From assembly GCF_900143015.1 (NCBI RefSeq), contig NZ_FSRT01000001.1, positions 744,001 to 808,000 on the forward strand: a stretch of 64,000 nucleotides of DNA. The letters run 5' to 3'. A model generated the notes under the pieces. That model was not told the origin of the DNA and searched no databases. It saw only the letters and a list, made by a program, of their open reading frames with translations. A program made the position numbers and the translations under genes. This document shows, one piece after another, positions 1-64,000 of the stretch (position 1 is its first letter; each line of letters opens with the position of its first letter). The DNA is from Fibrobacter sp. UWB11. Its GTDB lineage: Bacteria > Fibrobacterota > Fibrobacteria > Fibrobacterales > Fibrobacteraceae.

Positions 1-627
1 GGAAACGAGGCTGTCGAGGCCGTCCGTGAAGTTCGTTCCGTTGGCGGATGCCGCGATGACGAACGTCATGAAGGCAACGAAAATCCAGTTGGGAAGGTGA
101 ATCTGGAATACATCAATCGGGCAGAACGGAATGGTCAAATCGCCTTTGAGTTCGGGGATGAACTTGTAGCAGAAAACGGCAACGACAAAACTGAACAAAA
201 AGTAAAGGAAGAGTCTGAGCGAACTGGAAATGCCATCGGCCTTGTCCATGTATTCGGCTGCTTTGAGCTTTCCCTGGTTCACGAGGCGCTTGGCACGGAC
301 CTTGGCCATGTCGTCAGTAGCGCCCACGGCACTGAACAATGCTAAAATGACAAGCGTTGAAATGGTGTAGCCATTCATCTGGCATACAAGCAGCGATACG
401 ATTTCTACAACAATAACGAGAAGGAGACCGCCCATGATGGGAGGGGATTTTGTCTTGCCGTCTTTATCGAAGTCGCTAGTGGCATCGAGTCTTTGCAGAA
501 AGCGGATATACTTGGGCATAAAGAATAGCACCAAGATAATGGAGAGCATGGCGGCGGCACCCGCACGGAACAGACGACCATCGAAAAGGTCAATGTGTGT
601 TGTTTGATAGAGCCAATGACAAAGCAT
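1..627 (-). CDS. mraY: MraY-like phospho-N-acetylmuramoyl-pentapeptide transferase (N-terminal part)
   Basis: The first 209 residues, read from an ATG at 627, are visible; the 3' end lies outside the window. The family transfers phospho-MurNAc-pentapeptide from UDP to undecaprenyl phosphate in the inner membrane, making lipid I. Family signatures are in order: FRAGAAA near residue 20, PIMGGLL at 63-69, an Asp-Asp pair at 105-106, and NFTDGLDSL at 199-207, together with several hydrophobic membrane segments. The stretch after the Asp pair (residues 107-137) is unlike the usual VRKKN-type loop, so this could be a divergent paralogue. The gene starts alone, divergent from an unrelated zinc-ribbon gene, so no dcw-cluster gene precedes it. 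No ribosome-binding site is evident. Confidence 0.8.
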   Translation of the reverse strand, partial: MLCHWLYQTTHIDLFDGRLFRAGAAAMLSIILVLFFMPKYIRFLQRLDATSDFDKDGKTKSPPIMGGLLLVIVVEIVSLLVCQMNGYTISTLVILALFSAVGATDDMAKVRAKRLVNQGKLKAAEYMDKADGISSSLRLFLYFLFSFVVAVFCYKFIPELKGDLTIPFCPIDVFQIHLPNWIFVAFMTFVIAASANGTNFTDGLDSLVS

Positions 628-631
628 TTTT

Positions 632-666
632 TTAGAGCTTAGAACCTAGATTTTAGAACTTAGAAG
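632..666. repeat. Degenerate heptad array, five 7-bp units
   Basis: Five consecutive units in exact 7-bp register: TTAGAGC, TTAGAAC, CTAGATT, TTAGAAC, TTAGAAG. The array begins five bases upstream of the mraY-like start codon. It belongs to a TTAGAAC sub-type of the heptad arrays found elsewhere in the window. Confidence 0.75.
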
Positions 667-722
667 TGTCATCCTGAGTGTCCCTGGCCCTGTAGGGGGA
701 CTGGGGATAGTCGAAGGATCTA
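667..722. repeat. Dispersed repeat remnant (GTCATCCTGAG ... GTCGAAGGATC)
   Basis: The ends resemble the intergenic element seen again at 55697-55725 (GTCATCCTGGAG ... GGGATCC). The centre is a G/C-rich imperfect inverted repeat (TCCCTGGCCC / GGGGGACTGGGGA). No coding potential is seen. The identification rests on similarity by eye. Confidence 0.45.
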
Positions 723-817
723 AAAAATGAGAAAAACATGAATAGGGGCACAAAGCAAGATGGACTGCGTAAAAATAAAATATTGTAGTTATATTGGCTA
801 GGAATTGTAAAAAATTC

Positions 818-823
818 TACATT
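818..823 (+). promoter_or_regulatory. TACATT element 7 nt before the start codon
   Basis: TACATT is followed by 7 nt and then the ATG at 831. ATTG at 793-796 lies 21 nt upstream. No Shine-Dalgarno sequence precedes the ATG, so the predicted transcript would begin at or next to the start codon. Confidence 0.4.
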
Positions 824-830
824 TAGTTAT

Positions 831-1205
831 ATGAGTGAAATGGATATCGAATGTCCGCATTGCGGAACGAAATTTAAGGTCCAGATAGACGGGGACTTCT
901 CGAACATGATGGTGTTCCCGTGCGCTAGGTGCCAAACTCCCTTGATGTGCTATCATGGGGAGGTTTCTGAGCTTGACCGCGAAGAGTTTACGAAGTTGCG
1001 CCAAAGACTTTCGAAGGTCTTGGATGTCGTAATGCGTCAGGACGGTACTGTGGGCGAGGTGGCAAATACACTCAAGAAACTCGTGGAAGTTTCGAATAAT
1101 CGTGCTGCGGATCGTGAACATCCGGCGATTACGGATGATGAGCTTGACGCCCTGCAAAAAGACCTTGCGGACCTTGATGTGGATGCTTTCTTGAGTAAAC
1201 TGTAA
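831..1205 (+). CDS. Zinc-ribbon protein of unknown function
   Basis: A 124-residue soluble protein. The N-terminus carries two CxxC pairs (C8/C11 and C31/C34), the pattern of a small zinc ribbon like those starting MJ0042-type proteins. The rest is charged and probably helical, rich in Leu, Glu and Asp, without a membrane segment. It ends 3 nt before the lysE-like gene on the same strand, so the two are probably co-transcribed. An alternative ATG lies three codons in; the first was chosen because the promoter-like TACATT is 7 nt upstream. The function is not recognisable; zinc ribbons of this kind are often nucleic-acid or protein-binding modules. Confidence 0.75.
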   Translation: MSEMDIECPHCGTKFKVQIDGDFSNMMVFPCARCQTPLMCYHGEVSELDREEFTKLRQRLSKVLDVVMRQDGTVGEVANTLKKLVEVSNNRAADREHPAITDDELDALQKDLADLDVDAFLSKL

Positions 1206-1208
1206 AAC

Positions 1209-1877
1209 ATGCTTGAATTTTTCATCGCTGCGCTTGTTATCGGTATCGCTCCGGGACCAGATAATTTATTTGTACTAGCGCAAAGCGCTACTTATGGAGC
1301 GCGTCTCGGTATATGTATTATTCTTGGACTTTGCACGGGAATTGCAATACATACTTGCCTTTTAGTGGCTGGCGTATCGGCTCTTATTGCAGCGAGCCCA
1401 ACGGCGTTTTTTGTAATCCAGTGCCTTGGGGCTGCTTATTTGCTCTATCTCGCGTACAAGAGTTTTGGTGTGAGAGTCGGTGTTGTTCAGATGAGTGGAG
1501 ATTCCCGGTCGGAGCCGGGAATGACAAATGCAGATTCGAAGGATGCGGTAAAGTCTAGCAATGGCGGCGTTCCTTCTGCACGTAGCCTTTACTTGCGCGG
1601 TGTGATAATGAATCTCACGAACCCGAAGGTGATTCTTTTTGTACTTTCGCTGATTCCGCCGGCAGTACGCTTGGAACGCCCGATCCACCCGAGCTTGCAA
1701 ATGGCAATCTTTGGTGCGGAATTTATCGTAGCGACGATGATTGTGTTCGGAAGTATCGCTCTTTTGGCCGGTTCGGTCAAAAAGTATCTTTTGACATCGC
1801 CAAAGGCGAACCGCAATCTGAACTGGTTCAGCGGTTGCGTGTTTGTTTTCTTGGCTATCGCACTTTTTGCGCTATAA
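1209..1877 (+). CDS. LysE/RhtB family amino-acid exporter
   Basis: A 222-residue inner-membrane protein of the LysE translocator superfamily, which exports amino acids or similar small molecules. The diagnostic start is present (IGIAPGPDNLFVLAQSA, roughly residues 11-27), followed by a hydrophobic pair of helices, a polar loop, and NLTNPKVILF near residue 137, the second conserved family motif. The loop at residues 95-110 is encoded by a palindromic repeat (see the repeat at 1501-1522), making the protein slightly longer than the usual ~205 residues. The substrate cannot be told. It follows the zinc-ribbon gene by 3 nt and is closed by a terminator shared with nrnA on the other strand. Confidence 0.88.
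   Translation: MLEFFIAALVIGIAPGPDNLFVLAQSATYGARLGICIILGLCTGIAIHTCLLVAGVSALIAASPTAFFVIQCLGAAYLLYLAYKSFGVRVGVVQMSGDSRSEPGMTNADSKDAVKSSNGGVPSARSLYLRGVIMNLTNPKVILFVLSLIPPAVRLERPIHPSLQMAIFGAEFIVATMIVFGSIALLAGSVKKYLLTSPKANRNLNWFSGCVFVFLAIALFAL
1501..1522. repeat. Palindromic repeat embedded in the LysE coding sequence
   Basis: An 8-bp perfect inverted repeat, ATTCCCGG and CCGGGAAT, with a 6-nt loop, flanked by GGAG and GACA. It lies in frame inside the exporter gene and adds a hydrophilic segment (GDSRSEPGMTN) to the cytoplasmic loop. It has the form of the REP-like elements seen between genes at 59808-59829. Confidence 0.7.
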
Positions 1878-1879
1878 AA

Positions 1880-1909
1880 AAACGCGCGAAATGAAATTCG
1901 CGCGCTTTT
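1880..1909. terminator. Bidirectional terminator between lysE-like gene and nrnA
   Basis: Stem CGCGCGAA (1883-1890) with TTCGCGCG (1897-1904), A-tract on the left and T-tract on the right. It sits between two convergent genes. Confidence 0.8.
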
Positions 1910-1924
1910 CAAAGATTTTATTGC

Positions 1925-2896
1925 TTACTTTTCTGTAACGTTGTTTTGAAGCTGTTCCTGAATGAGCTTCAAGAGTTTTGTAATCGTCTCTTCGGGGCTT
2001 TCTTTGGAATTTCCGCCTGCGGCGCGAACGTGACCGCCTCCGCCAAAGGCTCCTGCAACTTTGTTGACATCGACAACATAATTGCTTCGTAGGCTAATCT
2101 TGTATTCGCCGTTGACGGGGTATATGAATATGGCTACTTCAGTACCGCTGACTTCGCGAAGTGTGTCGATCACGTTACTCAGTTCGACCGGCGTCACGGA
2201 ATAGCGGACCATGTCTTCGGGGGTAAGGTAACTGTAAACGACTTTCCCATCGAGAGCCAGCTTGCAGTTCATCATTACGTATCCGGTGACAACGGTTTGG
2301 ATGTACGTTCTTGTGTAGTACGTTTCGTTGATGATACGTGTGAAGTCGATTCCTTTTTCGAGCAAGTTGGCGATAGCTTCCATCGTTTTTTGCCCGGTAC
2401 TGCTGAACTTGAACGCTCCCGTATCGTGCACAATGCCCAAATAGAGACATTCGGCTGTATCTTTAGAAATTTTGTCCGGATTCAGCAAAAAGTACAGGAC
2501 TTCGCATGCTGAACTGGCCTTGGCATCGACGACGTTTACAGTACAGAGATTCAGCGGATTGCTGATGTGGTGGTCGATGTTGCAGGTCTTGCGGGCTGCC
2601 TTGATGCAAGGTTCGCCGTTGGCGCCGACACGTTCAAACGAAGGCGTGTCTATGAGAAAAACCAGGTCGTATGTTCCGAACTCATCGCTATAGTCTTCGT
2701 TTGTATTATTGGCGTTGGGGAGAAGCTTGTAATTTTCTGGGAAGCGTTCCAAGAAAATATGGACTTTGATGGATGGGTAATTGTCCTTGATGTAGTTGAA
2801 AAGGCCGAGCGTGGAACCCACGCAGTCTCCGTCGGGGCGGACATGTCCAAAAATGGCAACGCTTTTTGCTTCTATGAGTAATTCATCAATTTGCAT
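1925..2896 (-). CDS. nrnA: DHH/DHHA1 phosphoesterase, NrnA-like oligoribonuclease / pAp phosphatase
   Basis: A 323-residue cytoplasmic enzyme. Family members degrade short RNA oligomers (nanoRNA) and many also dephosphorylate 3'-phosphoadenosine 5'-phosphate. Visible metal-binding motifs are H18 with D22/D24 in HVRPDGDCVGS, the LIDT segment, NIDHHISN (the DHH motif itself) and GIVHDTGAF. The C-terminal DHHA1 domain ends with GGGGHVRAAGG, the substrate-binding glycine loop. The length fits the family (310-340). The ATG at 2896 is preceded by AGAAGGAAAC, a good ribosome-binding site. It is convergent with the lysE-like gene and divergent from the HAD phosphatase. Which activity dominates cannot be read from the sequence. 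Confidence 0.9.
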   Translation of the reverse strand: MQIDELLIEAKSVAIFGHVRPDGDCVGSTLGLFNYIKDNYPSIKVHIFLERFPENYKLLPNANNTNEDYSDEFGTYDLVFLIDTPSFERVGANGEPCIKAARKTCNIDHHISNPLNLCTVNVVDAKASSACEVLYFLLNPDKISKDTAECLYLGIVHDTGAFKFSSTGQKTMEAIANLLEKGIDFTRIINETYYTRTYIQTVVTGYVMMNCKLALDGKVVYSYLTPEDMVRYSVTPVELSNVIDTLREVSGTEVAIFIYPVNGEYKISLRSNYVVDVNKVAGAFGGGGHVRAAGGNSKESPEETITKLLKLIQEQLQNNVTEK

Positions 2897-2934
2897 AAGG
2901 TTTCCTTCTTTTAAGAAAAATGTAAATAAAAATT

Positions 2935-2965
2935 TTTGGTGAAATTGGTGGACTTTCTATATTTG
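2935..2965 (+). promoter_or_regulatory. Bacteroidetes-like promoter, TTTG-N19-TATATTTG
   Basis: TTTG at 2935-2938 and TATATTTG at 2958-2965 match the TTTG / TAnnTTTG promoter known from Bacteroides, with 19-nt spacing. From the end of TATATT there are only 7 nt to the ATG at 2971, which implies a leaderless transcript. Confidence 0.5.
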
Positions 2966-2970
2966 GCTCG

Positions 2971-3816
2971 ATGAAACTTCTTTTTACTGATTTGGACGGA
3001 ACGCTTCTTGATGATGCTAAGAACATCAGCGAAGCGGACATGGCTGCAATACACGCGATGATAGACGCGGGGCATAAGTTCGTGATGACGACTGGCCGCC
3101 CGCTTACAAGCGTGAAGCGAATTGCAAAAAAGTACGGCTTTTTGCAGCCGGGATATTTTTTGGTGAGCTTCAATGGCGGTTTGATTTACGATTGCGGAAC
3201 CGGCGAATCAATTTTGACACGGCGTATTTCTGTCGATCAGGTGAAGTTCATCATGGACGAGGCGCACAAGCGCGGAATGCATGCGCACACGTATGCGGGC
3301 GATTTGGTTGTGAGCGAATACGAAACGGAACAACTCAAAACGTATTGCCGCTTGATGCAAATGGATTATGTTGTTGTTGACGATATCCGTACATATTACA
3401 ATGGACTGGTCAATGCGAACGGCCCGATAAATGTTGTGATCAAGCCACCGATCAAGGTGAACGTCATTACGCCGTTTGAACATTCGAGTCTCGTGGATTT
3501 CCGTGCCGACATGCGGACTGTGACCGCAGGTAAGCTGTTTGATGTGTTCAGCAAGCCTGAAATGCTGGAATTCTCGCACATGCTTTCGAACAAAGGTGCT
3601 GCAGTGCGCTACATGGCGGATTTTTATCATGAGCCGATTGAAAATACGATAGCTGTGGGCGATGAAGAAAACGATTGTCCGATGATCGAAGCGGCTGGTG
3701 TTGGGGTGGCTATGGCGAATGCGTCACAGGCGGCAAAGGCTGTCGCCAATTACGTGACCGAGCACGACAACAATCATTCAGGAATTACCGAAGTTATCGA
3801 GAAATTTGTTTTGTAG
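2971..3816 (+). CDS. Cof/YidA-type HAD superfamily phosphatase
   Basis: A 281-residue cytoplasmic hydrolase. Motif I is FTDLDGTLL at the extreme N-terminus, with nucleophile D7 and acid/base D9. Motif II is the Thr-Thr-Gly-Arg stretch near residue 41, and motif IV is GDEENDCPMI near residue 230. The large inserted C2-type cap between motifs II and III is typical of the Cof subfamily, which acts on sugar phosphates and related small phosphoesters. The substrate is not predictable. No ribosome-binding site precedes the ATG; a TATATTTG element does. The stop codon lies inside the first unit of a heptad array. Confidence 0.88.
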   Translation: MKLLFTDLDGTLLDDAKNISEADMAAIHAMIDAGHKFVMTTGRPLTSVKRIAKKYGFLQPGYFLVSFNGGLIYDCGTGESILTRRISVDQVKFIMDEAHKRGMHAHTYAGDLVVSEYETEQLKTYCRLMQMDYVVVDDIRTYYNGLVNANGPINVVIKPPIKVNVITPFEHSSLVDFRADMRTVTAGKLFDVFSKPEMLEFSHMLSNKGAAVRYMADFYHEPIENTIAVGDEENDCPMIEAAGVGVAMANASQAAKAVANYVTEHDNNHSGITEVIEKFVL

Positions 3817-3846
3817 TCGTTAGTCAATGGTCGTTGGTCGCTAGTT
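3812..3846. repeat. Heptad array, forward type (TTAGTC), five units
   Basis: TGTAGTC, GTTAGTC, AATGGTC, GTTGGTC, GCTAGTT in strict 7-bp register. The first unit overlaps the TAG stop of the HAD gene. It forms the left arm of an inverted pair with 3877-3911. Confidence 0.8.
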
Positions 3847-3876
3847 GGAAAGGTCGCGACGAAGTCACCAGATTTA

Positions 3877-3911
3877 AACTAATAATTATTGACTAATAAC
3901 TAGTAACTAGC
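3877..3911. repeat. Heptad array, reverse type (GACTAAT), five units
   Basis: AACTAAT, AATTATT, GACTAAT, AACTAGT, AACTAGC in 7-bp register, the reverse complement pattern of the array at 3812-3846. The two arms flank about 30 bp and could fold as an imperfect hairpin between two convergent genes. Confidence 0.8.
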
Positions 3912-3921
3912 TATTTCGCTT

Positions 3922-5049
3922 TTACATTTCTTTCTTAAGTCTCGCGATAATCTCATCCACGTCTGTGAAGGCGCACATGGGAAGGCTCACGACTTTTTTG
4001 CTTGCTTCGACAGCGTTTGTATTGACTTTATCTTGAACAAGTTCTTTAAAGCAAGGCTGTTCGTGCAATGGAGCGGGGTAGTGGATGCAGTGCGGAATAC
4101 CTGCATTGTCGAGTTGCTTGATAAATGATTCGCTGTTGTCTGCCAGCACGGTGTATTGCGCGTAGGTGCTCGTGTTGCCACTTGCGATTTTTTGTGGTAC
4201 AATTTTTGCACCGTTGTCGTTAGCATCGTTGGCTCCTTTAGCTGCGTTGTTACGCTCTGCGAAAAACACGTCATATTTGCGGGCGTTTTCGCGGCGCGTG
4301 TTCAGCTCATCCTTGAAATGACGGAGTTTGACTCGCAGGACTGCTGCTTGGATAGCATCAAGTCGGCTGTTCAAACCGCAGATTTCGTGGACATAACGTG
4401 TATTGCTGCCGTGATTTGCAATGAGGCGGATTTTTTTTGCGAGTTCATCGTTTTGCGTGAAAAGTGCTCCGCCGTCACCGTAGCAGCCGAGCGGCTTTGC
4501 CGGGTAAAAACTCGTGATGGAAATGTCCCCGAATGTGCAGGCGTGAGCTCCATTTTGTGTGGCGCCGAACGCCTGTGCTGAGTCTTCGATAAGCCAAAGT
4601 CCGTGCCTGTGGGCTGTTTCCTTGATAATCTTATAATCTGGGCACTGGCCAAATAAGTTGACTGCGATAATCCCGCGCGTTTTTTCTCCGACTAATGCTT
4701 CAATTTCCTCGGGCGAAATCTGCAGTGTTTCGGAATCGATGTCTGCAAATTTCGGAATGCCGCCAAGCCTCATGACGCATTCGGCGGGTGCAATGAAGGT
4801 GAAATCTGGGACGATGACTTCGTCTCCCGGTTCAATTCCGAGAGCCATAAGAGCGATGGTCAATGCGTCGGTTCCGCTTCCGCAGGTGACAATGTGCTTT
4901 GTTCCAGTAAATGCTGCAAGTTCAGCTTCGAGCCCCTGAACGACCGGACCACCGATATAGCATCCGCTGTCCAGGACGTCTTGTTCTGCTTTTAAAAATT
5001 CAGATTTGTAGGCTTCGCGTTGCGCACGTACATTGATAAACGGAATCAT
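3922..5049 (-). CDS. DegT/DnrJ/EryC1/StrS family PLP-dependent sugar aminotransferase
   Basis: A 375-residue enzyme. This family transaminates keto-sugar nucleotides using pyridoxal phosphate. Visible landmarks are GSGTDAL (57-63, phosphate-binding), EDSAQAFGA with D156 stacking on the pyridine ring, and SFYPAKPLG with the Schiff-base K185, then the GDGG loop. The start at 5049 gives MIPFINVRAQ, the usual family N-terminus. The reading frame stays open to a TTG at 5091, but those extra residues are unlike the family and the ATG has TAAATT 7 nt upstream. It stands alone, without nucleotide-sugar dehydratases nearby, so its pathway (O-antigen, surface glycan or modified sugar) remains open. Confidence 0.9.
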   Translation of the reverse strand: MIPFINVRAQREAYKSEFLKAEQDVLDSGCYIGGPVVQGLEAELAAFTGTKHIVTCGSGTDALTIALMALGIEPGDEVIVPDFTFIAPAECVMRLGGIPKFADIDSETLQISPEEIEALVGEKTRGIIAVNLFGQCPDYKIIKETAHRHGLWLIEDSAQAFGATQNGAHACTFGDISITSFYPAKPLGCYGDGGALFTQNDELAKKIRLIANHGSNTRYVHEICGLNSRLDAIQAAVLRVKLRHFKDELNTRRENARKYDVFFAERNNAAKGANDANDNGAKIVPQKIASGNTSTYAQYTVLADNSESFIKQLDNAGIPHCIHYPAPLHEQPCFKELVQDKVNTNAVEASKKVVSLPMCAFTDVDEIIARLKKEM

Positions 5050-5056
5050 GGTGTGC

Positions 5057-5062
5057 AATTTA
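5057..5062 (-). promoter_or_regulatory. TAAATT element 7 nt before the DegT start
   Basis: On the minus strand TAAATT is followed by GCACACC and the ATG at 5049. There is no ribosome-binding site, so a leaderless mRNA is plausible. Confidence 0.35.
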
Positions 5063-5077
5063 GCATTTTCCCGCCCC

Positions 5078-5107
5078 TTGACAACTTCCAAACTTTTACT
5101 ATCTTTG
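5078..5107 (+). promoter_or_regulatory. rpsT promoter
   Basis: TTGACA at 5078-5083, 16 nt, then TATCTTTG at 5100-5107. This fits both the sigma-70 -35 box and the TAnnTTTG -7 element. It gives rpsT a leader of roughly 35 nt. Confidence 0.6.
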
Positions 5108-5149
5108 TGCTAACATTTTTTAAGTAGGTTTTCACCCGGAGATTTTAAG

Positions 5150-5410
5150 GTGCCTCAACACAAGTCTTGCAAAAAGCGTTTGCTCCAGGCCGAAAAGGCC
5201 AACGCAATGAACCGTTCCACTCGTAGCGCTATCCGTGCTAGCCTCAAGGTTATCCGCACTGCTGCTACTAAAGCTGCTGCCCTCGAAGAAATGCCGAAGC
5301 TCTTCAGCATGCTCGACAAGGCTGCCGTTTCTCACCGCGCTGGTTTCTGCGCCAACCGTGCTGCCAACTACAAGGCCAAGGTTGCTAAGGTCATCAACGG
5401 CCTCGCTTAA
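5150..5410 (+). CDS. rpsT: 30S ribosomal protein bS20
   Basis: An 86-residue, strongly basic protein with the S20 signature start PQHKSCKKRLLQAEKANAMNR and a run of Ala/Lys-rich helices. S20 binds 16S rRNA early in 30S assembly. The start is a GTG at 5150, with GGAG at 5138-5141 eight bases upstream; no ATG is available in the right place. It is monocistronic, with its own TTGACA promoter and a terminator at 5444. Codon use is clearly that of a highly expressed gene. Confidence 0.95.
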   Translation: MPQHKSCKKRLLQAEKANAMNRSTRSAIRASLKVIRTAATKAAALEEMPKLFSMLDKAAVSHRAGFCANRAANYKAKVAKVINGLA

Positions 5411-5443
5411 TTAGAGTCTTTTTACAGATTTTAAGCAAAATGA

Positions 5444-5478
5444 ACCGATGTACAAAAGTATGTCGGTCTGTTTTGTTA
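5444..5478 (+). terminator. rpsT terminator
   Basis: A 10-bp stem, ACCGATGTAC with GTATGTCGGT (two G-U pairs), AAAA loop, followed by CTGTTTTGTTATTT. The remaining gap up to 5643 is AT-rich and shows no gene. Confidence 0.6.
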
Positions 5479-5643
5479 TTTAAAAATTGTGACGAAAATG
5501 TCGCGAAACATGGCGAGGGTAAAATTTTTTCGATTTTTAGACGAAAAATTGTGATTTTGGTTAAAAAAAGCCAAAAAATGAAAATTTTATTTTGATTACG
5601 AAACTTTTTTACTAGATTAAGTACTGGGTTTCAAGGAATTATA

Positions 5644-6597
5644 ATGTCGTCTATTAATTTTGCTACAAGAGAAATTAGTTGTAAGGTCGTTTACTATGGT
5701 CCTGGTCTGAGTGGTAAAACCACGAATCTTCAGGTGATTCATCAGAAAATGCCTCAAGACAAGCGTACTGACATGGTCTCGCTTGCGACTGAAGGTGATC
5801 GTACCTTGTTCTTTGACTTTTTGCCTCTGAATTTGGGCGATATTAAAGGGTTTAAGACTCGCTTCCAACTTTATACCGTTCCTGGTCAGGTCTATTATAA
5901 TAGCACTCGTAAGCTTGTGCTTCGCGGTGTTGATGGAATCGTCTTTGTTGCTGATTCCCAGCGTTCTCGTCAGGCCGAAAACTTGGAAAGCCTCCAGAAC
6001 TTGCGCCAGAATTTGCAGGACTACGGCATGAACTTGGATGATATCCCGTTTGTTTTACAGTATAACAAGCGCGATATGGAAAACGTTTTTACTCTGGACG
6101 AGATGAACGAACAGCTCAATCCGGATAAAAAAATCCAGTTTTTCCCGGCAACCGCCCATAATGGTAAGGGCGTTGTAACAACGTTAAAGACAATCGCCAT
6201 GTTGGTGATTGAAAAGTTTAATGTGAAGCAGGGGTTTTTGCGTAAGGCCGCAGGCAATGCAAACAACGCCGCAGGTCAGACTGCGACCGAAGCTCCGGCC
6301 GAAAATGCCGATGCTGGTAAATCGCAGAATGAAGCTGCCCCTGCAGCTCCGCAACAGCCGACATCCCCGTTCCGCATGCCCTCGTTTGCCGCAAAGCCGC
6401 AGGCGAATGCAGCGAACTCCGGCGGTGCTGGTTCAGGATTATTCCAGAAGGGTGCGATGTCTTCGCCGTTTGCTCGTCCACGTGTAGCGACTGCAGTTCC
6501 TAGAATGCCAACGTTTGGTCGTCCTGTAGAAAAACAGGCTCAGTCGGATGATGATGATGAAATTGTCTTGCGTCCATACAAGCCGAAAGACAAGTAA
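5644..6597 (+). CDS. mglA: MglA-like small Ras-type GTPase with Pro/Ala-rich C-terminal tail
   Basis: 317 residues. The first ~195 are an MglA-type GTPase: P-loop GPGLSGKTT at 19-27, the LATEGDRTLFFDFLPL switch region, TVPGQVYY with PGQ at 80-82 in place of the DxxG glutamine motif, and NKRD at 141-144 for guanine specificity. MglA governs cell polarity and motility in Myxococcus, and orthologues occur in many other bacteria. Residues ~200-317 form a low-complexity Ala/Pro/Asn-rich extension ending in DDDDEIVLRPYKPKDK, absent from Myxococcus MglA. The ATG has AAGGAATTATA upstream. It is followed within 25 nt by a roadblock protein, its presumed GAP partner. Confidence 0.9.
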   Translation: MSSINFATREISCKVVYYGPGLSGKTTNLQVIHQKMPQDKRTDMVSLATEGDRTLFFDFLPLNLGDIKGFKTRFQLYTVPGQVYYNSTRKLVLRGVDGIVFVADSQRSRQAENLESLQNLRQNLQDYGMNLDDIPFVLQYNKRDMENVFTLDEMNEQLNPDKKIQFFPATAHNGKGVVTTLKTIAMLVIEKFNVKQGFLRKAAGNANNAAGQTATEAPAENADAGKSQNEAAPAAPQQPTSPFRMPSFAAKPQANAANSGGAGSGLFQKGAMSSPFARPRVATAVPRMPTFGRPVEKQAQSDDDDEIVLRPYKPKDK

Positions 6598-6621
6598 GTT
6601 TTATTGTTTGTGGTTTAAATT

Positions 6622-7047
6622 ATGAGCGATTATACAATTTATTCTGATGATGCTAACAAAGTGCGTCGCTTGATGACTGCCTATCAAGCAAGTGTCAAGT
6701 GCGAATATGTTGTTCTTTGCCATCGCGATGGAAATATCATTGCAGAGGTAGGGTCTTTAGGTTCTGATTTAGATGCAACGCCTCTTGCCGTTTTGAGTAT
6801 TGCTGCATTTGACTCTTCACGTCAGATTGGAGTTATGCTGGGTGGTGAAAAATTCCAGTCCGTTTCTTTTGCGGGCGAGAATCGTTCCGTTTATATTTCC
6901 CCAGTGGACCAATCGCTTTTGCTCGTCCAGGTATTCAAGGGCGGCAAGCTCCCGAATCGTATCGATGACTTTAACCGCTTGCTAGTGGAAAAGTTGGAGG
7001 ACGCCGTTCCTGCGTTTACGCAGAATACGAGCAGTCTTGTCCGCTAG
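6622..7047 (+). CDS. mglB: Roadblock/LC7 domain protein, MglB-like
   Basis: A 141-residue soluble protein with the roadblock alternation of helices and strands: CEYVVLCHRDGNIIAEVG, then the central helix with PLAVLSIAAFDSSRQIG, then GGEKFQSVSF, VYISPVDQSLLLVQVF. MglB-type roadblock dimers act as GTPase-activating proteins for MglA. Its place directly after the mglA-like gene supports the same role here, which is inference from context. The ATG at 6622 has no strong ribosome-binding site; translation is probably coupled to the upstream gene. Confidence 0.88.
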   Translation: MSDYTIYSDDANKVRRLMTAYQASVKCEYVVLCHRDGNIIAEVGSLGSDLDATPLAVLSIAAFDSSRQIGVMLGGEKFQSVSFAGENRSVYISPVDQSLLLVQVFKGGKLPNRIDDFNRLLVEKLEDAVPAFTQNTSSLVR

Positions 7048-7051
7048 GAGG
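7046..7051 (+). promoter_or_regulatory. Ribosome-binding site fixing a GTG start at 7057
   Basis: AGGAGG at 7046-7051 lies 5 nt before the GTG at 7057, whereas the GTG at 7051 would overlap the AGGAGG. The downstream GTG is therefore preferred. Confidence 0.6.
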
Positions 7052-7056
7052 TGCTT

Positions 7057-7524
7057 GTGGCAGGCCGGTTTCCGCCACTGAGAAATATAAGAAAGACTAC
7101 TGTTATTGCAATAGCCTTTTTTTTAGGTTTCTTTATTCACCGAGTTGTCACGATTTTTATTGATGACGAAGTCAGTTTTACAGACAATTCCGATATTGAA
7201 CTTTCTCCGGCGAATAGCGTTGTTTGCCGCCATATCGTGAACGGTGAACCTTTCGGTGCCGATAGCGTTTTTGAAGAAAATACAAGACTTTACGTTTTTT
7301 CGTCTATAACAAATTCTGCACGTTATCAGGAAGATACTCTGTTCCACATTTGGTTCTTGGGAATAGATACGATTTTTGTAGAACCATGTAACCTTACGGG
7401 TGATGTCTGCAGTTCGATGCTTGCTTCTGATTTAGTTGAGCTTGGCGAATGGAGTGTCGATTTGGTGGCGGGCCGCAAGTTGCTTGCTAGCCGGCAGTTC
7501 CGCGTGGTGACTCCTTCCCGGTAG
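7057..7524 (+). CDS. Membrane-anchored DUF2914-like protein
   Basis: 155 residues. After a short basic start there is one membrane segment (about residues 15-33, VIAIAFFLGFFIHRVV) and then an extracytoplasmic region. The C-terminal ~90 residues resemble DUF2914: FHIWFLG, then SMLASDLVELGEWSVDLV and a final LLASRQFRVV, a beta-rich fold ending in a G-x-W-x-V strand. DUF2914 has no known activity. It is in the same run as the mglA/mglB genes, 3 nt beyond the mglB stop and 6 nt before the barrel protein, so it may link the cytoplasmic GTPase module to envelope proteins. That link is speculation from position. Confidence 0.65.
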   Translation: MAGRFPPLRNIRKTTVIAIAFFLGFFIHRVVTIFIDDEVSFTDNSDIELSPANSVVCRHIVNGEPFGADSVFEENTRLYVFSSITNSARYQEDTLFHIWFLGIDTIFVEPCNLTGDVCSSMLASDLVELGEWSVDLVAGRKLLASRQFRVVTPSR

Positions 7525-7530
7525 TTTTGT

Positions 7531-10422
7531 ATGCGGTCTATTCCTTTAGGCCTGCTATTTGTCAGTCTAGCCTTTGCGTTGGATGTGGATTCGCTCCCGG
7601 TTTGGGACCCTTCTATTCTTGAAAAAAATGCTTTAGAAAATGCGTCGGAAACGGCAGATTTTGTCGCAACAACGGATGCGTCTGATTCATCTCATGCCGA
7701 AATCGAAACTCACGGTTATAAAACGATGCAAGTGACTGTGGGCGATGGCGGAACCCAAGTCGACCAAGAATTGCGTCTTTCGATACAAGGGCGCCTTTCG
7801 GACAGCGTTTACATTGATGCTCTTTTGTCGGATGTAGACCGCAAGGCGGGTGACCAGACGACGGCAACACTACAGGAAGTAGACCAGATTTATTTCAGGG
7901 TTGAATCTCCGTTTGCTGTGCTTCATTTGGGCGATTTTACGTGGAATGATAATTCCATGGGGCTTTCTTCATTTAGCCGTTCTTCGCTTGGTGCTATGGC
8001 GACATTGCGTTACCGTGGTTCCAAGGTTAGCGGCGAGGCCAGTGGTGCTTGGGGTACGGACGAGGTGACGCGTTATTCGCGTTCGTTTAGCGGTGTTCAA
8101 GGGCAACGTGAGGGGTATTATTTGGATGAATCGGCTGGGTTCATTTCGGTGGTGCCAAATTCCGAAAAAGTTTGGCTGAACGGTGTAGAACTTGTCCGTA
8201 ACCGCGATTACGAAGTGAATTATGCTGGCGGTCTTTTGAATTTTAAGAATGGAATTATTCCTGGAAGCGATGATGTTATTTCGGTGGAATACGACGCTTA
8301 TTTGAACGATGATATTTATACGATGTATGCTGTTCGTGGTAGTCTGCGAATGGAAAATTTGTTCTTTGATGTGTCCGGATTCCATTTGGAAAATGACGTG
8401 GAACGCATGCGAAAAAGCACGCTTGACAGTGCTGATTACGAGCTTTTGAAAAATGACCGTGGCGAAAATTTAGGGGCAGGTTCGTCGCTCCAAGAATTGC
8501 ACCGCCCGAAAATGTCGGAACGCTTGGGCGCAAGGCTTCGCCTGCAGGCGGAGCACCGCTTTTATGCAGATGTTGAACTTGGGCTTAACCGCATGGATTC
8601 CAATACGGTTTCTGATGATGTGGGCGGGCCGAGCGGTCGTGCTTTTAGGTGGTTCGTGACATCGGACTCGACACAGAATTTGCAGGCGTTCCCGGTTGCT
8701 CTTTCGGTTTATGGAAACTTTGTTCAGGAGGGCTTTGCTATTTCTGAATTTAGCGGGAGCGATAGAGATTGGGATGCGTATGCGCTTAGAAACGAGTGGG
8801 ACTTGGATAGTGCGCTTTTGAAAGGCGACTTGCGCCATGATGAACTTGCGCTTCGATTCCGCTTGGGCAAGGATTGGTTCGGAACGGCAAAGTGGGGGTA
8901 CCGTCGTGGCGATGATGAAAAGTGGAATTCTTCGCGGTCGCAATTGTCGCTTGTTCATCGTAATTTAGATGCCATGAGCGAGTTTACGGCATCGTATGTT
9001 TCTTGCGTGCAAAACGTGGAGCAGAAACGGTATCAGGGAACGTTCTCGTCGGAGTTTTTGCGCGGATTCTTTAGACCTTTTGGCAATGGCGATGTGCGCT
9101 ATTCCGTGGTGGATTCGCTTGGAAACAAATCAGAACGCGGTTATGCAAAAACAGCCGTTGGTGCATCGTTGAATGAGGACTTGTGGAATGTGAAGGAATC
9201 GGTCGGGACGCTTACGGTGCGCAAACATGATATGAAAAAAGGCGAGGGGTGGCGCGATTCCGTGAATTCTGTAACTTGGACGCAATCGGCAGAAGCGAAT
9301 TTCCGCAAATTCAATTTGTCGCATTTGTTGCAGTATTCACATGCTGTATCGGATTCCTTGGGCGCTTCGGATTCATGGGTGGGTGATTTGAATACAAATT
9401 TTGGCGATGATGACATGGGGCTGCAAGGTTCTGTCGCTTACCGATTTGGAATGACGTCAGAACAAACTTACACGGCAATTTATAAGGCTGTGGCGAAGGG
9501 AACGGGTGATGTTCGCTATGATAGCCTTACGGGAGCTTTTATTGAAGGTGTAGACAATGGTGACTTTGTCTATGAAGGGATGGGCCGCAATGATTCGGTC
9601 GGTGCCGTTCTTTCGTCGAATGCAACTTTTGAAGCGAATCTATCTTGGAATCCGGGAGTGTCGCTCGGAATTAATCAGGGACTTTTGCGCGACATAACGC
9701 TTAGCGCATCGTACCATTCTGAAGCTGAAGATACGACGGGTAAGAAGATTTATTTCCCTCCGGTTGTGCCAGCGGGGTTAAAATCGGTGACTGCGGGAAC
9801 GGTCTCATGGGAAGCGACTCTTGCTTGGGACCATCCGTCAGGAGTGATGGCGCAGTATAATCCAAGTGCTTTATACGAAAAGAAAATGTCTTCGATCGGA
9901 TATTATCAGGATATTTTCGATCATAAGATTTCGGCGGGTTTGAAAATAAACGAAGATCATTACATTGGTATAGATAATGTTTTTGAATCGGTCAATTTGA
10001 CCGCTCTTCAAAAATTGAATTGGAATATTTGGGATATTTCAGGAAAATACACGTGGAAATTGCCTGCTGGATTCCGTTTAGAACCGCGTATCCGTTATCG
10101 TGAAGGCTCTGGTGAAGATGATTTGAAATCTTCATTTGGTGCATATCTTTGGGAAGAAGAAATCCGCGTGGGTTATGAAAAAGAAGGAATTGTCGATGGC
10201 CATGTTTCTTTTGCGTCCATACAAATGAATGAACGCGATGGCGATATTCCTTACCAGATGATGTCCGGTTTTAGCGATGGTGTTACTTACAGGCTCGAAA
10301 CCATGGTTTCGGTCGAGGTGAATAATTTCTTGTCTCTTTCCCTCCGTTATATTTTGCGTTTTGGCGATGCCGAAGAAAATGTGTTCCAAAAATTGTCGAG
10401 CGAGGCTAAGGCGTATTTCTAG
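7531..10422 (+). CDS. Large predicted outer-membrane protein of unknown function
   Basis: 963 residues with a signal peptide (RSIPLGLLFVSLAFA, cleavage near residue 16). The mature part is dominated by alternating hydrophobic/polar strands with many Tyr, Trp, Asp and Asn residues and aromatic strand ends, as in porin-like or assembly beta-barrels. A conserved-looking N-terminal block (YKTMQVTVGDGGTQVDQELRL, DQIYFRVESPFAVLHLGDF) precedes a Gly/Tyr-rich barrel. The last residues, SEAKAYF, end in phenylalanine, the classic C-terminal residue recognised by the Bam machinery. It is separated by only 1 nt from the Omp85-like gene. No specific family was recognised. Confidence 0.7.
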   Translation: MRSIPLGLLFVSLAFALDVDSLPVWDPSILEKNALENASETADFVATTDASDSSHAEIETHGYKTMQVTVGDGGTQVDQELRLSIQGRLSDSVYIDALLSDVDRKAGDQTTATLQEVDQIYFRVESPFAVLHLGDFTWNDNSMGLSSFSRSSLGAMATLRYRGSKVSGEASGAWGTDEVTRYSRSFSGVQGQREGYYLDESAGFISVVPNSEKVWLNGVELVRNRDYEVNYAGGLLNFKNGIIPGSDDVISVEYDAYLNDDIYTMYAVRGSLRMENLFFDVSGFHLENDVERMRKSTLDSADYELLKNDRGENLGAGSSLQELHRPKMSERLGARLRLQAEHRFYADVELGLNRMDSNTVSDDVGGPSGRAFRWFVTSDSTQNLQAFPVALSVYGNFVQEGFAISEFSGSDRDWDAYALRNEWDLDSALLKGDLRHDELALRFRLGKDWFGTAKWGYRRGDDEKWNSSRSQLSLVHRNLDAMSEFTASYVSCVQNVEQKRYQGTFSSEFLRGFFRPFGNGDVRYSVVDSLGNKSERGYAKTAVGASLNEDLWNVKESVGTLTVRKHDMKKGEGWRDSVNSVTWTQSAEANFRKFNLSHLLQYSHAVSDSLGASDSWVGDLNTNFGDDDMGLQGSVAYRFGMTSEQTYTAIYKAVAKGTGDVRYDSLTGAFIEGVDNGDFVYEGMGRNDSVGAVLSSNATFEANLSWNPGVSLGINQGLLRDITLSASYHSEAEDTTGKKIYFPPVVPAGLKSVTAGTVSWEATLAWDHPSGVMAQYNPSALYEKKMSSIGYYQDIFDHKISAGLKINEDHYIGIDNVFESVNLTALQKLNWNIWDISGKYTWKLPAGFRLEPRIRYREGSGEDDLKSSFGAYLWEEEIRVGYEKEGIVDGHVSFASIQMNERDGDIPYQMMSGFSDGVTYRLETMVSVEVNNFLSLSLRYILRFGDAEENVFQKLSSEAKAYF

Positions 10423-10423
10423 T

Positions 10424-11818
10424 ATGTTACAGTGGATTCGAAATACTTTGCTTTGCTCCTTTATTTGGATGCTTGTTATGACGCTCGGCATTGGTGAGAG
10501 CTTTGCTTCGACATGCCGTATTGAGCGTATTGAGTGGGATGGAAAACACAGCGATTTTGATGAACTGTCGATGGAAACTGCTGTCGGTATGCCTTGCGAT
10601 TCTTGGCGGGAAACTCGACAAAAGTTGTTGCGCTACTATGAGGACCATGGGTTTCTTGGTGCAAAGCTAGATGTGAATGTCGATAGCGCGGGCGTGATGC
10701 ATTGCAAGTTTGATCGAGGTAGTGCTTGGGTGTGGGCCGGACCTGAAAATTTGGATTCTGGCGCTACAGATGTTGATGTTTTTAGATTGTTGACCGGGCT
10801 TGAAGTAGGTGGTTCTGTTTCGCTGACGGATTTGGAACGCTCTGAAAATAGGCTTTCCCGGTTGGGCTATTACGAACAGACTGCAAATGTTCGCTTGTTC
10901 CGTGATCCTGTGCGCCATCGTGTGATTCCGGCGTATTCCATGCGTGCGCTTCCGATTTCTGCGGCAGAAGGTTACCTCACATACTCAAGCGATGAGAACG
11001 TTTGGGAAGGCAAGGTGAATCTCGCTTTGTTCAATATCTTGGGTACAGGGCGTGATTTGCAAATGGAAGGTTATTCGCAAAAAGAGTCCCGCCGTATAGA
11101 TGGCTCGTATCGAGAACGCTTTATCTTCGGGTCGGCGTGGGATGTCGTTGTTCGCGGATTTTTTGAGGACGATTCGCTGTCGCGCAATTCACGGCTAGAG
11201 GTTGGCGTATCGCGGAACATTGGCTTTAGCATTGATGTTGCTGCGTTTGTGGGCATAGGCAATGATGAAAAGAGCTCGACTTTTGAACTTTCATATGTTT
11301 CGTTTGACCGCCTCATGCTGCCCCGTCGCGGAACTTCTTTTGATGTGTCGTTGGCGTGGATGATGGATCGCCCGGACTCGCTTGATAGCTATTTGCGGTT
11401 GGAATCTTCGTTCACGCATTATGTGCCCTTGTACAAGAATTTCATTATGCGGTATTCTGCCGCGGCTGGAACGTTGCTTCCATCGGGAGGTTCTTTTGCC
11501 CGTGAAGACTTGTTTGCTTTGGGGGGAATCAACTCATTCAAGGGAATGATGTATGGCTTTGTGCGGACTCGCGCGTATGGATTTTCTCAGGCTGCTTTGC
11601 TTTGGCAGGACGGCTATGATTTGTCGATTGAGCTCTTTTATCAGCCGGGGCTATATAGGCGGATGAAGCCTTTCCATGGGTGGGCGGGCGAGCATGACTA
11701 CGGCGTTGGGTTTACGCAGTACCGCAAATCGTGGAGCTTTAGCATTTATTATGCACTCCGCAATGGGTGCGATTATTTGGACGGTGTGCTAGGGTTCGGT
11801 GTAAAAACGCTTTTTTAG
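10424..11818 (+). CDS. Short Omp85-family outer-membrane protein with POTRA domains
   Basis: 464 residues from the ATG at 10424, which gives a signal peptide ending near ESFAS; an upstream in-frame ATG would lie inside the previous gene. Two POTRA-like modules follow (CRIERIEWDG ... and VFRLLTGLEVGGSVSLTDLE with RLGYYEQTANV). Then comes a beta-barrel of about 270 residues with the Omp85 signature FALGGINSFKGMMYGF near residue 365, matching the GGxxSxRG motif. The protein ends in KTLF. At 464 residues it is shorter than BamA or TamA, so it is a lineage-specific member, perhaps dedicated to its barrel neighbour. The stop codon lies inside a terminator stem. Confidence 0.8.
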   Translation: MLQWIRNTLLCSFIWMLVMTLGIGESFASTCRIERIEWDGKHSDFDELSMETAVGMPCDSWRETRQKLLRYYEDHGFLGAKLDVNVDSAGVMHCKFDRGSAWVWAGPENLDSGATDVDVFRLLTGLEVGGSVSLTDLERSENRLSRLGYYEQTANVRLFRDPVRHRVIPAYSMRALPISAAEGYLTYSSDENVWEGKVNLALFNILGTGRDLQMEGYSQKESRRIDGSYRERFIFGSAWDVVVRGFFEDDSLSRNSRLEVGVSRNIGFSIDVAAFVGIGNDEKSSTFELSYVSFDRLMLPRRGTSFDVSLAWMMDRPDSLDSYLRLESSFTHYVPLYKNFIMRYSAAAGTLLPSGGSFAREDLFALGGINSFKGMMYGFVRTRAYGFSQAALLWQDGYDLSIELFYQPGLYRRMKPFHGWAGEHDYGVGFTQYRKSWSFSIYYALRNGCDYLDGVLGFGVKTLF

Positions 11819-11830
11819 AAAAAAGCTTTT
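11809..11830 (+). terminator. Terminator overlapping the Omp85-like stop codon
   Basis: GCTTTTTT (11809-11816) pairs with AAAAAAGC (11819-11826), with the stop codon in the loop, followed by TTTT. It closes the five-gene run. Confidence 0.55.
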
Positions 11831-12009
11831 GAAAAAAGCAAAAAAAGTACGTCATGCGGGCGGGGCCCCAGCTCGGAGTTGCGAAGGCCGCACGGGCCCC
11901 TCCCTGCACCCTCCCCATCCTTGGCCGACGCTATGTTCTCACTCTGTTAATCATTCGGTTCTTTTTTATAGAACATCTCACTAACAGCAATAATAATTGC
12001 ATCCAATAT
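11831..12009. other. Spacer with GC-rich block, no gene recognised
   Basis: About 180 bp. Positions 11854-11930 are strikingly G/C-rich (GGGCGGGGCCCC, ACGGGCCCCTCCC), unlike the flanks, which return to A/T-rich sequence after 11935. No convincing reading frame or hairpin was found apart from local GGGGCCCC palindromes. It separates the Omp85-like gene from a second copy of its 3' end. Confidence 0.5.
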
Positions 12010-12010
12010 G

Positions 12011-12061
12011 TGCGATTACCTAGACGGTGTGCTAGGTTTCGGCGTGAAGACGCTTTTTTAG
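12011..12061 (+). pseudogene. Second copy of the 3' end of the Omp85-like gene
   Basis: These 51 bases encode the same last 16 residues plus stop as 11768-11818 (CDYLDGVLGFGVKTLF). The copies differ at seven positions, all silent (for example TTG against CTA for Leu and AAA against AAG for Lys). There is no coding sequence in front of it. It overlaps the stop codon of the lipoprotein gene on the opposite strand. Confidence 0.75.
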
Positions 12062-12642
12062 AGTCTCGGGACGCGGACTTTGTCGCCGGCATTGAGGTGC
12101 TCGAGCATGACGCCTGCGTTCACAGATTGGAGTGCCGAGAGCACATAGAAGCGGGGGAGGTTCTGTGTGCCTGCGCCATAAGTTCTACGGAGGAGCTTGA
12201 ACAAGTCTTCGCCGTCGTTTGCAGTAACGACTTTATACAGGCTCTTGTTGGACGGGTCGGACTGGAGTGCCGAGAGCGCGTTCGAGAACTTGGCGACGAA
12301 ATTTTCGGCGTTGTTGCTTGGCTTGGAGGCCTCTGCGGCTTGCTTGACCTGTTTTGGTGGCTTGCTCAGCCCAGACTTTTTAGATGAGCTCTTTCCGGTG
12401 ACGGACGGCGGGAGCTTGAAAGTCGGCGCCTTGAACGCGTTCATCTTGAGGCTTACGTCGGCGGAATCTTTCCCCTTTTTGACCGGTTCGAGTCGTAAAA
12501 TGGAGTCTAGCGAGGCAATATAGTTGCTATCCGGCCATTCTTCGAGGACCATTTTCTTGTTCATTTCGATGATTTTAATGGTCGGATGGTCGTTTTCGCA
12601 TGCGAGTAAAAGCAATAAACTGAGCAACAATAAAGATTTCAT
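12058..12642 (-). CDS. Lipoprotein with a C-terminal LysM-like domain
   Basis: 194 residues. A leucine-rich signal peptide ends in LLLAC, with the lipidated Cys at 15. A middle region is rich in Lys, Ser and Pro. The last ~60 residues look like a LysM module: YKVVTANDGEDLFKLL, a YG turn, and the closing LNAGDKVRVP, which matches the usual L-xx-G-xx-L-xx-P ending. LysM modules bind peptidoglycan, so an envelope-to-wall tether is the likely role. The ATG lacks a ribosome-binding site but has TATTTT 6 nt upstream. Its stop codon overlaps the duplicated Omp85 tail on the plus strand. Confidence 0.75.
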   Translation of the reverse strand: MKSLLLLSLLLLLACENDHPTIKIIEMNKKMVLEEWPDSNYIASLDSILRLEPVKKGKDSADVSLKMNAFKAPTFKLPPSVTGKSSSKKSGLSKPPKQVKQAAEASKPSNNAENFVAKFSNALSALQSDPSNKSLYKVVTANDGEDLFKLLRRTYGAGTQNLPRFYVLSALQSVNAGVMLEHLNAGDKVRVPRL

Positions 12643-12648
12643 GCTATA

Positions 12649-12654
12649 AAAATA
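12649..12654 (-). promoter_or_regulatory. TATTTT element 6 nt before the lipoprotein start
   Basis: On the minus strand TATTTT is followed by TATAGC and the ATG at 12642; no ribosome-binding site is seen. Confidence 0.3.
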
Positions 12655-12673
12655 CTAAAAATGAGGCTTCCGC

Positions 12674-12702
12674 TTGCCAAAATCGCGAAATTCAACTAAA
12701 TT
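12674..12702 (+). promoter_or_regulatory. Probable rpmE promoter
   Basis: TTGCCA at 12674-12679, 17 nt, TAAATT at 12697-12702. The start codon of rpmE is 36 nt further, with AGGAAG as ribosome-binding site. Confidence 0.5.
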
Positions 12703-12738
12703 TTAGCTCTCAACAATTACTTCACAGGAAGTTTTATA

Positions 12739-13047
12739 ATGAAAGAAGGTATCCACCCTAATTATCAACCGGTCGTGTTCGTCGATGCGAATACGGGTAA
12801 AGAATACATCACCCGCTCCACGAAGTCTTCTGCCGAAAAGAAGACTATCGATGGTGTTGAATATAGCGTAATTTCCTTGGAAATTACGGCTGATACCCAT
12901 CCGTTCTGGACGGGCAAGCAGCATCGCGTGGATACGGCTGGCCGTATCGACAGCTTCAACAAGCGCTATGGCGGCGGTGCTAACATCACCTCTGCAAAGC
13001 GTAAGACTCGCAAGGCTGTTCCGGTCAAGACTGAAGAAGAAGCTTAA
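12739..13047 (+). CDS. rpmE2: 50S ribosomal protein bL31, type B
   Basis: 102 residues. The start KEGIHPNYQPVVFVD and the segments YITRSTKSS, LEITADTHPFWTGKQ and GRIDSFNKRYG are those of bL31. The zinc-binding cysteines of type A L31 are absent, which defines the zinc-independent type B form that can replace type A when zinc is scarce. The C-terminus carries a basic extension (SAKRKTRKAVPVKTEEEA) beyond the usual ~85 residues. AGGAAG sits upstream of the ATG, and a strong terminator follows. If it is the only L31 in the genome, it is constitutive rather than a zinc-stress spare. Confidence 0.93.
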   Translation: MKEGIHPNYQPVVFVDANTGKEYITRSTKSSAEKKTIDGVEYSVISLEITADTHPFWTGKQHRVDTAGRIDSFNKRYGGGANITSAKRKTRKAVPVKTEEEA

Positions 13048-13064
13048 TCTTCTTAAAGTTTGGG

Positions 13065-13089
13065 GCCTCCCTAATTTAGGGAGGCTTTT
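13065..13089 (+). terminator. rpmE terminator
   Basis: GCCTCCCTA / TAGGGAGGC 9-bp stem, three-base loop, then TTTTG. Confidence 0.85.
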
Positions 13090-13115
13090 GTCTTATTAAC
13101 CCTAGAGGACGCAAA

Positions 13116-14021
13116 ATGAAAAATAAACTTAGCATTTGTGCCGCAGCCCTTATTGCTCTCGCTATGACGGCTTGCGATAACGGTAAGACTGGTACTATCG
13201 AAGGTGAAGTCCGTGATGCTTTCACCAACAAACCGTTGGAAATGCCGACTGTTGGTATGGACTCCACGATTTACACCACTCTTTCCAAGAAGTATGAATT
13301 CAACCAGGAACTCCGCAAGGGCAAGTTCAAGTTTGTCAAGGTCCCGGTTGGCGCCTATAGAGTTTATGCAGGTCGTTCTAAGTATGTGAAGACCCGTATG
13401 AAGATTGAAACGACGGAACAGAATCCGAACGCTTCTCTCATTCTTTATATCTACAGCGCACAGGTTGATCCGGGTCTGTACCAGGGTACTCCGGAAGGCC
13501 CGCTCAAGATTGATAACAAGTGGGTTGTTTACTCCACGAACTGCGATGAATCTATCGCTGGTTACCGCTTGACTATGCCGCAGCAGCAGGCTGGTGATGC
13601 AAAAGCAAGCCTTGCTGAAAAGATTGGTGTCAAGAAGAAAGGCAAGAAGGGCAAGAAGGCTAAGAAGGCCGCCGCTCCGGCTGCTGTTACTTCTGCCGTA
13701 ACGAACCTCCCGGATCCGCGAGTCATCGAAGGCAAACTCGAAGTGTTCTACCACAACTCTTCTTCTGTGTCTACCGCAATCACGGCTAAGACCTATCCGG
13801 CTGTCGTCGCTCCGATCGCTTCTCACAAGGACTGCAAGGGCTTTGGCGCAGGCGAAACGAAGGGCGTGTTCCCGGTCAAGGATAAGGCAACCGATCTCAA
13901 GGTCGAATACGTTGCTGAAAACCTCTTCAAGATCACTGGCAACCTCCCGAAGGGCAAGCAGATTATTCAGCTTTCCCAGGACGGAAAGACTCTCCAGACC
14001 TACTATTTCGAAGCTAAGTAA
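13116..14021 (+). CDS. Lipoprotein with carboxypeptidase-regulatory-like beta domain
   Basis: 301 residues. Signal peptide with lipobox MTAC (Cys20). The N-terminal mature part (GTIEGEVRDAFTNKPLEMPTV ... VKVPVGAYRVYAGRSKYVK) has the form of a CarboxypepD_reg-like beta-sandwich: a G-x-V-x-D opening, then a V-P-x-G-x-Y segment. A Lys/Ala-rich linker (residues ~168-190) leads to a second beta-rich half. Such domains are common on surface and periplasmic proteins of the FCB group and have no catalytic role. AGAGGACGCAAA is the ribosome-binding site. It is flanked by two terminators, so it is a single-gene unit with codon use of an abundant protein. Confidence 0.7.
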   Translation: MKNKLSICAAALIALAMTACDNGKTGTIEGEVRDAFTNKPLEMPTVGMDSTIYTTLSKKYEFNQELRKGKFKFVKVPVGAYRVYAGRSKYVKTRMKIETTEQNPNASLILYIYSAQVDPGLYQGTPEGPLKIDNKWVVYSTNCDESIAGYRLTMPQQQAGDAKASLAEKIGVKKKGKKGKKAKKAAAPAAVTSAVTNLPDPRVIEGKLEVFYHNSSSVSTAITAKTYPAVVAPIASHKDCKGFGAGETKGVFPVKDKATDLKVEYVAENLFKITGNLPKGKQIIQLSQDGKTLQTYYFEAK

Positions 14022-14045
14022 TTCGGAATACGTTTGAAATTAAAG

Positions 14046-14076
14046 ACGCTCGGTTCATTGGAACCGGGCGTTTTTT
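14046..14076. terminator. Terminator between the lipoprotein and the radical SAM gene
   Basis: ACGCTCGGTTC / GAACCGGGCGT stem (one G-U pair), four-base loop, T-run on the right and A-rich flank on the left; it can serve both convergent transcripts. Confidence 0.75.
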
Positions 14077-14130
14077 AGTTTTTCTTATAATGTTTTTTGC
14101 GTCGGAACAAGTCCGGGAGCATTTATGTCA

Positions 14131-15207
14131 TCACGCACCAGCGGCTTCAAGTCTCGCTACATGACAGTAAGCCAACTCTTTCGTTTTTTCGTCACGGAGA
14201 TGCAGGCTGGAACCTTCGCAGTAGCGCCAGTATTTGCAGGTCTTGCAATCGCCAATTTTAGCCCAACTGCGGTCGCGCATCACTTGGTAGCGGTTCTGCC
14301 ATACGTCCCAAATATCATCCTTGTAGATGTTGCCTTGGATGTAGTCGCCGCGCAAGCTCGGGCAAGCCGAGATACTTCCGTCGCAGAGCACGGAAGAGAC
14401 GTTTACGCCGGCGCGGCAGAAGAACGGGTAGTTGCGGGCGTCTTTCTCGTAACTGCCGAGGAAGCCTTCGCAGCCGTAGTTCACGCTGATGACGTTCAGT
14501 TTTTTCACTTCGCGGATAAAGTCGAACACCTGGCGGAATTCCTGATTCGTGAGCTGGAACAGTGGATTGTCCTTGGCGCGGCCTTTCGGGAACACCGTTG
14601 CCACGCGCCAGCGCTTCACACCGATTTTCAAAAGCATGTCCAAGATTTTCGGGAGTTCCTTGAGGTTTTCGCGGTTCACACAGGTCATCACATCGAAGGT
14701 GAGGCCTTCGGTGTGGGCGGCCATGTCTATGGCACGCAGCGCTCGCTCAAAGCTATGCGGATCGCCACGGAAATGGTTGTGGCTTGCTTCGAGACCGTCA
14801 AGGCTGATGGTGAGCGAGCGGAGACCTGCGTTCAAGAGCTTGGTGTAGCGTTCCGGAGTCATTGCAAGACCGTTCGTGACCATGCCCCAGGGGTAGCCGC
14901 GCTTCTTGATTTCTTGACCACATTCTTCGAGGTCCGGACGCATCAAGGGTTCGCCGCCGGTAATCACCACGATAAAGTGTTTCGGATCGATGTGTGGGGC
15001 GAGCTTGTCGAGCACAGCCATAAAATCTTCGCGGGGCATGTCGGGGATGGCGTCCTTGACGCAGTCGCTACCGCAGTGCAAACAATGCAAATTGCAGCGG
15101 AGCGTACATTCCCAGAAAAAGTACGTGAGCGGGTGAGCCTTGATTTCGTTGTGACGATAAAGGCGATAAGCTTCGAGAGCGAGTTTCTTTTTAAGAGAGA
15201 GTTGCAT
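14131..15207 (-). CDS. Radical SAM/SPASM maturase of an rSAM/lipoprotein operon
   Basis: 358 residues. The radical SAM cluster motif is C38-xxx-C42-xx-C45 (inside ECTLRCNLHCLHCGSDC), followed by ITGGEPLMRPD (the GGEP motif) and TISLDG. The C-terminal third is a SPASM domain with the expected cysteines: FFCRAG, SACPSLRGD, then CKTCKYWRYCEGSSLH, which would bind auxiliary iron-sulfur clusters. SPASM enzymes of this type modify peptides or proteins. From memory the enzyme resembles the TIGRFAM class called rSAM/lipoprotein system. It lies 22 nt downstream of four cysteine-rich lipoprotein genes on the same strand, its presumed substrates. The reaction is unknown. No ribosome-binding site is present; TAAATT lies 9 nt before the ATG. 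Confidence 0.85.
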   Translation of the reverse strand: MQLSLKKKLALEAYRLYRHNEIKAHPLTYFFWECTLRCNLHCLHCGSDCVKDAIPDMPREDFMAVLDKLAPHIDPKHFIVVITGGEPLMRPDLEECGQEIKKRGYPWGMVTNGLAMTPERYTKLLNAGLRSLTISLDGLEASHNHFRGDPHSFERALRAIDMAAHTEGLTFDVMTCVNRENLKELPKILDMLLKIGVKRWRVATVFPKGRAKDNPLFQLTNQEFRQVFDFIREVKKLNVISVNYGCEGFLGSYEKDARNYPFFCRAGVNVSSVLCDGSISACPSLRGDYIQGNIYKDDIWDVWQNRYQVMRDRSWAKIGDCKTCKYWRYCEGSSLHLRDEKTKELAYCHVARLEAAGA

Positions 15208-15227
15208 AGGCTTTAGAATTTAGTTTT
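15207..15227. repeat. Short heptad array at the radical SAM start codon
   Basis: TAGGCTT, TAGAATT, TAGTTTT in 7-bp register, overlapping the start codon. On the minus strand it supplies TAAATT at 15222-15217, nine bases before the ATG. Confidence 0.4.
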
Positions 15228-15229
15228 TT

Positions 15230-15589
15230 TTATTTATCTGGATCAATATAATACTTGGTAAAAAATTCGGTATCCTGAATCGAAAAATCTTTGTCTTGTT
15301 TGTCCTTGCATTTTAGAACATGACCTCCTTCGTCAACCAGACAAGAAACTCCATCATCACAATTGTAGAATATGGAGCATGTAGGTCCTGGTACATATGT
15401 ACAGTTTTGACCGTTATCGTCCGGGGAAATACCATCTTCACAATAATAGCCGGCGACGCCATATTCGGGGCATTCTCCTGTAAAAGAACATGCGACCTGT
15501 TCTTTGCTGGATGTTGAATTATCGTTGCAACCGCCCCAGAAAAAGGCGGTCAGGGCGAGAGCTATTTTTTTCCAGTGTTTGTAGAACAT
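15230..15589 (-). CDS. Cysteine-rich lipoprotein with Tyr-Gly motif (fourth of operon)
   Basis: 119 residues. Signal peptide FYKHWKKIALALTAFFWGG with lipidated Cys21, almost identical to those of two operon mates. The mature part has one motif CPEYGVAGYYCEDG (Tyr-Gly at 43-44), then CTYVPGPTC and an FYNCDDGVSC ... VLKCKD module shared with the end of the lipoprotein at 15636. No enzyme motif is visible. It is the gene immediately upstream of the radical SAM enzyme. The likely role is a surface or periplasmic lipoprotein that is modified at or near the Tyr-Gly motif; this is inference from conservation and context. Confidence 0.8.
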   Translation of the reverse strand: MFYKHWKKIALALTAFFWGGCNDNSTSSKEQVACSFTGECPEYGVAGYYCEDGISPDDNGQNCTYVPGPTCSIFYNCDDGVSCLVDEGGHVLKCKDKQDKDFSIQDTEFFTKYYIDPDK

Positions 15590-15635
15590 GTTTAAGCTAT
15601 ATGTATTATGTTTTAGGGATTAGGAAAAATTTAAT

Positions 15636-16535
15636 TTAATAATTGCGTTTTCCGTAATATTTTGCCTTAAATTCTTCTTCGGTGTATGTGACTTCATTCC
15701 CGTTTCCATCGGTACATCTAACAGTTTTGTTTGTGCTGTCCCAACATTCAGCGCCGTCTTCACAATTGTAGTTGTTAGAACATGTTGAATTTGTTCCATA
15801 TACGGGACACATGGCTTCAATTTCACAAGCAATTTTTTTAGTGGTGTCAGAATTGCTCAGACATTTTTTGATTTTCTGCTGGATGACTTCTAGCTTTTCG
15901 TCGTAAATCTTTTGGCATTCTGCATCTAGAGCGGGCTTATTAGCTTCCCATTCTTCTTTCATTTGCAGATATTCTTGGTATTCTTTTGTCGGGCGTGTTG
16001 TGCCATCGCTGCAAACAGAATCTTTGGGAAAATTGACGGGGGCTCCGTACAGGGCAACGAAATCGTTAAGTTGCTGACGTAAATCCGCGAGACACTGAGG
16101 CGGCGTTAGCAATTCATTATGGATACTGTCCACTTTATTAAAGCCGGTGCGTTTAGCCCTTTCTTCAGCATTCATTTTGGCAATATCAGCTGAATAAGAG
16201 GGGGCATAATAGCTAATAGTTGAATCGCCTGGTACGCATGTTACTTTGGCAGAACTTGAACTTGCTGTTTGGGAACTAGAACTCAGAGCTTCGACGCTGG
16301 AACTTGATTCCTGTATGTTGCTGGAACTTAGCGCGTTGAATTCGGACGAACTGCTTCCCACTTCCGAGCTAGATTCGGGCGTAGCTTCGGATGAACTGCT
16401 TAATTCGGGGTCGCCACAGCCTTCTGGCGGGCAATATACGCCATACAGGGGTTGTGCGTCGTCTTCGTAGTGACACCCCGCCCATAAAAAGGCGGTAATC
16501 GTGAGTAGAAGTTTTTTCCAGTGCTTGTAGAACAT
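15636..16535 (-). CDS. Serine-linker lipoprotein with three Tyr-Gly motifs (third of operon)
   Basis: 299 residues from the ATG at 16535, which overlaps the upstream stop by one base (TAATG). The frame is open further upstream, but only this start gives the signal peptide FYKHWKKLLLTITAFLWAG and lipobox Cys21. Motifs are QPLYGVYC (Tyr31), VALYGAPVN (Tyr163) and CPVYGTNSTC (Tyr246). A poly-Ser linker covers residues 45-96. A helical region with paired Cys follows, ending with NYNCEDGAEC ... VRCTDGNGNEVTY. Residues ~97-190 are homologous to the C-terminal half of the lipoprotein at 16961. Confidence 0.82.
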   Translation of the reverse strand: MFYKHWKKLLLTITAFLWAGCHYEDDAQPLYGVYCPPEGCGDPELSSSSEATPESSSEVGSSSSEFNALSSSNIQESSSSVEALSSSSQTASSSSAKVTCVPGDSTISYYAPSYSADIAKMNAEERAKRTGFNKVDSIHNELLTPPQCLADLRQQLNDFVALYGAPVNFPKDSVCSDGTTRPTKEYQEYLQMKEEWEANKPALDAECQKIYDEKLEVIQQKIKKCLSNSDTTKKIACEIEAMCPVYGTNSTCSNNYNCEDGAECWDSTNKTVRCTDGNGNEVTYTEEEFKAKYYGKRNY

Positions 16536-16948
16536 TATTTCTTCTCCGGACAATTGATGGTGGGGTAGCATCCACCGACGGGTTGTTCGTTTCCATGTTC
16601 GTCTAAAACGAATCCGTCCACGCAAAGATCTTGTTCGCTGTATGTGCAGTTTGTAACACCGCACCCTATTGCGCCCGGCTTCTGCTGTGGAGCGAAAACT
16701 TCAACACCTGGGGGTAAATCGTTTGGCGCTAAATAGCTCTCGTAAATTCCCGGATGCCTTAAGTATTTATCTCCGTTTTCGCATTCAATGATGTCGAATG
16801 CTTTGCCTGCGTCGTTTACCGCAGTTGTGTTGTAGCATTGGGTCGAGATGCAACCATAACCGGCTACAGCATGGTCCTTGTTTTCACAACCACCCCACAC
16901 AAAAGTGAGTGCCGAAAGAAATAGAAATTTTAAGAATTTGTATAACAT
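16535..16948 (-). CDS. Cysteine-rich lipoprotein with Tyr-Gly motif (second of operon)
   Basis: 137 residues. The signal peptide LYKFLKFLFLSALTFVWGG precedes Cys21; it is related to but distinct from those of its neighbours. Close behind the lipid anchor lies AVAGYGCISTQC (Tyr-Gly at 31-32). The rest has several further cysteines (CVDG, GGCYPTINC), often next to Gly and Asn. There is no recognisable domain. It lies 12 nt after the first lipoprotein and its stop codon overlaps the next start, so it is an integral operon member. Confidence 0.78.
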   Translation of the reverse strand: MLYKFLKFLFLSALTFVWGGCENKDHAVAGYGCISTQCYNTTAVNDAGKAFDIIECENGDKYLRHPGIYESYLAPNDLPPGVEVFAPQQKPGAIGCGVTNCTYSEQDLCVDGFVLDEHGNEQPVGGCYPTINCPEKK

Positions 16949-16960
16949 GACGGTTATTTG

Positions 16961-17992
16961 TTAATCATCGCTTTGTTCGGAATTCAAGCAATCTTCGATT
17001 TCCTTATCGAGTTTCTCGGTTTCTTCCTTGTAAACTTCATTGTATTTTTCATCGTATTGGGGCTTTTTCTTTGCCTGTTCTTCGTCAAATTTTTGTTGTT
17101 CAAGGTATGATTCAGTTGGGTATGTTGTGCCGTCACTGCACTTGTATTGTCTTGGGATGGGGTTCCCTGGAGCTCCGTACAAAGCGACAAAACTTTCTTC
17201 TAGAGATTCCTGTATGTCTTCAAGGCATTTGGGAACGTCTTTGTCTTTGAATTGTTCCCTGATAATTTCACCGATTTTCCCAGAACCTTCCCATTTAGCT
17301 CGGTCGGTGGCGTTAGATATGGCTTGGCGTTCCGTGTATTTTTCTGAACGATTGTAGTAAAAAAACGAGGTTGGATCTAGACTGCATGTAACTTGACTGC
17401 TAGAACTTTGTTCGGTGCTGCTGGAACTTGCGGGCTTTGTGGTGTATTTCCTATCGTAGCGTGTGCGGAATTCGGCCTCGTTATATTTGACTCCATCACA
17501 GTCGTAAGTCTTTTCGGAGACATAAACAATGCCATAATCGGGGCAAGCTACGGCTCCCTTGAGGTCGCCGTCGTCGATTGGTGTACATGGTAAGGGTTCA
17601 CCGGCTTTAAGCACTTCGTGTTCCTTGCAGTTGACACCGTCATCGCAAATGAGTTTTGTTACGTTGACTTCGCCGTTTGTTTTGACGCCCTTACCGTCTT
17701 CGTAACAAGTGACTCGGCTGTAAACACCATATGCTGGCATAATCTGCTCGAAGCTGCTGCTTGATTCGGCTATGCTAGACATAACCCCGTATAACGGAAC
17801 ACTGCTAGAAGCTGGTGCCACCACTGAAGAGCTGGATTGATTGTTGTCCGTAGAAGAACTGGATTGAGAGTCTGTAGAAGAACTTGACAGGTTGGCTCCG
17901 CTGCTGTCGACTGATGTTGGCGCATTATCGCAACTGTTCCAAAAGAAACTGGTCAGCGCTAGAGCGATTTTCTTCCAATGTTTGTAAAACAT
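16961..17992 (-). CDS. Serine-linker lipoprotein with four Tyr-Gly motifs (first of operon)
   Basis: 343 residues. Signal peptide FYKHWKKIALALTSFFWNS and Cys21. Poly-Ser/Thr/Asn linkers (residues 29-65 and 188-200) are like those joining domains in Fibrobacter secreted proteins. Four Tyr-Gly motifs are present: PLYGVMSS (Tyr68), PAYGVYSR (Tyr88), CPDYGIVYV (Tyr153) and ALYGAPGN (Tyr272). The C-terminal half matches the next-but-one lipoprotein, including KCSDGTTYPTESYLE. AAAGGAGTTAAAA is a strong ribosome-binding site, so this is the first cistron. The upstream 240 bp to the divergent glycosyltransferase gene is AT-rich and must hold the operon promoter, which could not be pinned down. Confidence 0.82.
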   Translation of the reverse strand: MFYKHWKKIALALTSFFWNSCDNAPTSVDSSGANLSSSSTDSQSSSSTDNNQSSSSVVAPASSSVPLYGVMSSIAESSSSFEQIMPAYGVYSRVTCYEDGKGVKTNGEVNVTKLICDDGVNCKEHEVLKAGEPLPCTPIDDGDLKGAVACPDYGIVYVSEKTYDCDGVKYNEAEFRTRYDRKYTTKPASSSSTEQSSSSQVTCSLDPTSFFYYNRSEKYTERQAISNATDRAKWEGSGKIGEIIREQFKDKDVPKCLEDIQESLEESFVALYGAPGNPIPRQYKCSDGTTYPTESYLEQQKFDEEQAKKKPQYDEKYNEVYKEETEKLDKEIEDCLNSEQSDD

Positions 17993-18218
17993 TTTTAACT
18001 CCTTTAAAATTCTCTATAAATCCTCTTTAAGAATATAAACAAAATAGATTTGATTTTCCACTGTTTTAGCGGTGATATGATTCAAATTTTTTTGAATTTT
18101 ATGAAAAAAAGAGAGTTTTTGGGGCGAGGTGTATTATATAGAACATTCGGACTAAAATGCTGAAGATTTATTCGTTGTGCTCGCCAAAACCCTTAAAATC
18201 TTGTGCAAAAAATAATGT

Positions 18219-18224
18219 TATATT
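18219..18224 (+). promoter_or_regulatory. TATATT element 9 nt before the GT-C start
   Basis: The context TGCAAAAAATAATGTTATATT is close to the lipoprotein promoter at 29952-29980 (TGCAAAAAATAATGGTTATATT). The ATG at 18234 lacks a ribosome-binding site. Confidence 0.4.
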
Positions 18225-18233
18225 TAATGCACT

Positions 18234-20774
18234 ATGAAAAAAGAACAGTTAGGAAGGGATGGTGTGAAGCAGAAATCTTTGCGTCAGTCCTTTATGGAAT
18301 GGAAAAATTCCCTTCAATGGGATAAGCCTCAAAATGTCATGTTGGTGGTTACAGTAGCTGTACTTGTATCCGCTTTCCTTATATTCAATAACTTATCCGT
18401 GTCGTATGCACGCCATTGGGATATCGAGTGGGGTTATTACTCCATTCTTGTCACGTTCCTTTTGCTTGTGGCGGGGATTGTCGTCAATGCTCCGTTTGTT
18501 GCAAAAAATGTGAAGGCGTTCTTGCCGAGCGGCAAAAGTTTTTGTGGACTTGCTCTTTTGCTCATCGTCTTCTCGGTGTTCACCTTCGGAAACATCGGCA
18601 ATACGCATCGAGTCTTGAGCGACGAGACAAGCTGGGAATCGATGGGACTCCAGATGTATTTCCAGCATACAGGCGGTGTCTGTAACGAAGGCATTTGGAC
18701 CGATGGCGTTTTGGATTGCAAGACGGAAGTGAACAACTTCAAGGGAAAGGCTCTTGGATTTGTCTATTCGCTTGTGTTCAATTTCATGGAACCGAATCGC
18801 GATTCCGCCTTGATGGTGAACTATCCGTTCTATATCTTGAGCTTAATCGCTTTCTTCCTAGCGCTTTGCAAATGGTTTAAGAGCGATAAACTTGCGCTTG
18901 CGGCAACGGCGTTTTTAGGCGGTATGCCGATTTACTTGTTGCAGTCGCGTTCCGCATCGACCGAAGTCCTGTATATTCTTTTGCTTGCGGTTCTGATGGC
19001 ATGGTATGCTTTTGTGCCGACGAACAAGGTCACGTGGAAGCATTTCCTTTTGACGGTTCCGCTGCTTGGATTTTTTGCACAGACCCGCCAAGAAACGGTG
19101 TTTGCGTTTATCCCGTTCGCGCTTTACTATTACCGCTATTTCCTTGAAAAGTCTTACCGCTTGCCGGCATTTGTTGCATCGGTCATTATTGTAAGCTGGC
19201 CTTCGATCAATACGATGGCTGCGTATCGCGGCTATGATTTCCAGGGTGGCACGCATGCGGCTCATTCGCTTGAAAATTTCTGGTTCAACTTGAAGACAAA
19301 CATCGAAGTCATGATGAACCTCAAGACGGATGCTTCGTTTGGCGGTATCATGGAAAATCCGTTCTACACGACGTTTACCGTGATTTTGCTTGCTTCGACG
19401 GTGTGGCTCCTGTTCCGCATGATTTACTCTCGCCGTTACGTGCGCGGTTTTATTCTTGGCATCACGTTCTGCGTGCAGATTTTCGTGATTCTCTTGAATG
19501 TGTCCGGTACGTTTACGATTGACATTAACCAGCGTTATGTGCTTGTGGCGCTCCCGCTGTTTGCGCTTTTGATGGCGCTTGGCCTTTATGATGCGCTCAC
19601 GTTTACGACTAAGATGAAAAATGACGCTGCGGCAAAAATTGTTGCCGGTGCGGCATGCATTTTGTCGATTGGGCTCATGGTTTACCATGCCCCGAGCTAC
19701 AGATCGAACATGCTTTATTACAAGAACAAGCTTTTGGCCGAAGAAGACTTCTTGAATACGGAACTTGCGAAGTATCCTAAAAATTCCGTGTTTATTTATG
19801 CAAGACCTTGGCAGATGCTTGCTTCTGGACATACTTCGTTTAGCGAAAGTTCGTTCAAGAGCTGGAGTACTGAAACATTTGCGGAATGGTTGCAGAAATC
19901 GGGCGGAAATATTTATCTCGTTCGTGGTCAGGATGGCTATGGCAAGGTGAATCGCGCAAGCCGCGTCGTTGGTTTCAAGACGACTGACCAGATTGACGAT
20001 ATCCTCAATGATTTCAAGAACGAACGTGTGTTGATGAACGCCAAAGATTTCGGCTACGGACTTGCTATTTACAAGATCCTTTCGAAGAAGGGCGTGTCGC
20101 ATTATGCTCAAAACTTCATGGTGACCGAAGAATCGAACGGAATGATTGTCGTGAACAAACGCTTCCCGGAATCGATTGCTTGCGATTACAAGGTGAACGA
20201 TAAGGATCAAGGCGAAATGCTTGTCTCGAACAACGCCGATACGTTGCTTCTTGATTCTGCAAAAATTCGCCCGGGTATGAATCGAGTTGTTTTGAGCTGC
20301 TCCATGCCAGATGAAGATACGCTTGTAACGTACAGGGATTTCTTTATCGAAGGTGAAAAAGTGGCGCTTCTCTCCAGACTTAAAATGCAGACTTTTGTCC
20401 AGGAATGGGGTGAACCGCAGATGGATGCAACGGTGGAACATCACAAGTTGACTCTTGATGGAGAACCGTTCCGTTATGGCGTTGGTAGCCATGCAAATTC
20501 GTCTCTGATGTATTCGCTCTCTCGCAATTACGATTGGTTCTACGCTGTTATTGGTGTTGATGATGAAAGTGCTTGCGGCGATGGCGCCTACTTTGCTGTG
20601 GAAGCGGATGGCCGTGAAATCTATCGTTCCAAGAAACTTTATACAACGGACAAGGAACGTCTGAAACTCAATATCAAGGGCGCAAAATCGCTTAATTTGC
20701 GTGTGTTGATGGGCGATAACAAGGATTGCGACCATGGCGATTGGGCGCACGCCTGGCTTGAGGCTGAAAATTGA
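18234..20774 (+). CDS. GT-C (PMT/ArnT-like) membrane glycosyltransferase with C-terminal NPCBM-like domain
   Basis: 846 residues. Residues ~35-500 hold about eleven hydrophobic segments. The first periplasmic loop carries HRVLSDETSWESMG, an Asp-Glu pair placed like the catalytic acidic residues of polyprenyl-phosphate-sugar GT-C enzymes. The last ~125 residues (from about 720: VEHHKLTLDGEPFRYGVGSHANSSLMY ... VIGVDDE ... FAVEADGREIYRS) fit an NPCBM-type carbohydrate-binding domain, with the GxGxHA signature as YGVGSHA. The protein probably transfers sugars from a lipid carrier onto a glycan or protein in the periplasm. The next gene, a MurG-like glycosyltransferase, overlaps its stop codon. 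Confidence 0.78.
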   Translation: MKKEQLGRDGVKQKSLRQSFMEWKNSLQWDKPQNVMLVVTVAVLVSAFLIFNNLSVSYARHWDIEWGYYSILVTFLLLVAGIVVNAPFVAKNVKAFLPSGKSFCGLALLLIVFSVFTFGNIGNTHRVLSDETSWESMGLQMYFQHTGGVCNEGIWTDGVLDCKTEVNNFKGKALGFVYSLVFNFMEPNRDSALMVNYPFYILSLIAFFLALCKWFKSDKLALAATAFLGGMPIYLLQSRSASTEVLYILLLAVLMAWYAFVPTNKVTWKHFLLTVPLLGFFAQTRQETVFAFIPFALYYYRYFLEKSYRLPAFVASVIIVSWPSINTMAAYRGYDFQGGTHAAHSLENFWFNLKTNIEVMMNLKTDASFGGIMENPFYTTFTVILLASTVWLLFRMIYSRRYVRGFILGITFCVQIFVILLNVSGTFTIDINQRYVLVALPLFALLMALGLYDALTFTTKMKNDAAAKIVAGAACILSIGLMVYHAPSYRSNMLYYKNKLLAEEDFLNTELAKYPKNSVFIYARPWQMLASGHTSFSESSFKSWSTETFAEWLQKSGGNIYLVRGQDGYGKVNRASRVVGFKTTDQIDDILNDFKNERVLMNAKDFGYGLAIYKILSKKGVSHYAQNFMVTEESNGMIVVNKRFPESIACDYKVNDKDQGEMLVSNNADTLLLDSAKIRPGMNRVVLSCSMPDEDTLVTYRDFFIEGEKVALLSRLKMQTFVQEWGEPQMDATVEHHKLTLDGEPFRYGVGSHANSSLMYSLSRNYDWFYAVIGVDDESACGDGAYFAVEADGREIYRSKKLYTTDKERLKLNIKGAKSLNLRVLMGDNKDCDHGDWAHAWLEAEN

Positions 20775-21985
20775 AAGTCCTTGTAGCACCGCTAGATTGG
20801 GGTCTTGGGCATGCAACGCGTTGTGTGCCCGTTATCCGCGAGTTCTTGCGGGCGGGAGCTGAGGTTGAACTCGCTGTAGTCAAGGCGAACGCGAATTTCT
20901 TCCGTGAAGTATTTCCGGAACTTCGACAGCGCTTGGCTCCAAGTTATAACATCGTATATCCGAAACACGGCTACAACATGGCGCTTTGGCTGCTCAAGAA
21001 CAGCATGCACTTGAATTCAGTCATGCGTTATGAACACCATTTTGCCGAAGAAATGGTCGACCGTCATGGTTACGATGTGCTATTTTCGGACAATCGTTTT
21101 GCGTTCTATTCCAAGAGGGCTTATAGCATTTACATGACGCACCAGCGTCGAATTGCGTTCCCGCGTTCTTTTGCCGCGTTTGAACGAGTCGGTGTGATGT
21201 GGCATGCCAATATTATGCGTAAGTTCGATGAAGTCTGGGTTCCCGACATGGAAATTTTCCCGGGCTACGCGGGTTCGCTTTCTCATTCGGGGGCGACTCC
21301 GGGCGACAAGCCCCTTCGTTACGTGGGGCCGCTTTCGAGATTTTCAGAGAAAACTTTGCCTGCAGTGCAGAGAAAATCGCCGATTCCAGAAAATGTCGAT
21401 CTCGAAAAAGATGTCGACTTGATGAGCGTGTCTGAGTTTATGGCGCGTTCTGCGAACGTGGAATGGAATGTCTCTGATGCATCGATGGATGCTAAAAAAT
21501 CTGCGCGGTACAAGGTCGTGGCTGTTGTGTCGGGCGTGGAACCTGCACGCACGCAGTTTGAATTGCAGTTGCGCGAAGCGCTTTTGAAAATTCCTGGCCG
21601 CCACATGATGATTCTAGGGAAGCCCTCTGCGGGTTATAAGACGTGGACCGAAGGAAATATCGAGTTCCATACGCATTTGGCAACGCCAGAATTTGCAGAT
21701 GCCGTGCGAAGTGCCGATTATGTGGTGAGCAGAGGCGGGTACAGCACGGTGATGGACATGGCAGAACTTGGTGCAAAATGTATTTTTGTTCCGACTCCAG
21801 GGCAGTTTGAACAGATTGTCCTTGCGCATGATTTGTCGAAGGCTGGCTATGCTGTAGAAATCAAGGCGGACCAGTTGAACGCCGATACGCTTGTCAAGTC
21901 TTTTGAATCTTGTGTCAAAATGCCGAAGCTTGGAAATTCAAATTTGCTTCGCTCGGCTGTCGAAAATATTGCTCGAATTATTTAA
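20771..21985 (+). CDS. MurG/GT28-like glycosyltransferase
   Basis: 404 residues from a TTG at 20771 that overlaps the preceding stop (TTGA), giving translational coupling. The start, KVLVAPLDWGLGHATRCVPV, is the N-terminal Rossmann motif of MurG-like GT-B enzymes (the GxGHxxR type). The C-terminal domain has SRGGYSTVMDMAELGAKCIFVPTPG near residue 316, the nucleotide-sugar and acceptor loop of this class, and EQIVLAHDL after it. A nucleotide-sugar-dependent transfer to a lipid-linked or surface acceptor is likely. Its partner is probably the GT-C enzyme just upstream. Specificity is unknown. Confidence 0.82.
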   Translation: MKVLVAPLDWGLGHATRCVPVIREFLRAGAEVELAVVKANANFFREVFPELRQRLAPSYNIVYPKHGYNMALWLLKNSMHLNSVMRYEHHFAEEMVDRHGYDVLFSDNRFAFYSKRAYSIYMTHQRRIAFPRSFAAFERVGVMWHANIMRKFDEVWVPDMEIFPGYAGSLSHSGATPGDKPLRYVGPLSRFSEKTLPAVQRKSPIPENVDLEKDVDLMSVSEFMARSANVEWNVSDASMDAKKSARYKVVAVVSGVEPARTQFELQLREALLKIPGRHMMILGKPSAGYKTWTEGNIEFHTHLATPEFADAVRSADYVVSRGGYSTVMDMAELGAKCIFVPTPGQFEQIVLAHDLSKAGYAVEIKADQLNADTLVKSFESCVKMPKLGNSNLLRSAVENIARII

Positions 21986-21991
21986 AGAGAG

Positions 21992-22690
21992 ATGTCTATG
22001 AACCAGTTTGTCCTTGCGTTCCCGATTCCTGTAGCTGTTGATGAAATTTTTGCGATTACCGAAAATGTCAAGGTTGCCGCTGATGCAAAAACGGTGATGA
22101 TTCCCGGATGCAGCGTGCTTTTTAATGTTGTGCGCCAGCCGGCTTCGGCTGATGTTCTGGACATCTTCAAGGAACACTGCGAATTGACCGCCGAAGAAGA
22201 ACAATCGCTCTCTGCTCATAAATCGCTGTTGTTCTTGCTCGGAAACGTAAAGAGCATGAACGATGTCGAAATGGTGAATGTTGCCGTTTTGAAGATGTTT
22301 ACTGCAGGTGCCGTAGGCGTTTATATGCAACAGTCGGGAACCGCTTGGACTGCAAATGAATTCCGAGATACGTTAGGTTCTGGCGAATATCCGATGGATG
22401 CGTGGATTAACATTATCGAAGGCGAGGATGATAAGACCCTCTATACGCTTGGACTTGCTACGTTCTCGCTTCCGGATTTGTGTATCTCGACTACAATCGA
22501 AGACCCGGAAGAAGCGCTGTTGATGGCTGCGGATAGCTTGTTCGGTGACGGGATCCCGGCAAAGTCGGGGAGTGTCATTGATTGGGGCGAGGGTGAAAAG
22601 TATGTGCTTCGCCAAGAACTCAAGGGCCTGTTCTCTAAAGACGCTCCTGAATACAATAAGCAAGGTTTGCTTAGAATTTTGAAAAAATAA
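21992..22690 (+). CDS. Unknown cytoplasmic protein, possibly DUF4261-like
   Basis: 232 residues, acidic, without signal peptide or membrane segment. It looks like a two-part alpha/beta protein. The second half (GVYMQQSGTAWTANEFRD, MDAWINI, LYTLGLATFSLPDLCIS, then a short helix ALLMAADSL) recalls DUF4261-type proteins, but the match is from memory and weak. The start could be the ATG at 21992 or the one two codons later at 21998, which would place GAGAG six bases upstream. It follows the glycosyltransferase stop by 6 nt, so it is probably co-transcribed; no function is proposed. Confidence 0.6.
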   Translation: MSMNQFVLAFPIPVAVDEIFAITENVKVAADAKTVMIPGCSVLFNVVRQPASADVLDIFKEHCELTAEEEQSLSAHKSLLFLLGNVKSMNDVEMVNVAVLKMFTAGAVGVYMQQSGTAWTANEFRDTLGSGEYPMDAWINIIEGEDDKTLYTLGLATFSLPDLCISTTIEDPEEALLMAADSLFGDGIPAKSGSVIDWGEGEKYVLRQELKGLFSKDAPEYNKQGLLRILKK

Positions 22691-22882
22691 TAATGCTTAT
22701 AACCCAAATGGGCTATGGGAGTATTATAGATTTTTGTCTAAATTTGCGTTTGTATGTTAAAAAACGCAACATTTTATATTTCTGAACAGTTGTTTTTCAC
22801 ACAACTGCTTAGCTTTTCTTACAAGTGTTGTAAAAATTGTCCTGTCGGTATTCCGTCGGGCTTATTTGTTTTTTAACGATAA

Positions 22883-22889
22883 AGAAGGA
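22883..22889 (+). promoter_or_regulatory. Ribosome-binding site selecting the ATG at 22899
   Basis: AGAAGGA is 9 nt from the ATG at 22899 and overlaps the earlier ATG at 22890, so the later one is preferred. Confidence 0.5.
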
Positions 22890-22898
22890 ATGCAAAAA

Positions 22899-25800
22899 AT
22901 GAATAATTTAAATGTATTTAAAAAGGTGCGAATAGGTTTAATCCTACTCGTGATGTTTTTAATCTCTTCAACCGCATGGGCCGTGCCTACCCCTTCTCCT
23001 GTCAAGTACATTGACGAGAATGGCGATGTACAGGAAATTTCGAAGTATACCGAAGTGGCTGTTAATGATGACGGGGCCCTTAATATTAAGGGTAGTGGTT
23101 GGTATGTGGTCAAAGGCTCGATTTATGCAACGAAGGCCGTCAATATCTTCACCGATGTAAACCTAGTTCTTACCGATGGCTCGGAACTTACCATTGATAT
23201 TTCTGCTGATGGTACAGAAGACCAAACTGTTTTCAATGTTGGTCGATTGGCTATTTATAGTCAAGAGGATCAATCGGGTACATTGACTTTAGAAAGTAGT
23301 GCTAATGTTGAAACTTCCTATGGTATTGCTGCTTTTGGGGATGTGATTATTGCGGGTGGTTATGTAAAATCAACCGCAAGATATGCAATATATACTGTAG
23401 GAAATACAACAATTAGAATTATTCGTGGTACTGTTTCTGTGGACGCACCAGCAAAAGTAATTGGCTCTAAAGGCCTTGATAGTAAAAACATAATCATTGA
23501 TGGGGGTAGAATATTTGCTAACAGTACTGCTGGCTCTGGTTTTTTCGCTGAAAATAATCTTTCTATTAATGGTGGCTATATAGATATTACGGGCAAGGAC
23601 AATGGTTGCTTTGCTAGAAATGATTTCTTTATGACGGATGGTTCAATTAAAATACAAGCGGCAAATAATGGCATTGATTCCTATAATGGCAATATCTATA
23701 TTTCTGGAGGCTCTATAGATGCGACCGTTTCACATTATCAAGGCACGGGTCTTTTTGCGAATAAAGGAAAAATCGTTGTTTCCGGTGGCTCTATAGACTT
23801 ATCTGTACGGCAGTATATTAATGGAATTTCTGCAAAAGATTCTCTAGTTCTCGGATGGACGAATACCTACGATTATATCAAATCTTCGGGTTTCTCTAGT
23901 GGCAAGGCTGTTGTTGTTGGTGCTTATGACAAGGATGGAGCGCTCGTGCTTAATAGCATATCGTTCAAGGACGAAGAAGGCAATGGGTACACCGGCGATA
24001 TTACTGGAAATCTTAAAGAAATCCAAAACAAGAAGCTTACACCGGCTTTTAAGATTGCTTTTGAAACTGGCGATGAAAATGTGGTTGTCGATCCGCTGTT
24101 TGTTGGTGTCTACGGAACATCGACAAAACCTGCAGACCCAAAACGCAATGGCTATAAGTTTGTAGGCTGGTACACCGATAAAGATTTTAAGACGGAATTT
24201 GACTGGAATGAAAAAATTTCACAGGATATTACGGTGTATGCCAAATGGAAAAAAGAGTTGCCTCCTGTCAAGTATCTTGATGAAAATGGCGAGACGAAGA
24301 CTATTACAGATTACATCGAGCTTGTCGGTGACGAATCTCCGGACGATCCGATGTTCAAGAATGGCGGCTGGTTTGTGGTCAAGGGCGAAGTGACGTATGA
24401 TGAAGCCCAGGGGCATTATTTGCCGTTCGAGTTGCAAATTGACAAAAATTGGAACCGTTTGGGACCGGATGTCAACCTGATTCTTGCAGATGGTGCCAAG
24501 CTGACTGCGAAGAATGAGGATTACGATATGTCGTTTAGGAATCTGGCCGTCTATGCCCAGAGCACTGGCGAAAATATGGGAAAGTTCGAGGTCTATGCGA
24601 AAAATAGCACCGCTATAGATGTATTTAATGCATTTACCGTTTATGGAGGCTCTGTCAAGGCTCATTCATTTGAAGAATATGAGTATGGTATTTGGGCTGG
24701 TTCAGTCACGGTTAACGGTGGTATAGTCGATGCTGCTGGTATTACTTATGGTATTTATGCTGGCGATAGGAAAGTTATCGTCAATGGCGGTTCTGTTACC
24801 GCAGCTGGTTTCAGTGGAATTTTTGGTTATGAAGGAATCGAAATTAACGGAGGCGATGTCGATGCGACCGCGACAGGAGTTTCCGATGAAAACAATTTCA
24901 GTTATGCTATTGGTTCTTGGTATGATGTTAATGTAAATGGAGGCTCTCTTACTGTACATGCCAAAGACAAAAGCAGTTATGGCGTGTTTGTGAGTGGCTC
25001 TGTAGCACATTTAAATGCTGGTGAGGTCATTGCCGATGGTGAAGGTAGTGGCATTGCTGCACGACCCTCATGTTCGTCTTCTGGTGTTGAACTTGCTGGG
25101 GCTACCGTCACGACTAACCGCTATACTTATATTGATGATTTGAGGTCTAAAAGTGGTTTCTTTGTTAAAGTTGCGAATGACGTTCTCTATACCGATGGCG
25201 AAGGCAATGTCTTTGAAGGTTCCATTTTTAAATGGGATGATTTGGTTGGTGAGTTTATTGACAAGCTTGACGTTGTCGCTGGCAAAACCCTCACTCCAGT
25301 TTATAAGATTTCTTTTGAAACAGGCGATGAAAATATTTCTATTGAGTCTCAAAAACTTGCTGCTGGTACAACCCCGACCAAACCTGCAGACCCAAAACGC
25401 AATGGCTATAAGTTTGTAGGCTGGTACACCGATAAAGATTTTAAGACGGAATTTGACTGGAATGAAAAGATTTCACAGGATATTACGGTGTATGCCAAAT
25501 GGAAAAAAGAGTTGCCTCCTGTCGAGTATCTTGACGAAAATGGCGAGACGAAGACTATTACAGATTACATCGAGCTTACCGGTGACGAATCTCCGGACGA
25601 TCCGATGTTCAAGAATGGCGGCTGGTTTGTGGTCAAGGGCGAAGTGACGTATGATGAAGCCCAGGGGAATTATTTGCCGTTCGAGTTGCAAATTGACAAA
25701 AATTGGAACCGTTTGGGACCGGATGTCAACCTGATTCTTGCAGATGGTGCCAAGCTGACTGCGAAGAATGAGGATTACTATATGTCGTTTAGGAATCTGG

Positions 25801-27416
25801 CCGTCTATGCCCAGAGCACTGGCGAAAATATGGGAAAGTTCGAGGTCTATGCGGAAAATAGCACCGCTATAGATGTATTTAATGCATTTACCGTTTATGG
25901 CGGCTCTGTCAAGGCTGTTTCGGAAAACAGTGATGGTATTAGTGCTGGTTCAGTCACGGTTCACGGTGGTATAGTCGATGCTGCTGGTACTTCTTCAGCT
26001 GAATATTCAGGTTTTGGTATTTATGCTAGCGATGAGAACGTTATCGTCAATGGCGGTTCTGTTACCGCAGCTGGTTTCAGAGGAATTTTGGGTTCTAGAG
26101 GAATCGAAATTAACGGAGGCGATGTCGATGCGACCGCGACAGGAGTTTCCGATGAATACAATTTCAGTTATGCTATTGGTTCTTGGTATGATGTTAATGT
26201 AAATGGAGGCTCTCTTACTGTACATGCCAAAGACAAAAGCAGTTATGGCGTGTATGTGAGTGGCTCTGTAGCACATTTAAATGCTGGTGAGGTCTTTGCC
26301 GATGGTGAAGGTAGTGGCTTTGCTGCACGACCCTCATGTTCGTCTTCTGGTGTTGAACTTGCTGGGGCTACCGTCACGACTAACCGCTATACTTATATTG
26401 ATGATTTGGGGCCTAAAAGTGATTTCTTTGTTAAAGTAGCCGTAAATGTTCTCTACACCGATGGCGAAGGCAATGTTTTTGAAGGTTCCATTTTTAAATG
26501 GGATGATTTGGTTGGTGAGTTTATTGACAAGCTTGACGTTGTCGCTGGCAAAACGTTGCGTCCGGTCAAGCCGAATATCGTCGTTACACAAGATGGTGAG
26601 GGTAAGATCCATGCCGAAATCAACGGAAACTACATCGGGGAAGATGATTTCATAATAACGGATAGAATTGAAGTTGACGAAGTGAAGTTTGAACGCGATT
26701 TTACGACCGAAGGCTATTCTACCATAGTGCTTCCGTTCAACATAAAGACTAGCCTTTTAGTTGGTGTTGATTCTGTTCTTTCGTTTAATGGCATTGTCTT
26801 GGATGAAAATAAAAAGAAGGCCGTGGCCATGCAGGTTGTATGGGAAAAATCAATGGAAGAAGTTGAATTGCGAGCTTACACTCCGTATATGATCAAGATG
26901 AGCGACAAGTCTCTTGAAATTCTTGGCTCTGTAGTCTTGGAAACGACTCGCGATGCCGTTACCGAAAAGGATGGCTGGGAATTCCGTGGAACATATTCTT
27001 TCATGAAGTGGACCGAGGACAGTCCGGATTTGGGCCGAGTCTATGGCTTTGCCGCTTCTTCTGAAGGTGACGTGTCTGTAGGTCAGTTTGTTAAAGTCGC
27101 TGCTGGGGCCAGTATCCGTCCGCTGCGTGCTTACTTGATTCACAATGTGCCGAGCATGGTTCGCGCTAATGGCTACTATGCGAACCGCAACGTGGCTTCT
27201 ATAAAGGATGAACTTCCGGAACAGATGAATTTGGTCATTGTGGGTAAAGACAAGAACGGCGAAGAACACACGACTGTCATTGGCCAGTTCAATACCCGCA
27301 GTGGAGAATTCCGTGCGAATAGCGTAAAGCGCGTGTACGACCTCAAGGGGCGTTCTGTGAACAAGGATGCTCGAAAGGTACGTGGTGCCTATTATGGAAA
27401 AAATTTACTACATTAA
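22899..27416 (+). CDS. Giant secreted repeat protein with InlB/Flg_new-type repeats and C-terminal sorting-like tail
   Basis: 1,505 residues. Signal peptide ends at STAWA (about residue 28). Three blocks of short glycine/asparagine-rich beta repeats (VNGGSV, INGGYI, ISGGSI, INGGDV patterns) look like a parallel beta-helix. They are separated by two nearly identical ~65-residue units, FETGDEN ... KRNGYKFVGWYTDKDF ... ITVYAKWKKE, the Listeria-Bacteroides (InlB B-repeat) module. Blocks two and three are a near-identical tandem duplication. The last ~30 residues (RVYDLKGRSVNKDARKVRGAYYGKNLL) resemble the type IX/Fibrobacter C-terminal sorting tail (Y-D-L-x-G-R ... G-x-Y). A cell-surface or secreted adhesin-like role is likely. 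A 43-residue peptide gene follows. Confidence 0.8.
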   Translation: MNNLNVFKKVRIGLILLVMFLISSTAWAVPTPSPVKYIDENGDVQEISKYTEVAVNDDGALNIKGSGWYVVKGSIYATKAVNIFTDVNLVLTDGSELTIDISADGTEDQTVFNVGRLAIYSQEDQSGTLTLESSANVETSYGIAAFGDVIIAGGYVKSTARYAIYTVGNTTIRIIRGTVSVDAPAKVIGSKGLDSKNIIIDGGRIFANSTAGSGFFAENNLSINGGYIDITGKDNGCFARNDFFMTDGSIKIQAANNGIDSYNGNIYISGGSIDATVSHYQGTGLFANKGKIVVSGGSIDLSVRQYINGISAKDSLVLGWTNTYDYIKSSGFSSGKAVVVGAYDKDGALVLNSISFKDEEGNGYTGDITGNLKEIQNKKLTPAFKIAFETGDENVVVDPLFVGVYGTSTKPADPKRNGYKFVGWYTDKDFKTEFDWNEKISQDITVYAKWKKELPPVKYLDENGETKTITDYIELVGDESPDDPMFKNGGWFVVKGEVTYDEAQGHYLPFELQIDKNWNRLGPDVNLILADGAKLTAKNEDYDMSFRNLAVYAQSTGENMGKFEVYAKNSTAIDVFNAFTVYGGSVKAHSFEEYEYGIWAGSVTVNGGIVDAAGITYGIYAGDRKVIVNGGSVTAAGFSGIFGYEGIEINGGDVDATATGVSDENNFSYAIGSWYDVNVNGGSLTVHAKDKSSYGVFVSGSVAHLNAGEVIADGEGSGIAARPSCSSSGVELAGATVTTNRYTYIDDLRSKSGFFVKVANDVLYTDGEGNVFEGSIFKWDDLVGEFIDKLDVVAGKTLTPVYKISFETGDENISIESQKLAAGTTPTKPADPKRNGYKFVGWYTDKDFKTEFDWNEKISQDITVYAKWKKELPPVEYLDENGETKTITDYIELTGDESPDDPMFKNGGWFVVKGEVTYDEAQGNYLPFELQIDKNWNRLGPDVNLILADGAKLTAKNEDYYMSFRNLAVYAQSTGENMGKFEVYAENSTAIDVFNAFTVYGGSVKAVSENSDGISAGSVTVHGGIVDAAGTSSAEYSGFGIYASDENVIVNGGSVTAAGFRGILGSRGIEINGGDVDATATGVSDEYNFSYAIGSWYDVNVNGGSLTVHAKDKSSYGVYVSGSVAHLNAGEVFADGEGSGFAARPSCSSSGVELAGATVTTNRYTYIDDLGPKSDFFVKVAVNVLYTDGEGNVFEGSIFKWDDLVGEFIDKLDVVAGKTLRPVKPNIVVTQDGEGKIHAEINGNYIGEDDFIITDRIEVDEVKFERDFTTEGYSTIVLPFNIKTSLLVGVDSVLSFNGIVLDENKKKAVAMQVVWEKSMEEVELRAYTPYMIKMSDKSLEILGSVVLETTRDAVTEKDGWEFRGTYSFMKWTEDSPDLGRVYGFAASSEGDVSVGQFVKVAAGASIRPLRAYLIHNVPSMVRANGYYANRNVASIKDELPEQMNLVIVGKDKNGEEHTTVIGQFNTRSGEFRANSVKRVYDLKGRSVNKDARKVRGAYYGKNLLH
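24126..26565 (+). repeat. Tandem duplication of about 1.25 kb inside the giant repeat gene
   Basis: Unit A starts near 24126 and unit B near 25380, a 1,254-bp offset that becomes 1,266 bp after an in-frame 12-bp difference around 24665-24760 / 25920-26030. Long stretches are identical between the units. The differences cluster in one segment (HSFEEYEYGIWAG against VSENSDGISAG). Confidence 0.85.
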
Positions 27417-27450
27417 CCCCCAAACCTTAAACAATTGAATACAAAAGAAT

Positions 27451-27582
27451 ATGAAAAAAGAACAAGAACAGAAAAAAGAATACACATCTCCCGAGATGAA
27501 AATTGTTGAATTGCGTCATGAACTCAACTTGATGCAAGGAAGCGGTTCTGAACCACCTCCTTGGAGTGACCAGCTCGGCTAG
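27451..27582 (+). CDS. 43-residue peptide with a YTSPEMKIVEL-type leader
   Basis: ATG at 27451 to TAG at 27582. The N-terminal half is highly charged and carries YTSPEMKIVELRHELNLM. The C-terminal half is short, glycine/serine/proline-rich and ends QGSGSEPPPWSDQLG. From memory, short genes with a Y-x-x-P-x-M-x-V-V-E start and a variable Gly/Ser tail are common in Bacteroidales and Fibrobacter, without assigned function. It follows the giant secreted protein by 34 nt and is closed by a strong terminator, so it is the last cistron of that transcript. It could be a precursor or signalling peptide or an accessory to the secreted protein; nothing in the sequence decides. Confidence 0.65.
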   Translation: MKKEQEQKKEYTSPEMKIVELRHELNLMQGSGSEPPPWSDQLG

Positions 27583-27601
27583 TCTATTGTAAGGACTGTG
27601 T

Positions 27602-27636
27602 AAACCCCGAAAGTTTTTAAGACTTTCGGGGTTTTT
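27602..27636 (+). terminator. Terminator after the small peptide gene
   Basis: 13-bp perfect stem AAACCCCGAAAGT / ACTTTCGGGGTTT, then TTTT. Confidence 0.88.
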
Positions 27637-27698
27637 ACGTATATGGATTTTGAAAATGGAATCGATTTCATTATATTAGTATCGTAAAAGGGGATTTT

Positions 27699-28508
27699 AT
27701 GGCAAATATTTTGAAGTTTGAATGTATCGATAACGCTAGACAACTTGGAGGCATCTTGGCGGGGGGCCGTTGTGTCAAGCATAATAAACTTTTTCGCAGT
27801 AGCAACTTGTCTAAGGCGACTGAACATGATTTGCACCGTCTGCGCGACGAGTTTGGCGTTCATCAGGTGATTGATTTCCGTTCTGATTTTGAGTATATGC
27901 GCAAGCCGGATAAACTGCTTGATGGAATGCAGTCCATTTTGATTCCCGTTCTTGACGAATCCATGCATGGCGATGCGTTTAACAAGGATCAGGTGGTGCC
28001 TGCAACGGGTGTTGACTTTATGGAGTTCCTTTTTGGAATTGCTCGCCATCCGATTGCAAAGACGTTGAAAGACAAACTTTATAATTATTTTGTCGAAAGC
28101 AATTATGCACATCGGCAGTACAGAACGTTCTTCGAAACTGTGCTTGCGCAAAAAGGGGCGCCTGTTCTGTGGCATTGCACGTCGGGCAAGGATCGCTGCG
28201 GCTTTGGTGCGGTATTGATGCTTGCTGCTCTCGGGGCCGACGATAACGCTATTCTAGACGATTACGCGGAATCCGAAAACTCGTACCGCAAGCCGCTTGA
28301 AGCGATGACCGCCAAAGGTCGTGCATCGGGAATGACGGATGAACAGCTCGATATTCTACACTTCTTGGTGAGTGTCAAACGCGAGTATATGGAAACCCCG
28401 GTAAAGCGAATTAATCAGGAATATGGATCGCTACTGAACTTTATACAGAAAAAAATCGGGGTGACACAGGCTCAGATTGAATCCCTGCGGAAATACTATT
28501 TGGAGTAA
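27699..28508 (+). CDS. Tyrosine phosphatase (Y_phosphatase3 family)
   Basis: 269 residues, cytoplasmic. The phosphatase loop is WHCTSGKDRCG at 158-168, with nucleophile Cys160 and Arg166. The family consensus ends GKDRTG; here the Thr is Cys, a small deviation. Other family features are NARQLGG near the start, LFRSSNLSKAT (31-41) and VIDFRSDFE (58-66). Members act on phosphotyrosine or phosphoinositides. ATG at 27699 has AAGGGGA upstream. TATATT at 27672-27677 is a likely -10 element. The gene sits alone between two terminators. Confidence 0.88.
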   Translation: MANILKFECIDNARQLGGILAGGRCVKHNKLFRSSNLSKATEHDLHRLRDEFGVHQVIDFRSDFEYMRKPDKLLDGMQSILIPVLDESMHGDAFNKDQVVPATGVDFMEFLFGIARHPIAKTLKDKLYNYFVESNYAHRQYRTFFETVLAQKGAPVLWHCTSGKDRCGFGAVLMLAALGADDNAILDDYAESENSYRKPLEAMTAKGRASGMTDEQLDILHFLVSVKREYMETPVKRINQEYGSLLNFIQKKIGVTQAQIESLRKYYLE

Positions 28509-28511
28509 ACG

Positions 28512-28542
28512 AAAAAACGCAAGCAAGGTGCTTGCGTTTTTT
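28512..28542. terminator. Strong bidirectional terminator between phosphatase and purC
   Basis: 14-bp perfect stem AAAAAACGCAAGCA / TGCTTGCGTTTTTT around a three-base loop, between convergent genes. Confidence 0.92.
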
Positions 28543-28567
28543 AATGCCGTTTTCGTAACTAGAACGA

Positions 28568-29452
28568 TTACAGTTCCGGTTGCTTGCCGGTGAGGCGCAC
28601 GAAGATTTCTTCGTACTTGGCGAGCGTGTTCTTCACGACATCTGCCGGAATTTCCGGACCCGGGTAGGTCTTGCCCCAGTCGAGAGTTTCGAGCCAGTCA
28701 CGAACGTACTGCTTGTCGAAGCTTTCCTGGTTCTTGCCGACCTGGTACTTGTCTGCCGGCCAGTAACGGCTGGAGTCCGGAGTGAGCACTTCGTCGATGA
28801 GGATGGTTTCGCCATCGATTTCACCGAATTCGAACTTGGTGTCAGCGAGGATGATGCCCTTGGAGGCAGCGTAGTCGCGAGCCTTCGTGTAGATGTCGAG
28901 GGACATGTCGCGGAGCGTCGTTGCGACCTTTTCGCCAACGATATCGAAAGTCTGTTCGAAGCTGATGTTTTCGTCGTGACCAACGTCGGGCTTGGTGCTC
29001 GGCGTGTAGAGCGGCTTTTCGAGTTTCTGGCAGAGCTGCAGGCCTTCGGGGAGAACGTGACCGCAGATCTTACCGGTCTTCTGGTAGTCCTTCCAGCCAG
29101 AACCCACGATATAACCGCGCACGATGCATTCGACGGAGTGGCGGTGAGCCTTCTTCACGATCATGGAGCGACCGCGGAGGTAGTCGGCGTGCTTCTTGAG
29201 CACAGCCGGGTATTCGTTCACGTCGGCGGTAATGAGGTGGTTCTTCATGCCTAGGTGCTGGAACCAGAACAGCGAAAGCTGGTTGAGGATTTTGCCCTTA
29301 CCAGGAATCGGGGTGGGGAGCACCACGTCAAAAGCGGAAAGACGGTCGCTAGCGACCATCAGGAAGCTGTCGCCGAGGTCGTACATGTCACGTACTTTAC
29401 CTTGGTGGAACAGCGGAACTTCGGTAATGGGAGTATCAAATTTTAAGCTCAT
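28568..29452 (-). CDS. purC: SAICAR synthetase (phosphoribosylaminoimidazole-succinocarboxamide synthase)
   Basis: 294 residues, the length of the longer (yeast-like) PurC form. It joins aspartate to CAIR with ATP in purine synthesis. Signature segments are GKVRDMYDLGD near the N-terminus, VASDRLSAFDVVLPTPIPGKG, ECIVRGYIVGSGWKDY, and LADTKFEFGE with LIDEVLTPDSSRYWP for the ATP and metal site. It is not in a purine operon here. There is no ribosome-binding site; TACATTTG lies upstream so that transcription would start about 3 nt before the ATG. Confidence 0.95.
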   Translation of the reverse strand: MSLKFDTPITEVPLFHQGKVRDMYDLGDSFLMVASDRLSAFDVVLPTPIPGKGKILNQLSLFWFQHLGMKNHLITADVNEYPAVLKKHADYLRGRSMIVKKAHRHSVECIVRGYIVGSGWKDYQKTGKICGHVLPEGLQLCQKLEKPLYTPSTKPDVGHDENISFEQTFDIVGEKVATTLRDMSLDIYTKARDYAASKGIILADTKFEFGEIDGETILIDEVLTPDSSRYWPADKYQVGKNQESFDKQYVRDWLETLDWGKTYPGPEIPADVVKNTLAKYEEIFVRLTGKQPEL

Positions 29453-29460
29453 AGTGCAAG

Positions 29461-29468
29461 CAAATGTA
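29461..29468 (-). promoter_or_regulatory. TACATTTG element upstream of purC
   Basis: A perfect TAnnTTTG element on the minus strand, 8 nt before the ATG at 29452, with no Shine-Dalgarno sequence between. Confidence 0.4.
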
Positions 29469-29493
29469 GAAAAAGTAGCTGTTTGTAGCTAGT

Positions 29494-29781
29494 CTAAATC
29501 TTTCCAAAATCAATTTTATCATCGACTTTGATGTCTTCTTTTTCTTCGTAATGAAGCTTGGCCTCGGGCATTTCTCCCATATAGGTGCTTTCGGCGTTTT
29601 GTGGCGTGGGCATTTTGGTATTCATGTATGTCTGTGTATCGCGACCTTCGCGGACGAGCTGCTTTTCGTTGGCCGTGTTCCCGATTTCTATAGGTTGATA
29701 GCCACGTGGATCGGAGCTGGCGCATGCTTCAAAAATCAAAGATGTTGCAATAGTTGCTAAAAGTAATGCAATCTGTTTCAT
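29494..29781 (-). CDS. Small lipoprotein of unknown function
   Basis: 95 residues. Signal peptide with FEAC at 17-20, lipidated Cys20. The mature part is short, hydrophilic and acidic toward the end (KEDIKVDDKIDFGKI), with no recognised domain. TTTTGGAGGGATC upstream of the ATG is a strong ribosome-binding site. It follows no gene closely and precedes purC on the same strand by 41 nt. An outer-membrane or periplasmic lipoprotein is likely; the function is unknown. Confidence 0.7.
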   Translation of the reverse strand: MKQIALLLATIATSLIFEACASSDPRGYQPIEIGNTANEKQLVREGRDTQTYMNTKMPTPQNAESTYMGEMPEAKLHYEEKEDIKVDDKIDFGKI

Positions 29782-29951
29782 GATCCCTCCAAAAGTTTTT
29801 ATACAAAATACGAAAAATTAAGGATGCATGAACAATGTGTGTGACTTTTTTTCCATATACAACACGATGTTGCATATAGAATATTTTTGTATAAAAATCT
29901 GTAAAAATCTGTATTTTTAATCAAAAATCTAAATTTTTGTTGCATAAAGTA

Positions 29952-29980
29952 TTGACTTTGCAAAAAATAATGGTTATATT
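29952..29980 (+). promoter_or_regulatory. Promoter of the Ser-linker lipoprotein gene
   Basis: TTGACT at 29952-29957, exactly 17 nt, TATATT at 29975-29980. Transcription would start near 29987, leaving a ~22-nt leader with AAAGGAGG. Confidence 0.65.
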
Positions 29981-30009
29981 GGAAGTGTGAAAAGATAAAG
30001 GAGGTTCTT

Positions 30010-31497
30010 ATGAAAAAGCTTTCGTTTTTTACTTGCTCTGCGTTTGCTGCGTTTATGTTTGCTGCTTGTAGCGATGATCCGGTGACGGGTGCTATTCCGC
30101 CAGCAGGGGGGAGCGGCCAAGGTGGCGGAACCGTGTTGGATTCCACGCGCAACATGTCTCTCAATTTAAAGGGCTGTTACGGTCATCCGTATGATGCCTT
30201 GATGAAAACTGCAGCGGATAATCCGAAGGCTTATCTGGTTGTCGATGAAGCTGGATATCATGTGGTGATTCTAAATATTACGGATGCTTGCGGCTATGCA
30301 AGTGTTGTGTTCAATAACCAGCGTGTGCTCGATACGCTTAAAGTCCAATTTGATGGTAGTCCGACAGATTGCATGTGCCTTACTGATGAATGGTTCGATA
30401 TTGATCCGCTTGACGCCGACATCAAGTATTTTGTGTATCAACGCACTGTTTATGAAGTCGTGACTGAACCGCTCCCTGTAAGGAGTTCTTCGAGTGCAAC
30501 AGTAGTCTCGTCTTCAAGCGAAATTGCGTTGTCGAGCGCGGTTGTGGAATCTTCTTCGTCCTCGACGCCCGCTTATTCTTCGTTTGTCGTTCCGGTTTTC
30601 TCGTCATCCTCGGTTCATGTTGAAAGTTCGTCTTCTGTTGCGCCGCCGGGCCCGACTCACCATATAATTACAGATGCTACTGCTCAGTGCAGTGCCAAAA
30701 GCCGCGTTGTTGATGATCCCTGGCTAGATGGCGCGACTCCAGTCCAAGCAATTAGGCCCAAAGATGAAGATTATGCACTTCCGCCGGTTGCCTTGCGTTA
30801 TGCAGGTACGGAACGCACAAGCTTTAGCATAGAAAATATTTCATTTGCTTGTGATGTCACCATCGACACCTTGGATGTTTATGTGATTGGCGAAACTGTT
30901 TATGTGAATGCCAAAATGAATTATGATAATGCGAAACGTTGTCTCTGTGAGTCGAAGGTGAGTTTTGCTGTAGATAACGATCCAGGGTTTTGGCATGCTC
31001 GTTGGCTCGTTTTGGATGATGGTTCCAGTATAAATTTACAGAACAAAATGGATATTTACGACATGGATGTGATTACGATTGATGAAACCAAACCACGTCA
31101 AGAAGCGAAGAATGTTGTTGTTGTTTGCAAAAATGATAGACGTACTGCTGATTTATTGGGTTCGTCCAATGCTGTATTGTCCGATGTTCAAGACGTGGCT
31201 ATGGATACGGCCTCGAATCGGTCAACAGCCTATATGGTTGATGATGGTGACGGCTTTGTTACTCTTCGTCTTGAAAATATTCAGTTGGGATGTGGTGTGA
31301 AAAATGCTGAATTTGAAGTTGTTGCGTACGAAGGTGTTTTGTATGTAAATTCGAAAAATACAGGAAGCTTGTATGCGACCAATTGTATTTGTCCGTCTCG
31401 CATTTCACTTCAGATAGAAAAGGATTCTCGTTTTACTGATGTTGATTATGTTGTCTTTGATAACGGGGGCTCTATTCCGTTGTATAAAACAAAATAA
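30010..31497 (+). CDS. Lipoprotein with three related beta domains and a poly-Ser linker
   Basis: 495 residues. Signal peptide and FAAC lipobox (Cys20). Three copies of a ~100-residue domain are visible (about 50-145, 235-345, 365-490). Each contains a DACGY/FACDV/LGCGV cysteine followed ~35 residues later by a C-x-C pair (CMC, CLC, CIC) and a V-D/Y-x-V-F/L-D closing strand, so three disulphides are likely. A 75-residue Ser-rich linker (about 158-232) separates the first domain from the other two. AAAGGAGG precedes the ATG. The domain is not one I recognise; a surface substrate-binding or structural role is conceivable. Confidence 0.75.
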   Translation: MKKLSFFTCSAFAAFMFAACSDDPVTGAIPPAGGSGQGGGTVLDSTRNMSLNLKGCYGHPYDALMKTAADNPKAYLVVDEAGYHVVILNITDACGYASVVFNNQRVLDTLKVQFDGSPTDCMCLTDEWFDIDPLDADIKYFVYQRTVYEVVTEPLPVRSSSSATVVSSSSEIALSSAVVESSSSSTPAYSSFVVPVFSSSSVHVESSSSVAPPGPTHHIITDATAQCSAKSRVVDDPWLDGATPVQAIRPKDEDYALPPVALRYAGTERTSFSIENISFACDVTIDTLDVYVIGETVYVNAKMNYDNAKRCLCESKVSFAVDNDPGFWHARWLVLDDGSSINLQNKMDIYDMDVITIDETKPRQEAKNVVVVCKNDRRTADLLGSSNAVLSDVQDVAMDTASNRSTAYMVDDGDGFVTLRLENIQLGCGVKNAEFEVVAYEGVLYVNSKNTGSLYATNCICPSRISLQIEKDSRFTDVDYVVFDNGGSIPLYKTK

Positions 31498-31520
31498 AAA
31501 ATGATAGCAACTCCTTGGAA

Positions 31521-31551
31521 AAAAGGCTCTGTCCATCGGACAGGGCCTTTT
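31521..31551. terminator. Terminator between the lipoprotein and the FISUMP gene
   Basis: AAAAGGCTCTGTCC / GGACAGGGCCTTTT stem (one G-U pair), three-base loop; usable in both directions. Confidence 0.85.
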
Positions 31552-31590
31552 CTATAAAGTCTGGATTTTCTACTTGCTAACTGCTGCTAG

Positions 31591-32202
31591 TTATTTCTCG
31601 ATGCAACGGACGGAGAAAGCGTTGTTCTCTTCGATGGCGCGTTCCGCATAACGTTCGTTGTAACCGCCGATGGTCACGAAGTTTGCAATGTAAGTCGTTT
31701 CTTCGGTTGCGGTCCAGAAGAATGCGGATTTTTCCATGTCTTCGTAAGCGAAATGCGTGTCGCTTTTGCCAGACGCGTTGAATGATGATTTGGTTTCTTC
31801 GCAGTAAGGACTCCACATATCGTTGTTGCCGAAGCAGATGCGCTGGCCCGCTTGCTTGACTCTGAATCCGTTCTTCTTGCTAGAACCGAGATACTTGCTC
31901 AGGAAATTCCAGTCTTTGCGGTCGGGGAGTCTCCAGCCGGTAGGGCAGGCTTTCATTGCTGCCTTCCACGTGTAAAGTCGTCCGTACTTGTGGCAGTTCG
32001 TTTTGTCGTCGTTATAGCAGTAGCTGCCTTTTGTTGTCTTGTACGTGAGGTTCTCGGCTAGCCAGTTGTGGTTACCGATTTTGACAATCTTGTAAGTGTG
32101 TCCGTCACGCGGATCCTTGAACTTTTTCGCGGAAGCCTTTTTTGCGGGGGCGGCGACGGTGATGCATGCCGCCAAAAGCATAAATACTAAACCAATTCTC
32201 AT
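31591..32202 (-). CDS. FISUMP-family secreted protein (Fibrobacter major paralogous domain)
   Basis: 203 residues with a signal peptide (LVFMLLAACITVAAPA). The FISUMP domain fills the mature part: FKDPRDGHTYKIVKIGNHNWLAENL, GRLYTWKAAMKACPTGWRLPDRKDW, then FWTATEE and the closing FSVRCIEK. This domain family is strongly expanded in Fibrobacter and is the best taxonomic marker in the window. Two cysteine pairs probably form disulphides. A cysteine near residue 13 of the signal region could alternatively make it a lipoprotein, but the surrounding residues fit a lipobox poorly. TAAATT lies 7 nt before the ATG and there is no ribosome-binding site. Confidence 0.9.
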   Translation of the reverse strand: MRIGLVFMLLAACITVAAPAKKASAKKFKDPRDGHTYKIVKIGNHNWLAENLTYKTTKGSYCYNDDKTNCHKYGRLYTWKAAMKACPTGWRLPDRKDWNFLSKYLGSSKKNGFRVKQAGQRICFGNNDMWSPYCEETKSSFNASGKSDTHFAYEDMEKSAFFWTATEETTYIANFVTIGGYNERYAERAIEENNAFSVRCIEK

Positions 32203-32209
32203 AGAGGGA

Positions 32210-32215
32210 AATTTA
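32210..32215 (-). promoter_or_regulatory. TAAATT element 7 nt before the FISUMP start
   Basis: On the minus strand TAAATT is followed by TCCCTCT and the ATG at 32202. Confidence 0.35.
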
Positions 32216-32270
32216 CAAATTTTATTTTCAGGAAATTTTTTTATTTTATAAAATGACGAGGTTTTGAAAG

Positions 32271-33596
32271 TTGCTGATTGAAGACGTAAAAAAATCTATT
32301 GTAAATGCTGGTTTTCAAGACGGTGAAAAAATGCCTTCTGTGCGTAAAATGGCAGAAAGGCTTGGACTTTCCGTCAATACGGTTCATAGGGCATACAAAC
32401 TTTTATCTGCCGATGGCCGTATCCAGCTAGTTCACGGTAAGGGTTGCTTTTGGGGTTCTGCACCATCGTTTGAGGTGAAACCCGAAGAAAGTGTCTATTC
32501 TGTCGTTGAACGTCTATTTCAGAATGATTTGGATAGCGGAGTCCTCAATGCTTTTGATGAACTTCCTTCGTGCAAGGAACTTTCGAACCGTTATGGTGTT
32601 TCTCCGTACATTGTAAAAAAGTTCTTGATGCAGAAAAGTTCGCAGGGAATTTTGCGCCATGTTGGGCACAGGTTCTTTTTCAGCGAAGAACGTACGGTCG
32701 GAAAATCAAATTACGTTTTGTTTGTGCACCGTTCAGATGAATTTGGTCGTTTAAAAATCGAATCGGAACGCGAATCCGATGTTTTTCGCACGTTTGCACA
32801 AATTGCCGCAGAACAGAAAATTGCTGTAAAGTTTATCGGATATCACGAAGCGTCGAACCAATTCTTTTTATCGGATGGTAGCTCGTATACGATAAAAAAC
32901 GATACCCATTGCTTGGGCGTGTTCCTTTCGACATGGCTTGTCGAGGATGCTTCTAAGTTGTTTGCTCATTTTGCCATGTTCAAAAATCCGATTTCGGTCT
33001 GGTGGGAATACGCGCCGGACATGGTGCCGGTCAGTGCCCGAAACCGCAAAAAATGGGCGTTCTACAACGTGGCATTTGGCAAAGAAGCAGGCGTGATTGT
33101 CGGGCGTTACCTCAAGAATAAAAATATGGGGGAGGTTCATTACTTGTCTCCGTACCATGCGAGTTTCTGGTCCAAGGCTAGGTTGCAAGGGCTTATCGAA
33201 GCGGGGGCAGAAGTCGTGCCACTTGTGGACGAACGTTTTGCGTCTCCGTTCGACTTGATGGATGTGGCGAAAAATTCAGGCATCGATAGTCAGAAATTTT
33301 TGGATAACGTTCTTGGCGAACTTTTGAAGTCGGCAACACTAGATAAGTTTGTCTGTTCAAACGATTGGGTGGCGGCTTCGTTGATTGATTATTTCAAGGC
33401 GAAAAAATTGCCTGCGCCGTATGTGGTAGGGTTTGATGATACGATTGAAAGTTACCGCTATGTCTTTGACTCGTTTGCTTTCAACGTCGGAACGATGGTG
33501 AAAGAAGCGATTTATCACATTGTGGCGCCGACTATATATGCAGAACAGCGGCGCCAAATGCAGACACCGCTGGGTAGAGTGGTCGAGAAACACTAG
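32271..33596 (+). CDS. GntR-type regulator with two winged-helix segments and a sugar-binding-like sensor domain
   Basis: 441 residues from a TTG at 32271; an in-frame TGA just upstream and GAGG ten bases before leave little choice. The N-terminus is a GntR winged helix (MPSVRKMAERLGLSVNTVHRAYKLL at about 21-45). A second, weaker winged-helix-like segment follows (LPSCKELSNRYGVSPYIVKKFL, about 97-118). The remaining ~290 residues look like a LacI-type periplasmic-binding fold with VVGFDD near the end. Such proteins bind operator DNA and respond to sugars. The convergent neighbour is a xylo-oligosaccharide-releasing GH8 enzyme, so control of oligoxylan use is a reasonable guess. Confidence 0.75.
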   Translation: MLIEDVKKSIVNAGFQDGEKMPSVRKMAERLGLSVNTVHRAYKLLSADGRIQLVHGKGCFWGSAPSFEVKPEESVYSVVERLFQNDLDSGVLNAFDELPSCKELSNRYGVSPYIVKKFLMQKSSQGILRHVGHRFFFSEERTVGKSNYVLFVHRSDEFGRLKIESERESDVFRTFAQIAAEQKIAVKFIGYHEASNQFFLSDGSSYTIKNDTHCLGVFLSTWLVEDASKLFAHFAMFKNPISVWWEYAPDMVPVSARNRKKWAFYNVAFGKEAGVIVGRYLKNKNMGEVHYLSPYHASFWSKARLQGLIEAGAEVVPLVDERFASPFDLMDVAKNSGIDSQKFLDNVLGELLKSATLDKFVCSNDWVAASLIDYFKAKKLPAPYVVGFDDTIESYRYVFDSFAFNVGTMVKEAIYHIVAPTIYAEQRRQMQTPLGRVVEKH

Positions 33597-33599
33597 GTT

Positions 33600-34718
33600 T
33601 TAAACGTTAAATTTCCCGGAGCAGGCGAGGAGCCCGAGCATATACAGGAGTCCGTCGTAGTAGCGCCAGAGTCCGGTCGGGATTTCCATATTCCAGAGGT
33701 CTTCGGCGAACGGCTTAATAAGCGGATCGCCAGCGGGGAGTGCTACTGTCGATGCTGCGTTCATGGCAATCAGGCCGCCCGTAGCAGGCCTTGCCTCGCG
33801 CGGGAACGCGCTCCCGTCGACACGCATGTCGGCGAGATACGGGCGCCGGCTGTTGAGGTAGCCGAGAATTTTCTTGACCGCAGAAACTTCCCATTCGCTC
33901 ACGTCTGCGCGTTCGCCTTTGTCTTGCAATGTGGCTGCATCAAGTCCGATGTTCCACACAACTCGCCAAGCGTCTCCGCAGAAGCAATCGCTTTCCGGAT
34001 GCCATGGCGTTTTCTTCGGCGTTCCGTCAAATTCGCTGTAGTCGGCGGCAAGTCCCGTGACCGGGTGGCAAGCCTTTTTCAAGTAGGCAACACTTTTGTC
34101 TGCAATCTTGTTCCAAATTGCATCGCCGCTTGCTTCGCCGTACATTCTGTAGAATGCGACCGTGTTGTAGCTTGGGTCGGTGTAATCGTTACCCTTCATG
34201 GGGGAAAATCGCACGAGACCTGCGTTCACATCCATCATCGTGTACACATCGCCAGCTTGCGGCTTGTGCGCCATATCGTTGATGAGCTCGATGGCGTCAC
34301 GTTTGTATTCTTCGCTATTGAAAACCTTGGCGGCATAAAGGAGAGCTGCGGCAAAATATTCTTCGCCATCCGGGGCTGCACCCGGGTCCATCATCGTGAA
34401 ATCGGCGGTTGAAACTTGCCAGGAGTAATAACCGGCGAGGTCGCCTTCGGTATTCTTCATATGCGTCTTGGCGAATTTCCAGAGCTTGTTAAAAAGGTCT
34501 TGCTTGCCGAGAAGTGCGGCAACAGTCATGCCGTAGCTCATGCCTTCGGAACGGATATCGTTGTGGCCGATATCCACGATGTAGGCCATGTCGTTGCCTT
34601 TGTCAAAGCAAATGCGTTCGTTGTCGTGGTCGCCTTCGAACAGTTGCGTGAAAGCCTTGTTGAGTTTCGCCTCGATTTCGGCGGGAGTCTTACCAATTTC
34701 TTCAAAAATGTTTCTCAT
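33600..34718 (-). CDS. GH8 reducing-end xylose-releasing exo-oligoxylanase (Rex-like)
   Basis: 372 residues, no signal peptide, hence cytoplasmic. The enzyme would remove xylose from the reducing end of xylo-oligosaccharides imported after extracellular xylan breakdown. Along its length it resembles Bacillus Rex: RSEGMSYGM with the general acid E58, GAAPDGEEYFAAAL, DPSYN, ACHPVTGLAADYSEFDGTP, and CGDAWRVVWNIGLDA where D249 aligns with the proposed base, closing with RYYDGLLYMLGLLACSG. The ATG at 34718 has TATTTT 7 nt upstream and no ribosome-binding site. The stop codon lies 3 nt from that of the convergent regulator gene. Confidence 0.9.
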   Translation of the reverse strand: MRNIFEEIGKTPAEIEAKLNKAFTQLFEGDHDNERICFDKGNDMAYIVDIGHNDIRSEGMSYGMTVAALLGKQDLFNKLWKFAKTHMKNTEGDLAGYYSWQVSTADFTMMDPGAAPDGEEYFAAALLYAAKVFNSEEYKRDAIELINDMAHKPQAGDVYTMMDVNAGLVRFSPMKGNDYTDPSYNTVAFYRMYGEASGDAIWNKIADKSVAYLKKACHPVTGLAADYSEFDGTPKKTPWHPESDCFCGDAWRVVWNIGLDAATLQDKGERADVSEWEVSAVKKILGYLNSRRPYLADMRVDGSAFPREARPATGGLIAMNAASTVALPAGDPLIKPFAEDLWNMEIPTGLWRYYDGLLYMLGLLACSGKFNV

Positions 34719-34725
34719 GACAAGT

Positions 34726-34731
34726 AAAATA
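34726..34731 (-). promoter_or_regulatory. TATTTT element 7 nt before the GH8 start
   Basis: On the minus strand TATTTT is followed by ACTTGTC and the ATG at 34718. Confidence 0.3.
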
Positions 34732-34930
34732 GAAATGTATTGGACTGCGAGATTACTTTGCGTGTGGAAAATGCAAAAACTGTTTGATGTGTTTTGAACT
34801 GCTTTAAGAAAAATGATGTTTTTTTCGAAAAAAAATGATAAATGCCAGATTATGACATTTAAAGTAGTTATGTTAATCTCGTGAAACTTTTAAAGTCGTT
34901 TTTTTTTTGTTTGTAACGATTGGAGAAAAA

Positions 34931-35303
34931 ATGAATAGAATAATAAAAGGCTGTGTTGATATATGGCTTGATGAAATGGTTCCTTGCCTCAAGAATCTAG
35001 AAACAGGAACGATTGAATAAACTGCATTGGGCAAGTACAGCTCCCCAAAATAATGTCCATTTGTATGGAAAAAAGAAATATAATGGGGTTGGGGGACATC
35101 TTTTTGCGATTGCCGTAGATATGTCTTTTTAATGGGGGTATGATGGATTTGTTTATGGCTTCGCCCTTAACAAAGACCTTTTAAATCATTATATTAATGC
35201 TCTAGGGTGTTTCTTTGTGGGAATCCTTCATCCGTATCATTTTTTGATTGAAACTAATACTGCTCAAAGGCTTTTGGAGAATTATACATATGAGTGGAAC
35301 TGA
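34931..35303 (+). pseudogene. Decayed GNAT-like gene (frameshift, internal deletion, stop)
   Basis: GGAG then ATG at 34931 starts NRIIKGCVDIWLDEMV. An extra T near 34982 shifts the frame to PCLKNLETGTIE. From 35026 a third frame reads HWASTAPQNN, KYNGVGGHLFAIAVDMSF, a TAA at 35131, then WGYDGFVYGFALNKDLL and HPYHFLIETNTAQRLLENY to a TGA at 35301. GVGGHLF has the form of the acetyl-CoA-binding loop of GNAT acetyltransferases. The segment between the N-terminal piece and HWAS, probably about 60-80 residues, appears deleted. Its end overlaps the start of the intact 64-residue gene. From memory, intact versions of this pair occur in Bacteroidales and Fibrobacter. Confidence 0.75.
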
Positions 35304-35484
35304 TAAAAAGACTATGAATTTATCAGATGTTCAGTGCGAGTATTTGGGATTTCCTGATCCATACCGCAATCCGCCTGCTTGTAAATACGATCATCGGGCT
35401 CTTGTGGAGTATGCAAAAAAAGTGGGGAAGTCTATCAACGATTTGTCTTTTGAAGAAAAAGCGCATTTTATTGTAAATCGTTAG
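35290..35484 (+). CDS. 64-residue partner protein of the decayed GNAT-like gene
   Basis: ATG at 35290 with GGAG ten bases upstream. The protein (SGTDKKTMNLSDVQCEYLGF, PDPYRNPPACKYDHRALV, KSINDLSFEEKAHFIVNR) is hydrophilic, with two conserved-looking cysteines and no membrane segment. It overlaps the end of the broken upstream frame by 14 nt, the arrangement of a translationally coupled pair. The intact state beside a wrecked partner is notable. No known domain is recognised; an antitoxin-like or adaptor role is only a guess from the pair layout. Confidence 0.65.
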   Translation: MSGTDKKTMNLSDVQCEYLGFPDPYRNPPACKYDHRALVEYAKKVGKSINDLSFEEKAHFIVNR

Positions 35485-35556
35485 TTTCTTTATGAACGAA
35501 AGGCTATGTCCACCCCAAATGTTGCTGATTGACCATAACCCCCAGAAGAACAACTA

Positions 35557-36675
35557 ATGGATATTGAAATGATACCACATTTGCGCGACTGCATTGATTT
35601 GTACAATCCATACGCCAATAAGTACATCGAACTTATATCCACAGCAGATGCCGGAAATGATCTGGAAGGACACCACATTGTTCCGGCTGCATTTTACAAA
35701 TATGTATTAGGTTGTGAAAAGACAAGGCTTGTATCATCGCTAGATATGATACCGGAAAACATCGTTCGCCTTTCTAAACGCAATCATATACTAGCCCACT
35801 ATTATTTGGCCCGTTGCATCAAGCACCCGAACAATATTTTTACCGACTCTCAACTATACGCTTTTGTAAACATGTTCTCCAAGCGTATTATGAAGAGTCA
35901 TCCTTTATTTAATGAAATGCTCGGCTTTGCCGAGGAGAATAAAGGGGTTAAGCGTAGATACAAGCAATATGAGTTATGCCCACCGACAATACCGAGCGGG
36001 TGTTCTTTCTATCAAGATGCGATTATCCATACTGATCGTACTGGGGCCTGGATAACCCAAATCCGAGACCATGGGAAGGAACATTATACTTATGACCATT
36101 TCGGTAATTGTTTGGATATTCAGATAGAGGGACATCCTAGCATTTGGGTAGTTCGTTCATTGACTAATGGTCGCGTTATGTCTATCGCTACTAATGCAGA
36201 CGACCAAAGCACCTATGCCGGTTTTTCCGATACTGGTATATGTCATTTGTGCTATGATTGGCAAGGAAGAATCGAGTCAAAATTTCCATATCGTGCAACA
36301 GAAAAAACATATATTTTTGCTGATGCTATGTATAGCATGTCTAACTACATTTCGCGGATATTGCCGGAAAAAGAATTTGCTGAATTTATGCAGCTAATCA
36401 AGAAATATATCGGTAAGCGGGCGCATGGTATTGTCGAGCCGTACTCCTACTATGATATTCCTGCTGCTCCTAAACGCATATTTAGCAAAAGTCATTGCGA
36501 CGAAATGGTTAAACAATGCGAAGCTAATGCAGAAAGCTGGATGAAACTATATAACGATGGAGTAAGACGTGATGGTGTGTATGCCGCAAACTACTTCAAA
36601 AAACTTGCCGATATGTGGCGTGTAATGGATGCGACCGCAATGGGCAAACAACCTACTGCCGTTGAGCAAAAATAA
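35557..36675 (+). CDS. HNH-nuclease-like accessory protein, probably truncated
   Basis: 372 residues. An HNH-type motif opens the protein: EGHHIVPAAF (about 37-46), then NIVRLSKRNHILAHYYLARC (about 68-87), the GHHxxP ... N-x-V-x-L ... H-x-x-AH pattern of metal-dependent nucleases. The rest is unlike anything I recognise, with WVVRSLTNGR and CHLCYDWQGR segments. Base composition is A/T-rich compared with the core genes on both sides. After the TAA at 36673 the same frame continues for 44 sensible residues (VDPVAVPVPEVQ ... IGFLRRLWTKLV) to a TAG at 36808, so the stop may be a recent nonsense mutation. A role as a homing-type or defence nuclease is possible. Confidence 0.65.
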   Translation: MDIEMIPHLRDCIDLYNPYANKYIELISTADAGNDLEGHHIVPAAFYKYVLGCEKTRLVSSLDMIPENIVRLSKRNHILAHYYLARCIKHPNNIFTDSQLYAFVNMFSKRIMKSHPLFNEMLGFAEENKGVKRRYKQYELCPPTIPSGCSFYQDAIIHTDRTGAWITQIRDHGKEHYTYDHFGNCLDIQIEGHPSIWVVRSLTNGRVMSIATNADDQSTYAGFSDTGICHLCYDWQGRIESKFPYRATEKTYIFADAMYSMSNYISRILPEKEFAEFMQLIKKYIGKRAHGIVEPYSYYDIPAAPKRIFSKSHCDEMVKQCEANAESWMKLYNDGVRRDGVYAANYFKKLADMWRVMDATAMGKQPTAVEQK

Positions 36676-36843
36676 GTTGACCCCGTTGCAGTACCAGTCC
36701 CCGAAGTGCAAGAATCCGTTCCCATTGAACAACCGTCTACCGATTGCCAATCTCGTCATGAACCTCAAAAAATCGGGTTTTTGCGTAGATTGTGGACAAA
36801 GCTCGTCTAGCAACACTTTGTGAGGATGTAGCCTAAACAAATA

Positions 36844-36872
36844 AAAACGCCCGCATTTCTGCGAGCGTCTTT
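36844..36872. terminator. Terminator between the accessory island and rpsD
   Basis: ACGC-CGCA / TGCG-GCGT stem with one bulge on each side, A-run on the left and CTTT on the right; bidirectional. Confidence 0.65.
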
Positions 36873-36906
36873 AAAAGCTTGAGTCTTTGCAACTCTAAGC
36901 GGTTTA

Positions 36907-37512
36907 CTACCTGGAGTAGTATTCCACGACGAGCTGTTCTTCGAGCTTGACCGGGATCTGGTCGCGGAGCGGAAGCTTCACGAGAGTACCCTGCATCTTG
37001 CCGAGATCGACAGACAAGTATTCCGGAGCGGCAGCTGCAGAAGCGATTGCTTCCTTGATCTGCACGTGTTCCTTAGACTGTTCACGAACGGCAACCACGT
37101 CGCCAGCCTTGATGAGGCGGCTCGGAGAGAAGCTACGAACACCGTTCACAGTGAAGTGACCGTGTGCAACGTACTGACGAGCAGCGAAGATCGTACGGGC
37201 AAAACCCATGCGGTAGACGACTGCGTCAAGACGAGTTTCGAGCAAGATCATCAGGTTATCACCTGCAGAACCTTCACGACGGTTAGCTTCCTTGTATGCC
37301 TTGGCAAGCTGAGCTTCGGAAATGTTGTAGGTGAAACGAAGACGCTGCTTTTCGACCAACTGCTGCTTGTAAACGGAAGCAGACTTCTTGCGGGTCTGAC
37401 CATGCTGGCCAGGTGCGAAGTTGCGGCGGTCGAGAGCCTTTTGAGTCTTCTGAGAAACGGCAACGCCGAGAGAGCGTGCTACTTTACCTTTAGGTCCGCG
37501 GAAGGAGGACAT
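36907..37512 (-). CDS. rpsD: 30S ribosomal protein uS4
   Basis: 201 residues. S4 nucleates 30S assembly on the 5' domain of 16S rRNA. Recognisable parts are the N-terminal arm RNFAPGQHGQTRKKSASVYKQQL, the LVEKQRLRFTYNISEAQL stretch, and the S4 RNA-binding fold LETRLDAVVYRMGFARTIFAARQYVAHGHFTVNG. The zinc-binding cysteines of some S4 proteins are absent (C-minus form). The gene stands apart from the usual rpsM-rpsK-rpoA cluster. Its 84-nt leader, 3' of the endonuclease gene, folds into several hairpins, one of which holds the ribosome-binding site. Confidence 0.96.
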   Translation of the reverse strand: MSSFRGPKGKVARSLGVAVSQKTQKALDRRNFAPGQHGQTRKKSASVYKQQLVEKQRLRFTYNISEAQLAKAYKEANRREGSAGDNLMILLETRLDAVVYRMGFARTIFAARQYVAHGHFTVNGVRSFSPSRLIKAGDVVAVREQSKEHVQIKEAIASAAAAPEYLSVDLGKMQGTLVKLPLRDQIPVKLEEQLVVEYYSR

Positions 37513-37592
37513 ATTTACCTCTTTGAGGAAGCTCTTTGGTTACGCTCGCATGTTGGCAGAGCTTGGCACGACATGCGAGATTTGGAGTCCCA
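37513..37592 (-). promoter_or_regulatory. Structured leader of rpsD
   Basis: In the minus-strand leader, TTTGG/CCAAA forms a small hairpin, CTCGCATGT (37579-37571) pairs with ACATGCGAG (37553-37545) across 17 nt, and CCTC AAA GAGG includes the GAGG ribosome-binding site just before the ATG. Such a leader could allow feedback by S4; this is inference. Confidence 0.4.
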
Positions 37593-37595
37593 AAT

Positions 37596-38372
37596 TTAGT
37601 TATTTGCTTTTAGGCTGTCAACAGGCTCGACCGGTGCGGCTGGTTCTTGGCATTTTTCGAAGACAAACGGGTTGTGGTCGCCCTGGACCTTGAAAATGCG
37701 GCGGTCGCGCTCGCATTCGCGTTCCGTGACGGGGTATGCCCTGTCCCAAGCTTCGAAAAGTTTGCGGTCTTGCTTGGAAAGGTTGATGTTGTAGGTCTTT
37801 TCCATGTAGAAGTGTACGCGGGCAATCAGGCCTCGGACTTCTTTGCGGGGTTGGACCTTCTTGTCCTTGAAATCGACGATGGTTTCGCACTCGCCGTACA
37901 TGGGCTCTGGGGTGTTGGTCCACTGGCTGAACATGAAGTTGCTGCGGTCTCCGTTGACTTCACCGATGGCGGGATAGAGGTTGTGAAGGTCACCTTCCAT
38001 AATCTTGAATGTGGTGTCGTTCGCGCTGCAGTTCTTGCGACCGCCGTCGCGCCAGCAGGGGAGGTGTTGGCCCATGTTATGGGCGGTGACGATGTGTTCC
38101 CATTCGATGCGTTCTGTGCGCTTGTAGCTCTTGCGGTTCGGGTTTTCACGCGGCTTGTAATTGCAGGTGCTGAAATCGACTTTCTTTTTGTCGAGATAGC
38201 GGCATCCGCAGTAGAGCGTTTCCTGGAGTTCACCATAGTAGATGCGTCGCATCTGCTTGCCTGCATCGCGGTAATTGTAATGTTGTGGTGCAGCCAAAGG
38301 ATTGACCTTGGCGAATGATGTTGCTGCAAAAACGCAGAAAAGCAAAGCGACAGCTTTTGCTGAAACTTTCAT
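37596..38372 (-). CDS. endA: Secreted endonuclease I family nuclease
   Basis: 258 residues from the ATG at 38372, where a signal peptide (KVSAKAVALLFCVFAATSFA) begins; the much longer open frame upstream is not coding. It belongs to the EndA/NucM endonuclease I family, periplasmic or extracellular DNases with a His-metal finger. Signature: RIEWEHIVTAHNMGQHLPCW, then EGDLHNLYPAIGEVNGDRSNF, with the catalytic His in WEHI and the metal Asn in HNLYP. Several cysteines suggest disulphides, as in NucM. AAGAGG lies upstream. It is followed by rpsD at 83 nt. Confidence 0.92.
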   Translation of the reverse strand: MKVSAKAVALLFCVFAATSFAKVNPLAAPQHYNYRDAGKQMRRIYYGELQETLYCGCRYLDKKKVDFSTCNYKPRENPNRKSYKRTERIEWEHIVTAHNMGQHLPCWRDGGRKNCSANDTTFKIMEGDLHNLYPAIGEVNGDRSNFMFSQWTNTPEPMYGECETIVDFKDKKVQPRKEVRGLIARVHFYMEKTYNINLSKQDRKLFEAWDRAYPVTERECERDRRIFKVQGDHNPFVFEKCQEPAAPVEPVDSLKANN

Positions 38373-38414
38373 ATAAATAAAACCTCTTGTTGTGTGTGAT
38401 AGAAATGTAATCAT

Positions 38415-38435
38415 TTTGGCCATTGGTCGTTGGTC
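38415..38435. repeat. Heptad array, forward type, three units
   Basis: TTTGGCC, ATTGGTC, GTTGGTC in 7-bp register, between endA and folC. Confidence 0.6.
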
Positions 38436-38443
38436 TAACTTTC

Positions 38444-38449
38444 TATATT
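38444..38449 (+). promoter_or_regulatory. TATATT element 7 nt before the folC start
   Basis: CTTTCTATATT then 7 nt then ATG at 38457, the same arrangement and the same CTTTC prefix as at 2953-2971. No ribosome-binding site. Confidence 0.45.
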
Positions 38450-38456
38450 GTATACC

Positions 38457-39746
38457 ATGCTTCAAGACGGATTGGAATATTTGAATTCCCGGCTCATTTT
38501 CGGGATGATGCCTGGGCTTGCTTCTACACGTAAACTTTGTGAAGTCCTTGGGAATCCTCAGAAAAAGTTCAAGACGATTCATGTTGTTGGTACGAACGGT
38601 AAGGGTTCTTCGAGCTATTATCTTTCTGGAATTTTGCAGGCGCATGGCCTCAAGACGGGACTTTATACGAGTCCGCACTTGGTGAACTTGCGCGAGCGCA
38701 TCCGCGTAAACGATTTGCCGATTGATGAAGAATCTCTTGGACGTTTGCTTTTGAAAGTCAAGGCGGCTGCCGAAGAAGCTCAAGTCGAACCGACGTTCTT
38801 TGAAGTGTTGACTATTGTCGCGTTCCTCTATTATGCAGAACAAAATATCGATGTTGCCGTTCTTGAAGCTGGCATGGGCGGTCGCTTGGATAGCACTGCT
38901 GTTGCCGATGGCGAATTGATTGTGCTCACGAGTATCGGGCTGGAGCACACTGAAGTTCTTGGAAGCACGGAAAGCGCAATTCTCAAAGAAAAAATGGGCG
39001 TTGCCGGTTCTGCACAAAATATTCTTTCTAATGGCCATAGCAAGGTGTTTGTGCTTGGTGGCCTGAGTGATTCGCTGATTGCAGAAGCCAAAATTTATGC
39101 GGCTTCGCACGGATGTTCGTGTGTCGTTCCTACAATTCGTAATGATATTGAACTTCCGAATTTAGGACAACATTATATTGAAAATGCAAGCCTTTCGCTC
39201 AAGGCGGCGGAACTGTTCTTGAAGAATTTTGATGAAGCGCTTGCGCTCAAGACTCTTACGACACGCTCTTGGGCGGGCCGCATGCAAAAGCTAATCGATG
39301 CAAACGGCGTAACGAAGTTTGTTCTAGATGGCGCTCATAATTCTCATGCGGTTCGTCGCTTGGTCGAAGCGTTGGACAAGTATTACCCGAGTCAAAAGTT
39401 CCATTGCGTATTTGGAGCACTCCGCGATAAGGATGTGGGAGAGATGCTCAAGCTCATGGCTCCGCATGTAAGTCATTGGCATATTACGCGAACACCGTAT
39501 CCGCGATTCCGTGAACTGGAAGACTTGCAGGGCGAACTTGAAAAACTTGGATTGAACGTTGCTAGTGCGGGCGAGTTTTCTCGCGAATATCTCAATGAAG
39601 TCTGCGCTAATGTTACGGATGGCTCGCCGGTTCTTATTACCGGTAGCCTTTATATGATTGGTGCGACTGTGCAGGCGCTCAAGGATGATTTTGACGGGCT
39701 TGCGTTCTTCCGTGGCATGGAGCCCACGACGAACGAACACCGTTAA
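38457..39746 (+). CDS. folC: Folylpolyglutamate synthase / dihydrofolate synthase
   Basis: 429 residues from the ATG at 38457; a TTG three codons earlier is less likely. Mur-ligase family fold: P-loop VVGTNGKGSSS near residue 45, LYTSPHLVNLRERIRVND (the folate-site segment with the SPHL motif), VLEAGMGGRLDSTA, SIGLEHTEVLG, and in the C-terminal domain VLDGAHNSHAV and ITGSLYMIG. It adds glutamates to folates and/or makes dihydrofolate from dihydropteroate. Its length is that of bifunctional FolC. It appears to be transcribed alone, ending at a bidirectional terminator. Confidence 0.94.
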   Translation: MLQDGLEYLNSRLIFGMMPGLASTRKLCEVLGNPQKKFKTIHVVGTNGKGSSSYYLSGILQAHGLKTGLYTSPHLVNLRERIRVNDLPIDEESLGRLLLKVKAAAEEAQVEPTFFEVLTIVAFLYYAEQNIDVAVLEAGMGGRLDSTAVADGELIVLTSIGLEHTEVLGSTESAILKEKMGVAGSAQNILSNGHSKVFVLGGLSDSLIAEAKIYAASHGCSCVVPTIRNDIELPNLGQHYIENASLSLKAAELFLKNFDEALALKTLTTRSWAGRMQKLIDANGVTKFVLDGAHNSHAVRRLVEALDKYYPSQKFHCVFGALRDKDVGEMLKLMAPHVSHWHITRTPYPRFRELEDLQGELEKLGLNVASAGEFSREYLNEVCANVTDGSPVLITGSLYMIGATVQALKDDFDGLAFFRGMEPTTNEHR

Positions 39747-39769
39747 TTGGCGCGTGTGTGCGATTATAT

Positions 39770-39804
39770 AAAAAAAAGACATTGGCTAAGCCAATGTCTT
39801 TTTG
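39770..39804. terminator. Bidirectional terminator between folC and the LPP20-like gene
   Basis: AGACATTGGC / GCCAATGTCT 10-bp perfect stem, TAA loop, A-run left and T-run right. Confidence 0.92.
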
Positions 39805-39822
39805 CTTGAAACTTAAGTTGGA

Positions 39823-40365
39823 TTAGTCGTCCATTTCGTCAAGTTCTGCGTAAGCCTTTTCAGCAGCGGCGCGAATCTTTTCAGCTTCTTCCTTCTTTTC
39901 CTGCTGTTCGAGCATCTTGATGTATTCGGAGACGAGGTCAGAGTCGAGCGTCATAACGCCATAAACCTTGAACTTGCCATCGGCAGTCGTTTCGACCTTG
40001 ACGTCAGAAAGCGTTGCACCGTTGAGGCGCTGGCTAACAGAAGTCTTGGACGTGCTCTGGAAGTGTTCGGCAATTTCATCGCTCACGTCTTCCTTGAAGT
40101 TCTTGATCAAAGCCTTGGTCTGAGCGTCGATAGACTTGGCGAGGTCTACGCGGGCATTCTGGTCGGCCTTTTCGTAAGCAATCTGTTCGTCAGCAGATTC
40201 GCCGATACCGATGCCGGCCGGGATGTGCTGCTTGAGGTAGCTCTTCTTCTGCATCTGCATTTCGATGAGAAGGCTTGCTTGCTTTTCTTGCGGTGTCTGC
40301 GGAGGATTGCTAGAGCAACCTACAAACATAGCTGCGACGGCGAGACATGCGATGAGTTTTTTCAT
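39823..40365 (-). CDS. LPP20-like lipoprotein
   Basis: 180 residues. Lipobox FVGC (Cys17). A long helical region includes IPAGIGIGESADEQIAYEKADQNARVDLAKSI, the pattern of LPP20-family outer-membrane lipoproteins (G-x-G-x-S ... A-x-x-x-A-x-x-x-A-R-x-x-L-A), then a beta segment KVETTADGKFKVYGVMTLDSDL. The C-terminus is a charged helix rich in Glu and Lys. The family is of unknown role (Helicobacter LPP20 is a surface antigen). Several TAC/TAT hexamers occur in the 195-bp divergent gap to tolQ. AAGGAGAAAAC lies upstream of the ATG. Confidence 0.72.
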   Translation of the reverse strand: MKKLIACLAVAAMFVGCSSNPPQTPQEKQASLLIEMQMQKKSYLKQHIPAGIGIGESADEQIAYEKADQNARVDLAKSIDAQTKALIKNFKEDVSDEIAEHFQSTSKTSVSQRLNGATLSDVKVETTADGKFKVYGVMTLDSDLVSEYIKMLEQQEKKEEAEKIRAAAEKAYAELDEMDD

Positions 40366-40513
40366 TGTTTTCTCCTTGGAATAAAAATCCAGATATATTG
40401 TTTTGTGATTTTAATATACAAAAAATATCATGTAAAAATGTAGTTTCGCTGCATTTGTCAAAAAAAGTGTTGATTATTGCTTTGTGTTTTCTTTTTTAAG
40501 TGCTTTTTTGTAT

Positions 40514-40519
40514 TATAAT
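40514..40519 (+). promoter_or_regulatory. -10 element of the tol-pal operon
   Basis: A perfect TATAAT at 40514-40519, followed by a leader of ~35 nt. No good -35 box is visible, only T-rich sequence at the right distance. Confidence 0.45.
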
Positions 40520-40559
40520 ATAGCATGTATATTTTTGTAAATATTTTTTGGAGGTTGTC

Positions 40560-41261
40560 TTGAACAATACTGTACCAGTTTGGCAAATGATTACGCAGTC
40601 CGATATTGTGACGATGATTATTCTCGGGATTCTTGCCTTTATGTCGCTTGGTTCCTGGGGTATCATCATCGTGAAGTTCTTTAAGCACAAGTCGAATTTG
40701 CGTGCCAATGCAAAGTTCTTTAAAGAGTTCGGCAAGCTGAGACATTTTTCGGAACTGCAAAAGCTTTGTACAGTTTCTAACGATAGCGCATTGCGTTTGC
40801 TGAGCGTTGAAGTCTTGAACGAAGTATCCAAGTTCAAGGGAAAAGTGAGTTACGAATCCCTTCAGCATCGAGCCTCTTTGCTTGAAGATGCTATCCAGCG
40901 TTCTATTGAAGGTATTCGCATGGACGAAGACCGTTACCTGACTTTCTTGGCGACAAGTTCTAACTTGGCTCCGTTCTTTGGCTTGCTTGGTACCGTTTGG
41001 GGAATCATGATTGCGTTCTTCCAGATTGGTCATCATGGCTCTGCTGACTTGACTGTTGTTGCTCCGGGTATTGCCATGGCGCTTATTACTACGGTCGCTG
41101 GCCTTGTGGTTGCAATCCCTGCTTCTGCCGGGTACAATTACTTTACCTCGAAAAATGGAAGCAACGAAACTTCGTACTATAACTTTGGCTCTCAAGTTTT
41201 AAGTTTGTTCAAAAGAGGGGACATGCTTGCTGTTGAAGGAGTTGCCGAGGAGGAAGCGTGA
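40560..41261 (+). CDS. tolQ: TolQ proton-channel subunit
   Basis: 233 residues from a TTG at 40560, chosen because GGAGG (40550-40554) lies five bases upstream; an in-frame TTG at 40548 overlaps that site. MotA/TolQ/ExbB fold: one N-terminal helix (VTMIILGILAFMSLGSWGIIIVKFF), a cytoplasmic loop, and the paired helices with FGLLGTVWGIMIAFFQIG and APGIAMALITTVAGLVVAIPASAGYN, containing the conserved Thr and Pro residues of the channel. With TolR it uses the proton motive force to energise TolA during cell constriction. First gene of a complete tol-pal operon; its stop overlaps tolR (GTGA). Confidence 0.93.
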   Translation: MNNTVPVWQMITQSDIVTMIILGILAFMSLGSWGIIIVKFFKHKSNLRANAKFFKEFGKLRHFSELQKLCTVSNDSALRLLSVEVLNEVSKFKGKVSYESLQHRASLLEDAIQRSIEGIRMDEDRYLTFLATSSNLAPFFGLLGTVWGIMIAFFQIGHHGSADLTVVAPGIAMALITTVAGLVVAIPASAGYNYFTSKNGSNETSYYNFGSQVLSLFKRGDMLAVEGVAEEEA

Positions 41262-41674
41262 AACGCAGCCGCCGTAAGGACTTAAAGCAAGAACTGAACC
41301 TCACGAACATGATCGATATCGTGTTCGCTATCTTGATTGTGTTTATTTTGTGTGCGCCATTGATGAGTCAGGGAGTCAAGGTAAATCTCCCGCAGGTAAA
41401 GGCTCCGACGATGGAACAGCAAAAACTTTTAAAGGTTTCTATCACCAAGAATCTTGAAATATTCATTGCCGATATGCAGGTGGATATGGAAAGTTTCGAA
41501 AGCATTTTCAAGTCGCTGTGGAATGGCGAAATGGCGGTGGTCATCAACTCGGACGAAGCGGTAAGCTATGGCTTTGTGATGAAGGTTGTGACTCAAGTGC
41601 AAAAACTTGGTGTGACGAAACTCGGTTTTTTGACGATGACCCCAAAAGACGAATTGGTAAATGAAAAGAAATAG
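41258..41674 (+). CDS. tolR: TolR proton-channel subunit
   Basis: 138 residues, GTG start overlapping the tolQ stop. ExbD/TolR type: a short basic cytoplasmic tail, one membrane helix with the essential Asp20 (LTNMIDIVFAILIVFILCA), and a periplasmic domain (GVKVNLPQVKAPTMEQQK ...) with the usual alpha/beta pattern. It works with TolQ as the stator of the Tol system. The reading frame overlaps the next gene by 14 nt, indicating coupled translation. Confidence 0.93.
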   Translation: MKRSRRKDLKQELNLTNMIDIVFAILIVFILCAPLMSQGVKVNLPQVKAPTMEQQKLLKVSITKNLEIFIADMQVDMESFESIFKSLWNGEMAVVINSDEAVSYGFVMKVVTQVQKLGVTKLGFLTMTPKDELVNEKK

Positions 41675-42596
41675 GGACCATATCCAATATTTCGAGACGG
41701 AAAACGATGGATCTTTGTTCAAGATCATCGTGTGTGCTGTCGTGTTTCATTTGGCGGTTGTCGGGACTTTGATTGGCCTCAATAATATTGATTTGAGCAA
41801 GCCTGCCGAAGAAATTCCCGTGTTCGAAATGGTGCAGGTCGATGAGCCTGTTCAGCAACCTGTGGCTAAGGCGGCTTTGCCGGAACCTGAACCGCAGCAA
41901 GCTCCGAAGGAAGAACCTCCGCCACCGGCTCCTCCAGAACCTGTGCCCGAAACGACTCCTGAACCGGAGCCTGTTCCGGAACCGACTCCAGAAAAGACGC
42001 TCGAGCCGGAGGCTCCGCAGGTGCCCGAAGAACCCGCTCCCGAAGTGAAGCCGGATACGCCGGAACCCGTGCCTGTGCCGGAACCCAAGGCCGAAGAAAA
42101 GAAACCGGAAGAAAAGGTCGAAAAGCCGAAGCCCGTCGAGAAGCCTGTTGAAAAGCCGGTGGAAAAGATTGCAAAGAAAACTGTCGAAAAGAAAAAAGTC
42201 GAGAAAAAGCCTGCGAAAAAGCCGAAGGATGACGATGACTTCAATATCGACGATTTGAATTTGCAGAAGTCGTTTGAAATGCCTAGCCTCAAGGCGGTGA
42301 ACCCGATTGATATGGACCCGCTGATGCAGGTGTTCCTGGAACGCGCTAAGGCAAAAATCATGAGCAATTTCAATCCGCCGAACGGGCTTACGATTGATCG
42401 AGATGCAAAGACTACGGTGCAGTTTACGGTGGAACGTTCGGGCATGATTACGAGCGTATTCCTCAAGCGTTCTTCTTCGAATACTGCTTGGGACCACTTG
42501 TCAATGCGTGCCGTGAAAATCTCGAAGTTGCCGGAACTTCCGCCGACGTACAAAGGCGCAAGTCTTGTGTTGCAGTTTAACTTTACGCCGAACTAG
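41661..42596 (+). CDS. tolA: TolA-like / TonB-type periplasm-spanning protein
   Basis: 311 residues. One N-terminal membrane helix (IIVCAVVFHLAVVGTLIGL), then a long Pro/Glu/Lys-rich rigid region (residues ~60-190, repeated PEPVP and KPVEKP units) and a globular C-terminal domain (MQVFLERAKAKIMSNFNPP ... VQFTVERSGMITSVFLKRSSSNTAWDHLSMRAVKIS). The C-terminal fold is of the TonB/TolA type, and position between tolR and tolB marks it as the TolA of this operon. The central segment is proline-rich, like TonB, rather than the long Ala-rich helix of E. coli TolA. Confidence 0.86.
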   Translation: MKRNRDHIQYFETENDGSLFKIIVCAVVFHLAVVGTLIGLNNIDLSKPAEEIPVFEMVQVDEPVQQPVAKAALPEPEPQQAPKEEPPPPAPPEPVPETTPEPEPVPEPTPEKTLEPEAPQVPEEPAPEVKPDTPEPVPVPEPKAEEKKPEEKVEKPKPVEKPVEKPVEKIAKKTVEKKKVEKKPAKKPKDDDDFNIDDLNLQKSFEMPSLKAVNPIDMDPLMQVFLERAKAKIMSNFNPPNGLTIDRDAKTTVQFTVERSGMITSVFLKRSSSNTAWDHLSMRAVKISKLPELPPTYKGASLVLQFNFTPN

Positions 42597-42605
42597 AAAA
42601 TAACT

Positions 42606-43874
42606 ATGAAAAAAATAAAATTGCTTTTTGTGTTTGTTGCGATGGCGCTTGCGCTGCCTTCGTTTGCGGCGATTGATACGATTGCTGTGGATGTGGGTAT
42701 TTCTGTTTTCCAGACGATGCCGATAGGTGTTGTGCCTTTTGAAGAAAATGGACAAATTAAGTGGACGAGCGAAGCTCCGCATAAGATTCTGACGCGTGAT
42801 GCGAATCTCTCCGGGCGTTTTGAAGCCGTTCCTTCGGATAAGTTTGACTTGGTGCTTTTTAGCAAGAAGCGTGCACGCCAGTATGTGACCGGTAACGCCA
42901 CGAAACTTTCTGACGGAAAAATCAAGCTCGATTGTTATTTGTATGCCGCTGAAACAAAGGATGTCTTGCTCGGCGAAAGCTATACCGTGAAGCCTTATGA
43001 CGTGCGTCAGGCGGTTCATTCGTTCTTTGACAAGGTCGTTTATCGCTTGTTCGGTGAACGTGGTATCGCTTCGACAAAGCTTGCTTATGTCTCGAAAATC
43101 GATGGTATGAAGCAGGTGGTTATTTCCGATTATGATGGGTTTTCCCGCCGCCAGATTACGCGTGATTCTTCGATTAATACGATGCCCGTTTGGCAAAAAG
43201 GCAATAAGGGCTTAGTTTATGTGAACTTCCGCAAACAGCACCCGAACCTCTATGCCATCACGTTTGGCGGTAAAGAAACTCCGCTCTTTACGCAGTACAA
43301 GCAGACGTTTAGCCCTGCAGTGAACCCAAAGACCGGTGAACTCCTTTTCGCGGTGATGGATGGGGCAAAAACAGAGATTTATCGCGGTGATATGAAGACT
43401 GGCTCTGCTCAGAAATTCTTGCATTTGCAATCGAATCAGGTGAGCCCTTCTTGGAGCCCGTTTGCAAGTGAAGTGCTTTTTACAAGTGACCGCGGCGGTT
43501 CTCCGCAGGTTTATGCTGTTGGTAAAGATGGCTCGGATGTAAGGCGCATTACATATATGGGCCATTACAATGAACGTGCGAGCTGGTCTCCGGATGGTGA
43601 CCGCATTGTCTATACATCGATGGACGATGGCAAAATGAATATTTATACGTGCGCTTTGGATGGAACGGATATTATCCAGCTCACATCGAACGCAGGGAAC
43701 AATGAACACCCGACTTGGTCGCCGGATGGCAAGCTGATTGCGTTTGCCAGTGACCGTGGCGGCAATTATCAAATTTATATTATGCGTAAAGATGGTAGCG
43801 GCGTGACTCGCATTACGAATGGTGCCGAAAATATGTCGCCCACATGGTCTTGGTTTTTTGACGAGAAAAAATAA
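42606..43874 (+). CDS. tolB: TolB periplasmic beta-propeller protein
   Basis: 422 residues with a signal peptide (KKIKLLFVFVAMALALPSFA). The N-terminal alpha/beta domain (residues ~25-155) is followed by a six-bladed WD40-like propeller with repeated PxWSPDG/SDRGG units: SPSWSPFASEVLFTSDRGG, RASWSPDGDRIVYTS, HPTWSPDGKLIAFASDRGG. TolB binds Pal and is released by TolA. The gene lies 9 nt after tolA and 17 nt before pal. There is no departure from the family's usual length (~430). Confidence 0.95.
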   Translation: MKKIKLLFVFVAMALALPSFAAIDTIAVDVGISVFQTMPIGVVPFEENGQIKWTSEAPHKILTRDANLSGRFEAVPSDKFDLVLFSKKRARQYVTGNATKLSDGKIKLDCYLYAAETKDVLLGESYTVKPYDVRQAVHSFFDKVVYRLFGERGIASTKLAYVSKIDGMKQVVISDYDGFSRRQITRDSSINTMPVWQKGNKGLVYVNFRKQHPNLYAITFGGKETPLFTQYKQTFSPAVNPKTGELLFAVMDGAKTEIYRGDMKTGSAQKFLHLQSNQVSPSWSPFASEVLFTSDRGGSPQVYAVGKDGSDVRRITYMGHYNERASWSPDGDRIVYTSMDDGKMNIYTCALDGTDIIQLTSNAGNNEHPTWSPDGKLIAFASDRGGNYQIYIMRKDGSGVTRITNGAENMSPTWSWFFDEKK

Positions 43875-43891
43875 ATAGAGGAGCGTAAAAT

Positions 43892-44476
43892 ATGGGTAAG
43901 ATATTTAAACTCACGTTGATGGGAATGGCTGTAGCCTTGTTTGCTTGGGGCTGCAGCAAGGAAAAACCGGAGACGGATCCTCAACCGCAAACTGCGCCGG
44001 AAGCATCTGCGGATTCCTCGCTCAATCTCGATGCTCTTATTGCGGACACGTTGAGTGCCGATTCCTTGGCTCGCTTGGAAGCAGAACGCCTTGAAGCCGA
44101 TCGTGCTCGTTTGGAAGAAATGATCAACCGCATTATGCTCGAAGATGTTTACTTCGATTATGACCGTTCCGAACTGACTGAAAATGCAAAGCGTCTGCTT
44201 GCACAAGTGGCAGAAATTTTGGTAAATGAGACCCGCTTCCTCGTGACGGTTGAAGGGCATACGGATGCTCGCGGTACCGAAGATTATAATCTTTCTTTAG
44301 GAGCTCGTCGTTCGAGTGTCGTGAGGGATTTCTTGATTGCGTATGGTGTGGATGGAAACAGGTTGATGTCTGTAAGTTACGGAAAGGAACGCCCGAAGGT
44401 TCAGGGGTCTGACGAAAGCGCATATTCCAAGAACCGCAGAGCCCATTTCCGCGTATCCATTGCAAATAACGAGTAG
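43892..44476 (+). CDS. pal: Pal, peptidoglycan-associated lipoprotein
   Basis: 194 residues. Signal peptide with FAWGC, lipidated Cys21. An acidic linker with a coiled helix (LARLEAERLEADRARLEEM) leads to the OmpA-like domain: DVYFDYDRSELTENAKRLL, VEGHTDARGTEDYNLSLG and RRAHFRV, the diaminopimelate-binding elements. Pal anchors the outer membrane to the wall and interacts with TolB. GAGGAGCGTAAAAT is its ribosome-binding site. The linker helix is longer than in E. coli Pal. Confidence 0.95.
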   Translation: MGKIFKLTLMGMAVALFAWGCSKEKPETDPQPQTAPEASADSSLNLDALIADTLSADSLARLEAERLEADRARLEEMINRIMLEDVYFDYDRSELTENAKRLLAQVAEILVNETRFLVTVEGHTDARGTEDYNLSLGARRSSVVRDFLIAYGVDGNRLMSVSYGKERPKVQGSDESAYSKNRRAHFRVSIANNE

Positions 44477-44486
44477 GGGGTGAATT

Positions 44487-45347
44487 GTGAATTTTAAAGC
44501 GATTTCTTTAGGTGTTGTTTTGGCATCGTTTATGCTTTCGGGATGCTGTAGCATTACTATACTGCGTACAAAAGAAATGAAGGCTGTAGGCGATGAAATT
44601 ATGGTAAAAAATGATTCTGCCTATAAGGCTCTTTCGGCTGAAAATAATGCGCTTAAGGTTGAACTCGATAGCATTAAAGCTCAGCTCGATGCTGCTGCCG
44701 TGGCGCAGAAGCGCTTGCAGGCCGAAGTGTCTCTTCTTACAAAACGCATGAGTGAAGAATCGGTGCGCCGTGATACGCGCCAAGAAGAAATTAAATATCG
44801 TTTGGATATGCTCATCGGAAAGTCCGACAAGATTTTAGCCAAAAAGGTTGTGGTAAGCAATGGCGCGGCAAGCGCTGTGATGGAAGCGGATGCTAACGCC
44901 GAAAAAATGGTGGAAGCGGAGACTATGTTCAATGCGGCTCACTCGGATTATCATCGTGGCGAGTACAAGCTTGCGTACAATGGTTTTAAGCAGGTCTATG
45001 AGCTTGTGAAAAAGGGCGAAATGGCTGAAGGTGCTCTTTACTGGATGTCACTTTGCTTGATTGAAGTGAATCAGGTGGCGAAGGCCAAGACGATTTTGAC
45101 AAATCTCGTGGAAACATACCCGCAAGGATTGAAGGCTTGTGCTAGCATGTTCAAACTTGCATCGCTTTTCGGCAAGGAATGTGATTTGGAACGTCAAAAG
45201 CAGTACTTGCAGAAGATTCTTTCAAACAATACTTGTGCTTCGACAACGGAACAGGAACAGGCTGCCTTGCAATTACAGTCTATGCTAGAATTTAAGTCTA
45301 CGGACGGGCGCTCGGCAGAACAAGTTTGCCGCGAACAGATGAGGTAA
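44487..45347 (+). CDS. ybgF: YbgF/CpoB-like periplasmic coiled-coil/TPR lipoprotein
   Basis: 286 residues from a GTG at 44487. Unlike E. coli CpoB it has a lipobox (FMLSGC, Cys20). A long coiled coil (residues ~38-105, with ALKVELDSIKAQLDAAAVAQ) precedes a TPR-like region (AETMFNAAHSDYHRGEYKLAYNGFKQVYELV, LVETYPQGLKACASMFKLASLF). CpoB-type proteins couple Tol to peptidoglycan synthesis during division. Its position as the last gene after pal is the usual one. A terminator at 45369-45397 closes the operon. Confidence 0.85.
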   Translation: MNFKAISLGVVLASFMLSGCCSITILRTKEMKAVGDEIMVKNDSAYKALSAENNALKVELDSIKAQLDAAAVAQKRLQAEVSLLTKRMSEESVRRDTRQEEIKYRLDMLIGKSDKILAKKVVVSNGAASAVMEADANAEKMVEAETMFNAAHSDYHRGEYKLAYNGFKQVYELVKKGEMAEGALYWMSLCLIEVNQVAKAKTILTNLVETYPQGLKACASMFKLASLFGKECDLERQKQYLQKILSNNTCASTTEQEQAALQLQSMLEFKSTDGRSAEQVCREQMR

Positions 45348-45368
45348 GAAACGCTTTTTAGGAAAAGC

Positions 45369-45397
45369 AAAAGCTCCGAGTTTCTCGGAGCTTTTTG
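45369..45397 (+). terminator. tol-pal operon terminator
   Basis: AAAGCTCCGAG / CTCGGAGCTTT 11-bp perfect stem, TTT loop, T-tail; it also suits murA on the other strand. Confidence 0.9.
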
Positions 45398-45436
45398 TGT
45401 TATGAGATTTCCGCTTGAAGGCCGGAGTGGCTGATT

Positions 45437-46714
45437 TTATTCGTCGCGGGCGTCGGGGTTGAAACGCTTGACGGTGGCGCCAATCTTAGCCATCTTGGCT
45501 TCGAAATCTTCGTAGCCACGGTCAAGGTGGTAAATACGGCTGATGGTCGTTTCGCCTTCTGCAATGAGGCCTGCGAGCACGAGAGCTGCACTTGCGCGGA
45601 GGTCGGAACCCATGATGTCGGCACCTTCGAGCGGGAGGCCGCCCTTGATTGTTGCTGTGTTGCCGTTCAGCTGGATGGAGGCTCCCAAACGTTCGAGTTC
45701 AGCGACATGCTTAAAACGGTCGTTATAGACGGTATCTTGCACAAGGCTGTTGCCCGGAATCGAGAGGAGTGTTGCCATGAACGGGGCCTGCATATCGGTC
45801 GGGAATCCCGGGAACGGGAGAGTCACAAGGCTCATAGGCTTGAGTTCCTGCTGACGTGCATCAACTTCGGCCCAGTCGGCGCCTACGTTCACCTTGCAGC
45901 CAATTTCGCGGAATGCGTCGAGCGTAGAGGCGATGTGTTCCGGGATGATTCGCGTGACCTTGACGCGGCCGCGCGTGATGGCGGCGGCACAGAGGAACGT
46001 GCCTGCTTCAATGCGGTCCGGGATGGTGACGCCTGTACCCGGGCGGAGGGATTCCACACCTTGGACGGTGAGGGTGCGCGTTCCGCGGCCCTGGATTTTT
46101 GCGCCCATGCTGGTGAGGAAGTCGATGAGGTTATCAATTTCGGGTTCGAGAGCGGCGTTTTGCAGGACGCTTACGCCCTTGGCGAGTGTCGCCGCCATCA
46201 ATACGTTGACCGTTGCTCCGACGCTAGAAATCGGGAAGTTGAAGTTTCCGCCGGGGAGGCGGCCTTCGCATGTCGCTTCGACGTAGCCGTGCGTAACGGT
46301 AATCTTTGCACCGAGAGCTTCGAGACCTTTGAGGTGCAGGTCAACGGGACGCGGGCCCCAGGCGCATCCGCCGGGGAGCGATACGCGACAGCGACCGAAT
46401 CTTGCGACGAGTGGGCCGAGCACGTAGAAACTGGCACGCATGGTTTTCACGAGTTCGTATGGGGCTTCCAAGTGGTCTACGCCATGAGTGTCGATTCTCA
46501 AAACATGGCTTCCGCCGTTGATGTGGCAACCGATAACGCGGAGCACATCGGACATGGTCTTCATGTCTTTCAAGTGCGGAACGTTCGTGATTTCGGAAAC
46601 GCCATCGGCGAGGAGGGCTGCGGCCATGACGGCAAGTACCGCGTTCTTTGCACCAGAAATTTCAACTTCACCATTGACTGGTGCTTTTACTTGAGGAACG
46701 ATAAACTGATCCAT
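45437..46714 (-). CDS. murA: UDP-N-acetylglucosamine 1-carboxyvinyltransferase
   Basis: 425 residues. Catalyses the first committed step of peptidoglycan synthesis, transfer of enolpyruvate from PEP. Conserved K23-N24 in SGAKNAVL, catalytic Cys117 in LPGGCAWGPRPVDLHL (so the enzyme should be fosfomycin-sensitive), FPTDMQAPFMA and the late AGLIAEGETTISRIYHLDRGYE. AAGAGG lies upstream of the ATG. It follows the RDD/GYF gene by only 5 nt, so the two are probably one transcript. Confidence 0.96.
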   Translation of the reverse strand: MDQFIVPQVKAPVNGEVEISGAKNAVLAVMAAALLADGVSEITNVPHLKDMKTMSDVLRVIGCHINGGSHVLRIDTHGVDHLEAPYELVKTMRASFYVLGPLVARFGRCRVSLPGGCAWGPRPVDLHLKGLEALGAKITVTHGYVEATCEGRLPGGNFNFPISSVGATVNVLMAATLAKGVSVLQNAALEPEIDNLIDFLTSMGAKIQGRGTRTLTVQGVESLRPGTGVTIPDRIEAGTFLCAAAITRGRVKVTRIIPEHIASTLDAFREIGCKVNVGADWAEVDARQQELKPMSLVTLPFPGFPTDMQAPFMATLLSIPGNSLVQDTVYNDRFKHVAELERLGASIQLNGNTATIKGGLPLEGADIMGSDLRASAALVLAGLIAEGETTISRIYHLDRGYEDFEAKMAKIGATVKRFNPDARDE

Positions 46715-46719
46715 ATAAA

Positions 46720-47484
46720 TTAAACCTCTTTATTAAACTTTTGTTCTATCGGATCATGGACTACTCGTGTTCTTGCGATAAAGTCGTGCAAAGCCCTTTT
46801 TTGCGGGTCGATGAGGACGATAAGGTAGCCTAGACCATAAAAGATAATAGTCGCTTGCGTTACGATGCTTGCGATAAAGCGGAAAATCGAGAATGCCCAC
46901 GAGAGCTTTTCACCGCCAGCCATTTCTACGTGAATGTGGAATAGCTTTTTGCCGGGGGTTGCTCCCCAAATGGCATGGAATACGATAAAGTAAGCCGCTT
47001 GGACAATGCTCCAAATGGTAAAGAATGTAGACATTCCGGGAAGTTCGAGTGCCTTAGTGACAATGTCGGAAGAAGTCGGGTCTTCAATATATTGCCTTGC
47101 TACTTCGGTAACGGCATTCAAATCGATAAAACCCGTGAGACTCAACAAATAAAGGAAAATTGCACCGACAACAGAAAGAATTATGTTGTCTATAATAAAG
47201 GCGTTGGCGCGTACAAAAAATCCTGCAAAACGTTTGCGACTCAGTTTGCTTTGGAGAAGCGTCTCGATAGTCTGTTTCAGGAGTTCTTCTTCTGTAGGTT
47301 CCGGTGCCTCGGTTGCTTCGGGATAGTCCTTCCAAGCTTTCCAATTGGGTTCACCGCTATGCCAAACAAGAGTTTCATCTTTTATTTTGCCTTCGTTGAC
47401 AAAATTCCTGATTTCGTCGATAGAGAAAGGGCCTTGGCGCCTGTCCCCGTCGGTGATTGAAGTGTCAATGTAAAACCATTTCAT
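46720..47484 (-). CDS. GYF_2 + RDD family membrane protein
   Basis: 254 residues. The N-terminal ~55 residues are a GYF_2-type domain (KWFYIDTSITDGDRRQGPFSIDEIRNFV, LVWHSGEPNWKAW). The second half is an RDD domain with about three membrane helices: RFAGFFVRANAFIIDNIILSVVGAIFLYL, ATPGKKLFHIHV, and FRFIASIVTQATIIFYGLGYLIVLIDPQKRALHDFIARTRVV. RDD proteins are membrane proteins of unclear function, some linked to ion tolerance. Its ATG has TAAATT 10 nt upstream and no ribosome-binding site; it is divergent from rapA. Confidence 0.85.
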   Translation of the reverse strand: MKWFYIDTSITDGDRRQGPFSIDEIRNFVNEGKIKDETLVWHSGEPNWKAWKDYPEATEAPEPTEEELLKQTIETLLQSKLSRKRFAGFFVRANAFIIDNIILSVVGAIFLYLLSLTGFIDLNAVTEVARQYIEDPTSSDIVTKALELPGMSTFFTIWSIVQAAYFIVFHAIWGATPGKKLFHIHVEMAGGEKLSWAFSIFRFIASIVTQATIIFYGLGYLIVLIDPQKRALHDFIARTRVVHDPIEQKFNKEV

Positions 47485-47494
47485 GTTGTGGAAT

Positions 47495-47500
47495 AATTTA
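47495..47500 (-). promoter_or_regulatory. TAAATT element upstream of the RDD gene
   Basis: On the minus strand TAAATT lies 10 nt before the ATG at 47484, with no ribosome-binding site. Confidence 0.3.
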
Positions 47501-47536
47501 GTAAAAAGTTCGCAAGCCGAATTTTTGAAAAAATTG

Positions 47537-47542
47537 TAAATT
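47537..47542 (+). promoter_or_regulatory. TAAATT element 8 nt before the first rapA ATG
   Basis: TGTAAATTTAGGGGTT then ATG ATG ATG. The position favours leaderless initiation at 47551, while AGGGG favours the third ATG at 47557. Confidence 0.35.
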
Positions 47543-47550
47543 TAGGGGTT

Positions 47551-50541
47551 ATGATGATGTTTAAAATTGGTCAGCGTTACGTTAGCCAAGCCGAGCCCAC
47601 CCTGGGACTTGGTATTGTTTCCGAAGTCCAGGGACGTACTGTCAAGATTTTGTTCCCTTCAATCGGTCAAGCTCGAATTTACAGAACCGAAGAAGCTCCT
47701 ATTGAACGTTTTGTGTTGCAAGTGGGTGAGACTGTCAAGAGCGAAAAGGGTGTCTCTTTTGTGGTGGACTCTGTTCGCGAAGATTCGGGTATCATGGTTT
47801 ATGTCGGACGAAACGGCAAGGAGATGAAGGAATCCGAGCTGAGTTCGAAACTTTCGACGGCTCGACCGGCTGTGCTGTTTAGGGCTTTGGCCGATGACGA
47901 AGTTTGCTCGTCACGCGATTTTTTACGTCATGAAGATGCGATGGAAATGTTTTACAAGTGGACGTCTTCGCCGGTTCGTGGCATGATTGGTCCGCGCGTG
48001 AACATGATTCCGCACCAGTATTACCTTTGCTACCGTGCATGCTCAAGCTCGACGCTCCCGAGGCTTATGCTTTCGGACGAAGTGGGCTTGGGTAAGACGA
48101 TTGAAGCGGGTATGATTTGGCATGCGCTTAAGTCGAGGGGCCGCATCCAGCGTACGCTCGTGATTGTCCCGGAAACGCTGAAGCACCAGTGGATGATTGA
48201 AATGAAGCGTCGTTTTAACCAGCTCTTTACGCTGGTGGACGAAGGCTATATCCGCGGGCTTTTTGTGGGGGTTGCGAAAGACGAAACGAAGCCGAACCCG
48301 TTCATGCAGAGTAACGACATCATCGTGTCCATTGACTTTTTGATGGCGCAGCCTGCATTGATCGAAGACCTCTTGAAGACAAGCTGGGACATGACCATCA
48401 TCGACGAAGCCCACCATCTGGTGTGCGAGGATGGTTTCACGAGCCACGAGTACATGCTTGCAAACAGAGTGATTGCACGTTCGAAGGGTGTGTTGCTTTT
48501 GACGGGTACTCCGCTCCAGCTCCATCCGGAATCGCAGTTCAACCGACTCAAGATGCTCGATCCGGTGCGTTTTGCAGACTATAACGATTTTATCAAAGAC
48601 CAGGAAGCATACCTCAAGCTTGTGCGAGATTTGAATAAGCTTCCGACCGATCCGAACCACCACATGAGCTGGGATGACTTGTACGAATGTGTCCCGAAGA
48701 ACTCGCAAATTCGTCCGTGGCTTGAACAGGAAAATTCAAAATCCATGACGGCGGGTGAATGGATGCGCCGCATTGTCGATGGCATGGGCACGGGTTCTGT
48801 GGTGTTCCGCAATACGCGTAAGGGCGTGGGCGGTTTCCCGAAGCGTGTGCTCGATGAAATTCCGCTCGAACCGAATCCGGCTTACCGCGAAATGGTTGAA
48901 GTGGCTGCCGACCGTGACCTCGAAGCATCGACCGACATTCAAGAGAATGGTCTCCTTTGCACAAGGTTTTCGGATGCATGGCATTTGGATGAACGCTTTG
49001 AATGGCTTAAGGGATTCCTCAAGGAATACAAGAACGAAAAGGTCTTGTTGATTTGCGAATCGATTCAGGTGGTGCAGGCGCTTGAAACTTTGCTCCTCGA
49101 ATTCTTGGGAGAAGGTGCGTTTGTGATGTTCCACGAAGACATGAGCATCATGGCGCGTGACAAGGCTGCGGCAAACTTCAGTAAGCCGGATGGTGCAAAT
49201 TTGCTTATTGCATCAGAAATCGGTTCCGAAGGTCGTAACTTCCAGTTCTCTCATCACTTGGTCTTGTTCGACTTGCCGCTTGATGCCGCTCTTGTGGAAC
49301 AGCGTATTGGCCGCTTGGACCGCATTGGTCAGGACAAGGACATCATCATCCACGTGCCGTATGTGAAGGGCTCTGGCCAGGAAGTGATGTTCCGCTGGTA
49401 TAACGAAGGTTTGAATTCGTTTGGCGCTCCGCTCATGAGCGGTGGTGAACTCTTCCTCAAGTACACGGAATCCTTGATTGAAGCTTTGGCAACGCCGCGC
49501 GCTAGCCTTGAAAACTTTGTGAAGAACGTCATCCCGCAGGTCAAGAAAGACTGCGAGCAGATGCGTAAGCATATCGAAAACGGCCGTGACCGCTTGCTGG
49601 AATTCAACTCTCGCAATCCTGAGAAGGCTAAGGAAATCACGGACGAAATTAGAGAGCTCGATGCGGAACCGGAACTCAAGAATCTCGTGTTTGATTCTTT
49701 GACGAACCGCGGACTCGATGTCGAAAAGAGCTCTGTGTCGGGGTGTTTCCTTATCACGATGGGACCGCAAGTCGAAGCGGGCTCCGTGCCAGGCATGCCG
49801 GAACTTGCTTCTGGCGTGTATAGCGCTGGAGGAGGCCGCGTGAACAGCCAGACGGATTTGTGTGGCGAAGGTGGCGGCGATTCGGAAGGCGATGGCCGTA
49901 CGAATGGCGGCACCTGCATGACTGTCACGTTCGATCGCGATGTCGCGATGACGCACGACGATATTGAATTTATCAGCTTGGATCATCCGCTTGCTCAAGG
50001 CGTGTTCGATTACGAAACGGGCATGGGTCGCGGAACGGTGTCTTGCGCGATTTGGCCGAACTCTGGTTTGCGCGGACTCATGATGCAGTACAACTTTGCT
50101 GTGGAACTTCCGGTGTCCGAAGAATGGGGCTGTGCCGATATCGCAGGGCCGAAGTATTTCAAGGTGCTCGTGAATGCGAAGGGCGAAAACATGTCTGGAC
50201 ATTTTGATGCACTTTCGAATGCTGCGCTCAAGGACGTTGGCGTTCCGCAGGGCAATGCCGCTGTCGATATGACGCTCCGTTACTTTGCTAAGGATGGCTT
50301 GGCAAAGGCTCGCTTGATTGTTTCTGAACAGGCGAAGAAGTATGCTGAAGAAGCTGCAAATGCTGTGGAAGCGCGTTCGGAACAGGAATACCAGCGCATG
50401 AACCATTTGCTCTCGATGCGTGGCAAGGCGGGTACGAGCGAAGCTTTGAAACAGCTCCGCAAGAACGTGCAGGAACGCAAGAAGATTGTGGCTAACCCGC
50501 AACTCCGCCTCGATGCAATTCGCTTGGTGGTGTGCAAATAA
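47551..50541 (+). CDS. rapA: RapA-like SNF2-family RNA-polymerase-associated ATPase
   Basis: 996 residues (994 if started at the third ATG). The N-terminus matches RapA's Tudor-like region: FKIGQRYVSQAEPTLGLGIV, VKILFPSIGQARIYR. The SNF2 core follows: SDEVGLGKTIEAGMIWHAL (Walker A near residue 176), TIIDEAHHL (DEAH box near 283), LLLTGTPLQL, and in lobe two IASEIGSEGRNFQFSHHLVLFDLP with EQRIGRLDRIGQ. A spacer and C-terminal region of ~350 residues complete the RapA layout. RapA recycles stalled RNA polymerase. A short Gly-rich insertion (about 750-780) is unusual. Confidence 0.92.
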   Translation: MMMFKIGQRYVSQAEPTLGLGIVSEVQGRTVKILFPSIGQARIYRTEEAPIERFVLQVGETVKSEKGVSFVVDSVREDSGIMVYVGRNGKEMKESELSSKLSTARPAVLFRALADDEVCSSRDFLRHEDAMEMFYKWTSSPVRGMIGPRVNMIPHQYYLCYRACSSSTLPRLMLSDEVGLGKTIEAGMIWHALKSRGRIQRTLVIVPETLKHQWMIEMKRRFNQLFTLVDEGYIRGLFVGVAKDETKPNPFMQSNDIIVSIDFLMAQPALIEDLLKTSWDMTIIDEAHHLVCEDGFTSHEYMLANRVIARSKGVLLLTGTPLQLHPESQFNRLKMLDPVRFADYNDFIKDQEAYLKLVRDLNKLPTDPNHHMSWDDLYECVPKNSQIRPWLEQENSKSMTAGEWMRRIVDGMGTGSVVFRNTRKGVGGFPKRVLDEIPLEPNPAYREMVEVAADRDLEASTDIQENGLLCTRFSDAWHLDERFEWLKGFLKEYKNEKVLLICESIQVVQALETLLLEFLGEGAFVMFHEDMSIMARDKAAANFSKPDGANLLIASEIGSEGRNFQFSHHLVLFDLPLDAALVEQRIGRLDRIGQDKDIIIHVPYVKGSGQEVMFRWYNEGLNSFGAPLMSGGELFLKYTESLIEALATPRASLENFVKNVIPQVKKDCEQMRKHIENGRDRLLEFNSRNPEKAKEITDEIRELDAEPELKNLVFDSLTNRGLDVEKSSVSGCFLITMGPQVEAGSVPGMPELASGVYSAGGGRVNSQTDLCGEGGGDSEGDGRTNGGTCMTVTFDRDVAMTHDDIEFISLDHPLAQGVFDYETGMGRGTVSCAIWPNSGLRGLMMQYNFAVELPVSEEWGCADIAGPKYFKVLVNAKGENMSGHFDALSNAALKDVGVPQGNAAVDMTLRYFAKDGLAKARLIVSEQAKKYAEEAANAVEARSEQEYQRMNHLLSMRGKAGTSEALKQLRKNVQERKKIVANPQLRLDAIRLVVCK

Positions 50542-50568
50542 ACTATTGACTAATAACTAACGACTGAA
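50541..50568. repeat. Heptad array, reverse type, four units
   Basis: AACTATT, GACTAAT, AACTAAC, GACTGAA in exact 7-bp register. It fills the entire gap between the rapA stop and the proB ATG at 50571. Confidence 0.8.
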
Positions 50569-50570
50569 AA

Positions 50571-51710
50571 ATGAGTGAATTAAGAAAGAACATTTTAGAT
50601 GAAGCTCGCCGCGTGGTGGTGAAGATTGGTTCTCGCATTCTCGTGGATTCCGAGCGTGGTGGCGTTCGTACGCGATACATCCAGAAGCTCGCGGATTCCG
50701 TGGCTCGCTTGATGGATGCCGGCAAGGAAGTCGTCATTGTCACGAGTGGCGCTGTGGGTACGGGCATGGCTGAACTGGGTTACGCTCAAAAGCCGACCGT
50801 GCTTGCCGAAAAGCAGGCTTGCGCTGCCGTGGGTCAGATTGACCTCATGTACGCTTATCGCGAAATGTTCCGCTGGGTGCAACTCTCCGTCGGTCAGATT
50901 CTTTTGTCTGCAGAAGACTTCCGTGACCGTGCTCGTTACAAAAATTTGCAGAACACCATCAAGGCAATGCTTGCCAAAAAGATTGTTCCGATTATTAACG
51001 AGAACGACTCTTTGGCCGTTGCCGAAATCAAGGTGGGCGATAACGACAAGCTCTCAAGCGATGTGGCGCTCTTCCTTGATGCTGACTTGCTCCTCATCTT
51101 TACGGATGAAGACGGCTTGTTTGATGACAATCCGAAGAAGAATCCGAACGCCCGCTTGTTGAACTTTGTTCCTGAAATCACGCCTGCGATTTTGGCTTTG
51201 GCCGGAAAGCCCGGCGAGGCCGGATCCGCCGTCAGTACCGGCGGCATGAGGAGCAAACTCGAAGCCATTCGCAATGTGACGAAGAGCGGCGCGAATGCAT
51301 TCCTCGCTAGCGGTATGAAGGTGCTCCCGCATCAGGTGTTCTTTGAAAATGCAACAGGTACGTTGTTTGCAGGTTCCAAGAAAAAGCTCAATAGCCGTCA
51401 GCGCTGGCTGAGCTTTATCACAACTCCGCGTGGAAGCGTGATTGTCGATGAAGGCGGCGTGAAGGCTTTGCGTGAAAATCATTCGAGCTTGTTGCCGGTG
51501 GGCGTGATTGCGGTACAGAAGCATTTCGACAAGGGTGACTTGATTGAAGTCCAGGACGAAAAGAAGAATCCTGTGGCTCGCGGTGTCGCTGGTTTTGATA
51601 GCGAAACGCTTAAGCTTGTGCTCCGCAAGAAGACTGCTCAGGTGCACGAAATCTTGGGCAAGAATGTTCCGGATGAACTTATCCACAAGAACGACTTGGT
51701 TGTATTCTAA
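50571..51710 (+). CDS. proB: Glutamate 5-kinase
   Basis: 379 residues, first enzyme of proline synthesis. Amino-acid kinase domain: VVVKIGSRILVD, VTSGAVGTGMAELGY, IINENDSLAV, VGDNDKLSSDVALFLDADLLLIFTDEDGLFDDNP, and the GSAVSTGGMRSKLEA loop. Residues ~275-379 form the PUA domain typical of ProB (GSVIVDEGGVKAL, LLPVGVIAV, GVAGFDSE). No ribosome-binding site: the 29 bp upstream are a heptad array. No proA is adjacent in the window. Confidence 0.95.
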   Translation: MSELRKNILDEARRVVVKIGSRILVDSERGGVRTRYIQKLADSVARLMDAGKEVVIVTSGAVGTGMAELGYAQKPTVLAEKQACAAVGQIDLMYAYREMFRWVQLSVGQILLSAEDFRDRARYKNLQNTIKAMLAKKIVPIINENDSLAVAEIKVGDNDKLSSDVALFLDADLLLIFTDEDGLFDDNPKKNPNARLLNFVPEITPAILALAGKPGEAGSAVSTGGMRSKLEAIRNVTKSGANAFLASGMKVLPHQVFFENATGTLFAGSKKKLNSRQRWLSFITTPRGSVIVDEGGVKALRENHSSLLPVGVIAVQKHFDKGDLIEVQDEKKNPVARGVAGFDSETLKLVLRKKTAQVHEILGKNVPDELIHKNDLVVF

Positions 51711-51751
51711 TTAGGTGACTTTAGACCGCTTTAGACAAAAGGATCAAACGT

Positions 51752-52456
51752 ATGGCTGAAGATCAGAATGTCGAAGAACTGGCCGAAGAATCGGCGGAAC
51801 TCCCGAAAGTTGAAAGTAGGGAAGACCTGGCTCGTATTATACAGGCGCTCGTCTTTGCATCCCCAGATGTTGTGACGCTCAAGAAGCTTCGCGAAATTCT
51901 CGGCGATTTTTTGGATGCTCGTTCTGTGGCGGATGCGCTCATTACAGCGAACGATTCTTTGAACAAGATTCAGTCTCCGTTTGAAATTGTGGAACAGGCG
52001 GGCGGTTACCGCTTTAGAACACGTGCAAAGTATTATCCGTGGGTGCGCAAGCTCTTCCCGGAAGCAAATGCAAGACGCCTTTCGCAGGCAGCTCTTGAAA
52101 CGCTTGCCGTGATTGCGTACCAGCAGCCGATTACCAAAGCCGCCATTGAACAGGTGCGTGGTGTTTCGTCTGCAGATGGTCCGATCCGTAACTTGCTTGA
52201 CAAGGGCTTTATTACTTTGGGCGCAAGAGCGGAAACGGTCGGTAACCCCTATACTTACGTGACTACGCAAGAATTTTTGAAATACTTTGGTATCAATCGC
52301 ATTCCGGAAGACTTGCCGCGTTTGCGCGAATTCAGTGAACTTTTGGAAGCTGGCGCTTTGGTGCCGCAGTACTCCAAGCCTGATAACGCTCCAGAAGAAC
52401 CGACTCCGCTCGAAGAATCGACTGACCAAATTGAATTGTCTATGGGAGATGCTTAA
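51752..52456 (+). CDS. scpB: Segregation and condensation protein B
   Basis: 234 residues. ScpB dimers bind ScpA and the Smc complex in chromosome condensation. The double winged-helix core is recognisable: LARIIQALVFASPDVVTLKKLREIL, VEQAGGYRFRTRAKYYPWVRKLF, LSQAALETLAVIAYQQPITKAAIEQVRGVSSADGPIRNLLDKGFI and TYVTTQEFLKYFGI. The acidic tails at both ends are variable in the family. AAAGGATC precedes the ATG. The stop overlaps the mutS ATG (TAATG). No scpA is next to it. Confidence 0.95.
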   Translation: MAEDQNVEELAEESAELPKVESREDLARIIQALVFASPDVVTLKKLREILGDFLDARSVADALITANDSLNKIQSPFEIVEQAGGYRFRTRAKYYPWVRKLFPEANARRLSQAALETLAVIAYQQPITKAAIEQVRGVSSADGPIRNLLDKGFITLGARAETVGNPYTYVTTQEFLKYFGINRIPEDLPRLREFSELLEAGALVPQYSKPDNAPEEPTPLEESTDQIELSMGDA

Positions 52457-55095
52457 TGGCCGTTACTCCGTTGATGCAGCAATATTACGAAATCAAGAAA
52501 GAAAATCCTGGCTGCATTTTGTTTTTCCGCATGGGCGACTTCTTTGAACTTTTTGAAGATGACGCTGTAATCGCCTCGAAAATTTTAGGTTTAACGCTCA
52601 CGAGCCGCAATAACGGCGCTTCCGGTGCAACGCCTTTGTGCGGGTTCCCGCACCATGCTGCCGAACGCTATGTGCCAAAGATGGTGGCTGCCGGCTACCG
52701 CATCGCCATTTGCGAACAGGTCGAAGACCCGAAACTGGCGAAAGGCATTGTCAAGCGCGACATTGTTGAAATCATCAGCGCCGGCACGGCGATGAACGAA
52801 GAAAACCTCAACGCAAAAGAGGCGAATTATCTTTGCGCTTATGTGCCTGCGACAAGCGATGATGGCAAGGGCGGAAACGGGGACGTAGCTGCGTTTGCGA
52901 TTGCCGATGTGACAACAGGTTACTTGGCCACGTGCCGTAGCAGTGTGCAGGCTTTTGAATGTGAATTCAGCCGCCGCATGCCCAAGGAAATTGTGATTCC
53001 CGAAGGGACGACAATCCCATCGGCGATTATGGACTTAATCAAGGCGGAAAACGTCTTGGTCACCGAACTTCCGGCGATTTTGTTTGCAGAAGACCAGGCA
53101 AAGGATGTGCTGTTTACGCACTTCAAGGTCGAAGCGCTCGATGGCCTTGGCTTGGATGGTCGCGTTTTTGAAACGTCCGTGACGGGCGCATTGCTCCAGT
53201 ATTTGATCAACCAGAAAAAGTCCGAACTGTCGCACTTTACGACGCTCGAGATCTTGAATCTGGACGATTACATGACGCTCGACCCGAGTACGCTCCGCAA
53301 CTTGGAACTCGTGCGTCCGCTGAATGCTGACGATTATTCCAGCACGCTTTGCTCGGTGCTCGATTTTACGGTGACGGCGATGGGTGGGCGTACGCTCAAG
53401 GACTGGGTGAGCCATCCGTTGATTGCTGTGGACCGCATCCGCGAACGCGAAGAAGCGGTGGGCGAGCTTGTCCAGAATCCTGTGGCGCTTGACGAACTCA
53501 AGGAATCGCTCACGTCGATTCTCGATATGGAACGCTTGATGGGCCGCGTCGGTAGCGGTCGTGCAAATGCGCGTGACCTCGCGGGAATGGGACGTTCTCT
53601 TTCGCAGGCATCAAAGGTCGCTGACGTTTTGGAAGGCTTGCATGCGCCGCTTTTTGAAGGGCTGCGTGAAACGCTGAATGCGGCAAAGGGCCGTGGCGAA
53701 GACTTGCTCAAGTACTTCAATGATGACTTGCCGATGACGGTGCGCGAAGGCGGAATGATCCACCCGGGTGCAAGTGCAGAACTTGATGCAATGAACGAGG
53801 ACATCAAGGAACGTCGTGAATGGATTGCTTCGTTGGAAGGCCGTGAACGCGAACGTCTTGGAATCCCGTCTCTCAAAGTCGGTTACAACCGCGTGTTCGG
53901 TTATTACATCGAAATCACGAAGGCGCAGATGGCAAAGGCCACGCAGCCGATTCCGGATGAGTATATCCGCAAGCAGACAACGGTGAACGGCGAACGCTAT
54001 ATCACGCCGGAAATGAAGGAATGCGAATCCGTCATCAGCAATGCCGAAGTCAACATCCATGCGCTGGAATACAAGATTTTCTGCGAACTTCGCGAACGCG
54101 TGAACAGCTGGCGCGCCGAGCTCCAGGGCATTGCCGATGCGATTGCCCGAGTCGATAGCTTGTACAGCTTTGCTCGTGCGGCCCGCAAGTACAATTACGT
54201 TTGCCCTGAAGTTTTTGAAGGGACGGGTATTGAAATTCGCGGCGGTTTCCATCCGGTGATTGTCGCGGTGAATCCTGATTTGAACTTTGTCCCGAACGAT
54301 GTGACGCTCTCGCCGGACGGTACGCGACTGATGCTCATCACCGGCCCGAACATGGCCGGCAAATCGACGTACTTGCGCCAGACGGGGCTCATTGTGCTCA
54401 TGGCGCAGATTGGCTGCTTTGTGCCTGCCGAAAGTGCGCGCATTGGTGTGGTGGACCGCATCTTTACGCGTGTGGGCGCAAGCGACCGCTTGAGCCGAGG
54501 TCTCAGTACGTTCATGGTCGAGATGATCGAAACGGCGAACATTTTGCGCAATGCAACGCCGCATAGCCTTGTGCTGCTCGATGAAATCGGTCGCGGTACG
54601 AGTACGTTTGACGGTCTCTCAATTGCGTGGGCGATTGTCGAGACTCTCCACAGCGAGCCTGCCCGCATGGCGCTTACGCTGTTTGCAACGCACTATCACG
54701 AATTGACGGGGCTTGTAGAATCGTTGGAACATGCCGGAAACTTCCAGGTCGCTGTACAGGAAAAGGGCGACAAGCTTACGTTTTTGCACAAGATTCTCGA
54801 AGGCGCTTGCGATTCGAGCTATGGTATTCACGTGGCCGAGATGGCGGGGCTCCCACCTAACGTGGTGCGCCGAGCTCGCAAGATTTTGCTCCGTTTGGAA
54901 AAGCAGAAGATTGACCCGAGCGACGAGGCGCAAAACAAGAAAATCAAGGCGCAGCCGCAGATGGACTTGTTTGCACCGCCAGACGAGAACACGCTTTTGC
55001 TCAAGGATGAAATTCGCAGGCTCAAGCCCGAGGAAATGACTCCGATGCAAGCGCTGCAACGCCTCATGGACCTGAAGGAAAATTACGGGAAATAG
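52456..55095 (+). CDS. mutS: DNA mismatch repair protein MutS
   Basis: 879 residues, full length. Domain I starts TPLMQQYYEIKKENPGCILFFRMGDFFELF, with the mismatch-reading Phe-x-Glu element near residues 30-35. Walker A is TGPNMAGKSTYLRQ (about 629-642), Walker B LLDEIGRGTSTFDG (about 706-719), then FATHYHELTGL. The C-terminal ~60 residues are the short linker and dimerisation tail. It recognises mismatches and recruits MutL. The start overlaps the scpB stop; the gap behind it holds an inverted pair of heptad arrays. Confidence 0.97.
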   Translation: MAVTPLMQQYYEIKKENPGCILFFRMGDFFELFEDDAVIASKILGLTLTSRNNGASGATPLCGFPHHAAERYVPKMVAAGYRIAICEQVEDPKLAKGIVKRDIVEIISAGTAMNEENLNAKEANYLCAYVPATSDDGKGGNGDVAAFAIADVTTGYLATCRSSVQAFECEFSRRMPKEIVIPEGTTIPSAIMDLIKAENVLVTELPAILFAEDQAKDVLFTHFKVEALDGLGLDGRVFETSVTGALLQYLINQKKSELSHFTTLEILNLDDYMTLDPSTLRNLELVRPLNADDYSSTLCSVLDFTVTAMGGRTLKDWVSHPLIAVDRIREREEAVGELVQNPVALDELKESLTSILDMERLMGRVGSGRANARDLAGMGRSLSQASKVADVLEGLHAPLFEGLRETLNAAKGRGEDLLKYFNDDLPMTVREGGMIHPGASAELDAMNEDIKERREWIASLEGRERERLGIPSLKVGYNRVFGYYIEITKAQMAKATQPIPDEYIRKQTTVNGERYITPEMKECESVISNAEVNIHALEYKIFCELRERVNSWRAELQGIADAIARVDSLYSFARAARKYNYVCPEVFEGTGIEIRGGFHPVIVAVNPDLNFVPNDVTLSPDGTRLMLITGPNMAGKSTYLRQTGLIVLMAQIGCFVPAESARIGVVDRIFTRVGASDRLSRGLSTFMVEMIETANILRNATPHSLVLLDEIGRGTSTFDGLSIAWAIVETLHSEPARMALTLFATHYHELTGLVESLEHAGNFQVAVQEKGDKLTFLHKILEGACDSSYGIHVAEMAGLPPNVVRRARKILLRLEKQKIDPSDEAQNKKIKAQPQMDLFAPPDENTLLLKDEIRRLKPEEMTPMQALQRLMDLKENYGK

Positions 55096-55125
55096 CAATT
55101 AGTCAATAGTCAATGGTCTTTAGAT
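55091..55125. repeat. Heptad array, forward type, five units
   Basis: AATAGCA, ATTAGTC, AATAGTC, AATGGTC, TTTAGAT in 7-bp register. The first unit overlaps the mutS stop codon. It is the left arm of an inverted pair with 55151-55185. Confidence 0.8.
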
Positions 55126-55150
55126 AAATGCGGCGAAACTGCAATAATAA

Positions 55151-55185
55151 AACTACTGACTAATGACTAAGAACTAACAACTAAA
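55151..55185. repeat. Heptad array, reverse type, five units
   Basis: AACTACT, GACTAAT, GACTAAG, AACTAAC, AACTAAA in exact 7-bp register, ending 2 nt before the ATG of the HD gene. The arm spacing to 55125 is 25 bp. Confidence 0.85.
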
Positions 55186-55187
55186 AT

Positions 55188-55691
55188 ATGATAGATTTCG
55201 CGGCTTTAATGAACTTTGCTTTTGAGAATCGGCTCTACGAGTCCGAGGTTCATGGCATTGAGCATTGGCATCAGGTGGAGTACAATGGGCTCCTCTTGGC
55301 GAAAAAGACTGGCGCCGACATTGATGTGGTGCGCCTGTTTGCTATTTTCCATGATTCGCAGCGTTTGGATGATGCGTACGACCGTGAACATGGCGCACGT
55401 GGTGCAGAATTCGCAAAGCTCTGCCGTGAAGAAAAACGCTTTGAGCTGGACGATGAACGCTTTGGCTGGCTGTATGATGCGTGCCGCCTCCATACGATTC
55501 AACCGCGTACGGGAAACATTACGATAGACACTTGCTTTGATGCTGATCGCTTGGATTTGGGCCGTGTCGGGTTTCCGCTGGATCCCAAGAAAATGGCGAC
55601 GGAATGGGGTGCAAAAATAGCCCAGAAGTCTCTCACTTCGGGCTATTCCGTATTCCACATGCGCGAATGGATCCGCAAATTGGTGCTTTAA
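55188..55691 (+). CDS. HD-like small hydrolase
   Basis: 167 residues. Spaced His/Asp residues fit a degenerate HD fold: HGIEHWHQVEYNGLLLA near residue 22, IFHDSQRLDDAYDREHG near 53 (the HD pair), a later LHTIQPRT, and DADRLDLGRVGFPLDPKKM. HD proteins are metal-dependent phosphohydrolases; the substrate here is unknown. The length fits small stand-alone HD proteins. No ribosome-binding site is present; the heptad array ends 2 nt before the ATG. Confidence 0.75.
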   Translation: MIDFAALMNFAFENRLYESEVHGIEHWHQVEYNGLLLAKKTGADIDVVRLFAIFHDSQRLDDAYDREHGARGAEFAKLCREEKRFELDDERFGWLYDACRLHTIQPRTGNITIDTCFDADRLDLGRVGFPLDPKKMATEWGAKIAQKSLTSGYSVFHMREWIRKLVL

Positions 55692-55696
55692 TCCGT

Positions 55697-55725
55697 CATC
55701 CTGGAGCGTAGCGACGGGATCCATT
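55697..55725. repeat. Dispersed repeat remnant (GTCATCCTGGAG ... GGGATCC)
   Basis: GTCATCCTGGAGCGTAGCG with GGGATCC following, an imperfect inverted repeat of the same type as 667-722. It separates the HD gene from ridA. Confidence 0.5.
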
Positions 55726-55736
55726 ATTTCTTGTAC

Positions 55737-56204
55737 TTACTCTGCGATCGCCTGGAACGTGCAGCTGATTTCGACAGCGACGTTCTTCGGGAGCGTCGAA
55801 ACGCCGACTGCCGTACGGGCGTGCTTCCCGTTTTCACCGAGAATCTGTACGGCAAGTTCGCTAGCGCCATTCAGCACAATCGGCTGGTCGTGGAAATCGT
55901 TTGCGGACTGCACAAATCCCTGAATCTGCACTAGTCGGAGCGTTTCTCCATTTTTGAGTTGCGTGAGGGCGGCTGCAATGTTGTTCAAGAAGCAAATCTG
56001 TGCGGCTTCCTTGGCCTTTTCCACAGAAATCTGGTTCGGAACAACGCCGGTAAAAGCGGAAAAGTCGCCTTTCACGGACGGCAACTGTCCAGAAACAATA
56101 ATCGTATCGCCAAAGCGCGTTGCCGGAACATAAGCGGCAACCGGTGCGGGGCAGGCGGGGAGCGTCAGCCCCAATTCTTGGAATTTAGAGACAATTTGAC
56201 TCAT
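55737..56204 (-). CDS. RidA-family protein (YjgF/YER057c/UK114)
   Basis: 155 residues from the ATG at 56204, selected by AAGGAG upstream; the open frame extends further but without support. Family features are YVPATRFGDTIIVSGQLPSVKG, the QICFLNNIAAALTQL helix, LVQIQGFVQSANDFHDQPIVLNGAS, and HARTAVGVSTLPKNVAVEISCTFQAI. The Arg in ARTAVG is the residue that binds the carboxylate of imine substrates. It is the longer RidA variant (about 150 residues). Family members hydrolyse reactive enamines/imines, but activity varies among subfamilies. Confidence 0.9.
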   Translation of the reverse strand: MSQIVSKFQELGLTLPACPAPVAAYVPATRFGDTIIVSGQLPSVKGDFSAFTGVVPNQISVEKAKEAAQICFLNNIAAALTQLKNGETLRLVQIQGFVQSANDFHDQPIVLNGASELAVQILGENGKHARTAVGVSTLPKNVAVEISCTFQAIAE

Positions 56205-56278
56205 GTAATCTCCTTGTTTTTTCGCCATTAATATACAATAATTGAGATGCATTGGGGGCGTTTATGGCCCGCAATTTA

Positions 56279-56313
56279 AAATGCCCGCACGTTTTTGCGT
56301 GCGGGTATATTTT
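56279..56313 (-). terminator. Terminator of the acyltransferase/acyl-ACP synthetase gene
   Basis: TGCCCGCACG / CGTGCGGGTA stem (one G-U pair), six-base loop, then ATTTTAAATT in the minus direction. Confidence 0.65.
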
Positions 56314-56330
56314 AAGGCTATTGTTGGCGA

Positions 56331-59300
56331 TTACTTCTTCTCTACTAATTCCGTGGCGAGTTTCTTCATTCCGTTGAAGTCCCACTTGCCGCTGCCGAGC
56401 TTCGGGATGGCTTCGACGCAGAACACAGAACCCGGCTGCATAAGCGGTGGGATGCCCGATTTACGCAAACTTCTCGAGATTTCTTCCGTATCGAGCGTTT
56501 CGTCGCCCTTGACGAGGAGCACGATGCGTTCGCCCTTGACTGAATCCGGAACAGCGGTAATGGCGAATTCGTGTTCGCCCATGATGTCTGTTTCTGCAAT
56601 GCGGAGTTCCACGGCGGTAAGGGAAATCATTTCGCCGCCGAGCTTTGCGAAGCGGCTGTAGCGACCGAGAATCTTGACAAAGCCGTCTTCTGTGATGGTG
56701 CACTTGTCTCCGGTCTTGTACCAGCGGCGTCCTTCGGCTTCAAAAATGACGGCGTCTGTTTTTGCTTCGTCGCGGAGGTAACCCTTCATGACTTGCGGGC
56801 CTGTGATGACTAGCATGCCTTCTTCACCCGGAGCCAAGAATTCGTTTGTCTCGGGGTTAATAATGGCACCTGTAGAACCCGGGACGACCATGCCGATGCT
56901 CGTGTGGTCGCAGCACTTTTCCATCGTCAAGAAGTCGTCGAGCAATACGTTCGGGGCGTTGAGCGTGGCAAGCGGCGTGAGTTCCGTGCAACCGTAACCT
57001 TCGTAAATGTCCTTGCCGAACTTGAGCTTGAAGGTCTCGCGCATTTCGGGGCGGAGCTTTTCGGCACCGGCAATCACGTAGCGCAAAGAGTCGAGGCACA
57101 TGGGGTGTACCCAGCGGTTGATGGCGATGGCGCGGAGGAACGTCGGGGTGCCCATGAGGATGGTTGCCTTGTATTCGGCGCATACGCGGGCAAGCGTCTT
57201 GATGTCGGTCGGGTCGGGGCAGAGCACCATTGGCACGCCGTCGAGGAGCGGCATCATGAACGTCATCGTAAAGCCAAACGAATGGAACAGCGGGAGGAGC
57301 GATGTCATCACGTCGGTGCGGCAAAGCCTGATGACGTGGTCTCCTTGCTGGGCGTTGGAAATCACGTTCTTGTGCGTGAGTTCTACACCCTTCGGCGTTC
57401 CTTCAGAACCGGAACTGAACAAGATAACGGCATCGTCGGTTAATTTAGACGTGGTGAACCAGAAATCTCTCAAAAGCTTCTTGGGGAATGTAAGGACGAT
57501 GAACGATTCGAGCAGGCGGCAGAAGGTACTGATTTTCTTTTCTTCTTCGTCGATGTAGAACATCTGGCATTTTTCGGCGAGCTGCTTGAAGTCCGGGTTC
57601 TTGCCGCAGAGCTTGTCGAAGAAGGCGCGGGACGTGACGATTGTTGAAAGTTCAGCCTTGTCGATGCAGCCGATGAGCGTGTCCACAGGCGAGGTGTAGT
57701 TCAGGTTGACGGTCGTCCTTCCGCAGCCGAGGATAGACATAATGCCGAGGGCGGCATCGCGGCTTGTGGGGAGCATGAAGCCTACATTCTGGTCGTTCTT
57801 GGTGAGCGACTTGATCTTTTTGCCGAAGTGGTGGCAGAGGCGGATCATCTCGTAACCATTCACGTGGCGGCCGGCAGGGTCAATCAAGATCGGGCGGGAG
57901 CGGCGCTTGCGCATGGCGCGGTACCAAAGCGGAATGATGCTTGCGGAATGGTCCATCGCCATGTTCCAGATATCCGTGCCCAAGTTCTGCAAGTCCTTGC
58001 GGATAACATCTTCGGGGGTGGAGGCGGGAAGTGCCTTGCCAAAGCCCACGCTGATGACGCGGTTGAAGTACTGCGGGCGGTTTACGCATTCGGAGGCGTG
58101 GCTGTAACGGCTGCCCCAGAGACCCTGGATGTAGAACGGGACGATTTGCGCTTCTGTGCCTTCGATAGCCTTGCTGTAATCAAGCGAGAACTTCGAGACG
58201 AACGGGCTCTTGGAAACTTCGCCTTCGGGGAAGATGACGACCGCTTCGCCCTTCAATAGCGCTTCGTGGATTTTTTCCATGGCTTCGCTGGGGTCGCGGC
58301 GGTTGATGTTGATGACGGACTTGCCGTGAGAGAACCAGCGCAAGTACCAATCTGCAAACGTGTTCCTGTTGCTTGCGATGAGGAGCGTGCGCGGAGATGC
58401 CATCTGGAGCACGGCCCAGTCGATGAAGCTAAAGTGCGGACCGACCAAAAGGAGCGGACCAGATTCGGGCATATTCTGGATGCCGTGGACCTTGACCTTG
58501 TAGCGGAACACGTATGAGAATGCAAAGCGGAGCCCAGCGCGGAGGAGCGTCATCGGGGTGCGTTTGAGCGTGAACACGAACGTGAGGGCGAGGATCACAG
58601 CGAGGAAGAATAGCTGTTTGTGGAGGCTGAGTTCGGTCATGAGGAAGAGGATGACCTGGAAGCCAAGTAAGATGAACAAGAAGCTCATCTGGATCATGAA
58701 CGAAACGGCGTGGATGCGGCCAGATGTGTCTGGGCGTGTGACGTTTTGGATGACCGTGCGGAGGATGACGAATGCGGAGCCTGCCCAGAAGGCGATGAAT
58801 GCGTAGAGGAACGCAAGGACGTACTGGTTATTGATGAATGGCGTTATAATCATCGTGATGGAAGACGCAATGGCGGCAAGCGGGATAAGGCCTGTTTCCA
58901 CGAAGTTCTTGGAAGACTTTGCGGCACTGATGGCGCCAATGATGTAGCCGATTCCGGTGAAGATGAACGTCCACTGGAAAAGCGTTGTGCTTTGCGTACC
59001 CGTCATGTTCTGCGAAATCATGATGAGGAACTGCGTTACGCTCCAGAAGGCTGCAATGCCGAGCATCGAGAGCTTGAGCATCGGGTTTGACCAGGTCGAA
59101 GAGAAATTGCGCATGGGGGAGCGGAGCTTGACGAACTTATTCTGTTTGCTGATGCGGATGCAGAATGACGAAATCGCGGCGACGAGGCCTACAGCCGAGA
59201 GGATGAACGGGAGGAGCGTGTAGCTAATGGTCGAGCTGTCGTTCGGGCTATAGTCAAACGTGAGGAAGGATATAATCGTGATGCCGAGCGCCATGAAAAT

Positions 59301-59729
59301 CAAGTGCTTGGCGTTGATCTTCACCAGGTCGTTCCCGTCGGTGATTTCTTTCATGAGACCGATTTTAGCGGGGCTGAAAATCGCGAGGAAAATGCCGTAC
59401 AAGAAGAGCAATGCAAACGCGCCGAAGTCGAGCCTGTCGCCAAAGAAAAATGCGATGAGCAACACGGATAAGGCCATGCCAGCGGAACTCCAACCCATGA
59501 CTTTGCTTTTGGGGAAACGTCCGGCAAAATAGCTTGCCACATGCATCATGATAATGCTCGGCGAGAACATGGCGAACTGGAGCAGTAGGCTTAACCAGAA
59601 GAATCGTGTGCCTTCGGAGTTGAAGGTTATCCAGCGTTGAAAATGGATGAATAACCCCAGTTGCATGAATGAACTAAAAAATACAGCAATGTAATAGGGA
59701 ACTTCGCCAGGACAGGTTGTGCGTTTCAT
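56331..59729 (-). CDS. aas: Fused MFS transporter / lysophospholipid acyltransferase / acyl-ACP synthetase (LplT-Aas type)
   Basis: 1,132 residues in three parts. Residues 1-~395: about twelve membrane segments of an LplT-like MFS flippase. Residues ~400-610: PlsC-type acyltransferase with GPHFSFIDWAVLQ (the HxxxxD catalytic motif) and VIFPEGEVSKSPF. Residues ~610-1132: AMP-binding acyl-ACP synthetase with VILFSSGSEGTPKGVELTHKN, VIAGAEKLRPE, GYGCTELTPL and YKTGDKCTI. The fusion would import lysophosphatidylethanolamine, activate a fatty acid and re-acylate the lipid. The start codon is the ATG at 59729. Such a single-chain fusion is known from other bacteria. Confidence 0.9.
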   Translation of the reverse strand: MKRTTCPGEVPYYIAVFFSSFMQLGLFIHFQRWITFNSEGTRFFWLSLLLQFAMFSPSIIMMHVASYFAGRFPKSKVMGWSSAGMALSVLLIAFFFGDRLDFGAFALLFLYGIFLAIFSPAKIGLMKEITDGNDLVKINAKHLIFMALGITIISFLTFDYSPNDSSTISYTLLPFILSAVGLVAAISSFCIRISKQNKFVKLRSPMRNFSSTWSNPMLKLSMLGIAAFWSVTQFLIMISQNMTGTQSTTLFQWTFIFTGIGYIIGAISAAKSSKNFVETGLIPLAAIASSITMIITPFINNQYVLAFLYAFIAFWAGSAFVILRTVIQNVTRPDTSGRIHAVSFMIQMSFLFILLGFQVILFLMTELSLHKQLFFLAVILALTFVFTLKRTPMTLLRAGLRFAFSYVFRYKVKVHGIQNMPESGPLLLVGPHFSFIDWAVLQMASPRTLLIASNRNTFADWYLRWFSHGKSVININRRDPSEAMEKIHEALLKGEAVVIFPEGEVSKSPFVSKFSLDYSKAIEGTEAQIVPFYIQGLWGSRYSHASECVNRPQYFNRVISVGFGKALPASTPEDVIRKDLQNLGTDIWNMAMDHSASIIPLWYRAMRKRRSRPILIDPAGRHVNGYEMIRLCHHFGKKIKSLTKNDQNVGFMLPTSRDAALGIMSILGCGRTTVNLNYTSPVDTLIGCIDKAELSTIVTSRAFFDKLCGKNPDFKQLAEKCQMFYIDEEEKKISTFCRLLESFIVLTFPKKLLRDFWFTTSKLTDDAVILFSSGSEGTPKGVELTHKNVISNAQQGDHVIRLCRTDVMTSLLPLFHSFGFTMTFMMPLLDGVPMVLCPDPTDIKTLARVCAEYKATILMGTPTFLRAIAINRWVHPMCLDSLRYVIAGAEKLRPEMRETFKLKFGKDIYEGYGCTELTPLATLNAPNVLLDDFLTMEKCCDHTSIGMVVPGSTGAIINPETNEFLAPGEEGMLVITGPQVMKGYLRDEAKTDAVIFEAEGRRWYKTGDKCTITEDGFVKILGRYSRFAKLGGEMISLTAVELRIAETDIMGEHEFAITAVPDSVKGERIVLLVKGDETLDTEEISRSLRKSGIPPLMQPGSVFCVEAIPKLGSGKWDFNGMKKLATELVEKK

Positions 59730-59807
59730 ATAATCGTTGTTAGGTATGAAAAATTGTTTAAAAATGTGAGGTAAATATAGTAATGATTGGTGGGGATAAA
59801 AAAGGAA

Positions 59808-59870
59808 ATGCCCGCGCGGTGGCGGGCATGACGTTAATGAATAGATTGCTTCGCTACGCTCGCAATGACG
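59808..59870. repeat. Pair of palindromic repeats between aas and the symporter genes
   Basis: ATGCCCGC / GCGGGCAT (59808-59829, six-base loop) is followed by ATTGC ... GCAAT around TTCGCTACGCTC (59845-59866), each ending in TGACG. They share the -ATGACG end with the element inside the lysE-like gene. Confidence 0.6.
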
Positions 59871-59898
59871 TGGAAGTTGAGCGATGCAGAAATAGCGA

Positions 59899-60003
59899 TT
59901 ACTTCTTGAATACTTTATAGAAGCAGAATGCGCAGAGGCCCGTAATGGCGCTCCAAGAGCAAATCATGAATACGAGTCCGCCTGTAGTGAATTCAGCGTT
60001 CAT
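59899..60003 (-). CDS. Small accessory subunit of the NSS symporter (MetS-like)
   Basis: 34 residues, too short for ordinary gene finding. ATG at 60003, TAA at 59899. After NAEFTTGG there is one membrane helix (LVFMICSWSAITGLCAFCFY) and a basic end, KVFKK. GGAGGGCTAAAA precedes the ATG; the TAA of the transporter stop lies inside that spacer, so translation is coupled. Corynebacterium MetS and similar one-helix peptides accompany sodium:neurotransmitter-type symporters and are needed for transport. The position directly after such a symporter makes the same role likely. Confidence 0.8.
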   Translation of the reverse strand: MNAEFTTGGLVFMICSWSAITGLCAFCFYKVFKK

Positions 60004-60005
60004 TT

Positions 60006-61691
60006 TTAGCCCTCCATGTTTTCGTCAGAGTTACCGATTTCCATCTTCTTGATTTTCTTGCTGCGGCCTTTTTCAGCAGGGCCTCCTTTGCGCCAAGCAT
60101 AGGCAATGGCAAGGTTCAAGAGCAAGAACAGAACCAATAAGAATCCGCGGAATGCCCATGTGAATCCGATTTTTGGGAATGTGTGGCCGAGGAATTCGAC
60201 TGTTGCGCTCGGGTCCACATTGCTAAGCGTAATGAATGGGAGGCCGTCCGTTGCCGTGAACGAAATCAGAAGCACTATCAGGTAAATCGGGCACACGTAA
60301 AGAATTATCGGGCGGAGGAAGCGCGGGAGCTTGAGGAGTGAGCCATCGTTCATGGTGGCGAAGGCTTCGTTTTCACCCGGTTCCACAACAACTTCAGCAG
60401 GGAGGTCTCCATTTGCCTGGGCTTCCTTGGCATTGCGGCGTCCGAGCACGAGGCTAAAGAGTACGGCCTGGATCATGCCCACGAACACGATGAGGTACAT
60501 ACCGCCCCAGAAGTCGAGTTCATCAACCGTGCCTGCGGCGAGGCCGAAAATAGCGGTGAGGCTACCGATAAAGGTAATCGTGCTGACCGTCGTGACAGAC
60601 TTTTTACGCGTAAACTTGAGGTCGTCTTCGCAGAAACTGATGAGCGGCTGGATGATGGAAATAGCGCTTGTAATGCCTGCAAAGAAGAGCATCGTGAACC
60701 AAACCGTTTGAAGCACGCCACCAAACGGGAGCGTTCCGAAAACGTAAGGCATGGTCTGGAATCCAAGACCGAACGTACCGAGCTTGGCACATTCTTCGAT
60801 GTTTGCGCCTGCGATAAGCACGGCCATCGGAATCACAACCGTACCACCAATAATCACCTCGGCGAAGCCGTTCGTTGCACTTGCCGTGAGCGAAGAAAGC
60901 ACGAGGTCCTCTTTCGGCTTGAGGTAGCTTGCGTAGCAGAAAATGATGGCCATACCGAGGCTCATCGTGAAGAACACCTGGCCTGCAGCGGCCATCCAGA
61001 CCTTCGGGCTAGCGAGCTCCGAGAAATCTGGGTTCCACATGAATGCGAGACCCTTGCCGATGCCTGGGAGCGTGAGCACGCGGACCACAAGCACAAGGCC
61101 TAAAATCAAGAGAATTGGCATGCAAATCTTGTTGGCGCGTTCAATGCCTTTGCGCACACCGAACGAAAGCACAATCATGTTCGCGATGAACGTAATGAGG
61201 AAGAAGATGATGGCGACCGGGATGCCACCGACGCAAGTCTTGAGCATAATGTAGTTGCTAAAGAATTCCGTCATCTTTTCGGGCCCCTGGGCGACCACTT
61301 CCATCAATGTGCCCGTTGCGGAGTAGAACGCGAATGCCAAAATCCACGACTGGATGAATCCGTAATAGAAAATGATGAAAATCGGCGGGAGAAGTCCGAG
61401 CGAGCCCAGGTACTTTGCCCACTTCTTCTTTTTCTGGAAAATGATGTGGTAGGTACTTGGGGAGGTGCCGTAATTGTGGTAGCCTGCGTAACGGCCAAGC
61501 GTCCATTCAATCCAGGCGAGCGGAATTCCGAGGAACACAAACGCAATGAGGTAAGGGATGATGAATGCGCCGCCGCCGTTTGTAGCTGCTTGCACGGGGA
61601 ATCGAAGGAAATTGCCAAGACCGACTGCAGAACCAGCGACTGCGAGGATAACCCCGAGTTTGGAACCCCAGTTTTCACGATTGTTTGCCAT
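60006..61691 (-). CDS. Sodium-dependent amino-acid symporter (NSS/SNF family)
   Basis: 561 residues, about twelve membrane helices. Helix 1 has the NSS sodium and substrate site (WGSKLGVILAVAGSAVGLGNFLRFP, with the unwound GNFLRFP), followed by NGGGAFIIPYLIAFVFLGIPLAWIEWTLG. Helix 6 has AAGQVFFTMSLGMAIIFCYASYL and the SAT segment follows at SSLTASATNG. The protein would import an amino acid with Na+; the exact substrate is not evident. AGGAAAATAGAA precedes the ATG. The 34-residue partner is encoded immediately downstream. Confidence 0.93.
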   Translation of the reverse strand: MANNRENWGSKLGVILAVAGSAVGLGNFLRFPVQAATNGGGAFIIPYLIAFVFLGIPLAWIEWTLGRYAGYHNYGTSPSTYHIIFQKKKKWAKYLGSLGLLPPIFIIFYYGFIQSWILAFAFYSATGTLMEVVAQGPEKMTEFFSNYIMLKTCVGGIPVAIIFFLITFIANMIVLSFGVRKGIERANKICMPILLILGLVLVVRVLTLPGIGKGLAFMWNPDFSELASPKVWMAAAGQVFFTMSLGMAIIFCYASYLKPKEDLVLSSLTASATNGFAEVIIGGTVVIPMAVLIAGANIEECAKLGTFGLGFQTMPYVFGTLPFGGVLQTVWFTMLFFAGITSAISIIQPLISFCEDDLKFTRKKSVTTVSTITFIGSLTAIFGLAAGTVDELDFWGGMYLIVFVGMIQAVLFSLVLGRRNAKEAQANGDLPAEVVVEPGENEAFATMNDGSLLKLPRFLRPIILYVCPIYLIVLLISFTATDGLPFITLSNVDPSATVEFLGHTFPKIGFTWAFRGFLLVLFLLLNLAIAYAWRKGGPAEKGRSKKIKKMEIGNSDENMEG

Positions 61692-61797
61692 TTCTATTTT
61701 CCTAGAATTTAAATGAATCCGTTTTTTATTGTTATCGCATTAAATTTAGTTATTACTCGAAATATGGCAACTTTGAAAAATGTTACGCTAGGGGCTT

Positions 61798-63189
61798 TTA
61801 CTTTTGTCCTTTTTTTATTTTCGCTTTCTTTTCGTACATGGATTCGTCGGCGCGCTTGAAAACATCTTCAACGCTATCTCCGCTTTGATATTCGGACATG
61901 CCGACGGCGGCTGAATAGCGTTCCCAAGGCAGGCCTTCTGTGTTGCTCATGCTTTTCTTGAATTCTTTTTCGGTTTCTTTGAGTAACTTGTTTCTGTTTT
62001 CGTAATCGGTGTTGCGCAATATGACTACGAATTCATCGCCTCCGATTCTGTAAACGGGGGAATGTTTGTATGTTGTACAAATGATATTGCATGATCTGGA
62101 AATGTACTTGTCCCCGCAATCATGACCATAAGTGTCGTTCACATTCTTGAGGTCGTTGATGTCGATCATTACGATAGCGAATGTGGCTGAACCGCTGTTG
62201 ATTTGTTCTTGAAGTGTATCCTTCATCTTGTCGTAAGCGATTTTACTATTGACATGAGTCAAGGCGTCTTTGAAAGCGAGAATTGTCATGCCTTGAGCCT
62301 GTTCCTGGGCAGAACGGGCTTTGGCTTCGGCTGTTAAAAGTCCCCGGACATAGTTGCGCATGTCTTGTGACATTTGTGAAATCGCATTTGCCAAAGATTC
62401 GACTTCGTTGTTCGTATGGATATCGGGATCATCGAAAACGAGTTCTTCGGGGGTCTTGTTTTCGCGGCTTTTTTCTGCGAAATGGCGTGCGCTTCTTTCG
62501 AGTGCAAGGATGGGGCCTGTAACGTTATGACGTAGCCAAATAATCAGGATAAGGCCAAAAAGGATTCCCAAGCACAGCGTTAAAAGAACGTTATAAATAA
62601 CATAGTGATTGACAGTCTTGTGCAGTTCTGCAATAGAAATGTCGGCGCAAATGACACCGAAATGGACTCCGACCGAATTCACGTAAGGTTTGCATGCGGT
62701 GTAGGCTGCTCCCCAGTCGGAATCTTCTTCAAAGTAAGAAGTTTTTTCTTCTTTAATGGCTCTAGCGAATTTTTGAATTTCAGCTGGTTGGTAGGCATCG
62801 GTTGTTTCTAGGAGCTTCATATCCTCTTCGCCACGGGCGCGTTCCTCGTTGCTCGTGGCAGAGCAAATGTTGTACATGGAATCGTTGCGGACGAATAAAG
62901 AGTACAGGTAGAACAACTCGAAATCATCGACCATGCCGTTGAGCAATGTTTGGACTTTTTCGTATTTTTCGCTTTTTTGCCCAGTGAGGGTACACTGGTA
63001 AAGGTCGTCCATGTCAATCTGGTTTGTAATGTAATTCAGAATATTGTCAAGTTTGTCGTCATAACGTTTGTAGAGTGACTTGGAGTAAGTAAGATAGGAT
63101 TGGATTGAAAGTATAAAACACAAAAATGCGACAAAGACAGCGCTTCCGACAATAAGGCTTTTATGAATAGGCTTCTTGCGATTCTTCAT
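61798..63189 (-). CDS. Membrane-bound diguanylate cyclase with periplasmic sensor domain
   Basis: 463 residues from the ATG at 63189, chosen because AAGGAG lies six bases upstream; the open frame extends to 63237 without such a site. One N-terminal helix (LIVGSAVFVAFLCFILSIQSYL), a periplasmic domain of ~170 residues of Cache type (YKHS-like tail absent; VGVHFGVICADISIAELHK near its end), a second helix (YNVLLTLCLGILFGLILIIWL), a HAMP-like linker, then the GGDEF domain with intact YRIGGDEFVVIL near 380 and DINDLKNVNDTYGHDCGD. It should make cyclic di-GMP. The usual RxxD inhibitory site five residues before GGDEF is missing. Confidence 0.9.
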   Translation of the reverse strand: MKNRKKPIHKSLIVGSAVFVAFLCFILSIQSYLTYSKSLYKRYDDKLDNILNYITNQIDMDDLYQCTLTGQKSEKYEKVQTLLNGMVDDFELFYLYSLFVRNDSMYNICSATSNEERARGEEDMKLLETTDAYQPAEIQKFARAIKEEKTSYFEEDSDWGAAYTACKPYVNSVGVHFGVICADISIAELHKTVNHYVIYNVLLTLCLGILFGLILIIWLRHNVTGPILALERSARHFAEKSRENKTPEELVFDDPDIHTNNEVESLANAISQMSQDMRNYVRGLLTAEAKARSAQEQAQGMTILAFKDALTHVNSKIAYDKMKDTLQEQINSGSATFAIVMIDINDLKNVNDTYGHDCGDKYISRSCNIICTTYKHSPVYRIGGDEFVVILRNTDYENRNKLLKETEKEFKKSMSNTEGLPWERYSAAVGMSEYQSGDSVEDVFKRADESMYEKKAKIKKGQK

Positions 63190-63316
63190 ACATTGCTCCT
63201 TATGAGGAAAATATAGACTTTTTTTGAAAAAAAGCAAAAAAAGCCATCACTCACGTGAGGACTTTTTTGAGAAATTCGCCTTGCCTAGCGCAAGTTGCGG
63301 ACTTGTCGAGTGTATG

Positions 63317-64000
63317 TTATTTGTTGTTCGCGCGGATAAGGTTGAGGGCGGAACCGGCCTTGAACCATGCCCACTGCTGTTCGTTGTAAGTGTGGCTTAA
63401 GGCGATGTTATCGACGGAGCCATCCTTGTGGTGGGCGACGAGCGTGAACTCGGAGCCCGGAGCGAACTTGGTGAGACCTGTGATATCGAACACATCCTGT
63501 TCCTGGATCTTGTCGTAGTCGGCGGCGTTCTTGAAGGTGAGGGCGAGCATGCCCTGCTTCTTGAGGTTCGTTTCGTGGATGCGGGCGAAGCTCTTCACGA
63601 TCACGGCCTTCACGCCGAGGAAGCGCGGTTCCATAGCGGCGTGTTCGCGGCTGGAGCCTTCACCGTAGTTTTCGTCACCGATGACGATGGAGCCCGAGCC
63701 CTTGGCCTTGTAAATCTTGGCAAGTTCGGGGACTTCCTTGTATTCACCGCACTGGCAGAGGACCTTGTTGGTTTCGCCGTTGAAAGCGTTCACGGCACCG
63801 ATGAGCATGTTGTTCGAAATGTTTTCGAGGTGACCGCGGTAGTTGAGCCACGGACCAGCCATAGAAATGTGGTCGGTGGTGCACTTGCCCTTGGCCTTGA
63901 TGAGGAGCGGGGCTCCGGCGATGTCCTTGCCGTCCCAGGCGGCGAACGGGGCGAGAGCCTGCAAGCGCTTGCTGGTCGGGTTGATGGAAACGGTAATGTT
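63317..64000 (-). CDS. Aconitate hydratase, C-terminal part (mitochondrial type)
   Basis: The last ~227 residues, running off the window edge at 64000; the frame is open at the edge. Swivel-domain signatures are [60 protein letters not shown] (the substrate-binding SREHAA loop), [20 protein letters not shown] and [18 protein letters not shown]. This is the compact mitochondrial-type aconitase of the TCA cycle, common in the FCB group, as opposed to AcnA or AcnB. Downstream a TCACGTGA palindrome and T-run might act as terminator. Confidence 0.93.

Follow-up and report, generated by a model that had tools for sequence, protein, structure and literature searches.

Heptad Repeat Arrays in Fibrobacter Gene Junctions as Probable Inverted Arms of Small S23/IVP-Linked Mobile-Type Elements

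Heptad arrays in the window

The window analyzed here is a 64,000-nucleotide stretch of the Fibrobacter sp. UWB11 genome (contig NZ_FSRT01000001.1, positions 744,001 to 808,000), in which arrays of 7-bp units occupy several junctions between genes. The relevant features are as follows.

2971–3816, forward strand: HAD-family gene, with its stop codon inside the first heptad unit
3814–3845, forward strand: left heptad arm (TAGTCGT TAGTCAA TGGTCGT TGGTCGC TAGT); the first TAG is the HAD gene stop
3846–3876, no strand: spacer with hairpin core GTCGCGACGAAGTC, a variant of the GCNNC-loop-GNNGC core family
3877–3910, reverse strand: right heptad arm (AACTAAT AATTATT GACTAAT AACTAGT AACTAG), the left-arm unit in inverted copy
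3922–5049, reverse strand: neighbor gene convergent to the HAD gene, its 3' end 12 bp from the right arm
55090–55118, forward strand: second element, left heptad arm, overlapping the mutS stop
55119–55151, no strand: second element, spacer with hairpin core (GCGGC GAAA CTGC, ATAATA)
55152–55184, reverse strand: second element, right heptad arm, ending 3 bp short of the start codon ATG at 55188
50542–50574, reverse strand: lone right-type arm, a remnant, in a 29-bp gap between two forward-strand genes
38415–38435, forward strand: left-arm remnant; at this position the relative G129 carries an insert of 94 bp of heptads
632–665, forward strand: lone arm of the TAGAACT family
15600–15624, forward strand: weak lone arm of TAGG type (score 10)

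An earlier note on this DNA had described two facing five-unit arrays at 3812–3911, the first of them taking in the HAD stop codon, and a recurrence of the inverted pair at 55091–55185. The former is correctly placed, and the latter is found at the mutS positions given above. Among the lone arrays it proposed, those at 632–665 and 50542–50574 hold, that at 38415–38435 is a remnant, and a candidate at 15207–15227 falls below threshold, the arm at 15600–15624 lying just above it. The GTTAGTC/GACTAAT unit is likewise present, but it is one of about ten unit families that share the 7-bp period and are matched within each element. Placement between convergent genes, as described there, does not generalize: the majority of paired arrays have codirectional genes on either side. 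As a minor point, at 3922–3924 and in homologues the C-terminus of the convergent neighbor varies by species with where the junction sequence supplies a stop.

An excess of period 7 confined to gaps

The period was examined in a sample of 1.13 Mb (30%), taken in stretches, of the 3.76-Mb genome to which the window belongs (G000). Genes in the sample were called with a simple hexamer model, runs of matches were scored at each lag, and segments scoring at least 12 were counted. At lag 7, all 73 segments lay in gaps rather than coding sequence. The other lags from 4 to 28 yielded 0–7 gap segments apiece, save for 14 and 21 (both multiples of 7). Multiples aside, gap arrays of period 7 exceed those of every other period roughly tenfold. 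Relatives of G000 repeat the pattern, with 97 segments at lag 7 and 0–5 at other lags, again save 14 and 21. The arrays therefore neither match a random expectation nor vary freely in period, and a genome-wide scan for the heptad pattern TNNTTAGTCNNTAGTC returned 24 sites against none in a reversed control. Whole-gap autocorrelation was abandoned as an array detector, its signal being too dilute. Stop codons in all frames were discarded as the cause of the period, since the AATTCGG and CCTCGTA families contain no stop codon.

Anatomy of the elements

The arms of an element are matched in unit type. Inverted similarity between arms is 0.65 within the same gap and 0.51 between different loci (p=6e-9), and the usual order in G000 places a TTAGT-type arm first and an ACTAA-type arm second. 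Unit families include TTAGTC, TTAGGT, GTAGGA, and ATTGAT, each paired across both arms, and the paired arms usually sit flush with stop and start codons. Five is the modal number of units per arm (47 of the 98 arms in the G000 sample, under a detection that needs about three or more units and hence cuts the low end of the distribution), as it is beside S23 genes, which are described below.

In the simplest copies a spacer of approximately 30 bp separates the arms, often with the hairpin ATAAT-C-[GCNNC loop GNNGC]-C. The stem of this core varies on both strands together while its frame is unchanged, that is, it covaries. The core pattern occurs 13 times in G000 and not at all in the reversed control; the majority of Fibrobacter species have it, and a genome from a different family has five copies, three of which were seen with heptad arms. 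One and the same core is accompanied by heptads that differ by genome and family: TTAGTCA, TTAGGTT, GTAGGAA, ATTGATA, TTATGAA, GTGGTTA, and CCAGTGA. In TTAGGT-type miniatures at L105:13179–13297 and L068:17414–17538 the spacer is longer and holds two hairpins, of TGCACTTCGTGCA and GGCGAAGCC type. Separately, a lone array of 378 bp (L014:12081–12458) comprises about 54 TAGAACT units, compared with 3 in L013 and about 4.5 in L016.

Paired elements give stable folds, although a perfect hairpin of the two arms was rejected: pairing at the variable positions scored 273 compared with 286 ± 5 for shuffled units, if anything worse. As the free positions do not pair beyond shuffled units, the arms look like repeated sites rather than a perfect stem.

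An S23/IVP gene between the arms

One G000 element has a spacer of 378 bp that encodes a 128-residue protein. This protein matches the four helix bundle family TIGR02436 (E 1e-40), and PF05635, the 23S rRNA IVS protein, matches the same locus; a weak match to Avd (NF033474, E 7.6e-5) lies below the curated cut-off of that model. PF05635 is found in 53 of 80 Fibrobacter genomes, with up to four copies in each. At least one heptad arm adjoins all 31 Fibrobacter S23 loci, and both arms adjoin 27 of them, in contrast to 21 of 1,782 other genes (Fisher p=9e-43; many of the 31 loci are orthologous, and hence not independent). G000 itself has two S23 genes, one with TTAGTC arms and the other with TTAGGT arms. 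These are the two commonest families of the genome, whose profiles are the best fit for 66 of the 98 sampled arms. The copies in the window have no S23 gene, and a PF05635 search of the relatives G129 and G130 found none either, though both keep TTAGTC elements.

Turnover at orthologous junctions

Comparison of gap positions among relatives, as the earlier note had advised, reveals the same junctions filled by differing families or empty. The gap 3' of mutS (window 55090–55184) is instructive, as it can be followed among species in which the C-terminus of MutS is 97–100% identical. A TTAGTC element lies there in G000, G129, and G130; a TTAGGT element in G102, G001, and G150; a GTGGTTA element in five species; and a GAGGTAT-type element in G142 and G145, while in G014 the gap is empty and the genes overlap as TAATG. 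The copy in G129 is exactly one 7-bp unit shorter, and the claim that the register never slips does not survive if it is taken to mean unit number. At the junction of a DEAD-helicase gene and map, G000 and G001 have an S23-bearing element of 442 bp, and other species have miniatures of other families or a gap of 1–2 bp. The HAD junction and one further gene pair display a similar pattern of empty and filled sites.

Orthologous junctions that are empty, or that hold other families, imply that the arrays behave like insertions. Elements thus appear and vanish whole and occupy tight junctions, which accounts for the contact of arms with stop and start codons. The S23 gene and its heptad arms form one association, and junctions gain or lose the element as a unit. 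Junction alignments with G129 and G130 are 76–95% identical with inexact ends, a divergence at which no target-site duplication can be resolved.

S23 loci beyond Fibrobacter

Translated searches (tblastn) of plasmids located S23 genes mostly in Nostoc, Calothrix, Trichormus, and other cyanobacteria, and also in Azospirillum, Gemmatirosa, and Riemerella. Repeats of equal period flank both sides of 21 of 25 plasmid S23 loci (15 of 7 bp, 6 of 8 bp) and of 17 of 26 loci in other Fibrobacterota (12 of 7 bp, 5 of 8 bp), whereas control windows gave period 7 in 18 of 948 and period 8 in 6 of 948. The upstream arm resembles the reverse complement of the downstream arm (0.75) more than its direct sequence (0.44), the inverted comparison being the better in 51 of 56 cases. 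Unit similarity also rises with S23 protein identity among 55 representatives (Mantel r=0.24, reached in 0 of 5,000 permutations). For example, CAGGAGA from a Fibrobacterota genome and AGGAGTC from Aulosira accompany proteins that are 73% identical.

Period-8 arrays lie on both sides of the S23 gene at L257, L261, L290, L293, L294, L280, L281, and L273. A clean division of the protein tree by period 7 or 8 was rejected, as well-supported branches force at least four switches; clustering on the tree is weak. Long clean arrays adjoin some plasmid S23 genes. No S23 match was found in the phage records searched, and one was found in viral contigs.

Relation to known repeats and elements

The closest known counterpart is the rRNA intervening sequence (IVS), an S23 open reading frame between complementary ends inside rRNA genes that is regarded as selfish (PMC4990558). 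Like the 23S rRNA IVSs of Coxiella and Leptospira, which combine an S23/IVP open reading frame and complementary ends in approximately 430–440 bp, full-length Fibrobacter copies encode S23 and have arms that are complementary in unit type, though imperfectly. Unlike them, the Fibrobacter elements lie between protein genes rather than within 16S or 23S rRNA, from which RNase III excises IVSs, have 7-bp tandem arms, and include many miniatures that lack the reading frame.

Heptad elements share with MITEs and REP/BIME sequences a short, inverted, noncoding, and multicopy form, and they display the multiple copies, terminal inverted repeats, and insertion polymorphism expected of MITEs; they differ in arms that are tandem arrays of changeable sequence. 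A REP/RAYT identity was rejected, consistent with its earlier dismissal, as the Y1 transposase (PF01797) has no match in G000. Diversity-generating retroelements were set aside in the same manner: their Avd protein is similar in sequence to S23, but the reverse transcriptase PF00078 has no match in G000 (18 of 80 genomes across the genus have one). The search of G000 for a transposase partner covered these two families. The earlier conclusion that coding sequence, CRISPR, and ordinary microsatellites fail to account for the arrays also stands. Lag-7 segments are absent from coding sequence, and the arms possess an orientation, matched inverted units, and a link to the S23 gene, against a microsatellite (SSR) identity. 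A further parallel is offered by the omega-repressor heptads of pSM19035, unspaced tandem 7-bp units in direct and inverted orientation, which are bound by a ribbon-helix-helix protein and have a fixed heptad.

Heptamer repeats as such are well documented. Calothrix STRR, Nostoc GGGGA(C/T)T, and Xanthomonas GGGAATC repeats, the last with 70–75 convergent pairs, are intergenic like ours and near a neighboring open reading frame (PMC4692102), but they are described as of unknown origin or as G-quadruplexes, with no protein linked to them in the literature found. TAACTGA repeats of Beggiatoaceae form intergenic arrays near start codons, and occur also in Cyanobacteria and Bacteroidetes; they differ in having a single fixed unit, almost only as direct repeats, and S23 was not considered (PMC4679880).

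Proposed mechanism and competing explanations

Very probably, the heptad arrays are the inverted arms of small mobile-type elements linked to S23/IVP proteins (PF05635/TIGR02436), and those in the window are gene-less miniatures and remnants. They are best read as S23-dependent selfish elements. The full-length form would be about 440 bp, arm–S23 gene–arm, lying flush in the junction of adjacent genes; the miniature would consist of two arms around a short hairpin core. We infer that S23 recognizes the heptads. The search for a binding protein with a 7-bp period, urged by the earlier note, has thus yielded a family associated with the arrays, S23 being the predicted binder. Structures of relatives (2gsc, 2rld) have five chains per entry, and the Xanthomonas S23 protein is a homopentameric toroid (PMC4990558). 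An S23 ring, homopentameric as in the solved relative, might bind a single arm of some five units, each subunit taking one heptad, either on double-stranded DNA or within the transcript. Such binding could mark the element, so that host enzymes help to copy it or to insert it where genes lie close together, while slippage would add and remove heptad units. S23 is, to our knowledge, not a known transposase.

Slippage might instead be the entire cause. A polymerase that favors 7-bp slippage could expand any noncoding 7-mer, as Mrazek and co-workers have suggested (cited in PMC4692102 and PMC4679880), and the inversion and S23 neighbors would be incidental. The one-unit indel between mutS-site orthologues, TAGAACT copy numbers from 3 to 54 across species, and the extended clean arrays next to some S23 genes on plasmids are all in keeping with it. 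Yet it leaves unexplained the inverted matched arms, the conserved core, the flush insertion in junctions of 0–3 bp, and the S23 genes between arms in several phyla, and sits poorly with the 8-bp arrays on both sides of some S23 loci. We consider slippage as sole cause very unlikely, although it probably sets copy number.

Host selection for transcription terminators or hairpins that stabilize 3' ends, with the paired arms folding into an extended stem 3' of the stop codon, is highly improbable. It accords with the stable folds and the position of paired elements at stop codons. Canonical terminators are also underrepresented in gaps with paired arms, both codirectional (1/15 compared with 132/271, p=0.001) and convergent (3/7 compared with 55/65, p=0.02), which we attribute to the entry of elements into tight junctions. 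Elements equally abut start codons, however, and interrupt close junctions at which relatives have no element; the arms show no pairing at their variable positions, no T tract is seen 3' of the stem, and the S23 gene is left unexplained. That a host protein, regulatory or nucleoid-associated, binds the arrays with a 7-bp period, akin to the omega heptads, and that S23 regulates expression without mobility, likewise strikes us as hardly credible: the conserved core and free positions of each unit, and its tracking of the S23 protein, would suit such sites, but junctions with an identical flanking protein differ between species in element family, or are empty.

Implications for bacterial heptamer repeats

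Reading the arrays as arms of S23-linked elements joins two puzzles. Heptamers are unusually frequent among the simple repeats of many bacteria, according to 2007 work cited in PMC4692102, an excess that the literature consulted ascribes to polymerase slippage, and S23 proteins, as PMC4990558 states, lack a known function; here, heptamer repeats form arms around S23 genes in several phyla, and the repeat sequence follows the protein. S23 thereby gains a testable DNA or RNA target, and heptamer repeats a testable origin. This pairing of gene and repeat, recurring in cyanobacteria and other phyla, may lie behind the commonness of 7-base repeats in bacteria. In the open-access literature we found no publication that ties heptamer repeats to S23, though earlier notice elsewhere is possible, and the paper on the Fibrobacter S85 genome is silent on repeats of this kind. 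Judged from sequence, the elements would extend the known S23-bearing selfish elements, with a larger claim to follow if binding and movement are demonstrated.

More tentatively, and a little short of an even chance in our estimation, S23/IVP proteins could run a general class of transposase-less mobile elements. The pentamer would read five units of 7 bp (or 8 bp) in each arm, the heptad would coevolve with the protein, and most bacterial heptamer families—cyanobacterial STRR, Xanthomonas GGGAATC, and Beggiatoa TAACTGA—would be their traces.

Two observations on plasmid loci may be added. On plasmids of Pseudanabaena, Anabaena 90, and Picosynechococcus (L245, L255, and L247), S23 lies within CRISPR-cas operons, in the orders cas6-S23-cas4 and cas10-S23-cmr3. 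On two related Nostoc plasmids (L250 and L296), the S23 element is found on opposite sides of the small gene WP_104899637.
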